NCBI GenBank assembly: GCA_018303505.1
Contig: JAGVYA010000017.1
Span: 1 to 38,535 of the forward strand
Source of the DNA: Candidatus Woesearchaeota archaeon
GTDB lineage: Archaea > Nanobdellota > Nanobdellia > Woesearchaeales > GW2011-AR4
Direction: 5' to 3'
Length of the DNA stretch: 38,535 nucleotides
Part shown: in pieces, positions 1-38,535 of the stretch
Numbering within the stretch: the first letter of the stretch is position 1
How the letters are laid out: each line of letters starts with the position of its first letter
Position numbers and translations under genes: made by a program
Notes under the pieces: model-generated
The model's database searches: none
What the model saw: only the letters and a program-made list of their open reading frames with translations
What the model was told of the DNA's origin: nothing

Positions 1-49
1 GCTGAATATTGTGCCTAAGCCAAAATTCCATCTTTTTTGAAAAAGCATT

Positions 50-433
50 TTACTTTGCAAAATTTTGCTCTATGAAAGAAGACATCTGCTTGTTATCAGC
101 TGCCTCATAAGCTTTTGCCGCCAGATTGTATTTTTTTGATTGAATGCACAGGACAGCAGCATTATTAAGCCTTTGCTTGTCTTTTGTTGGAATAAAGCAA
201 AGAGTTGCCAATTCCACTCTGCTTTCACTCAAAAATAAATCACCTAACTTCAACAGTTTTTCAGTGTCATGCATTTTTGCCATGATTTCAATCGCTTCCA
301 CAAACTTGCTTTGCTTGTACAGCTTTTCTGCGACATCGCTTAAAATTCTTTTTCTTGCTTCCTCATCAAGCATTGAAAGATTTACAGAATTAATGCCTTC
401 TTTCAGTATTTTTTCGACAATAGGATGCTCCAT
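50..433 (-). CDS. hypothetical protein, TPR/alpha-helical repeat-like
   Basis: ORF of 127 aa with helical repeat pattern (AEKLYKQSKFVEAIEIMAKM...AAKAYEAADNKQ); TATA-like sequence (ttatttaaagg) upstream on the shared divergent region. Confidence 0.65.
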   Translation of the reverse strand: MEHPIVEKILKEGINSVNLSMLDEEARKRILSDVAEKLYKQSKFVEAIEIMAKMHDTEKLLKLGDLFLSESRVELATLCFIPTKDKQRLNNAAVLCIQSKKYNLAAKAYEAADNKQMSSFIEQNFAK

Positions 434-442
434 AATTGTTTT

Positions 443-835
443 ATTAGAACTGGATTATTTAAAGGTTTTTGAAAAAATAGGAAGCATATTTCAAATTATC
501 AAAGGTAATAAAGCATTATTTGGCGCTTATCCTGCTGGGCTAATTGATGGTGATGGGTGCATAAAGATTAAGAACAATATCAAAGATAGAGTTATTCCAC
601 AATGTGTTGTAAAAATTGCAAGTGGTCGTCCTTTAGAAGACGTTAAAAATTTGATAGAGTTTCACATAAACTATAAAGTGCATTTTGAATTTAAAAATAT
701 AGGTAAAGGAGTAAATACTTGTTTTTATGTATCAAAAAAGAATATTGAATTTTTTAAAAATTACATTTATCCAAACATGGTAATGCCTTATAAGCTAAGT
801 AAGCTTGAGCATTTTTTCCAATTAAGCAGAAAAAC
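443..835 (+). pseudogene. LAGLIDADG homing-endonuclease-like remnant
   Basis: Frame encodes ...GAYPAGLIDGDGCIKIKNN...FYVSKKNIEFFKNYIYPNMVMPYKLSKLEHFFQLSRK; AGLIDGDG matches the LAGLIDADG motif; no ATG/GTG/TTG in frame just before the motif; ORF runs into the antisense of a tRNA. Confidence 0.6.
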
Positions 836-934
836 GGGCCTGCAGGGATTCGAACCCCGATTTCGGCTCTTATCATGAAATGACAAGATCAACCGGTCCG
901 AAGCCGATTGCACTGTCCATTATGCTACAGGCCC
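835..934 (-). tRNA. tRNA-Arg(TCG) with ~27 nt noncanonical intron in the variable loop
   Basis: Acceptor GGGCCTG/CAGGCCC, D-arm GCAT..GTGC, anticodon arm ATCGG-CTTCGGA-CCGGT, T-arm CGGGG-TTCGAAT-CCCTG; insert forms BHB: CGGTT/AGCCG with 3-nt bulges GAT and AAA and inner stem CTTGTCAT/ATGATAAG. Confidence 0.85.
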
Positions 935-1019
935 AATTTATATATTTTCTTATTGATTATTAAACGTTTCTAAAGAATAGTCAGAGACATAAGTAATTGG
1001 ACACTAAGTTTCATTAATA

Positions 1020-1182
1020 AATCTAATCCAATACGCTTCGCAAATCTTGTGCTCGGCTTCGTTCTTCTACCATTGAACTCAGCCTCGCCTATTTATTGCA
1101 ATATATTCGAGGCGAAAAAATAATGGCAGAAAATTTTTCGCCGAGTGTAAATATTGTCGCCCCAAAGGCGACGGATTGGATT
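1020..1182. repeat. Family A structured intergenic repeat (copy A1)
   Basis: AATCTAATCC...GGATTGGATT ends; GTGCTCGGC...GCCGAGTGT inner arms; 3' hairpin GTCGCCCCAAAGGCGAC. Confidence 0.7.
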
Positions 1183-1235
1183 TTGTCCTAAAATTAATGT
1201 CATCTACTAGAATATAGTCAGCAATGCAAGAATTT

Positions 1236-2681
1236 TTATCCACCAACACTTACCCTGTTAGAGTTGCTTATAATAACTTTATTGCCAACTTGGGTTCTTG
1301 CGCTTGCAGCTGGCAGGTTAAATTCTCCTAAAATCGGAAGCCTCGATTTCATTCTATATGATAATACTCTTTCATCACCTGCTTCCAAGGTTTCTATAGC
1401 CCATTTTATCATAATCCCTTTTTTTGGATGATTCAATACAGCATGAGGCTGCATAGAGCCGATTGAAAGCTCTTTTTCAACATGAGCAATATGGGGCAGA
1501 TTATCCATAACTTCTATGTTAGTTATTTGCTTTGCGCTCCTGTTCTTAACCCTCACAACAATCTTTGCCTCTGAAATACCACCTTCGCTCATTCCAATAT
1601 TTCCTATGGCTTTCCTCACTACAATTGGGCTCCTAAACAGGAAGTAAAGAACTATGGCAGCGATTACCAATACAACAATAACAACAATTGGCCTATAATT
1701 TTCAGTTGTGTAGACCGAAATTGTTCTGGACGGGCCAACTTCAACCTGCCAAACTAAATATTGTTTTCCATTCTCCTTTACTATCTCAGCCCTTGGAGAT
1801 GTTGTCATGAACAAATTTTTGATTGGTGTTGTTCCAATTTTCACAATGCCATTGTAATCAGGATTATTTGATACAATTTTAATCCCCTTTCTTATCTTCA
1901 AAAAAGATTGCTCTTTTGGAAGATCTTCCTGAATCATATATTCAATAACCTCAAATTCTTTTACAATAGGGCTGACTATTAATCTTTCGTCCTTGAATAT
2001 TGCAATAACCAGCCTATCTTCCTGAGGCGTGGTCATAGCATCCAATTCTTTTGTCACTTCAATTGTCTTGTCTTCTTTTGGGCCAAGAGGCACAAACAAC
2101 TCATCCTTAAAGAGGTTGCTTTCAATCCTGATTGTAAGATTTGGATAGTCCAAAACATTTTGGTTATTCAAAACAATCCTTATTGTAAATTCACCTCTCG
2201 GGTCAATTTTCTCAGGAGAAATGCTTGTGCTAGTCAAAACAGTTGGTATGTAGCCTCCGATTAAAGGCTCTGTTGATTTTATTCCAACTGTGATAGGCGC
2301 TTTCTGCTCTTCGCCTGTGCGCCCAAGAACAATGCCAACATCAAGAGTATAAGTATCAACTGAGGTGATATACAATGGATCAACAAAAAGCTTTATAGAG
2401 CGTGTGCTTTGGGCAGGCACTTTTAAGGTAATGGGATTCTGCAAGGGCTTTGCGTACATATCCCAAAATGGGTAACCTGCCTTTTTTATTGTGTACTCTT
2501 CATCTGTATCGAGATTGTTTTGAACAGCTATATCAAACTCCGCAACTTCATCTACTACAATCTTGTCGTTTACAGGCGTGACTTTAACATCAAAAGATGC
2601 GGCATAAGCAATATTAAGCAGCATAAGTAACACAGTCATAGGAATAAAGAATTTACTAATTTTGCCCATTGAAAGCGCCAT
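1236..2681 (-). CDS. secreted/membrane protein with N-terminal signal, Ig-like repeats and one C-terminal-half TM helix
   Basis: 481 aa ORF; hydrophobic N-terminus, TM segment PIVVIVVLVIAAIVLYFLF. Confidence 0.7.
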   Translation of the reverse strand: MALSMGKISKFFIPMTVLLMLLNIAYAASFDVKVTPVNDKIVVDEVAEFDIAVQNNLDTDEEYTIKKAGYPFWDMYAKPLQNPITLKVPAQSTRSIKLFVDPLYITSVDTYTLDVGIVLGRTGEEQKAPITVGIKSTEPLIGGYIPTVLTSTSISPEKIDPRGEFTIRIVLNNQNVLDYPNLTIRIESNLFKDELFVPLGPKEDKTIEVTKELDAMTTPQEDRLVIAIFKDERLIVSPIVKEFEVIEYMIQEDLPKEQSFLKIRKGIKIVSNNPDYNGIVKIGTTPIKNLFMTTSPRAEIVKENGKQYLVWQVEVGPSRTISVYTTENYRPIVVIVVLVIAAIVLYFLFRSPIVVRKAIGNIGMSEGGISEAKIVVRVKNRSAKQITNIEVMDNLPHIAHVEKELSIGSMQPHAVLNHPKKGIMIKWAIETLEAGDERVLSYRMKSRLPILGEFNLPAASARTQVGNKVIISNSNRVSVGG

Positions 2682-2739
2682 TTTTTACAAAATTTTTATT
2701 CAATTACTTATATATAAATCTTTCCTATCAAATTTTAGG

Positions 2740-2910
2740 CATAGAAACCAGCGCAAAACAGTGAGATGCTAATGTGCTTCGTTTCTAAGCTAACTCGCCC
2801 ACATTTGTCTGTTTTGCTGGGCTTTGGAATTAAAAATTCCAAAACCATCGAAAAAATAAAATTTTTTCGGGTTTCCGAAAATCGAAGCTTTTCGAAACCT
2901 TTATATATTA
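2740..2910. repeat. cluster of intergenic inverted repeats between divergent genes
   Basis: CCAGC..AAAACAG/CTGTTTT..GCTGG, GGAATTaaaaATTCC, CGAAAAAATaaaATTTTTTCG, GGTTTCcGAAAA/TTTTCGAAACC. Confidence 0.55.
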
Positions 2911-2929
2911 TTATCCTCAAGGAAAATTT

Positions 2930-3493
2930 ATGAAGCCAGAGGACTTTATACATCTTCCAGAAATACCTGCAACTCCGGTATACATCCAGTACAAGGGAAT
3001 TTTTGATATGCAGGACCTTTATGAGTCAATTGCAGATTTCTTCAGGCAGAAAAAGTTCAAATTTTATGAAAAGCAGCAAAGGCTCAGAAAACCCGGCCCA
3101 TTCGGAGCTGAGATTCTATATCAATTTGAAGCAAGAAGGAAGGCTGAGGATTATTATGAGTTCATTGTTAACGTAACTATTGAGACATTCGATATGCATG
3201 ACATCGAGGTTGTTCTAAAAGATGGGACAAAGAAAAAGATGACAAAAGGAAGGATATGGATACAGATTTTAGGCAACTGCGTGACAGACTATGAAAAAAT
3301 ATGGGAAAAGAGCGCCTTTTTAGCGCATCTCAAGAGCTTTTATAACAAATATATAGTAAAGAAAAAGTTTGAAGGCGTGTGGTGGGATGAGCTGCAGTAC
3401 AAAATCGTATTAAGGCTTCATGCCATGATAAAGGAAAGATTGAAGATGGCATCTGAAGGCTCTGAGTTCAGGCACATGGCTGGCGTGCATTAA
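2930..3493 (+). CDS. conserved hypothetical, tandem paralogue 1
   Basis: 187 aa; aligns in layout with the two following ORFs (beta-rich N-term, I-D/L-G-F/N central strand, LxFxRxxYDxFxxK C-term). Confidence 0.75.
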   Translation: MKPEDFIHLPEIPATPVYIQYKGIFDMQDLYESIADFFRQKKFKFYEKQQRLRKPGPFGAEILYQFEARRKAEDYYEFIVNVTIETFDMHDIEVVLKDGTKKKMTKGRIWIQILGNCVTDYEKIWEKSAFLAHLKSFYNKYIVKKKFEGVWWDELQYKIVLRLHAMIKERLKMASEGSEFRHMAGVH

Positions 3494-3507
3494 GAAAAGA
3501 GGTTATT

Positions 3508-4035
3508 ATGGGACACATAAAAATAATTGTAGATCATGATAAAATAGACTATAGCGGGCCTCTTAATGTAACAGAATTGTTTAAGATAATTGAAAATTTT
3601 ATATTTCATATGGGCTTTGATAAAAGGCAGGACAAGGATTTTGAGCAAAACACAGCTAATGGAAAATTCATAGAATGGCAGATATCGCCATGGAAATGGA
3701 TAACTGACTACGCAAGGTACATCATAAAGGTAAGGGTGCTTGGCTATGACATACTGAAGACAGATGCCCTAGTTCATAACAAGAAAACTAAGATTGATAA
3801 TGGAAGAATAATAATTGTAATTGACGGATTTGTTGAGTACGATCTCCAAAGCAAATGGGAGCAAAATCCCCTTTTGCATTTTTTGAGGGCTATATACGAC
3901 AATTTCATATACAAGGCATACACAGAAAGGTTTGAGCAAAGGCTCGTTCATGATATAAATCATCTTCATGACGAGATTGAGAAATTTTTTAACCTTTGCA
4001 GGCATTATTCAGTTATATCAAAGCAAGGCCCGTAG
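3508..4035 (+). CDS. conserved hypothetical, tandem paralogue 2
   Basis: 175 aa; shares IDNGRIIIVIDGFV / HFLRAIYDNFIYK with paralogue 3 (VNNGDVLINIDGFI / YFIRTLIDKFVYM). Confidence 0.75.
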   Translation: MGHIKIIVDHDKIDYSGPLNVTELFKIIENFIFHMGFDKRQDKDFEQNTANGKFIEWQISPWKWITDYARYIIKVRVLGYDILKTDALVHNKKTKIDNGRIIIVIDGFVEYDLQSKWEQNPLLHFLRAIYDNFIYKAYTERFEQRLVHDINHLHDEIEKFFNLCRHYSVISKQGP

Positions 4036-4215
4036 TTGCTTGCGAGAGTGGAATGCAAAAGCTTGAGCTGCACGCGATTGAGATGGTGAGCGAGTTTCGG
4101 TAGATAAGCGAGCGAAAGCGAGCTTTCGCATCTCACTCGAACCTCGCATGTCACCGCGTACTCGCGAACAACTCTTTCGCTCGCTTATCTCACTCGCAAG
4201 CTCGCGTTCATATAG
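4036..4215. repeat. Family C structured repeat (C1) between paralogues 2 and 3
   Basis: AGATAAGCGAGCGAAAGCGAGCTTTCGCATCTCACTCG core with GCGAAAG/CTTTCGC stem; similar core in 23660-23765 and 27520-27653. Confidence 0.6.
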
Positions 4216-4222
4216 GTGCTTT

Positions 4223-4735
4223 ATGGTAGAAAAAAAACAAGTGCTTTATGACTTGAGGACAACTTACAATGGCCCTTTTGTGGTTGAGGATTTCTATGCT
4301 GAGGTTGATAACTGGATAAAAGAAAAGGGCTTTGAAAAAGAGCCCAAAAAGAAGATGGAGCATGTTACAAAGAACGGCAAAAAAATAGAATGGGTAATTG
4401 AAGCGCATCACAAGCTTGACGATTTGCATCACGGCATTGTTGTATTGAGGGCATTGCTTGACAATGTCAAGGAATCTGTGATTAAAAAAGATGGCAAAAA
4501 AATAAGGGTCAACAATGGCGATGTTCTTATAAACATAGACGGCTTTATACAATCACATATACATGGCAGCTTTTATCAAACCAAACCGATTTATTACTTC
4601 ATAAGAACTTTGATTGACAAGTTTGTTTATATGTTCTGGTCGGATAAGTGGGATGGGGCAGTTAATGCAGATGGGCGTGAATTGTTTAAGAGAATTACAT
4701 CATTCTTTAATCTGCAGAAATACAAGTATGGGTAA
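4223..4735 (+). CDS. conserved hypothetical, tandem paralogue 3
   Basis: ORF; true start likely ATG at 4223 (MVEKKQ) because upstream codons lie in a repeat. Confidence 0.75.
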   Translation: MVEKKQVLYDLRTTYNGPFVVEDFYAEVDNWIKEKGFEKEPKKKMEHVTKNGKKIEWVIEAHHKLDDLHHGIVVLRALLDNVKESVIKKDGKKIRVNNGDVLINIDGFIQSHIHGSFYQTKPIYYFIRTLIDKFVYMFWSDKWDGAVNADGRELFKRITSFFNLQKYKYG

Positions 4736-4785
4736 AACATTGACAATAAGATTTAAATACAATTCTTTAACTCGGATTATTCAAT

Positions 4786-4931
4786 GCGGGGGTAGCGAAG
4801 TCTGGCCAAACGCGCAGGACTTAAGACTCCATAATGGAACACCCATGCTAAATGGGATAAGTTATCCTGTTCCTTAGTGGATCCGAGATTTAGTCAAGCT
4901 AAACGGAAAGGTTCAAATCCCTTCCCCCGCA
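4786..4931 (+). tRNA. tRNA-Leu(TAA), intron-containing (splice sites not resolved)
   Basis: Acceptor GCGGGGG/CCCCCGC, D-loop with GG, anticodon loop CTTAAGA, T-loop TTCAAAT; 146 nt span vs ~85-90 nt expected mature length. Confidence 0.85.
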
Positions 4932-4970
4932 CTTAAATTTAATATTTCTAAATAAGTCTATTAAACATTA

Positions 4971-5069
4971 AATCCGTGCTTCGCACAGAATCTTGTGCTC
5001 GGCTCTCGCTGTCTGTCAGGCGCTCGAGCCTCGCCTAACATTCATTAACAAATAAATCTAAAGCGGATT
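4971..5069. repeat. Family A structured repeat (A2)
   Basis: AATCCGTGCTTCGCACAGAATCTTGTGCTCGGC ... AAGCGGATT. Confidence 0.65.
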
Positions 5070-5217
5070 ACTTTCTGCACTAGTAGTTTCAAAAGTCGCT
5101 CTCGTATTTTTGAATTGATTTATTTTTTGAAAGTGTTTTTATTGGATTTATTTTAATGAATTCAATGTTTTGTTTTTCATAACTTTTATATACAAAACTT
5201 CTTTCCGAATTTCTAAC

Positions 5218-5302
5218 GCCTCTGTAGCATAGCAGCTATTGCGTTGCCTTGGTATAGTGTATAAAAAGGCAAAGGTCGGGGGTGCAATTCCCCTCAGAGG
5301 CT
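5218..5302 (+). tRNA. tRNA-Thr(GGT) with ~12 nt intron; aberrant D- and T-loops
   Basis: Acceptor GCCTCTG/CAGAGGC, anticodon stem TTGCC/GGCAA with loop TTGGTA[intron]A, T-stem GGGGG/CCCCT; TATA box ttttatatac upstream. Confidence 0.8.
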
Positions 5303-5360
5303 TACTTTAAAAATCAAAATTTTTAAATACTTTAATTAAAATCATTTAAAAGTGGAATTG

Positions 5361-6029
5361 ATGTCTAACAAAATTTTAGTTTCTTGTTTAATATTTATTA
5401 TCGCAGTTCTAGGCTGTTCCAAAACGCCCACAGGACAAGCTGTAGCCTCTGAAGCTAATATTTATGAAGATGCTCCGGCAATTGAACAGCAAGCTGGAAA
5501 CCAAACCATCGAAGAAATTACAGAGGAAAACCAAACAGAGGAGCAGGAGATACAAATCAAAACAGGAGAGGAATATTATGACGAGCTGGTGAATGACGAG
5601 TCGCCCAAAGAAAATATAAATATAGAAGAATTTAAGTTTAATCCCGAGAGCATTGTAAGCACTCAAAATAATATATCGCTTTCAATCGATAATATCAAGC
5701 ACGAAATAAAAAGTGAGTACTGGGGCAAGATAATTGAGATAACTGCTACAATACTGAATAATGGCAATAGAACTTTTAAGCCAAAACTTCTTGTTTTGCT
5801 TTACGATGAGAAAGACTTCAAAGAAGAATGGCTAAAGCCAAAAGCGGAAATACAGTTTGATATTGAGCAACTAAACGCAGGAGAGCATACAACAAGGCAG
5901 GCAATTGTAAGCATATCGTTTGATGATCTTTATCTGACTAAAAATTTCAAATTAGTGTTAGTTGATGCTGCAGATCCTGCAAATAAGCCCTTGGTAGTTG
6001 CTGAAACAAACTTTGAGCCGTTAAAGTAA
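5361..6029 (+). CDS. putative lipoprotein / secreted protein
   Basis: N-term MSNKILVSCLIFIIAVLGCSK lipobox-like; ATG at 5361. Confidence 0.65.
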   Translation: MSNKILVSCLIFIIAVLGCSKTPTGQAVASEANIYEDAPAIEQQAGNQTIEEITEENQTEEQEIQIKTGEEYYDELVNDESPKENINIEEFKFNPESIVSTQNNISLSIDNIKHEIKSEYWGKIIEITATILNNGNRTFKPKLLVLLYDEKDFKEEWLKPKAEIQFDIEQLNAGEHTTRQAIVSISFDDLYLTKNFKLVLVDAADPANKPLVVAETNFEPLK

Positions 6030-6030
6030 A

Positions 6031-6234
6031 ATGTCAGAAATTTTCCACCAGTTTCTAACTGATGGCTGAAAGCCACTCTCTTTGGCACATATGGAAAATT
6101 TATGAGCATGCTCAAGAACCACGAATCACGTTTGCGATAAGCAACATGTCGGTAAATGCTTTGCATTTCCGATCATGCTCGCAAATCTTCGATTTGCGAC
6201 ATTCCACCAATCTTTGACTGGTGGTTCTTGACAT
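6031..6234. repeat. Family B double-hairpin element (B1), with nested copy B2 at 6146-6202
   Basis: ATGTC-AGAAATTTTCCA..TGGAAAATTTAT-GAGCATGCTC-AAGAACCAC..GTGGTTCTT-GACAT; B2: ATGTC-GGTAAATGC-TTT-GCATTTCC-GATCATGCTC-GCAAATC-TTC-GATTTGC-GACAT. Confidence 0.85.
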
Positions 6235-6235
6235 A

Positions 6236-6904
6236 TTAAGAAGGAACAACATCTGCGTCTGTTACACTATTGACAGCTAATTGCTCAAATTTATACGTTT
6301 TGCCTCCAGACTCTATCTTTAATGGAATTCCATAAAAGGTATCAACCCACAATATTCCTTTATTTGTTTCAATTTTCCAAGTGTTTCTGCTGTTAATTAC
6401 TTCTTCACCAACCTTCTCAGCTGAAGTAACATCTATCCAGTCAAATACAGTTGATATGTAGGCAGTTGCATAGCTCAAATCTGCTTTCTTTCCCTTATAG
6501 GCGCAATATGCTGCCGTACAGTAAGATTGTGCTGTTTTAGCAACCTTATCAATAAAAATAGCATCATAAGAGCCTGGCTGGTCCAAGGTTTTTATTTCAA
6601 GCGATGGCTTGTACTTTATTTTATTCCCCTTGATATAAAACTCATGAAAGTTACTTCCAGTTTCAGGCCCTCTGTATTTATAGTAAATGCTGCTTACCTT
6701 GGTCTTGTGCTTGTTTAGTAATTCCTTGACATCTGCTGAAATCTCTGCTGTTGATTGGGTTGTTTCTGCCTGTGTTTTAGTTGATGTGCTAGATTCAGTC
6801 TTTGGCGTAATAGTTGTTTTTGGCGCTTCTTGTATAGGTGAGCAGGATAAGATAAAAATTAATGCAACTGTAAACAACAAAAATGTTAAGTATCTTTTAT
6901 TCAT
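6236..6904 (-). CDS. putative lipoprotein
   Basis: N-term MNKRYLTFLLFTVALIFILSCSP lipobox-like; 222 aa. Confidence 0.65.
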   Translation of the reverse strand: MNKRYLTFLLFTVALIFILSCSPIQEAPKTTITPKTESSTSTKTQAETTQSTAEISADVKELLNKHKTKVSSIYYKYRGPETGSNFHEFYIKGNKIKYKPSLEIKTLDQPGSYDAIFIDKVAKTAQSYCTAAYCAYKGKKADLSYATAYISTVFDWIDVTSAEKVGEEVINSRNTWKIETNKGILWVDTFYGIPLKIESGGKTYKFEQLAVNSVTDADVVPS

Positions 6905-7005
6905 TATGCTTACCTATTCGCAAGAATGCCATTAATATTTAAAAATTTTTCGAAATACAAACTTATGCGAAAACTTTTTATATAACCAGCCTAATAAAAT
7001 CGTTG

Positions 7006-7491
7006 ATGGCAAGAGTTAATAAGGTGATGTTAACTGATGTGCCAACATTGAAAAAAGAGGCAAAAATAGGAGAAGCAGCAAAATTGCTGGCCCAAAATCA
7101 AGTTGGCTGCGCGGTAATAACTGAAGATAACAAACCAATAGGCATTGTAACAGAGCTTGATTTTGTAAGAAATTTAGCCTCTAAAGGCAAGAGCTTAAAA
7201 GAAAATGTAAGCAAAATAATGACTTCTCCGGTTACGCTTATGACACCAGCCATGAAGCTTGACGAAGCGCTAAAGATTATTGACACAAAAAAATTCAGGA
7301 GATACCCTGTTGTTGAGAACGAAACATTAGTTGGATTAGTCACAAAAAAAGATGTTGTAAATGCCATAAGCGATAACTTGAGGCTCCATAGGAATATACA
7401 AAATGTTGTATTAATACTTTTTGTTTTATTCGAGTTTTTTGTTTTTGTGATTTACAGATACATCTATCAATATTTGCCTTTTGGTTTTTAA
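7006..7491 (+). CDS. CBS-domain protein with C-terminal TM helix
   Basis: Two CBS repeats (IGIVTELDFV.., VGLVTKKDVV..), hydrophobic C-term; ATG at 7006. Confidence 0.85.
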   Translation: MARVNKVMLTDVPTLKKEAKIGEAAKLLAQNQVGCAVITEDNKPIGIVTELDFVRNLASKGKSLKENVSKIMTSPVTLMTPAMKLDEALKIIDTKKFRRYPVVENETLVGLVTKKDVVNAISDNLRLHRNIQNVVLILFVLFEFFVFVIYRYIYQYLPFGF

Positions 7492-7492
7492 A

Positions 7493-7634
7493 ACATCAGA
7501 ATTCCACCATTCAGAAAGAATGGCGGTTTAATACTCAAAGCATGACTCAGTGGAATTCTGAGTGTGCTCAAAAATCACTGGATAACTTTGCGTAAGCAAC
7601 ATGTTCCAGTGATTGCAAAGGTGATTTTTGACAT
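7493..7634. repeat. Family B double-hairpin element (B4)
   Basis: ACATC-AGAATTCCAC..GTGGAATTCT-GAGTGTGCTC-AAAAATCAC..GTGATTTTT-GACAT. Confidence 0.85.
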
Positions 7635-8100
7635 GATAAAAGCGAAGAACATCATGACAAGGGATGTTATTACAATATCCAAAGACTCAACCATAATGGA
7701 AGCTGTAAAACTGATGGTGTCCAAGTCGGTAAGCGGCTTGGTGGTTGTTGAAAGAAACAAGCCTATTGCAATAGTAAGCGAGAATGACATTATCAAGGGC
7801 ATTGTCTCTAAAAAAACAAATGTTCAGGATGTAATGGATAATGAATTTATGATTGTTTCTCCATTGACAACCTTTTCCGAGATAAACAAGTCTTTAAAAG
7901 AGAAAAAAATCAAAAGGTTTCCTGTTGTGGAAAATGACAAGTTAATAGGCTTAATAACAGAAACAGACATAATAGAAGCTACAAGAGACTTCACAAGATT
8001 CCACCAGATAGTGCAAGAGGCGATACTGGCTATTTTTGGATTTGCAACAGCTTTCTTTTTATTTTATTTCAGCCCTGTTGGAGCATCGGTTTTTGGATGA
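7633..8100 (+). CDS. CBS-domain protein with C-terminal TM helix (tandem paralogue)
   Basis: MIKAKNIMTRDVITIS..., two CBS repeats; start at 7633 preferred over ORF-track start because upstream is repeat B4. Confidence 0.85.
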   Translation: MIKAKNIMTRDVITISKDSTIMEAVKLMVSKSVSGLVVVERNKPIAIVSENDIIKGIVSKKTNVQDVMDNEFMIVSPLTTFSEINKSLKEKKIKRFPVVENDKLIGLITETDIIEATRDFTRFHQIVQEAILAIFGFATAFFLFYFSPVGASVFG

Positions 8101-8150
8101 TAAATTTATTAGAAAGATATAAATACAGCCAAAAATTAAATATTTTCCAA

Positions 8151-8248
8151 GGGCCTGTGGTCTAGCGGTTATGACATCGCCTCGACACAACGGCAAAAAA
8201 CCATTTTCGATGCGGCGAAGATCACCAGTTCGAATCTGGTCAGGCCCA
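8151..8248 (+). tRNA. tRNA-Val(GAC) with ~23 nt canonical-position intron; C33
   Basis: Acceptor GGGCCTG/CAGGCCC, D-loop TAGCGGTTAT, anticodon stem TCGCC/GGCGA, T-arm ACCAG-TTCGAAT-CTGGT; BHB with H=TCGA/TCGA and bulges CAC and TGC. Confidence 0.85.
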
Positions 8249-8279
8249 TTTAATATAACTATATAAATCCAAAAAACAG

Positions 8280-9371
8280 GTGATAAAAATCAAGTCAAGA
8301 TTTTATCCTAAATTATTCTTTTCTGCACTATTTTTGGCAATTTTATTGCTGGTGTTTTACATAACAAGGCCATTTTTGCCAGCGCTTCTTACAGGAGCAG
8401 TAATGGCTTATTTGTCGTACCCATTGTACAAAAAAATAATTAGGCGCATCAAAAACAAGGATTTTGCGTCATTAATTGTTGTGGTATTCATTGTTTTGCT
8501 TTTTACAGTGCCGTTTGTAATTGTGCTTGGTATTGTTTCAAAGGAAGCTTATAGCACATATACGACATTAAGCGAACAAAGCTTAGGAACAAATTTTTTA
8601 AAAATAATCTGCAAGGATGAAAACTGGCTGTCTTGCAGAACCATAAGATCATTTGTCGGCTTTTTGCCTGAAAGCGATTTGGATTATTATTTGAAGATTA
8701 CAATTGAAAAAATCACAGTCTTCATAATCAATAATGCTTCAAAATTTCTTGCTTCAATCCCTTTAATTTTTTTGAATTTCTTCGTCATGATGTTTGTCGT
8801 TTATTACATGCTTAAGGATGGAGAGTCCATAGCAAAAAGAATTAAGGGCATACTTCCTTTAAAAGAATCGCACAAGGAGCATGTAATGGAAAGATTTCAT
8901 GATGTTGCTTATGCAGTCTTCTATGGCAATATTTCAATAGCAATTCTTCAGGGCATCTTGGGCGGCATAGGATTTTTAATACTGGGTGTTCCATCTCCAG
9001 TTTTATGGGGATTTGTTATGGTAATCTTTGCATTGATTCCATACTTTGGAACAGCTATAATATGGCTGCCTGCAGCTTTGAATTTCATATTTATAGGCTA
9101 CCTTCAAAATGACAACTCATCCACTATTCGCGGCATAGTCCTTATTATTTACGGCATATTTGTTATAAGCAGCATAGACAATATTTTGAAGCCAAAAATG
9201 ATTGGCGCAAAAGCAAAAGTGCATCCTATTCTAGTACTTCTAGGTGTTTTGGGAGGCTTGAGCTTGTTCGGATTCATAGGCTTGATTTTAGGACCCATTA
9301 TGCTTGCCTTGCTTATGACATTTGTTGACATATATGAAGAGGAAAAAGCCGAACTTGAAAAATATTTTTGA
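8280..9371 (+). CDS. AI-2E (PerM) family transporter
   Basis: 363 aa polytopic; GTG start; FxGPIMLALLMTFVDIYEEE-like C-term typical of family. Confidence 0.8.
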   Translation: MIKIKSRFYPKLFFSALFLAILLLVFYITRPFLPALLTGAVMAYLSYPLYKKIIRRIKNKDFASLIVVVFIVLLFTVPFVIVLGIVSKEAYSTYTTLSEQSLGTNFLKIICKDENWLSCRTIRSFVGFLPESDLDYYLKITIEKITVFIINNASKFLASIPLIFLNFFVMMFVVYYMLKDGESIAKRIKGILPLKESHKEHVMERFHDVAYAVFYGNISIAILQGILGGIGFLILGVPSPVLWGFVMVIFALIPYFGTAIIWLPAALNFIFIGYLQNDNSSTIRGIVLIIYGIFVISSIDNILKPKMIGAKAKVHPILVLLGVLGGLSLFGFIGLILGPIMLALLMTFVDIYEEEKAELEKYF

Positions 9372-9376
9372 TTAAA

Positions 9377-10861
9377 ATGAAGCTTAAAGTTAAGGATATA
9401 GACATTGCAAGCGGCGGCCCTCTGATTGCCGTCATGAATCATGAAGACGCGGCAATGCTCGACTTGCATGTTATGGACAGGATAAAAATAAAAAAAGGAG
9501 AGAAAATCGAGACTGTTGTTGTTGACATAGCGCAAAGCAAAAAAATAGTCCCAAAAGGCAGGCTTGGAGTTTTTGAAGAGGTTATCAGTTCTTTAAAGCT
9601 TAAGAATAATGACAATGTTGAAATTTCAATTGCCCGCAAGCCGTTGTCTCTTGAGTACATCAAGAAAAAACTAGACGGGCAAAAATTAGCCAAGGAAGAA
9701 ATTGACCAGATAGTATGGGACATTGTCCACAACAAATTAAGCGCAGTTGAGCTTGCATATTTTGTTGCAGCATGCTACACAAATGTTATGACAACTGAAG
9801 AGACTATCCTGCTGACCAAAGCAATGGTCAAGCATGGAGATGTATTGAAATTAAATAAGCATCCTATTATTGACAAGCACTCCATTGGCGGGATTCCTGG
9901 AAACAGGACCACTCTTGTTATTGTGCCAATAATAGCAGCCGCTGGTTACTTTATACCAAAAACCAGCTCACGCTCAATAACAAGCCCTGCAGGCACAGCA
10001 GACACAATGGAAGTCTTAGCCAATGTGGCATTTCCATTAAAGAAAATGAAGCAAATCGTGCTTAAGACAAATGGATGCATAGTGTGGGGAGGCGCCTTGA
10101 ATCTCGCGCCTGCTGATGACAAAATCATAGCCGTTGAAAGGCCGCTTGAGATAGATGCTGAAAGCCAATTGCTTGCTTCAATCATGGCAAAAAAGCATTC
10201 TGTTTCAAGCACGCACATTTTGATTGATGTTCCAATCGGCAAGGATGCAAAAGTAAAGAATAAGTTTGAAGCTTTGAAGCTAAAAAATGAGTTTGAGAAA
10301 ATAGGCAGAAGGCTGAAGAAGCATATCAAAGTGCTGATTACCGATGGTCGACAGCCAATCGGCAATGGCATAGGGCCTGCTTTGGAAGCAAGAGATGTTT
10401 TGTGGGTGCTTAAGAGAGACCCTAGAAGACCTATTGATTTGGAAAAAAAATGCATGATGATGTGCGCTAATATATTTAGCATGGCTGGATTAAAAGATGG
10501 GTATAAGAAGGCTTTAGAGATTTTGAACTCTGGCAAAGCTTACTCTAAAATGGTTGAAATCATTAAAGCCCAAAATGGCAATGAAATTGCTGCAGAAGAC
10601 ATAAAAATCGGGAAATATTCTCATGATGTTTTATCATCAAAAAGCGGCAGGGTTATTGCAATAGACAACATGCTAATTTCAAGAATAGCAAGAATTGCAG
10701 GCGCTCCTAAAGACAAAGGGGCAGGGATTTACTTGTATAAGCATGTTGGCTACAAAGTAAAAAGAGGAGAGAGGTTATTCACCATTTATTCTGAAAGTAA
10801 GCATGAGTTTGAGTATGTGAAGGATGTGGCAAAGAGTTGTAAGGTTTTTGCGGTGAGATAA
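9377..10861 (+). CDS. deoA: AMP phosphorylase (archaeal NMP phosphorylase)
   Basis: KHSIGGIPGNRTTLVIVPIIAAAGYFIPKTSSRSITSPAGTADTMEVLANV; archaeal N-terminal extension. Confidence 0.9.
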   Translation: MKLKVKDIDIASGGPLIAVMNHEDAAMLDLHVMDRIKIKKGEKIETVVVDIAQSKKIVPKGRLGVFEEVISSLKLKNNDNVEISIARKPLSLEYIKKKLDGQKLAKEEIDQIVWDIVHNKLSAVELAYFVAACYTNVMTTEETILLTKAMVKHGDVLKLNKHPIIDKHSIGGIPGNRTTLVIVPIIAAAGYFIPKTSSRSITSPAGTADTMEVLANVAFPLKKMKQIVLKTNGCIVWGGALNLAPADDKIIAVERPLEIDAESQLLASIMAKKHSVSSTHILIDVPIGKDAKVKNKFEALKLKNEFEKIGRRLKKHIKVLITDGRQPIGNGIGPALEARDVLWVLKRDPRRPIDLEKKCMMMCANIFSMAGLKDGYKKALEILNSGKAYSKMVEIIKAQNGNEIAAEDIKIGKYSHDVLSSKSGRVIAIDNMLISRIARIAGAPKDKGAGIYLYKHVGYKVKRGERLFTIYSESKHEFEYVKDVAKSCKVFAVR

Positions 10862-10938
10862 ATTTTTTAATACTTGTTTAATCTTCACGTTGTAGATATG
10901 CCATATCCTCGGTTAATATAACATGAAGAGATAATTTT

Positions 10939-10988
10939 TGTTAAACTCAATAAAATTTCCATTTCTTTAATAATCGGGCAGGGCGTCT
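10939..10988 (+). repeat. left inverted repeat flanking vWA gene
   Basis: TGTTAAACTC, AAAATTTCCATTTCT, GGGCAGGGCGTCT in order; reverse complements occur in reverse order at 13177-13289. Confidence 0.85.
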
Positions 10989-11063
10989 CTGATTTTTCTT
11001 GACTTCAAGTCAGTCTGAACTTATCAGTATATTTAAATAGAAGCTAGATTATAATAAAAAATA

Positions 11064-13169
11064 ATGGGCATTTCGAATTTTCAAAATAAAAAATTCTTGC
11101 TTTTTGTTTTTATCACTATTTTGTTAGCAATTAATGTATCTGCAAAAGCTGATGATTGGAAGTACAAATACACCCCAATGGATAATTCTTACAATTACCG
11201 TACCTCATTCCTAGAAAAATATATTCCTCATCTTCTAGTATTTACTGTAGTACTTTTAGTTTTATGGTTAGTCATATCAATTTATTTTATAGTAAAAGGA
11301 AAACCAGATGATAAAGGTATTAATGCGAAGCGTAAGTTAGGAATATTATTACTAGTTGGTCCAATTGCTTTGATATTATTGTCAGTTCTAACTTTTTTTA
11401 TTGCTGTTAATACTGATGCGGAAATGCTGTTGTTGATAATACCAATTTTTATTCTCGCCTACATAATTTGGTTAATTGTTTATTCTGTAAAGAATAGGAT
11501 GAAAGTAGCGGCTATAGTTATTCCTGTTGCAGTGATTGTAATTATAGTTGTAGGCGGATTTATTGGTCTGAGTTTAATTAGAGGTCAATTTAGTAACATA
11601 TCTGCACTCTCCTCAAAATCAATGATGGCTGAATCTGTAGCTGGTGATAGAATTGGTCTTGCTGTTGGTGGAGCAAAAGACATAAACAATTTCAGAAAAA
11701 ATATTGAAAATAATTTTTTACCACTTCCAACAGACATTACTTATGGGGGCTTATTCTATGATTATTATTTTGACACAGGAGAACAAGAAATTTGCCAAAA
11801 ATTATTCTGCCCATCATACAGTTATGCAATTTCCAAAGATCCTTTTTCGAAGGAAGATGAATACTACTTGTCTGTTGGATTAAACTCTGGCGTAAAAGAA
11901 ACTGGCTTTAAGCGGAAAAAATTAAATTTAGTAATTGTTTTGGATATTTCCGGCTCAATGAGTTCTCAATTCAATAGATATTATTATGACCAGTTTGGAA
12001 GAACAACACCAATTGAAGGCACTGAAGATGATGCTGACTACCAAAAAAGTAAGATGGAAGTTGCAAGAGAAGCTGTTGTAGGTCTTCTTGACCATCTAAA
12101 TCCCGATGATAGATTTGGCATGGTTCTTTTCGATAATGTTGCTTATTTAGGAAAACCATTAAGCCTTGTAAGTGGTAATGACGTGAATGCCATTAAAGGA
12201 CACATTTTAGAGCTTCAGCCAAGAGGTGGGACATATTTTGAAGCAGGGTATAAAGATGGCACTAAACTATTTGATGAATACCCCAATACTGACCAGTCGG
12301 AATATGAAAATAGGATAATTTTTATTACTGATGCCATGCCAAACATAGGTCAGATTAGCGAAGAAGGCTTATTTGGTCTAACAAAGAAGAACGCTGATAA
12401 CAAAATTTATACTACTTTTATTGGTGTTGGAGTTGATTTTAATACAGAACTCATTGAATATATAACAAAAATAAGGGGGGCGAATTATTATTCCGTCCAT
12501 TCTGGAAAAGAATTCAAACAGAGAATGGATGATGAATTTGAATACATGGTTACTCCGTTGGTATTCAATTTAAATTTAAACCTAGATGCTGAAGGATACA
12601 AAATTGAAAAAGTATACGGCTCACCTGAAGCAAACGAAGCTACGGGAGAAATTATGAAAGTGAATACTCTTTTCCCATCAAAAAGAGAAGAACAAGAAAC
12701 TAGAGGGGGGATTGTTATACTTAAATTAAAGAAAATATCACCAAATGCAATTTTAAAACTAAAAGTAAGTTATGAAGACAGACTTGGGAAAGTTGATACA
12801 AATGAAGTCGAAGTCAAATTAGAAACTAAAACTCCAGATTTCTATGAAAACACAGGCATAAGAAAAGGAATAATTTTATCAAGATATGCAGATCTTATGA
12901 AAAACTGGATTAATGATGAAAGAGAAAGCTATACAAAACAGCAGCCAATAAAACCAGCTGTCAACAAAATAAAAGGAATTGTGATACCGCCAGATTTTGA
13001 AGGGTCACAATTAGGAAGATGGGAAAGGCAATCAGTTCCATTAAGAGTTTCTCAGGAATATAAGGATTTAATAAAAGAATTCAAAATATATTTTGAAAGT
13101 GAAATGAATGTAATCAGAGATACTACCCTTTCTAAAGAAATTACTGTAATGAATAAATTAACAGAATGA
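11064..13169 (+). CDS. membrane protein with von Willebrand factor A domain
   Basis: MIDAS motif LDISGSMSS; FITDAMPNIG; four N-terminal hydrophobic segments. Confidence 0.85.
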   Translation: MGISNFQNKKFLLFVFITILLAINVSAKADDWKYKYTPMDNSYNYRTSFLEKYIPHLLVFTVVLLVLWLVISIYFIVKGKPDDKGINAKRKLGILLLVGPIALILLSVLTFFIAVNTDAEMLLLIIPIFILAYIIWLIVYSVKNRMKVAAIVIPVAVIVIIVVGGFIGLSLIRGQFSNISALSSKSMMAESVAGDRIGLAVGGAKDINNFRKNIENNFLPLPTDITYGGLFYDYYFDTGEQEICQKLFCPSYSYAISKDPFSKEDEYYLSVGLNSGVKETGFKRKKLNLVIVLDISGSMSSQFNRYYYDQFGRTTPIEGTEDDADYQKSKMEVAREAVVGLLDHLNPDDRFGMVLFDNVAYLGKPLSLVSGNDVNAIKGHILELQPRGGTYFEAGYKDGTKLFDEYPNTDQSEYENRIIFITDAMPNIGQISEEGLFGLTKKNADNKIYTTFIGVGVDFNTELIEYITKIRGANYYSVHSGKEFKQRMDDEFEYMVTPLVFNLNLNLDAEGYKIEKVYGSPEANEATGEIMKVNTLFPSKREEQETRGGIVILKLKKISPNAILKLKVSYEDRLGKVDTNEVEVKLETKTPDFYENTGIRKGIILSRYADLMKNWINDERESYTKQQPIKPAVNKIKGIVIPPDFEGSQLGRWERQSVPLRVSQEYKDLIKEFKIYFESEMNVIRDTTLSKEITVMNKLTE

Positions 13170-13176
13170 TTTTAAC

Positions 13177-13289
13177 AGACGCTCTGCCCTAAAACTATAG
13201 TCTGCTAACGCAGAAATTCATTGAGAAATGGAAATTTTACTTTTCGGACGAAATTTTCCAGAACTACGTAGCTGGGGAAGAGTTTAACA
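13177..13289 (-). repeat. right inverted repeat flanking vWA gene
   Basis: AGACGCTCTGCCC (1 mismatch), AGAAATGGAAATTTT (exact), GAGTTTAACA (exact) vs left copy. Confidence 0.85.
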
Positions 13290-13389
13290 GCGATCGCATA
13301 TGTTACACGCAGTTTTTAGAATGCTAAAAGGATAACTTTTTAAATGAAATAATAATCCTTTTTACTGTTGCTAACACAAGTTAGCTGCT

Positions 13390-13528
13390 CTAACACCGCA
13401 AGGTGTGAAAATAAAATGTATAGGCGAGGCTTGAGCGCGTAGCTGGCGAGTGAGTCTCTCACGAGCCTCACAACTCACTGGCAACAAGCGAAAGCCGAGC
13501 ACAAAATATTGTCGCAAAGCGACGGATT
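13390..13528. repeat. Family A structured repeat (A3, partial left side)
   Basis: GCCGAGCACAAAATATTGTCGCAAAGCGACGGATT right end; GGCGAGGCTTGAGCGC centre. Confidence 0.65.
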
Positions 13529-13569
13529 GAATCATTAAAAAGTCGAAGATATAAAAATTATAAAATAAA

Positions 13570-14097
13570 ATGACAACAATGTATGATGTGGATCCGCAGG
13601 AATTAATTTTAAAAACAGCAGAAGATCTGAAGAAAATTCCTGAAATCAAAGCACCATTGTGGGCTGCTTTTGTAAAAACAGGAATGCACAAGGAAAGGCC
13701 TCCTGTTGATGAAGATTGGTGGTATTTTAGAAGCGCATCTGTTTTAAGGAATATTTACCGTTTCGGGCCAGTTGGAGTTTCTAAATTGAGGACAAAGTAC
13801 GGCGGCAAAAAAAATCGAGGAGTAAAGAAAGAGCATTTCTACAAGGGCTCTGGCAGCATCTTGAGAAAATCACTGCAGCAATTGGAAAAAGCTGGTTTTG
13901 TCAAGTTTGCAGAAAAAGGAGTGCATAAGGGAAGAATCATAACCCCAAAAGGAAAATCATTTTTAGACAAGATAGCAACCCAGCTTTATGGTTTGAAGCC
14001 AAAACACGAAATCAAAGCAGAAGAGAAGAAAGAGATAGTTGAGGTAAAACAGGAACAAAAAGCTGCAAAGAAAACAGACGAAACCAAATCACAATAA
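13570..14097 (+). CDS. rps19e: 30S ribosomal protein S19e
   Basis: [44 protein letters not shown]. Confidence 0.95.
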
Positions 14098-14105
14098 AAA
14101 TCCAA

Positions 14106-14429
14106 ATGCCAACTTTAGATGATATCAGGAAAAGGAAGCTTGAGGAGCTTATGCATTTGCAGCAGGAAAAATCGCAGGAGCAGGCTCAGATACATCAGCA
14201 GATTGAGCAAATGGAAAATATTGTCAAACAATTTATGACAAAGGACGCTTTGGCAAGGTATGGAAATCTAAAGACAGCCCATCACGAAAAAGCACTGCAA
14301 TTGCTTTTAATTTTATTCCAGGCAATACAAAAGGGCCAAATCCAAGACAAAATTAATGACTCAACATTAAAAAAGGTTTTAGAGCAGTTGACGCCAAAGA
14401 AAAAAGATATCAAGATAAAGAGAGTTTAA
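14106..14429 (+). CDS. PDCD5-family DNA-binding protein
   Basis: QQEKSQEQAQIHQQIEQMENIVKQFMTKDALARYGNLKTAHHEKA; located after S19e as is usual in archaea. Confidence 0.9.
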   Translation: MPTLDDIRKRKLEELMHLQQEKSQEQAQIHQQIEQMENIVKQFMTKDALARYGNLKTAHHEKALQLLLILFQAIQKGQIQDKINDSTLKKVLEQLTPKKKDIKIKRV

Positions 14430-14457
14430 AATAAATTCAAGATATAATAAATAAGTC

Positions 14458-14608
14458 AATCCGTCGCTTCGCGACAAATGTTACACTCGGCAAAAATTTC
14501 GCTGCCAATAAATTTTTGCCTCGAAGAACATTGTAACAATATTTGGTGAGGCTTGAGCGCAATGGCAACAAGCGAAAGCCGAGCACTAACATTTGCCGAA
14601 GGCGGATT
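14458..14608. repeat. Family A structured repeat (A4, most complete)
   Basis: AATCCGTCGCTTCGCGACAAATGTTACACTCGGC...GCCGAGCACTAACATTTGCCGAAGGCGGATT imperfect terminal inverted repeat. Confidence 0.8.
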
Positions 14609-14642
14609 AAAAATTAAAGAAATTAAAATTTAAATTCAAAAA

Positions 14643-14816
14643 ATGGCGCGATACAAGCATCCAAGCAGGAAAAAGAGACTAGCAAGCCTTAGAAAGCAGA
14701 CCAGATGGGCGCCATTCTGGACAGTGCCAAAGATATACGGCAAGACAAGAAGAATTCATCCAGGCAGGCACACAAAGCTAAAAAGAAGCTGGAGAAGGAC
14801 AAAGACAAAGGCGTAA
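14643..14816 (+). CDS. rpl39e: 50S ribosomal protein L39e
   Basis: Translated by eye: MARYKHPSRKKRLASLRKQTRWAPFWTVPKIYGKTRRIHPGRHTKLKRSWRRTKTKA*; below ORF-track length cut-off. Confidence 0.95.
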   Translation: MARYKHPSRKKRLASLRKQTRWAPFWTVPKIYGKTRRIHPGRHTKLKRSWRRTKTKA

Positions 14817-14817
14817 A

Positions 14818-15081
14818 ATGGTACCTGCTGTTTATGACAAGATAAATGGAAAACCTCAGTCATTAACAGTAATTTATAACGGAAGGCATCAACAATTTAA
14901 GGGAGAAGAATTTAACGTTACAATTTTTGGCGGCTTAGAACTGACTGCAATATTACTCGCTCCGAAACCAAATTCGAAGCTGAATGGATCAGTTCCAGAT
15001 GAAATAAGACCAGAAATTGAAGCCGAATTAAGGATTTTAGGCTACACTAAAAAACCAATCTATCCGTCTTTACAAGATTAA
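14818..15081 (+). CDS. hypothetical protein in ribosomal operon
   Basis: 87 aa ORF, 1 nt after L39e stop and 1 nt before L31e start. Confidence 0.7.
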   Translation: MVPAVYDKINGKPQSLTVIYNGRHQQFKGEEFNVTIFGGLELTAILLAPKPNSKLNGSVPDEIRPEIEAELRILGYTKKPIYPSLQD

Positions 15082-15082
15082 C

Positions 15083-15610
15083 ATGGCCAAAAAAGAAGAA
15101 ACATCAAAAATAATTTTGGAAAGAGTTTACAATATTCCGCTTAGAAGGGAAACTTTGAAAGTTCCTCCTTTCAAAAAAGCGAATAAAGCTGTAAAAACAG
15201 TCAGGCAATTCATCTCAAAGCACATGAAATCAGAGAATGTTGTGATTGGAAAATATCTTAATCTGAAGATTTGGGATCATGGAGCTAAAAATCCCCCTCA
15301 TCATGTTAAGGTAAATGCAGCAAAAGACGACAAAGGCAAGGTTTTTGTTGAATTAGTTGATGCTCCAAAAGAAGCGCCAAAAGTTGAGGAAAAGAAAAAG
15401 GAAATAAAGAAAGAAACAAAAGCTGAAAAGCCTGAAGAGAAGCTTGAAAAAGAGATTGAAGAGATAAGAGAAGAGAAGGCAGAGGAAGCAAAAAAGATTG
15501 AGAAGGAAGAAATAAAGGAGCTGCAGAAAGAGCATCCAAAGCACGCTCCTAAAATGCCTGCAAAGCCAAAAATGCAGGAATCGCATCCTACAGCCCCTAG
15601 AAGTGTTTAG
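15083..15610 (+). CDS. rpl31e: 50S ribosomal protein L31e with long charged Lys/Glu-rich C-terminal tail
   Basis: ILERVYNIPLRRETLKVPPFKKANKAVKTVRQFISKHMKSENVVIGKYLNLKIWDHG. Confidence 0.9.
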   Translation: MAKKEETSKIILERVYNIPLRRETLKVPPFKKANKAVKTVRQFISKHMKSENVVIGKYLNLKIWDHGAKNPPHHVKVNAAKDDKGKVFVELVDAPKEAPKVEEKKKEIKKETKAEKPEEKLEKEIEEIREEKAEEAKKIEKEEIKELQKEHPKHAPKMPAKPKMQESHPTAPRSV

Positions 15611-15685
15611 TTTATTGATGCTTATAATGGAAAAATAGTAAGTAACTTTCCTGATTAGAAACAGTTTTAAAAAATCAAAAAATAC

Positions 15686-16612
15686 CTATCTCTTCTTCTT
15701 TTTCTTGGTTTTCTTGATGTCGTCTTCCAAGTCAAGCTCGTCAAGCAATTCCTTGTACCTGTTTCTGATTGTGACTTCTGTAACTCCAGCCACATCTGCA
15801 ACTTCCCTTTGCGTTCTTTTTTCGCCATGTATCAAGGCGCTTACATACAAAGCAGCAGCTGCAATGCCAGTTGGGCCTCTTCCGCTTGTTAATTCTGACT
15901 TTTGAGCCTGCTCAAGAATTTCAATTGATTTGCTTTGGGTTTCTGCGCTTAGCTTCAATGCAGATGCAAATCTTGCAATGTAATCAGCCGGATTTGAAGG
16001 CAGTATTGTAATTCCAAGCTCTCTTGTTATAAACCTGTAAGTTCTTCCAACTTCCTTCTTTTCAATTCCAGAAGCTTCGCTTAATTCATCAAGTGTCCTT
16101 GGAACATCATGCCTTCTGCAAGCAGCATATAAAGCGCCTGCTACAACAGATTCCATGCTTCTTCCTCTGACAAGCCCTCTTTGAACAGCTAAAGTGTAAA
16201 TTCTAGCGCTTTCCTCTTCAACTGATTTTGGCAACTTTAAGTATGAGCTAACCCTCTTTAGCTCTGCTAATGCTAATTTAAGGTTTCTTTCAATTGCTGT
16301 TGAAATCCTGTACTGCCATTTCCTTAACCTAAAGAACTTGTTTCTGTCTTTTCCGCCAAGCTTGAACAAATCAGCTTTTTGCCCAACTTCTGTGCCTAAA
16401 CCTTGGTCGTATTGAGTATAAGTCATTGGAGCGCCGCTTCTTCTTCTTTTCTCGCCTTCCTCGCTGTCAAATTCTCTCCATTCCTGAGAAAAATCAACCA
16501 TTTTTTCTTCTATAACTAATCCGCAGTCTCTGCAAATAATCTCGCCTCTATCTCTGTTCCAAGAAAGATTTATACCGCCGCATTCCGGGCATTTTTTGAC
16601 TAGTTCTGGCAT
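15686..16612 (-). CDS. tfb: transcription initiation factor IIB
   Basis: Zn ribbon CPECGG..CRDCG, two cyclin-like repeats, GRSMESVVAGALYAACRRHDVPRTLDE. Confidence 0.95.
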   Translation of the reverse strand: MPELVKKCPECGGINLSWNRDRGEIICRDCGLVIEEKMVDFSQEWREFDSEEGEKRRRSGAPMTYTQYDQGLGTEVGQKADLFKLGGKDRNKFFRLRKWQYRISTAIERNLKLALAELKRVSSYLKLPKSVEEESARIYTLAVQRGLVRGRSMESVVAGALYAACRRHDVPRTLDELSEASGIEKKEVGRTYRFITRELGITILPSNPADYIARFASALKLSAETQSKSIEILEQAQKSELTSGRGPTGIAAAALYVSALIHGEKRTQREVADVAGVTEVTIRNRYKELLDELDLEDDIKKTKKKKKR

Positions 16613-16778
16613 TTTAGCTCACCCATTAGTTTTGTTTCTAATTTATGATTATATGACAAAGCTTATTAACCCCCTTTACCCCCAATTAAAATAATGCTTA
16701 ATGTCGATAACTTTGATAAGATTTATAAAGGAGTAGCAAGAGGTTATATATAAAGGTTTTGGTTTTAAAGGTTGAAAA

Positions 16779-16970
16779 ATGCCCAAAAAACAACAAAAAA
16801 ACACTGAAGATCCTATCCCAAAAGACTTATTTGACATTCTGGCTTGTCCTCTCTGTAAAGCAGACTTGGAGTACACTAAAGACAAAAAAGGGCTTTTATG
16901 CTCAAAATGCGGCGAGAAGTATCCAATTAAAGGAGGGATTCCCGAGCTGCTCCCTCGCAAGATGAAGTAA
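16779..16970 (+). CDS. Trm112/UPF0434-like zinc protein
   Basis: LFDILACPLCKADLEYTKDKKGLLCSKCGEKYPIKGGIPELLP. Confidence 0.85.
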   Translation: MPKKQQKNTEDPIPKDLFDILACPLCKADLEYTKDKKGLLCSKCGEKYPIKGGIPELLPRKMK

Positions 16971-17021
16971 ACAACATAGATTAACAATAAATTTATATTA
17001 GTCAACAAAACTTTTTCTGAT

Positions 17022-17169
17022 GCCGCGATGGCACAATCTGGCACTGCGCTAGCCTTGAGCTGGAATTCGGGAGAATTCCCCGCAATGCGAAAGCTGGTTC
17101 CCGCAAGGGTTTCTCGGTTCAAATTGCAGAACGCGAGCGTGCGTTCGCATGCAAGTCCGAGTCGCGGCG
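17022..17169 (+). tRNA. tRNA-Ser(TGA) with two introns (anticodon loop and T-loop)
   Basis: Acceptor GCCGCGA/TCGCGGC; anticodon stem CTAGC/GCTGG with CTTGAG..A; V-arm TTCCCGCAAGGGTTT; T-stem CTCGG/CCGAG interrupted by ~32 nt insert with GAACGC/GCGTTC and TTGCA/TGCAA helices. Confidence 0.85.
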
Positions 17170-17235
17170 TTTTTGATTTAACTGATAAATTTCATAAATC
17201 AAAAGATTTAAATATATGTTACCAAAAGGATTATC

Positions 17236-17952
17236 TTGATTTTTGCCAGGAAATCGCCTAGAGACGTGGCTAAAAAAGACATAGAAAACTATATAGTTTT
17301 TCTATATGATAGGAACAAGTCGTCTGCCACAAGGCACCTTGTATGCGCTGCGCTCAAATTCTATTATGAGGATGTGCTAAAGAGGAGATTTGGCCTGAAG
17401 TACCCGAAGAAATCAAGCAAACTGCCTATTGTTCTTGGCAAGGATGAGATATTGAGAATGATTAATTCAATAAAAAATCCAAAGCATAAATTGCTGCTTG
17501 AACTGATGTACGGCTCTGGGCTAAGGGTTGGAGAAGCAATCAAGGTAAAAATAGATGATTTTGATGTTAACAATAAAACCCTGCACATAAAAAATGGAAA
17601 AGGAGGCAAGGACAGGATTGTCAATTTGTCTGAAAGGTTTATTGCTGATTTTATACGCTTCATAAATGGCAAATCTTATGGTTATCTTTTTGAATCATCT
17701 CATAGAATTGGAAATTTCATAAGCAGCAGGACAGCAGAAAAAATTATAAAAATTGCATTAAGGAAAGCCAATATAACAAAAAATGCCCATCCACATACTT
17801 TAAGGACAAGCTTTGCAACACATCTGATAGAGAATGGCATTGATATTTCTTATGTGCAGAAGCTTTTGGGCCATTCAAGGATAAGCACAACGCAAACATA
17901 TTTGAGGCTAAGCAGCGAGTCGCTGAGGAATATCAAAAGCCCACTAGATTGA
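17236..17952 (+). CDS. xerA: XerA-like tyrosine recombinase (short N-terminus)
   Basis: ELMYGSGLRVGEAIKVKIDDFD, HPHTLRTSFATHLIENGIDISYVQKLLGHSRISTTQTYLRL; TTG start. Confidence 0.9.
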   Translation: MIFARKSPRDVAKKDIENYIVFLYDRNKSSATRHLVCAALKFYYEDVLKRRFGLKYPKKSSKLPIVLGKDEILRMINSIKNPKHKLLLELMYGSGLRVGEAIKVKIDDFDVNNKTLHIKNGKGGKDRIVNLSERFIADFIRFINGKSYGYLFESSHRIGNFISSRTAEKIIKIALRKANITKNAHPHTLRTSFATHLIENGIDISYVQKLLGHSRISTTQTYLRLSSESLRNIKSPLD

Positions 17953-18050
17953 ACTTATAATACACCATTACATTTATAAATTTCTGCACACTATCATATA
18001 GTTAAATTTGAAGCATATTTATTTATTTTCAATATCGAAAATATATTATG

Positions 18051-18127
18051 CCAATGTATTGGCGAGGTATCGCGATATGGTAAAAAAGCGACGCCGAGCT
18101 GTAAAGTTTGTTGCGAAGCAACCGATT
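18051..18127. repeat. Family A-like repeat (A5, partial)
   Basis: GGCGAGGTATCGCGATATGG...GCCGAGCTGTAAAGTTTGTTGCGAAGCAACCGATT. Confidence 0.55.
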
Positions 18128-18160
18128 GAATAATAAAAAAATAAAAAATTTAAAATCAAA

Positions 18161-20749
18161 ATGATAGAATACCTGGAAAAACCCTACAAGCCAGAGCAGA
18201 TAAGGCATATCTTGAATCCTATTGTTGATAAATGGTTCTTTACAAGATTCAAGGAGTTTTCACTGCCGCAGTTGTTTGGAGTTATGGAAATTCATTCAAG
18301 AAATAACATTTTGGTCAGCGCCCCAACAGGCGCAACAAAGACATTGACAGCTTTCCTGTCAATCTTAAACGAATTGATTGACTCAAGCGAAAAGGGAATT
18401 TTGGAAAACAGAGTTTACTGCGTTTATGTAAGCCCTTTAAGAGCGTTGTCTGAAGACATAAAAATAAATTTAGTTGAGCCATTGAAAGAAATGGAAAAGA
18501 TTGCTGGAAAAAAATTGAACATAAGAGTAGCTGTAAGAACAGGAGACACTTCAGCGTCAGAAAAGGCAAGGATGCTTAAGCAGCCGCCGCATATCTTAAT
18601 CACCACTCCGGAAAGCCTGGCTATAATGCTGACTTCAATAAAATTTCGCGAGTTATTGAAAAATGTGGAATGGTTTATTGCAGATGAAATTCATGCATTG
18701 GCTGAAAATAAAAGAGGAACTTATTTGTCATTATCAGTTGAAAGGCTGAATAGAATCTCTCCTTCAATGACTAGAATCGGGTTAAGCGCTACAATCGCTC
18801 CTTTGGAGGAGATTGCAAAATTTCTAGTCGGCTATGAAAACAGCAAGCTCAGAAACTGCAAGATTGTTGATGTCCAGTTCATAAAAAATATGGATTTGAA
18901 GGTTTTGTCTCCAGTCTCTGATTTGGTTGACATGGAGCATGCCCTGATGCACAATTCAATGTACAATCTGATTGATGATTTGATTCAAAGCCATCGAACA
19001 ACATTGATTTTCACAAACACAAGGTCTGCAACTGAAAGGGTTGTCCATCATTTGAAAGAAAAATTCCCAAAAAAATATGCAGAAAATATTGGCGCTCATC
19101 ATGGCTCTCTGTCAAAAAATTTAAGGCATAATATTGAAAACAGATTAAGAAAAGGGGAATTGAAGGTTATTGTTTCAAGCACTTCTCTTGAATTAGGCAT
19201 CGATATTGGCTACATTGATTTAGTCATATGCCTTGGCTCGCCAAAATCAGTTGCAAGGTTCCTGCAGCGGGCAGGCAGAAGCGGCCATAAGCTGCACGAC
19301 ACTGTAAAGGCAAGAATAATAGTTCTTGACAGGGATGATTTGGTTGAGTGCGCTGTTTTATTAAAATCCGCTATTGAGAAGAAGATTGACAAGATACACA
19401 TTCCAAAAAACTGCCTTGATGTTTTAGCCCAGCAGCTGCATGGCATTTCTATTGAGCAGAAATGGAAAGCGAAGGAATTGTTTAATTTGATAAAGCAAAG
19501 CTATTGCTACCATGAGCTTGAATTGAAGGATTTCATTGAGGTTATTGATTATCTCGCTGGAAAATACACTCCATTGGAAGACAGGCATATTTATGCGAAG
19601 ATATGGCATGATGAGGAGACTGGAGAGCTTGGAAGAAAAGGCAAGATGAGCAGGGTAATCTACATGACAAACATTGGCACGATTCCTGAAGAATCTTATA
19701 TAACTGTTAAAGTTGGAGAGCAGCCAATAGGGCATATTGACGAGGCATTTCTCGAAAGATTAAGAAGAGGAGATGTCTTTGTTCTTGGAGGAGAAAAATA
19801 CGAGTTTTTGTATGCAAAAGGCATGGTTGCTTATGTAAACGCTTCTGTTTACAGGCCTCCTACAATTCCATCATGGTTTTCTGAGATGCTGCCGTTGAGC
19901 TTTGACTTGGCTTTGGAGATTGGAAGATTTAGAAAGCTTATGAACGAGATGTTTTGCGCAAACAAATCAAAGAAGGATATTTTGGAGTTTATAAACAGTT
20001 ACTTGTATGTTGACAAAAATGCTGCTGAATCTATTTATGAATATTTTTACGAGCAGTTTAGTTACGCCGAAATTCCATCGCATTCAAGAATTATAGTTGA
20101 GCATTACACTGAGGATAAAAACAAAAGAAAATATATCCTATTCCATACCCTTTATGGAAGAAGGGTTAATGACTGCTTAAGCAGAGCTGTTGCATTTGCA
20201 ATTGGACGAACACAGCATCGAGATGTTGAAATAGGCATCAATGACAATGGGTTTTATGTTGCATCTGACAAAAGCGTTAATGTGATGCAGGCATTTAACT
20301 TGGTTAAATCAAAAGAGATGAGAAAGGTAATGGACATGGCAATTGAGCGCACAGAAGTTTTAAGGAGAAGGTTCAGGCATTGCGCCACTCGCGCTATGAT
20401 GATTTTGAGAAGCTATATGGGACATCAAAAAAGGGTTGGAAGGCAGCAGGTGAGCTCAATGATTTTGCTCAACGCTGTTAAAAGAATTGACCCAAATTTC
20501 TGCATTTTGAAAGAAGCAAGAAGGGAAGTTTTGGAGGATTTGATGGACATAGGGAATGCTGCAAAAGTAATTGAAGGCATTGAGCAGAAAAAGATTTTAA
20601 TCAAGGAAATAAGCACAAGCTTGCCTTCGCCATTTGCATTTAATCTGATATTGCAAGGATTTAGCGATATTATGAAAATTGAAGATAAAGTTGAATTTGT
20701 AAGGAGAATGCATGAGCAGATAATGGCAAAGATTAAGGTGGAGAAATGA
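18161..20749 (+). CDS. Lhr-like superfamily 2 helicase
   Basis: SAPTGATKTLTAF, DEIHAL, GLSATIAP, VVSSTSLELGIDIG, QRAGRSGH motifs; Lhr-type C-terminus. Confidence 0.9.
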   Translation: MIEYLEKPYKPEQIRHILNPIVDKWFFTRFKEFSLPQLFGVMEIHSRNNILVSAPTGATKTLTAFLSILNELIDSSEKGILENRVYCVYVSPLRALSEDIKINLVEPLKEMEKIAGKKLNIRVAVRTGDTSASEKARMLKQPPHILITTPESLAIMLTSIKFRELLKNVEWFIADEIHALAENKRGTYLSLSVERLNRISPSMTRIGLSATIAPLEEIAKFLVGYENSKLRNCKIVDVQFIKNMDLKVLSPVSDLVDMEHALMHNSMYNLIDDLIQSHRTTLIFTNTRSATERVVHHLKEKFPKKYAENIGAHHGSLSKNLRHNIENRLRKGELKVIVSSTSLELGIDIGYIDLVICLGSPKSVARFLQRAGRSGHKLHDTVKARIIVLDRDDLVECAVLLKSAIEKKIDKIHIPKNCLDVLAQQLHGISIEQKWKAKELFNLIKQSYCYHELELKDFIEVIDYLAGKYTPLEDRHIYAKIWHDEETGELGRKGKMSRVIYMTNIGTIPEESYITVKVGEQPIGHIDEAFLERLRRGDVFVLGGEKYEFLYAKGMVAYVNASVYRPPTIPSWFSEMLPLSFDLALEIGRFRKLMNEMFCANKSKKDILEFINSYLYVDKNAAESIYEYFYEQFSYAEIPSHSRIIVEHYTEDKNKRKYILFHTLYGRRVNDCLSRAVAFAIGRTQHRDVEIGINDNGFYVASDKSVNVMQAFNLVKSKEMRKVMDMAIERTEVLRRRFRHCATRAMMILRSYMGHQKRVGRQQVSSMILLNAVKRIDPNFCILKEARREVLEDLMDIGNAAKVIEGIEQKKILIKEISTSLPSPFAFNLILQGFSDIMKIEDKVEFVRRMHEQIMAKIKVEK

Positions 20750-20791
20750 ATTTCGATAGATTTTTAAATGTATACACTATTAAATGCAATT

Positions 20792-21001
20792 ATGACTAAA
20801 AAATTTACAGTAATTATTGAAAAAGGGGAAGACGGCTATATAATATCAGATGTGGTGGAACTACCGGGTTGCCATACGCAAGCTAAAACTCTTGACGAAT
20901 TATTAAAAAGGACAAAAGAAGCAATTTCTTTATATTTAAAATCAACAAAAGATAAGGAAACTTATTCTAAATTCTTGGGAGTGCAACAGATAGAGGTGTA
21001 G
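20792..21001 (+). CDS. hicB: HicB-like antitoxin
   Basis: FTVIIEKGEDGYIISDVVELPGCHTQAKTLDELLKRTKEAI; start placed at second Met. Confidence 0.85.
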   Translation: MTKKFTVIIEKGEDGYIISDVVELPGCHTQAKTLDELLKRTKEAISLYLKSTKDKETYSKFLGVQQIEV

Positions 21002-21002
21002 A

Positions 21003-21236
21003 ATGGCTAAATTGCCTCTACTGACAGCCAAGGAATTAGCCAAAGTTCTAAACAAATTGAATTTTGAATTTAAAAGACAAGAAGGGAGCCATATGTTTTT
21101 TGAGCATCCTGATGGCAGAACAACAGTGATTCCAAACCATCCCGGCGAAGAAATTGATAGAGGACTCCTGAACAAAATAGTTAAACGTGATTTACAAATA
21201 AGCAGGGAAATTTTTTTGAGAGCATGTAAAAAATGA
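21003..21236 (+). CDS. hicA: HicA-like mRNA interferase toxin
   Basis: LTAKELAKVLNKLNFEFKRQEGSHMFFEHPDGRTTVIPNHPGEEIDRGLLNKIVKR. Confidence 0.9.
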   Translation: MAKLPLLTAKELAKVLNKLNFEFKRQEGSHMFFEHPDGRTTVIPNHPGEEIDRGLLNKIVKRDLQISREIFLRACKK

Positions 21237-21826
21237 TACTCGGCATCACAGGCTCAATCGGCTCCGGCAAAACAACTGTTGCAAAATTGTTCAGCAGGCA
21301 TTGGTACAATAGGATAGACGCTGATGAAATCGGGCATGAAATTATTAAAAAAAACTCATTTGCTTACAAAAAAATAATCAAAGAATTTGGAAATAAACTT
21401 CTAGATAAAAACAAGAACATTGACCGGGAAAAATTAGGCAACATTGTTTTTAATGATAATGCAAAATTAAAAAAATTAAACTCAATAACGCATCCAATCA
21501 TTATTAATGAAATAAAAAATAGAATAAAAAAAATAAAACAAAAATGCAAAGACAAAACAAAAATTGTCATAGATGCTCCGTTATTGCTGGAAACCAAGAC
21601 AAAAAACCTTATAGACAAGATTGTTGTTGTCAAATGCGATATAAAAAATATACTAAAACGATTAAACAAAAAATATCCAAAACAAAAAATAGAAAAGATT
21701 TTAAAGTCGCAGATGCCTCTTGGCGAGAAGCTTAAGCATGCGGATTTTGTGATTGACAATAACGGGGATTTGGAGCATTTGGAAAAGCAAGTTATGAATA
21801 TTATCAAAAAAGTAGAAGATAAATAG
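21233..21826 (+). CDS. coaE: dephospho-CoA kinase (bacterial type)
   Basis: ILGITGSIGSGKTTVAKLFS...RIDADEIGHE...VVIDAPLLLE-type layout; overlaps hicA stop by ATGA. Confidence 0.85.
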   Translation: MILGITGSIGSGKTTVAKLFSRHWYNRIDADEIGHEIIKKNSFAYKKIIKEFGNKLLDKNKNIDREKLGNIVFNDNAKLKKLNSITHPIIINEIKNRIKKIKQKCKDKTKIVIDAPLLLETKTKNLIDKIVVVKCDIKNILKRLNKKYPKQKIEKILKSQMPLGEKLKHADFVIDNNGDLEHLEKQVMNIIKKVEDK

Positions 21827-21895
21827 GCGAGATGTCGCGATATGGCAGGAAAGCGACATCGAGCACTAATATTGCGGAGCATATTGTAAATTCAA
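21824..21895. repeat. Family A-like repeat (A6, partial)
   Basis: TAGGCGAGATGTCGCGATATGGCAGGAAAGCGACATCGAGCACTAATATTG; closely similar to 18060-18100. Confidence 0.5.
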
Positions 21896-21926
21896 ATAAA
21901 AACAAATAAAAAATTCAAATAATCAA

Positions 21927-22409
21927 ATGAAAACAGCTGTTTATCCTGGAACATTTGACCCTGTCACAAACGGGCATATGGACATTATTGAAAGGGCATT
22001 GAAATTATTTGACAGGCTTTATGTTGTTGTTGGCGACAATCCGCAAAAAGCGCCAACATTCACAGCAAAAGAAAGAATTGGCATGCTAAAAGAGGCTCTT
22101 AAAAAACACAATAATCGCATTGAGGTTGAGAATTTTGATGGCTTGCTCCTGAACTATGTAAAAAAGAAAAAATCAAATGTCATAATAAGGGGCTTGAGGG
22201 CAATTACTGATTTTGAGTTTGAGTTTTCTAGGGCATTGCTCAACAGGGAACTTTCAAAAGACATAGAAACAATCTTTATCATGACAAAGGATGACTATGC
22301 ATTCTTAAGCTCAAGCATAATAAAGGAAATTGCAATGTTTCATGGCCCTGTAAAAGGCTTTGTGCCACAAATTGTTGAGAAAAAGTTGAAAGAAAAGTTC
22401 AGGAAATGA
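21927..22409 (+). CDS. coaD: pantetheine-phosphate adenylyltransferase (bacterial type)
   Basis: AVYPGTFDPVTNGHMDIIERALKLFD...IIRGLRAITDFEFEF...FLSSSIIKEIAMFHG. Confidence 0.95.
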   Translation: MKTAVYPGTFDPVTNGHMDIIERALKLFDRLYVVVGDNPQKAPTFTAKERIGMLKEALKKHNNRIEVENFDGLLLNYVKKKKSNVIIRGLRAITDFEFEFSRALLNRELSKDIETIFIMTKDDYAFLSSSIIKEIAMFHGPVKGFVPQIVEKKLKEKFRK

Positions 22410-22413
22410 TTTT

Positions 22414-22662
22414 TTATTCATAAAACTTGCTCAAATCCTCTTCATGCATTCTTCTTCTTGGCTGGCTTTCGCTTATCATCCTCTGCTTAACCAGTCTTGC
22501 TGTGTAGCCTGCTATGACATTCCTCATTTTTGTAGAAGATACATTGGTGTATTTCTCAACTAATTCCTTGTTCTTGTTGAATTCTGAAGTGAATTCCTGG
22601 CCATGCTCCTTGACAAGCTTATTTGCAATTCTTTTAACTAATAATGTTTTTATTCTTCCCAT
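22414..22662 (-). CDS. rps17e: 30S ribosomal protein S17e
   Basis: MGRIKTLLVKRIANKLVKEHGQEFTSEFNKNKELVEKYTNVSSTKMRNVIAGYTARLV. Confidence 0.9.
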   Translation of the reverse strand: MGRIKTLLVKRIANKLVKEHGQEFTSEFNKNKELVEKYTNVSSTKMRNVIAGYTARLVKQRMISESQPRRRMHEEDLSKFYE

Positions 22663-22727
22663 TGTTATCAAAAATCAATTTTAAATTGTGTTTGCTCATT
22701 CGCTTTTCGCATAGTTTCTCACTTGAT

Positions 22728-22816
22728 TCATCGAAAATCTTCGATTTTCGGGTGTTCAAAAATGTAAAAGCATTTTTGACATTTGGAAATGCTCAAAAAT
22801 TCCAGATTTTTGACAT
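22728..22816. repeat. Family B-like element (B5, degenerate, with extra half unit)
   Basis: ATC-GAAAATC-TTC-GATTTTC-GGGTGTTC-AAAAATG..CATTTTT-GACAT, then ATGCTC-AAAAAT..ATTTTT-GACAT. Confidence 0.65.
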
Positions 22817-23070
22817 TACTCAAGCTTTGTCTGGTCAAATGGCTTTACTGGAGTGTCCTTGCTGGTTGAGCCTGGCATAGGCTTCTTTACTGTTATTGGT
22901 ATTAATCCTTGCTTGAACTCAAGCTTTGCTATCTCAACTGCATTATAGCCTATATTTTTAAGCTCTTCATCGCTTAGCTTGATCAAAAATGGAGCGCCCA
23001 TAGAAATCTGCAATGCCCTTGCTCCTATAATCCTGGCATGCTCGTATTTTGTGTATTCGTGCATTTTCAC
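22816..23070 (-). CDS. rpoK: DNA-directed RNA polymerase subunit K
   Basis: YTKYEHARIIGARALQISMGAPFLIKLS...AVEIAKLEFKQGLIPITVKKP. Confidence 0.93.
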   Translation of the reverse strand: MKMHEYTKYEHARIIGARALQISMGAPFLIKLSDEELKNIGYNAVEIAKLEFKQGLIPITVKKPMPGSTSKDTPVKPFDQTKLE

Positions 23071-23136
23071 TTAATTGTCATCGCCGTCTTCGTCATATCC
23101 ATTGCCATCATCGTCGTCGTCAAAAAAACTTTTCAT
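23071..23136 (-). CDS. 21-aa acidic micro-ORF
   Basis: MKSFFDDDDDGNGYDEDGDDN*; stop codon directly adjacent to the rpoK start; read by eye. Confidence 0.45.
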   Translation of the reverse strand: MKSFFDDDDDGNGYDEDGDDN

Positions 23137-23156
23137 TTAACTCACCCCATATAGTT

Positions 23157-23270
23157 TTAAAGCGGCTCGTCCTCGTCTATAAAGCTTTCTCCGCATGAAG
23201 GGCATTCAACTTCGCCTTCCTCAATGACTGTGCCACAACTTGGGCATTCCCTTTGGTCTTCTCCTTCCAT
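23157..23270 (-). CDS. 37-aa zinc-ribbon protein
   Basis: MEGEDQRECPSCGTVIEEGEVECPSCGESFIDEDEPL*; two CPSCG knuckles. Confidence 0.75.
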   Translation of the reverse strand: MEGEDQRECPSCGTVIEEGEVECPSCGESFIDEDEPL

Positions 23271-23442
23271 TTTCTCACCTTAGACAGAATAAGCCTTTTA
23301 TTGTGATCATAAGCATGGCTCGGCTGGATATTTTATAGTGGTATTTAAATTTATCGGAAAACTAGTGCTTATACGTAATTTTTTTCTGCCCTTTTTTCGC
23401 TTCCAAAATTTCTCGATGATAATTTTCAAAACCATCAAAGGG

Positions 23443-23540
23443 TTGTCAAAAACCATCAAGATTTATTGTAAATTGTTATGGTTTTTGAGCATGCTCGGAA
23501 ATCGTTGTAATTTATTTCTGTAACTTGCGATTTCCGACAT
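23443..23540. repeat. Family B double-hairpin element (B6)
   Basis: TTGTC-AAAAACCAT..ATGGTTTTT-GAGCATGCTC-GGAAATCG..CGATTTCC-GACAT. Confidence 0.85.
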
Positions 23541-23545
23541 GTGAA

Positions 23546-23765
23546 AACAAAAATTCCAACAACAACGCAGGGTTCGAACACGGGTTTTCTTGGTGAAAAC
23601 CCTATTCGCAAAGGATTTTTCCCCACTTCGTATGGAAAAATCCTCTGCACTCAATTCTCACCCAGACGAATGCGAGTGAGCTTTGAGATGAGCGAGCGAG
23701 AGACGAACTCTCGCATTTCACACGAACTCGCTCACATTTCGCTGTTGGAATTTTTGCTGGAAGTT
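23546..23765. repeat. large multi-branched palindromic element including Family C core (C3)
   Basis: CAAAAATTCCAACA...TGTTGGAATTTTTG closing stem; inner GGGTTTTC/GAAAACCC, AGGATTTTTCC/GGAAAAATCCT, GCGAGAG/CTCTCGC. Confidence 0.75.
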
Positions 23766-23791
23766 ATCTTCGAGAAACTAAAGGGTTTAAA

Positions 23792-24361
23792 GTGAGAGAG
23801 TTTGGTCTGTATCTTGACGGAAAAGAGCTTAGAGACAAAACCAAAAAATTTATATACCACTATCGAATTATAACAACTAAAATGCAGAGTGGAACACAAT
23901 TAAAATTATTTCCGGAACAAAAGAATTACTATAATTTTAGCTGGAAGAGGTCTGATGGAGCAGAATTTCATTTGGTTACCGAACTTTCTCCTGACACAAA
24001 ATTTTTTGAGCCTTTTATACAAGATAGAAGAAACCTTATCATTGGTGATTATAGGTTATTTAGAGAAAGAAGAGCAACCAGTCAAGCAACGCGAGATGTT
24101 ATGCAAGCGTTTAACGAAGTAGTTACAAATCATACCATAAAACGAATTGATTATGGCTGTGAATTGGAGTATTTATTAGGAGGTATACCTTATCCTTTTC
24201 ATGTTAAAACTGATGAAGGAGAAGTACCTTATGAAAGAGCAAGACAAGTAACACAAGAAATGATTAAACGTCTAAGTCAACTTACTCAAAAGGATGTTGC
24301 ATTAACTCTAATGCAAGAAGATGGTGAAGAGTTAGTGACTATTGATAGCAAAGTAAATTAA
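23792..24361 (+). CDS. hypothetical protein
   Basis: 189 aa ORF with normal composition; the actual start may be the later ATG at 23882 since TATA-like ttatatacc lies at ~23850. Confidence 0.55.
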   Translation: MREFGLYLDGKELRDKTKKFIYHYRIITTKMQSGTQLKLFPEQKNYYNFSWKRSDGAEFHLVTELSPDTKFFEPFIQDRRNLIIGDYRLFRERRATSQATRDVMQAFNEVVTNHTIKRIDYGCELEYLLGGIPYPFHVKTDEGEVPYERARQVTQEMIKRLSQLTQKDVALTLMQEDGEELVTIDSKVN

Positions 24362-24477
24362 ATATTTAAACCTTTATACCAAACCCTTCTTTAAAAATTT
24401 AAACCGAAAACTTAGACTTCGTTCTTACGCATAATCTCTGTGGATTATACGTACTTTATTGCATAAAACCCAGAACT

Positions 24478-24597
24478 CGTCAAAAACCACAGGTCATAGA
24501 CATGGTGGCAGTTGCTTATCGCAAACTATCTGCATGGTTTTTGAGCGTGCTCGAAAATCGTAACTATTCACTATAAAATTTGCGATTTTCGACACAT
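24478..24597. repeat. Family B double-hairpin element (B7), enclosed by CCGAAAACTTA/TAAGTTTTCGG
   Basis: GTC-AAAAACCA..TGGTTTTT-GAGCGTGCTC-GAAAATCG..CGATTTTC-GACA. Confidence 0.85.
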
Positions 24598-24670
24598 AAG
24601 TTTTCGGGCAGAAAAAAACTCCGCTCACCATCAAAGGTTCGCTACGTATAACACCGGTCCCGATATGCCT

Positions 24671-24970
24671 CTAACCAGCCTTCTTCTTCAAAGAATTCAA
24701 TCTGCTTCTTATCTTCTTCACAGCAGAGTCCCTGCCCCTAGAGCTTAACAGGTCATTTGCCAACTTATTGTCGCCAATTATGTCCTTAACCCAATTGCTG
24801 AAGTCGTTCTTTTCGCTGTTGACATGATGATTGAAAGTTTCATCATTCATATCGGGCAATGCATCTGCCAATTCCTCCAGGTTTTTCAATATAGGCCCAT
24901 TATTGACCCAGAAGCATTGCTCAGGAGAGGTATTGCATAAGTACCTTTTTGCTTCATCTTTTGTTGCCAT
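24671..24970 (-). CDS. DUF5752-like protein, paralogue 1
   Basis: FWVNNGPILKNLEELADALPDMNDETFNHHVNSEKNDFSNWVKDIIGD. Confidence 0.65.
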   Translation of the reverse strand: MATKDEAKRYLCNTSPEQCFWVNNGPILKNLEELADALPDMNDETFNHHVNSEKNDFSNWVKDIIGDNKLANDLLSSRGRDSAVKKIRSRLNSLKKKAG

Positions 24971-25351
24971 CTACATCAACTCCTTTACTAATCTTCGCAA
25001 TATTGCAATCTGAGTTTCAAGCCTGTTCTTGGCTCTTGCAATATCCTCAGCCAGGCTGTGGTCGTAAAAAATATCTTTAACCCAATTGCTAAAATCATTC
25101 TTGGCCTCATTAACATGATGCCTAAAGATCTCTTCACTCATTGTCTCAAGAGCGTCTGCAAGCTCAATTATATTCTTTAATTTCCTTCCGTCTGCAACAA
25201 CAAAATGCTGCTCAACAGGAGCTTCCCCTAGAACTTTTTTTCTTATAATAACCTCAACAGTTTGCAGCGGCTTTTTAGGATTAGACTTAACAGCAGTCTC
25301 AAGGGTCTTTTTTGATGATTTGCCTCTTTTTTTACCCATACTATCTATCAC
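24971..25351 (-). CDS. DUF5752-like protein, paralogue 2
   Basis: FVVADGRKLKNIIELADALETMSEEIFRHHVNEAKNDFSNWVKDIFYD; adjacent to paralogue 1. Confidence 0.65.
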   Translation of the reverse strand: MIDSMGKKRGKSSKKTLETAVKSNPKKPLQTVEVIIRKKVLGEAPVEQHFVVADGRKLKNIIELADALETMSEEIFRHHVNEAKNDFSNWVKDIFYDHSLAEDIARAKNRLETQIAILRRLVKELM

Positions 25352-25483
25352 CTTCTATATTTTTACTTTAAATATCTTGTTATTTTTATAGTTTTCGGAA
25401 TTTTAATTCCGAAAAGCCCCGAAAATTGTAAATTTTCGCTGGTTTGCGGTTTTTAAGAAGTTAGATAAACGCTATATCAGGAA

Positions 25484-26065
25484 CTACTCGCTTTGAGGCA
25501 CTACCAAACTGTCTAGTGTTCCTCTACCACGTGAATTCATTAATTTTATCGAATTTACATTACCAATATTGTGCCACATGTCAATGGTTGGCTTTAGATA
25601 ATCAGCAATTGCTTTGAGTCGCTCTAAATCTTTATTATTAATTTCTGCGTCTGTGTCAAAACTATACCTTCCTTCAGGATTATTACAGTGTAAGTGGACA
25701 TGGATAACCTTTCTGCGTTCTCCATCTCTTTCCTCAGGCTCTCTCTTTGAATAATTTATCGCAAAAGCAGGTCCCTGATTTCCACGTCTACGTTCATAAA
25801 AAGCAATACTTTGTTGGGGGAAATTAAGTCTTAGGTAGTATGATTGTTCATCACGAGTTACATATACGCCTGCGGGCCATGTTGCATGAAAGGGTTGTCC
25901 ATTTAATCTGCCGTCAATTGAGGTTATCATGCCGTCAGACACAACATTCGAAACATAAGTAGGGACCTTGCTTAAAAAATCTTCTGAAGTCATTGGTTTT
26001 GGTAATCTAAAAGAAACGGCAGGAATAATTAAAGATCTGCCCTCTGGCTTAGTAGTTTCATCCAT
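25484..26065 (-). CDS. hypothetical protein
   Basis: 193 aa ORF, no recognised family. Confidence 0.6.
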   Translation of the reverse strand: MDETTKPEGRSLIIPAVSFRLPKPMTSEDFLSKVPTYVSNVVSDGMITSIDGRLNGQPFHATWPAGVYVTRDEQSYYLRLNFPQQSIAFYERRRGNQGPAFAINYSKREPEERDGERRKVIHVHLHCNNPEGRYSFDTDAEINNKDLERLKAIADYLKPTIDMWHNIGNVNSIKLMNSRGRGTLDSLVVPQSE

Positions 26066-26106
26066 AATTACTAAGGAGTAGATAACTATTTATAAATTTA
26101 TTCAGA

Positions 26107-27312
26107 TCATTCCACAACCTTAACCTCTCCCAACTTATTAGCCTTGATTCTGAAATCATTCAAAATATTCATGTATGTGATAAAAGCATCATAAGGGCTG
26201 TCGTAAGGATTGAAATATTTATGCACATCGCCGTCATTAAACCATTTAGTGCACATGTAATAGAAATGGTCGCTTGTCTGCAGTTTCCTCCATTCATCAA
26301 TCAAAGCAGGATTTCTTGAAAGTTTAACAGAAGGCTCTAAAAGATAAATTTCTTTTATAGCTTCCTGCTGCATCCTATTGCCGAGCCATGCGCTTAAGTC
26401 CCTTTCAATGTCAGCCCAGCTTACATAATGCGGGAAATCAAGCTCAGCAACTGCTTCATATCTTTTTATTGCCTCGCTTGGCGTGACAAAATCATTGTCA
26501 TTGTGCTTTAATATTTCAAACGGCAAATGCTTCAAAAATTCAAAAATGCCCTTGTCTTCCCATTGATGCTCTCCAAAAGTCTCGTAGTCCATGAACAGAT
26601 TGACAACATTGCCATTGCCATTAATCTGATTAATCCAATTGGCATATTTTGGAGCTGTTAATGGGAATTCCTTCCAGCCTTTCTCAGAAAACCTGAACGC
26701 AATATCATCAGACAATCTGTAATTTTTCAAAAGCAGTTTGATATTTTTCAGTCCTTTTGGCGTGTATACAAAATTAGGGCTTCTCCACTGCAGAATATGG
26801 TCTGCCCCTTCTGCCAGAATTCCTTTGTAGCCCATTTTTTCAATAAATGAAGCAATTTCATTGCTGTAAACAAGCTCTGTGTTCCTGAAAACCTTTGGCC
26901 TGAAGTTGAATAACTGCCTTATTTTTCTGCTGTGCAGCTCAACTTGCTCCTTGAACTCTTCTTTTGAGTATAAATAAGAAATTGTATGATGGTAAGTCTC
27001 GTCCAGAATCTCCACGCATCCAGTATTGACAAGCTCCTTGAAGCTGTCAATCACTTCTGGAGCGTATCTTTCCAATTGCTCGAGCACTATGCCTGTCATG
27101 CTGTATGCAACCTTAAACTTTCCGTCAGTCTTATTGATGATGTCAAGAATAATCTTGTTTGCTGGAAGATAGCATTTATGGGTTACTTTTTTTATTATTG
27201 ACTCGTTTTTGCGCTCGTCAAAATAACCTTTGTGATGCCCAATATCAAAGACAGAGTACTTTCCAAGCCGAATTGGCTGATGAATCTGGAAATAAAAGCA
27301 TACGCTTACCAT
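26107..27312 (-). CDS. glycoside hydrolase family 57 (alpha-amylase-like)
   Basis: CFYFQIHQPIRLGKYSVFDIG...; LFMDYETFGEHQW. Confidence 0.9.
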   Translation of the reverse strand: MVSVCFYFQIHQPIRLGKYSVFDIGHHKGYFDERKNESIIKKVTHKCYLPANKIILDIINKTDGKFKVAYSMTGIVLEQLERYAPEVIDSFKELVNTGCVEILDETYHHTISYLYSKEEFKEQVELHSRKIRQLFNFRPKVFRNTELVYSNEIASFIEKMGYKGILAEGADHILQWRSPNFVYTPKGLKNIKLLLKNYRLSDDIAFRFSEKGWKEFPLTAPKYANWINQINGNGNVVNLFMDYETFGEHQWEDKGIFEFLKHLPFEILKHNDNDFVTPSEAIKRYEAVAELDFPHYVSWADIERDLSAWLGNRMQQEAIKEIYLLEPSVKLSRNPALIDEWRKLQTSDHFYYMCTKWFNDGDVHKYFNPYDSPYDAFITYMNILNDFRIKANKLGEVKVVE

Positions 27313-27350
27313 TTTTGTAGTTTATTTTTGATTCTTTATTTTTAATCTTC

Positions 27351-27653
27351 AATCCGTTGCTTCGCAACATGTCGATAAATTCCAAAGGAATTTTCGATCA
27401 CACTCGCAAATCTTCGATTTGCGATGAATTATTGTGCTCGTCGTTGCTCTTCTGCCATTGAGCAACTCCTCGCCCATTTATTCATTATTTCAATGAATAA
27501 TTTCGAGGCGAAAAATTATTGAGTTGCGTGCGACCGACTTGTAAGCGAGTTCGGTGAGATAAGCGAGCGGGTGAATGAGCGAGCGAGAGGCGAGCTCTCG
27601 CATCTACCCGAGCTTTCGCATTCGACTGCTCACTCGCATCTCGACGGGTTGAA
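27351..27653. repeat. composite repeat: Family A (A7) containing Family B insert (27369-27426) and Family C core (~27520-27640)
   Basis: AATCCGTTGCTTCGCAACA | TGTCG..GCGATG | AATTATTGTGCTCG ... GAGCGAGCGAGAGGCGAGCTCTCGCATCTACCCG. Confidence 0.8.
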
Positions 27654-27724
27654 TATTTATGTATTCAATTTTTTGTTTTATTGATTTATTCTATTGAAAT
27701 TTTTTATTGAATTTAACCTTATAT

Positions 27725-28921
27725 TTAATCTTTGCTGATCAGCTCATTATAAGTTTCAATGCATTTTTCTGCTGGAATATCCCAATTAAACTTTTTTACC
27801 TCGAAATAGGCGTTATCTTTCAGAGTTTCGTGCAGCGGCTTGTACCTCAAAAGCGAGATTATCTTGTTGCTTAGTTCATTAACATCCCAAAAGTCAACCT
27901 TAAGGCAATGCCTGATTACTTCTGAAACGCCGCTTTGCTTCGAAACAATAACAGGCGCTTTATTCTTCATAGCTTCCAAAGCCGTTATTCCAAATGGCTC
28001 TGAAACGCTGGGCATAACATATAAGTCTGCCATTTTATATGCTCTTTCAACATCATCTTGGTTTAGGAATCCTGCAAACAGCACTTTGTCTGCAATGCCA
28101 AGCTCTGCAGCTTTCTCAATAATGAATGGCTCCATGTCTCCAGAGCCGGCGATTACAAACTTTACATTTTTCTCATGCTCCAGCACTTTTTTTGCAGCAT
28201 AAACAAAATAGTCAGGCCCTTTCTGCAAAGTTACCCTGCCTAAAAACAGCACAACCTTGTCTGTTTTCTTGAGCTCAAAGTCCTCATCATAATAATGCTG
28301 CGAAAAGTCAACTGCATTATGCACAACTTTCACTTTTTCTGGTGGTATTCCATAATGAGTTACAATTTTATTTTTTGTGAAATTGCTTACAGCAATAACT
28401 TTGTCTGCCTTGTGCATTCCATGCCTTTCCAAATCATAGACATGCTGATTGACTTTATGGCCTCCAGTCCTATCAAGCTCTGTTGCATGGACATGCATCA
28501 CTAATGGCTTGTTCTTCTTCCTCTTGGCCCTTATTCCGGCTCCAAAAGTCATCCAGTCATGGCAGTGTATAACATCAAAGTCCTCTTCCTCGGCAATTTT
28601 TTCAGCTGCTAGAGTATACCTATGCACCTCATCGAACAATGTTGATCCATAAATTTTTTGGCTTGGCTTTTTTCCCATAGATTTTCTATATTCCTGCGAG
28701 CTCATATAAGGCTGCAAAGCAGAGGCTATTCTTTTTATTTTAACATTTGTTGCAGAAACTAATCTAAGAAAATCAGCATTATCAGCATCAAAGGAGTAAG
28801 GCAGTACAAAAGTTATCTCTACGCCTTTCCTGCTCAAACTCTTGGTTAACCCGTAGCATGCAGTTCCAAGTCCGCCAGTGCTCAAAGGCGGAAATTCCCA
28901 TCCAAACATTAAAACTTTCAT
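27725..28921 (-). CDS. GT4-family glycosyltransferase / glycogen-synthase-like
   Basis: MKVLMFGWEFPPLSTGGLGTACYGL...VLFLGRVTLQKGPDYFVYA...PSVSEPFGITALEAM. Confidence 0.9.
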   Translation of the reverse strand: MKVLMFGWEFPPLSTGGLGTACYGLTKSLSRKGVEITFVLPYSFDADNADFLRLVSATNVKIKRIASALQPYMSSQEYRKSMGKKPSQKIYGSTLFDEVHRYTLAAEKIAEEEDFDVIHCHDWMTFGAGIRAKRKKNKPLVMHVHATELDRTGGHKVNQHVYDLERHGMHKADKVIAVSNFTKNKIVTHYGIPPEKVKVVHNAVDFSQHYYDEDFELKKTDKVVLFLGRVTLQKGPDYFVYAAKKVLEHEKNVKFVIAGSGDMEPFIIEKAAELGIADKVLFAGFLNQDDVERAYKMADLYVMPSVSEPFGITALEAMKNKAPVIVSKQSGVSEVIRHCLKVDFWDVNELSNKIISLLRYKPLHETLKDNAYFEVKKFNWDIPAEKCIETYNELISKD

Positions 28922-28923
28922 TG

Positions 28924-29238
28924 CTATTGCTCACCATTAATCTTTATTATTTTGTCATCCGATATACGAACAGTTTTTGAGATATTTTTTCTTAGATAGT
29001 CTTTGCCAAAAGCAGTCAATTCATAAATTCGCACATAAGCAGAACTAAAGACTTCGCGAACCCATCCCTTGCCGGTTAAATAAATGAGATGGCGCTCAAC
29101 AGTTTTCCAATTAACTTGGGCTTCGCTGGAAATCTGGTTTATTGTTTTCTGTCCAGAGGCAAGAGAAAGGAGAATAGAGTTTCTTATCTCAATAAAGGTT
29201 CTTTTTATAGAATAATCTTCTCTATTGATTAATACCAC
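28924..29238 (-). CDS. winged-helix transcriptional regulator
   Basis: INQISSEAQVNWKTVERHLIYLTGKGWVREV. Confidence 0.8.
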   Translation of the reverse strand: MVLINREDYSIKRTFIEIRNSILLSLASGQKTINQISSEAQVNWKTVERHLIYLTGKGWVREVFSSAYVRIYELTAFGKDYLRKNISKTVRISDDKIIKINGEQ

Positions 29239-29528
29239 CCTTTTATTATAATACCTATATGTTATTCCTATTTTAGTTAGAACTTCAAAGTATAAAAAGT
29301 TATTGTTTAACTCACTTATTTTTGTCTGAATTTGTTAGTAGCCATTTCCATATTGGCATAAAGTGAATGCCGTATTCTTTTTTCTCAGTATCCTCGGTCA
29401 AAAGAAGCAAATCTTTTGTTTTCTTAAATTCCTTCTTCATTGACTGAAGAAGAAAATAAGCAGGTAAAAATTGTAGAGATAAAAAATTAGAGAAAAATTC
29501 TTAAATGAAACTTTAGATATGTTTATTT

Positions 29529-29633
29529 GTGCCTGAAATAAAATGCAAACTTTGCGGAAAATTGATTTCTGTTGGTGATTCTAAAGAGAAATACATTCAA
29601 TGCCCTTATTGCGGAGAAATTTTTGAGAATTAA
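29529..29633 (+). CDS. 34-aa zinc-ribbon protein (GTG start)
   Basis: (V/M)PEIKCKLCGKLISVGDSKEKYIQCPYCGEIFEN*, CxxC..CxxC; TATA-like upstream. Confidence 0.55.
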   Translation: MPEIKCKLCGKLISVGDSKEKYIQCPYCGEIFEN

Positions 29634-29784
29634 AAATTTCTTGAGCTGATGCGGCGTAGAGGTATTTTTGTTTGGAGCCTCACTAGCCGACAACCCAAGA
29701 TATAAGCATAAAAAATAATGAAATATTTAAACTTAACGCATAAATTTTGTTTTCGTTTAAACAATAAAAATAAAAAATCTAACT

Positions 29785-29913
29785 CTATTTCTTGTATTTT
29801 TTAAGTCTTTCCAATGCTTCCTTTCGGCTGAATTTTTCTGTAATGCTTTCAATTTCATTTACAGAATCTCCCTTGCTTATTCCTAGTCTCTGCAGAAATT
29901 TTATAGTTTCCAT
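29785..29913 (-). CDS. small protein, tandem paralogue of 29966-30175 (start uncertain)
   Basis: METIKFLQRLGISKGDSVNEIESITEKFSRKEALERLKKYKK*. Confidence 0.5.
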   Translation of the reverse strand: METIKFLQRLGISKGDSVNEIESITEKFSRKEALERLKKYKK

Positions 29914-29965
29914 ATGTCCAAGTTCTCTGTATAATACAACTATGCCCTGAAAGGAAATTAATAAT

Positions 29966-30175
29966 CTATGCTCTTCTGGATTTCCTAATGCCTTTCATAA
30001 TGTCTTCTTTGCTCATCTTTTCAGTAATAGACTCAATCTCCTTTACGCTGTCTCCTTTGCTTAGACCCATGCTCTGAAAGAACTTTATAGCCTTCCCTGG
30101 ACCTAACCTCTTAAATACTGCTTCCACACCTTCCACAATTACCTTTTTTTCCATTTTCAAACAATAGTTTAGCAT
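29966..30175 (-). CDS. small helical protein
   Basis: AIKFFQSMGLSKGDSVKEIESITEKMSKEDIMKGIRK; duplicated neighbour. Confidence 0.6.
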   Translation of the reverse strand: MLNYCLKMEKKVIVEGVEAVFKRLGPGKAIKFFQSMGLSKGDSVKEIESITEKMSKEDIMKGIRKSRRA

Positions 30176-30184
30176 ATTCTAGTA

Positions 30185-30301
30185 TTAAATTTTCCTTCCA
30201 ATCTCTTTCTCTTTTATCTCATTATTCATTTGCCTTCTTATGGCGTTCAGCTTCCTATTTAAGTCTCCAAGATACTGCTGTTTAAGGCTTGGAGTTTTCA
30301 T
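30185..30301 (-). CDS. 38-aa basic micro-ORF
   Basis: MKTPSLKQQYLGDLNRKLNAIRRQMNNEIKEKEIGRKI*. Confidence 0.4.
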   Translation of the reverse strand: MKTPSLKQQYLGDLNRKLNAIRRQMNNEIKEKEIGRKI

Positions 30302-30315
30302 GTTAACACCTCTTT

Positions 30316-30465
30316 TTAGTAAGGGTAAGTTTCCCTTTTGACTCTGATGCCAGTCCTCTCTAGCATGTCGATAATTGCATTTTCTTCTTCCTTAGGAAAA
30401 GCAATCCTTATAACCCTCTCATCTGGGTTTACAGAATTCAAGGCTATGCCGATTATATTGTTCAT
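30316..30465 (-). CDS. 49-aa small ORF
   Basis: MNNIIGIALNSVNPDERVIRIAFPKEEENAIIDMLERTGIRVKRETYPY*. Confidence 0.45.
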   Translation of the reverse strand: MNNIIGIALNSVNPDERVIRIAFPKEEENAIIDMLERTGIRVKRETYPY

Positions 30466-30565
30466 TTTGCTATTTGAATTACATAATAAAAAATTTCCTT
30501 AAAAATTATTTTTCCTTCTAAGTGGTGTCAAAAATTTATATATTGGGGAACAAAATAGGTAATCA

Positions 30566-32350
30566 ATGGAAAAAAAAGCAGATATTTTGTTTGAGGTTTC
30601 GTGGGAAGTGTGCAACAAGGTAGGGGGCATCTATACAGTTGTCAAGTCAAAAACAGCAAAAATGGCTGAGCAGTACGGAAGCAATTATTTCCTTATTGGG
30701 CCTTATTTTGCTTCGAAAGCAATTGCTGAATTTCAGGAAGAAGTGCCAAATGAATTTTGCAAGATGCCTTTTGAGGAATTAAAAAAATTGGGGATTATCT
30801 GCCATTTTGGAAGGTGGATTAGCGAAGGCAATCCATTTGTAATTCTTATAGACTTTGTAAATTACAAGCACAGGATTAATGATATAAAGCGCGAGCTTTG
30901 GGACTGGTACAAGATTGATTCCTTAAGGGCTCCAAATGACTATGACGAGCCTGTTGTCTGGGCATATGCAGTTGGAATGCTTATTGAAAAATTATCAAGC
31001 TGTTATAATGATAAGAGAATTGCTGCGCATTTTCATGAATGGCTTTCAGGAGCTGGGCTGCTTTATATTAAAAAAAAGAATGCTAAGGTTGCAACTGTAT
31101 TCACAACGCATGCTACTGTGCTAGGAAGGACACTGGCAAGCTCAAATGTTGACATTTACAATGTGTGGAGCAAAATAAACCCTGACCAGGAAGTTTACAA
31201 GTACAATATAGGGTCAAAGCACCTTGTTGAAAAAAATTCAGCTGCATTCGCTGATGTATTTACAACTGTAAGCGAGATAACTGGAATGGAGGCAGAGCAC
31301 TTATTGAAGAAAAAGCCAGACTTATTACTGCCAAATGGATTGGACATAAGCAAGTTTCCAACATTTGAGGAGGTTGCAATAAAGCACAGGCTCCAGCGCG
31401 ATAGGGTAAGGGAATTCATGCTTTACTATTTTTTTCCATATTATACATTTGACCTGAAAGACACTTTAGTTTATTTCATTGCAGGCCGCTACGAGTTTCA
31501 TGACAAGGGCATAGACATCTACATAAGAGCTCTGGGAAGATTAAATGAAAAATTAAAGCAATTAAAAAGCAAGATGACAATAATCGCATTTATATGGGTG
31601 CCTGCAAATTTCAGGAATATAAGGCCGGAACTGCTGGAAAATAAAACCCAATACCAAGATATAAAGGATGCGCTTGAAGAGGTCATAGATGATGTTGAGA
31701 AAAATATCATTTACTCATTTGTATCAAACAAAAAGGCTGCTAAAGAAGACTTATTTGACAGCGACTTTCTTACAGAAATGAAAATAAGGGTTGCAAGGTT
31801 TATCAAAAAGGGCAATCCTCCTTTATTGACGCATGACCTATATGACGAGAATGATATAATCTTAAAAACCATTGTATCAGCAGGGCTAAAAAATGAAGAG
31901 CAGGATCCTGTCAAGATTGTTTATTATCCAATTTATTTAAGCGGGGCAGATGGATTGCTGAATCTAAATTACTATGAAGCCATGCAAGGCTCTCATCTTG
32001 GAATTTTTCCAAGCTATTATGAGCCATGGGGATACACTCCCTTGGAAGCAGGGGCTTTAGGGGTTTCGTCTGTCACAACTGATTTAGCCGGATTTGGGAG
32101 ATACTTCTGCAGTGAGTGCCTGCAAAGCGAAACACCTGGAATTTTTGTGCTGAAAAGACTGAATAAAAGCGATGGCGATGTTGTAAACCAATTAGTTGAT
32201 GTTATGTTTAATTTTGCAAACCTTTCAAAGGAGGACAGAATTGCAAATAAGCTTCAGGCAAGAAAAACTGCATCGATGGCTGACTGGAAAATTTTTGTAA
32301 ATAATTACATCGAAGCCCATAATATGGCTGTTGATAAAGCATATAAATAG
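30566..32350 (+). CDS. GT3-family (eukaryote-like) glycogen synthase
   Basis: LFEVSWEVCNKVGGIYTVVKSK...AHFHEWLSGAGLLYIKK...PSYYEPWGYTPLEAGALGVSSVTTDLAGFG. Confidence 0.92.
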   Translation: MEKKADILFEVSWEVCNKVGGIYTVVKSKTAKMAEQYGSNYFLIGPYFASKAIAEFQEEVPNEFCKMPFEELKKLGIICHFGRWISEGNPFVILIDFVNYKHRINDIKRELWDWYKIDSLRAPNDYDEPVVWAYAVGMLIEKLSSCYNDKRIAAHFHEWLSGAGLLYIKKKNAKVATVFTTHATVLGRTLASSNVDIYNVWSKINPDQEVYKYNIGSKHLVEKNSAAFADVFTTVSEITGMEAEHLLKKKPDLLLPNGLDISKFPTFEEVAIKHRLQRDRVREFMLYYFFPYYTFDLKDTLVYFIAGRYEFHDKGIDIYIRALGRLNEKLKQLKSKMTIIAFIWVPANFRNIRPELLENKTQYQDIKDALEEVIDDVEKNIIYSFVSNKKAAKEDLFDSDFLTEMKIRVARFIKKGNPPLLTHDLYDENDIILKTIVSAGLKNEEQDPVKIVYYPIYLSGADGLLNLNYYEAMQGSHLGIFPSYYEPWGYTPLEAGALGVSSVTTDLAGFGRYFCSECLQSETPGIFVLKRLNKSDGDVVNQLVDVMFNFANLSKEDRIANKLQARKTASMADWKIFVNNYIEAHNMAVDKAYK

Positions 32351-32360
32351 CTGGGGTCAC

Positions 32361-34325
32361 ATGGAAGTAGTTCACAGCTTGGGAATATTAAGCTTAAACA
32401 GGAATGTAGACGAGAATGTAGGATTTCTGCTGACAAACAAAAAGGGAAGTTATTGCAGTTTTTATAATGCGCCTTCTTCCAGATACCAAGGCTTGTTCTA
32501 TTTTGATGAAAAAACAATGGATATGTATAAATTTATCGAGAATATAGAGATTAATGGTAATAACAATGTTTTTAATTTAAAAAATGGTTTCTATTTTGCT
32601 GAAAGAAGAAAAGAGGATATTATTGAATCATTCACAATGCCAATGGGCTTTAACTCATTAATCTATGAATTAAACAGCGATAATGAAATTAACTTGTTTT
32701 TGGACTGCAAGGCATCTACTGGCAATAGGGAGTGGGGCAGGCATTATGATATTTTTGAGGAAAAAGGCCGTATAATTGTGAAATTTACAAAGAAAACAGA
32801 TAGAAGAGAAGATACAACTGATGATGCAGAAGAATTCATTTTGTATTTGGCAATTAAAAGCGATAAAAATGCATACAGCAAAATTGACAGGTGGATTGAA
32901 AGGCATTATTCATATGATGAGGAAAGAAAATCACCCCCATATAAAAGATATGTTTATTGCGCTTTAAGGCTGGCAGGCAGCAGATTTGTTTTTTCAATGT
33001 CAAAAAACAAGAATGACGCAATAAAAGAATGCGAACATGTATTTAATAACATTCATGAAATAAAAAACAAGGAAAAAGAGGATTTTTTAAATTTGTTAAA
33101 AAGTGAATCAATAAAAAAAATATCCAGCAATGGAAAAATAAGCAGGGAAATAAAGATTGCCTACATCAATGCCTTTAATTCTTTGAACAATTTAGTTGTA
33201 AATCAAAAAGCTAATTATGGGCTTTTTGCAGGATTGCCTTGGTTTTTCCAGTTCTGGGCAAGGGATACTTTAATTTCATTAAAGGCTATATCAAAAATTA
33301 ACAAGGAGTTAGCAGAGAAAATACTTTTTGATTACTTAAATAAGATAAACGATGATGGCAGATTGCAAAATCTTGTCGGACAGCAGAATTCAAAAAATCT
33401 AGGAAATGCTGATGCCCATGGATGGCTGTTTTTGAGGTGCAAAGAAGCTATAGAAAAAATAAATAAAAATAAGGACATTATAAATTTAATAAAAAAGTCA
33501 ATGAAGTCAATCAAACAAAACACTAACTTAAGAATAAAAGAATATATGAAAAAGTGCAATTTGATTGTGCGCAAAAAAGAAAATGAGTACCACAAAACAT
33601 TGTACGAAATAGAAAGCGCTCTTGAAAAATCCATGAATGGGCTGTTAAAACACCATACAAAAGCTGGTTTTGAGGTTAATGACAAGCTTGAAACATGGAT
33701 GGATACAGAGTTTGAAAATGACAGCAGAAGTGGAATTAGATTAGAGATACAAGCTTTAAGGTTGAGCATGTATAAGCTGATGTTTGAGATTACTCAAAAC
33801 CAGAAATACAAGGTGTTTGAAAATATTTTAAAAATGAAAGTTAAAGATAAATTCTGGAATGGAAAAATTCTTGCTGACGGGTTAAACGATTCTAAAATCA
33901 GGCCGAATATCTTCATAGCAGCTTACGCTTATCCAGAATTGCTGACAAATAAAGAATGGGAAACCTGCTTTGAAAATGCATTGAAAAAACTCTGGCTGGA
34001 TTTTGGAGGTTTGTCAACAATAGACAAAAATAATACCTTATTCACTGAAGCAAGCACTGGTGAAAATACAAAAAGCTATCACAGAGGCGATTCTTGGTTT
34101 TGGATAAATAATATAGGAGCATTAACTTTAAACCGCATTAATAAAAATAAATTTAAAAAACAAATTCAAAAAATAATTGATGCAAGCACTGAAGAAATCC
34201 TTTGGAAAGGATGCATTGGATGCCATGCAGAATTAAGCTCTGCTAAGCAATTAGAAAGCAAAGGCTGCTTCAATCAAGCATGGGGCAACGCAATGTACAT
34301 AGAATTAATAGATGAAGTACTTTAA
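32361..34325 (+). CDS. glycogen debranching enzyme (amylo-alpha-1,6-glucosidase, GH133-like)
   Basis: GLFAGLPWFFQFWARDTLISLKAI; GYHRGDSWFWINN-like C-term (KSYHRGDSWFWINNIGAL); adjacent to glycogen synthase. Confidence 0.88.
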   Translation: MEVVHSLGILSLNRNVDENVGFLLTNKKGSYCSFYNAPSSRYQGLFYFDEKTMDMYKFIENIEINGNNNVFNLKNGFYFAERRKEDIIESFTMPMGFNSLIYELNSDNEINLFLDCKASTGNREWGRHYDIFEEKGRIIVKFTKKTDRREDTTDDAEEFILYLAIKSDKNAYSKIDRWIERHYSYDEERKSPPYKRYVYCALRLAGSRFVFSMSKNKNDAIKECEHVFNNIHEIKNKEKEDFLNLLKSESIKKISSNGKISREIKIAYINAFNSLNNLVVNQKANYGLFAGLPWFFQFWARDTLISLKAISKINKELAEKILFDYLNKINDDGRLQNLVGQQNSKNLGNADAHGWLFLRCKEAIEKINKNKDIINLIKKSMKSIKQNTNLRIKEYMKKCNLIVRKKENEYHKTLYEIESALEKSMNGLLKHHTKAGFEVNDKLETWMDTEFENDSRSGIRLEIQALRLSMYKLMFEITQNQKYKVFENILKMKVKDKFWNGKILADGLNDSKIRPNIFIAAYAYPELLTNKEWETCFENALKKLWLDFGGLSTIDKNNTLFTEASTGENTKSYHRGDSWFWINNIGALTLNRINKNKFKKQIQKIIDASTEEILWKGCIGCHAELSSAKQLESKGCFNQAWGNAMYIELIDEVL

Positions 34326-34352
34326 ATTTAAACCGAAAGATTTATATATAAG

Positions 34353-34380
34353 TGTTTACAATAAGTACTTATTGTAAACA
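34353..34380. promoter_or_regulatory. 28-bp perfect palindrome, putative TA operator, directly downstream of TATA box
   Basis: TGTTTACAATAAGTACTTATTGTAAACA; TATA tttatatata at ~34341. Confidence 0.75.
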
Positions 34381-34391
34381 AGGGTGAAAAA

Positions 34392-34694
34392 ATGGCAGAA
34401 GGAGTAATTGCGAGGGTACCAAATGAAATTAAGAAAGATATAGAATTTTTTGCTGAAGTTGAGCACACAGACAAATCAAATATAATAAGAAAATTGCTTG
34501 AATCAGCTGTAAAGCAGAAAAGATTAGAATATGCCCTAAATGAGTATGTCAAAAGAAACTTAAGCTTGGGCAAAGCTGCAGAATTAGCAAAAATGCAAAT
34601 ATCAGATTTTATGGAAGAAGCTGCACAGCGTCATATTCCGATAAACTACACAAAGGAAGATCTAAGGCGGGATTTCAAAGCAGTTTTTGGCTAA
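34392..34694 (+). CDS. RHH + UPF0175-like antitoxin
   Basis: N-terminal RHH-like VIARVPNEIKKDIEFFAEVEHTDKSNIIRKLL, C-term LSLGKAAELAKMQISDFMEEAAQRHIPINY. Confidence 0.85.
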   Translation: MAEGVIARVPNEIKKDIEFFAEVEHTDKSNIIRKLLESAVKQKRLEYALNEYVKRNLSLGKAAELAKMQISDFMEEAAQRHIPINYTKEDLRRDFKAVFG

Positions 34695-35181
34695 AGTGGT
34701 AGTTGTTAATTCTTCACCAATTATAGCGTTTGGTAAAATAGGCAGACTTGAGATTTTGAGCAAGTTATTTAGCAATATACACATTTCTGAGCAAGTTTAT
34801 AAAGAGATTATATTTAAACCAAATTATGCGGAAACAATAGCTGTAAAAAAAGCAGTAGAAGAAGACAATTGGGTTAAAGTTCATAAATCTCGTGAAGTAA
34901 CTAACTTATTGGGTGTTGGAGAATCAAGCTCATTGGGTTTAGCTTTAAAGCTTAAGCAACCATTGATAATTGATGATAAAAAAGCCGTGTTTATTGCTAA
35001 CACATTAGGAATAGAATGTCATGGGACATTGTATGTTATTTTATTAGCACTTAAAAAGAAGATAATAATGAATAAGAAAGAAGCTATTGATGTTGTAAAT
35101 CATTTAATAAGCAATAAATTATACTTAAGCAGTGATGTTCTATCAGAATTCTATGCAATGTTAGAAAAAATTAAAGTATAA
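34687..35181 (+). CDS. DUF3368-like PIN-domain toxin
   Basis: VVVNSSPIIAFGKIGRLEIL...GVGESSSLGLAL...LIIDDKKA; overlaps antitoxin by 8 nt. Confidence 0.85.
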   Translation: MAKVVVVNSSPIIAFGKIGRLEILSKLFSNIHISEQVYKEIIFKPNYAETIAVKKAVEEDNWVKVHKSREVTNLLGVGESSSLGLALKLKQPLIIDDKKAVFIANTLGIECHGTLYVILLALKKKIIMNKKEAIDVVNHLISNKLYLSSDVLSEFYAMLEKIKV

Positions 35182-35357
35182 AGCCTGCTATACTCACGGA
35201 CAAAAATTATTATACAAGGCATATGGACGTTCTTTGAGTTAAATGTACAAAAATGTCCAAAAATTTCACGCACTAAAAGCCTAATAACAAGTTTTTAAGC
35301 ATAAAAGAGTTAATTTCTCCATTTCTGCGGTTAATAAGATTATTTAACGGCTTTTTA

Positions 35358-35533
35358 TCAATTTAAAGCCTGAATTGTGCTTAATTTCCTTATATTAAGT
35401 TTTTTCTGGAAGAGTACTCTTCTTTGCGCAAAAGCAATTTGAGGCAATGACTTAACTGCTACTAAAGATCCTATACCACCTTTTAAAAGTTTTAAAATTC
35501 TCTCCTTGTCAATTTTCCTTCTAAACCTTCCAT
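35358..35533 (-). pseudogene. frameshifted Tat-signal-like reading frame
   Basis: MEGLEGKLTRREF / (missing 1 nt) / LKLLKGGIGSLVAVKSLPQIAFAQRRVLFQKKLNIRKLSTIQALN*. Confidence 0.45.
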
Positions 35534-35534
35534 C

Positions 35535-36530
35535 TCAATCCTTCAACCCTACAACAAACAATGCTTGTGACCAAGCCAAAGGGCAGTTTTCATTGTGCTC
35601 TTGGCTATTTGCATAATACAATTCTGGCAACTCGCCTTTTTCATTCATTACTTGTATTGTCTTTCTCATATAGAAGGCATACTTATCAGGCTTGTTTATT
35701 TGTTTGTAGATAATTGCCAGCCAAGGCAATCCTTTTGTCCATTGTGCTTCACCGTTTCTATAATGGTATTTATCCCCAGTATACCTTATAACGCCCTTTT
35801 CCTTAACAAGTTTTCCCTCAATATTTTTCAAAATAGCATCTCTTTGCTCTTGGGTTGCAATATTGTATGGATATATTAAAGAAAGCAAAGCCAGGTCTAT
35901 TTCCTTTGTTTCTGATTCACGAGGCAGTAATTTGTTTAATGCCTCTTCTCCTTTCTTGATCAAGTTTTGTGGAACATCAACAAATTTGCTGATTTTCTTT
36001 AATCCAGCAACACATGCGCCTATAGAAGAAGCGTGCACTTCTTCATTCTCTTCCCACATGCCATTGTCCTTGTCATGCCAATACCCAATGCTTTGCAAGT
36101 AACAAACCAGCTTTTGCAGAATTCTCAAGTCATTTTCATCTCTTACAATTTTGACTCTTTTTTCTTCTAAATCGCCAATCCTAAACAAAAAGGCGCCTAT
36201 TGCGTCATTCTGCTTGTTGCCCCACTCTTCCCAAATCTCTTCCATTGTGATTGGGTCGTATCTTGCATGAATGTACTGGTAATGATGCTTTGGCTTTTCC
36301 CTTATTGCCCATTCTATCTTGTATTCATGCTTGAGAAGTATGTCAAGCAAAGCCCTCAATGTTTTTTTGACAATGCTGTATTTCTTGGCAGCTTCCAATC
36401 CAAGTGTTGTATATACATTGTCCCTTATCCATGCCAAATTATATCCTGTCTTGTCAGTCATCCTGCTAGCTGCAAAAAGCCCTGTCGGGTACTGCATTTG
36501 TTTTAGGATTTGAAGTGATTGGTTGAGCAT
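35535..36530 (-). CDS. GH15-like glycoside hydrolase (glucoamylase/phosphorylase-kinase-alpha-like)
   Basis: PTGLFAASRMTDKTGYNLAWIRDNVYTTLGL; EVHASSIGACVAGL. Confidence 0.82.
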   Translation of the reverse strand: MLNQSLQILKQMQYPTGLFAASRMTDKTGYNLAWIRDNVYTTLGLEAAKKYSIVKKTLRALLDILLKHEYKIEWAIREKPKHHYQYIHARYDPITMEEIWEEWGNKQNDAIGAFLFRIGDLEEKRVKIVRDENDLRILQKLVCYLQSIGYWHDKDNGMWEENEEVHASSIGACVAGLKKISKFVDVPQNLIKKGEEALNKLLPRESETKEIDLALLSLIYPYNIATQEQRDAILKNIEGKLVKEKGVIRYTGDKYHYRNGEAQWTKGLPWLAIIYKQINKPDKYAFYMRKTIQVMNEKGELPELYYANSQEHNENCPLAWSQALFVVGLKD

Positions 36531-36570
36531 TTTGGTTTTTATTTAGTCATATTCAATTGTCGGTACTATT

Positions 36571-37650
36571 TTATCTTGGCATTTTCCTTGCAACGTAATT
36601 ACGTGGGAGAAATCTGGTTCCTAATACCCTTCCATCTAAAATAGAATCTAAGACATCATACTTTCTTTGTGAACCTCTTTTTCTTTCTTGATAAGGTGCA
36701 TCATGATTACAAAATTGTCCATTAGCTATAACTACATATACACCATCTGATGCTGCATCTCTTGCAGCCTCAATTTTTGATTTTCCACCCCCCTCCCTGC
36801 CTTTGGTAGATTTAGGTAATGCTCTCTCTTCTTCTTTTGTAAGTAATACTTGCTCTTCTAGCCCTAGTGTGTTCTTAACAACTCTTATTGGTGTATAATT
36901 TCCATTTCTAATAGATTCTGCAGTATAAATTCCATCTGTATTTGACAATATAACTAAAAGAGGGTTGTAACCAGTTCCCTTTAGAAACTGTGCGTGTAGG
37001 CTAGCTAAACTATCATTGTCTCTGAATGCTCTTTCTCCTTTTAGTAAAATATCTATTTCTTCCAAACTTCTTTTATCGTCTTCATTTATAACAGGTATTC
37101 TGCCTTCAGAAAGCAACTTTTGATATTTTCTTAGTAACTTCGCATTTTTTTGAGGGTCTCTAATGTCGTCATGCGTTACAAGAGACTCGCCCACCAATTG
37201 TGGAAAAAAATGGTGCCTCCACAATTCGTAAAGCAAAAATTGACCTTCTATAGCATCTAATCTTTTTTGTGCTGGTGTATCCTTTTCTTTTTCAGGTATT
37301 CTTTCATCTTTTCTTAACCTTGCTTTCCTTCCAAGTCCAATTGCGCCTGATGTAACTAAAAGTATATTCAAACCTCTTTCTTCTCTCAATCGAGTTAAAT
37401 CTTCTGAGATGCAGTTCATATTGTATATGGTTCTTTGATATTCATCATGAGCTATTATGCTAGTGCCTACTTTAACTACAAGCGTATCAATTCCAGAAAC
37501 ATCTGTGTACAAACCGTGATTTTCTGGTTCTTCCAAATGAAGTGAACCATCAAAAACCAAGAATGGAGAATTAGGACTATCTCTAAAATACTTCTCTAAA
37601 TCAGTTTGAAATTTTACTCTATCCACCTTTGGCTCTCTTGACATAAACAT
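36571..37650 (-). CDS. proB: amino-acid kinase, glutamate 5-kinase-like
   Basis: LVVKVGTSIIA...LLVTSGAIGLGRKA...PVINEDD...FRDNDSLASLHA...LILSNTDGIYT-type motifs. Confidence 0.75.
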   Translation of the reverse strand: MFMSREPKVDRVKFQTDLEKYFRDSPNSPFLVFDGSLHLEEPENHGLYTDVSGIDTLVVKVGTSIIAHDEYQRTIYNMNCISEDLTRLREERGLNILLVTSGAIGLGRKARLRKDERIPEKEKDTPAQKRLDAIEGQFLLYELWRHHFFPQLVGESLVTHDDIRDPQKNAKLLRKYQKLLSEGRIPVINEDDKRSLEEIDILLKGERAFRDNDSLASLHAQFLKGTGYNPLLVILSNTDGIYTAESIRNGNYTPIRVVKNTLGLEEQVLLTKEEERALPKSTKGREGGGKSKIEAARDAASDGVYVVIANGQFCNHDAPYQERKRGSQRKYDVLDSILDGRVLGTRFLPRNYVARKMPR

Positions 37651-37839
37651 ACATTATCCATCTACTACTTATAAATCTTTCTATTTTAGAGTACTAAATA
37701 GTAGTAACGTTAGTGAGTTAATCTCGCCCTATTCAAAAATAGCCTTTTTTCTCAATTTTGTATAATCGCTGTTAGTTGCCCACGAATACTTGGAGTGGTT
37801 GATTTTTAGTGCAACGATGCCGAAGGCAAAAAATCAAAG

Positions 37840-37852
37840 TTGGCGGGCGAGC
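37840..37852 (+). repeat. left arm of inverted repeat around 37856-38293
   Basis: TTGGCGGGCGAGC, exact reverse complement at 38332-38344. Confidence 0.85.
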
Positions 37853-37855
37853 GGT

Positions 37856-38293
37856 TTATTCATAGTAACATGGTTCACAACGATTAGTATTCAAATTACA
37901 AATATGTGGAACTCTTTCTCCAGGAATAAATTGTGCACCTGTGAACGCACGACACCAACAATCATTATCAGAGTCACAGTATGTATCCATTCCTGTTTCT
38001 GCTGGTCCAGAGTTTATGCAAAAAATTATTGCTGCATCACAAGCAGGTCCACAAGCATATCTGGCAGAGGTAACCTTGCATGAATCAGGGTATTCAAGAC
38101 ATTTTTCCTTATCACAAGCTTCACAATTTGTCGATCCGCATTTATCTAGATCTACTTTGTTTTTTATATCAGTTACCCAGTTAGGTTCAGGATAAAATTT
38201 GGACTGTTGAGGCGTTTGCAAAAAGTAGGACAAGATAACAGTTCCTATGCCAATAACAAGTATTGTTATGATAATTAAATTTTGTTTCTTCAT
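37856..38293 (-). CDS. membrane-anchored cysteine-rich secreted protein
   Basis: N-terminal TM LIIITILVIGIGTVILSYFL; CGSTNCEACDKEKCLEYPDSC...CGPACDAA. Confidence 0.65.
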   Translation of the reverse strand: MKKQNLIIITILVIGIGTVILSYFLQTPQQSKFYPEPNWVTDIKNKVDLDKCGSTNCEACDKEKCLEYPDSCKVTSARYACGPACDAAIIFCINSGPAETGMDTYCDSDNDCWCRAFTGAQFIPGERVPHICNLNTNRCEPCYYE

Positions 38294-38331
38294 ATAGTTA
38301 GTTTATTGAGTTTATTATAAAAAACTTTCTA

Positions 38332-38344
38332 GCTCGCCCGCCAA
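38332..38344 (-). repeat. right arm of inverted repeat around 37856-38293
   Basis: GCTCGCCCGCCAA. Confidence 0.85.
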
Positions 38345-38535
38345 TTGCAACTAATTCTTGTTAAGTTCTTTTCCCGCTACGCAGTTCGGGAAAATTGCGA
38401 CCGCAAAGTAATTTTTAGTGGCTTGTCGTTCAATCAAGCGAACAAAGTGAGCAATCAAGAACATAAATTAAGGGGGACATTTCGTTAAGTCATTCGTTTG
38501 GGGAGTTCTCGTAATTGCATTTTAAATTCCTTAAA

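Follow-up and report, generated by a model that had tools for sequence, protein, structure and literature searches.

Two convergent genes of a Candidatus Woesearchaeota archaeon are separated by little more than a pair of long hairpins, and the question raised by this locus is what these hairpins are and how they came to be there. The window analysed here is a stretch of 38,535 nucleotides (contig JAGVYA010000017.1 of assembly GCA_018303505.1). The sequence ATGTC...GACAT at 6031-6234, called B1, begins 1 nt past the stop codon of the gene at 5352-6029(+) and ends 1 nt ahead of the stop codon of the gene at 6236-6904(-), filling the gap of this convergent pair just as the first-pass annotation had described it, and the further copies which that annotation had seen in the window do exist, two of them in degenerate form (Table 1). 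Dozens of copies are present in the genome as a whole (1.3 Mb, 88% complete). Our analysis shows that they belong to an element family which is real and mobile.

B1 itself is a composite, made of a 147-nt main element and a second complete element of 55 nt lying within the loop of the right hairpin. The nesting is deduced from the element at 7494, where the loop GCAACATGTTCC is uninterrupted, whereas B1 reads GCAACA[TGTC...GACA]TTCC. In the 7494 element the final A doubles as the A of the downstream ATG.

Table 1. Copies of the element and their parts in the window (positions are those of the whole stretch).
Feature	Position	Strand	Remarks
B1, entire insertion, TGTC...GACA	6032..6233	+	B-to-A orientation; 5' target AAAA; orthologous gap in relatives ~10-55 nt
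B1, left-end-like hairpin of class B (CAGAAA...), TGTC...GAGCA	6032..6108	+	bulged G; from fold
B1, central decamer GAGCATGCTC	6104..6113	.	abutment point of both hairpins; from adjoining-hairpin test
B1, right-end-like hairpin of class A (CAAGAACCAC...GTGGTTCTTG), TGCTC...GACA	6109..6233	+	broken by nested element
Nested 55-nt element in loop of B1 right hairpin	6147..6201	+	target AACA
Second element, left foot mutated to CATC	7494..7633	+	between two abutting CBS-domain genes
Degenerate element, GGTGTT-centre type	22730..22781	+	
Further A-class half unit	22790-22815		beside the 22730 element
Canonical element	23444..23539	-	A hairpin 23444-23491, B hairpin 23492-23539; minus-strand 5' target ACA
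Near-canonical element, CGTC foot, GAGCGTGCTC centre	24478..24594	-	homologous empty site in L060
Degenerate element akin to the nested one (TGTCGATAAATTCC...GATTTGCGATG)	27370..27426	+	target ACA

The unit is gene-less, about 50-150 bases long, and has the composition TGTC-hairpin B-GAGCATGCTC-hairpin A-GACA, which can be written out as TGT - C..stem..G - AGCATGCT - C..stem..G - ACA. Folding gives an alternative drawing, in which each half reads TGTC...GA(g)CA with one bulged G and the two hairpins meet in the middle of the centre, between GAGCA and TGCTC. A search with the two-hairpin grammar over 340 kb of the own genome returned 10 sites scoring at least 12 of 16, while three shuffles of the same sequence returned none; paired stems thus exceed chance, and the pattern search with shuffled control that had been proposed as a check speaks for the family. 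In 336 kb of sequence chosen independently of the pattern, all eight GAGCRYGCTC decamers adjoin a hairpin of at least 6 bp (four on both sides, four on one side), as against 0.4% (both sides) and 11% (one side) of random anchors in the same test. The reversed-pattern control gave no match in any genome scanned.

The earlier description of conserved feet, with a shape that is kept while the sequence changes, is upheld by the collected copies. Its further statement that the stems vary freely applies to the inner pairs, which vary and covary, but not to the outer 6 bp, which fall into two fixed classes. Among 79 distinct oriented elements, these outer six pairs read CAARAA in class A (the sixth rarely C) and CRRAAW in class B. 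The elements were detected in part by their outer pairs, and evidence on the stems is therefore drawn from the inner pairs alone. From pair 7 inward several pair types occur at each position, pairing through pair 9 is kept in 92-97% (B) and 74-96% (A), and compensatory double changes are found at 11 of the 19 pairs of one B class. The foot C pairs with G, the stem begins with RR, the tail is GAGCA and the loops range from 3 to over 60 nt.

It had also been noted that each half is an inverted copy of the other. This does not describe the family, as most elements consist of two different hairpins and have a polarity. The hairpin classes are B+A in 80 of 107 elements, B/B in 24 and A/A in 3, where random pairing would give 52 heterotypic elements and the maximum of 5000 shuffles was 70, the loci having mostly been fetched with a half-unit pattern that constrains one partner alone. 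Heterotypy is hence a real tendency, and as a strict rule it was rejected in view of the 24 B/B and 3 A/A elements. Also rejected was the idea that orphan half units are the ends of a larger autonomous element, since none flanked a gene as expected; most orphans are partners with mutated feet or centre variants. A subfamily with a TAT foot and a GGAATGCT centre is present in the own genome at L008 7458-7508 and at L012 6362-6411 and 12436-12484.

Joining the flanks of each element across and seeking the joined sequence in relatives yielded gapless empty junctions for 25 oriented elements, 22 of which are distinct. At all 22 distinct sites the gain is exactly TGTC...GACA, with no duplication of the target and no loss. 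These empty sites in relatives prove insertion, and they mean that the copies are dispensable. For B1, the orthologous convergent pair is found in six relatives with the short gap given in Table 1. The CBS-domain genes around the 7494 element abut directly in many relatives, and among the genomes seen the site is occupied only in the own genome (G000) and in G011. The element at L119 5478 has entered the centre of another element (GAG^CATGCTC), and its boundaries are unambiguous for this reason. The four-hairpin array arising from this element-in-element insertion spans L119 5437-5611; the contig that holds it is binned as Omnitrophica. In several genomes a dispersed repeat, GTTGTCCGTTCGTAATA/AGCAAAAGACAT, is occupied by the element at one constant position, while other genomes have the repeat without it (flanks of L003, L027, L088, L122, L162 and L281); this is either a hot target or an instance of co-amplification.

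The insertions are oriented with respect to their target. With hairpin B placed on the left, the 5' flank follows TTRAHA^ (T-6 68%, T-5 71%, R 73%, A-3 91%, A-1 93%), the H position being rarely G, and the 3' flank of oriented elements is nearly random. A.A is present in the 5' flank of 69 of 80 oriented elements; it is confined to the B side in 63 and to the A side in 4 (p about 1e-14). These counts cover the oriented B-A elements, since the 24 B/B elements could not be oriented. The empty sites already hold this motif (A-3 in 20 of 22 and A-1 in 19 of 22), and TTRAHA is therefore a preference in the target that does not belong to the element itself. The element ends in GACA, which fits the RAHA consensus, so that the two predicted cut sites, RAHA^TGTC and GACA^, resemble each other, and each is a full or near complement of the foot TGTC. 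Clean insertion beside a one-sided short target suggests that the elements move as single-stranded DNA.

Transposons of the IS200/IS605 type have been reported to insert without duplication 3' of a short target, a tetranucleotide which flanks the left end, and to carry a hairpin at each end with a guide 5' of the hairpin (PMC6006769, PMC7290912). In the family studied here, the one-end target, the absence of duplication, the different end hairpins and the C-TTTA-G loops shared with the loci of resident IS200-type (Y1) transposases point to a similar single-strand mechanism operating in trans. Among hairpins with four-nt loops, the apical loop C-TTTA-G accounts for 8 of 53 in the elements (p 7e-11) and for 15 of 140 in the vicinity of Y1 genes (p 2e-15), as against 6 of ~2435 in the background, and it is confined to a minority of elements. 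On the target-bearing strand, the loop CTTNAG is found in 16 A and 13 B hairpins and its complement CTNAAG in 4 and 2 (CTTAAG, a palindrome, enters both counts), which indicates that the two ends of this minority of elements agree in strand sense, as do those of IS200/IS605.

Taken with the insertion data, these features make it probable that the family consists of non-autonomous transposable elements without genes, each functioning as the two ends of an IS200/IS605 transposon would if fused together. The left end would be hairpin B (TGTC-CRRAAW...-GAGCA) and the right end hairpin A (TGCTC-CAARAA...-GACA). A Y1-type HUH enzyme acting in trans might bind both hairpins on one DNA strand and make its cuts 3' of RAHA at the left end and 3' of GACA at the right end; the TGTC foot would serve as the guide, with GACA as its complement and the target RAHA as a degenerate form of that complement, and the single-stranded piece would then be joined 3' of a new RAHA site. 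Under such a mechanism recognition of the hairpin would rest mainly on its shape, leaving the inner stem letters to drift, and the feet would be constrained by their double use as guide and cut site. Any gain to the host is probably small, the insertions lasting where they are harmless.

While the insertions are shown, the enzyme and the guide role of TGTC are inferred. Y1_Tnp genes are present in 19 of 36 genomes of the family, and none was detected in the element-rich genomes G000 (the own genome), G012, G010, G019, G001, G017 and G013. The first reading had looked towards a linked RAYT-type or other Y1 enzyme, and this is not what we find, as none of the 39 Y1 matches examined (L173-L192, L283-L301) is flanked by TGTC-B / A-GACA ends and the seven genomes just named are rich in elements. 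The number of Y1 genes bears no relation to the number of elements (rho -0.08, p 0.63), and an all-against-all comparison of the ORFs near the 140-odd element loci gave no recurrent neighbour; with unflanked Y1 matches and unrelated counts, a linked mobilising gene was rejected. Although the end palindromes share the C-TTTA-G loop with the Y1 loci, no autonomous parent with these ends was found among the 39 matches, which counts against the proposal of fused IS200/IS605 ends. In a separate observation, a half unit lies at L295 1691-1712 (G096:C112), within or next to a Y1 transposase gene which matches in two separate pieces.

Among known systems, the PATEs (palindrome-associated transposable elements), which are IS200/IS605 derivatives (PMC3119063, PMC7290912), resemble the elements in being gene-less and dispersed, with near-terminal palindromes and no target duplication, and both are presumably moved in trans. 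Some PATEs of Haloquadratum are as short as 52 bp of fused ends (PMC3119063, PMC7290912). The end palindromes, the missing duplication and the one-end target of PATEs are all found here. However, PATEs have no terminal inverted repeat, whereas in our elements the palindromes reach the extreme ends and TGTC/GACA form a 4-bp inverted repeat. Such a repeat is absent from IS200/IS605 elements as well, and this too stands against the model of fused ends. Furthermore, unlike in PATEs, the hairpins abut without a core, no parent transposon was found, the inner stem letters are highly variable while the feet are fixed, and the host is DPANN rather than haloarchaeal. Each of PATEs, CGTC-tagged REPs and SMR-A has at least one defining feature that the family lacks, and the family is no RAYT-borne REPIN.

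A different mobiliser is a serious though minor possibility, namely a single-strand transposase which has escaped recognition and is no detectable Y1 protein, or a domesticated host enzyme, moving a shape-selected family widespread in DPANN; the elements would then be an archaeal counterpart of the REP system with machinery of their own. A related and doubtful explanation is that the family is the archaeal counterpart of the bacterial CGTC/TGTC-tagged REPs or of the Haloquadratum SMR-A, moved by a non-Y1 enzyme not yet known. The lack of detected Y1 genes in several element-rich genomes agrees with it, and the CGTC-tagged REPs share with our elements the outer foot (TGTC being a recorded CGTC variant), the predominance of head-to-head dimers, short stems with complementary changes and the lack of a dedicated, linked transposase (PMC3733652). 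However, these REPs, surveyed in bacterial phyla, have an unpaired tag, a stem beginning with AT, a CCA tail and loops of 4-5 nt (PMC3733652), whereas here the foot C is paired, the tail and the wide range of loop lengths differ and the partners are unlike. As for SMR-A of Haloquadratum walsbyi, it is a repeat of ~110 bp with inverted ends, no duplication, no enzyme known and insertion in other mobile repeats (PMC3119063), as in our family, but its copies are nearly identical, while ours diverge strongly with pairing kept, and the text consulted reports for it no one-sided target motif, a preference which is Y1 behaviour.

It is very improbable that the elements are REPs or REPINs in the strict sense, that is, paired inverted REPs mobilised by a dedicated RAYT (TnpA-REP). 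What stood of the resemblance to REPINs proposed in the first-pass annotation is a mobile, dispersed and mainly extragenic double inverted hairpin with conserved feet, a likeness that extends to BIMEs; what did not is carriage by a RAYT, because the foot is TGTC and not GTAG/GTRG, no Y1 match is flanked by units, the two ends differ and insertion is polar, and the class TnpA-REP was not found in archaea by a survey (PMC6006769). Conservation of the stem, which the first-pass annotation took to set known REPs apart, is no distinction, as the stems of REPs likewise differ from one family to another, with complementary changes, the GTAG/CGTC foot being retained (PMC3733652). A structured RNA (small RNA, terminator or mRNA-end stabiliser) selected for its RNA shape would explain the covarying stems, the GNRA-like loops such as GGCT-GAAA-AGCC and TTGC-GTAA-GCAA, and the position of B1 between two stop codons. 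Yet the folding energy has no consistent strand preference (p 0.10 for full elements, and the mid-size B class favours the opposite strand), Rfam gives no match to the elements, and the sites are empty in relatives, the copies being dispensable. Gaps between convergent genes are not enriched either (they hold 12 of 72 elements and make up 36 of 260 background gaps), so the setting of B1 is not a general preference. The earlier suggestion of a mobile or structured-RNA family therefore survives in its first half, through the 22 distinct empty sites, and the RNA reading is very improbable; a single-strand role at the level of DNA fits the data better, and it is likely that some copies are transcribed. 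Chance palindromes, which a window with 36% G+C and numerous short hairpins might supply, have practically no probability and are refuted by zero matches in shuffled and reversed controls and by the clean empty sites.

Turning from these alternatives to the extent of the family, of 292 genomes sampled from the order, 51 hold exact matches to the strict half pattern, with zero matches throughout for the reversed control, and all 19 other genomes of the own genus that were scanned carry the element. A scan of GTDB gave at least 117 stretches, nearly all from Woesearchaeota and some from Pacearchaeota, Nanoarchaeota and Aenigmatarchaeota; among the matches listed, one contig is binned as an Omnitrophica MAG and one as a Melainabacteria MAG. 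Named genomes with the same repeat are mostly Candidatus Woesearchaeota. Carriage by viruses was rejected, the viral contig collection having given no element match, and a plasmid search with one element gave no match. In the G016 subfamily with the centre AGCACTCGAAAACC (L230 9482-9525, L231 13460, L245 14183, L246 501 and 7531, L247 2548, L255 17673, L259 14277) the copies are nearly identical and more homogeneous, which suggests a more recent spread.

Surveys of tagged REPs and of TnpA-Y1 have reported no REP-type repeats or RAYTs in archaea (PMC3733652, PMC6006769), and the mobiliser is not known for CGTC-tagged REPs and small mobile repeats either. Since the insertion sites of the present family give polarity, exact ends and a one-sided target, the question of the enzyme is open to direct testing: both the cut sites (RAHA^TGTC and GACA^) and the strand are predicted explicitly. 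The family also offers a clear example from nature of DNA under selection for its shape and feet, and not for the sequence of its stems.

Another dispersed repeat, whose feet (GAGTGCAGAGGA ... CCTTTGCGAATAG) are conserved and whose stems vary between copies yet stay paired, is present in the window at about 23595-23665, and also near L060 2800, L147 2760, L163 5710 and L230 15400; TGTC...GACA elements were found inserted within it. The window further contains four tRNA genes by Rfam, at 835-934(-), 4786-4931(+), 5218-5302(+) and 8151-8248(+), where ARAGORN reports none, and their lengths of up to 146 nt suggest the presence of introns.
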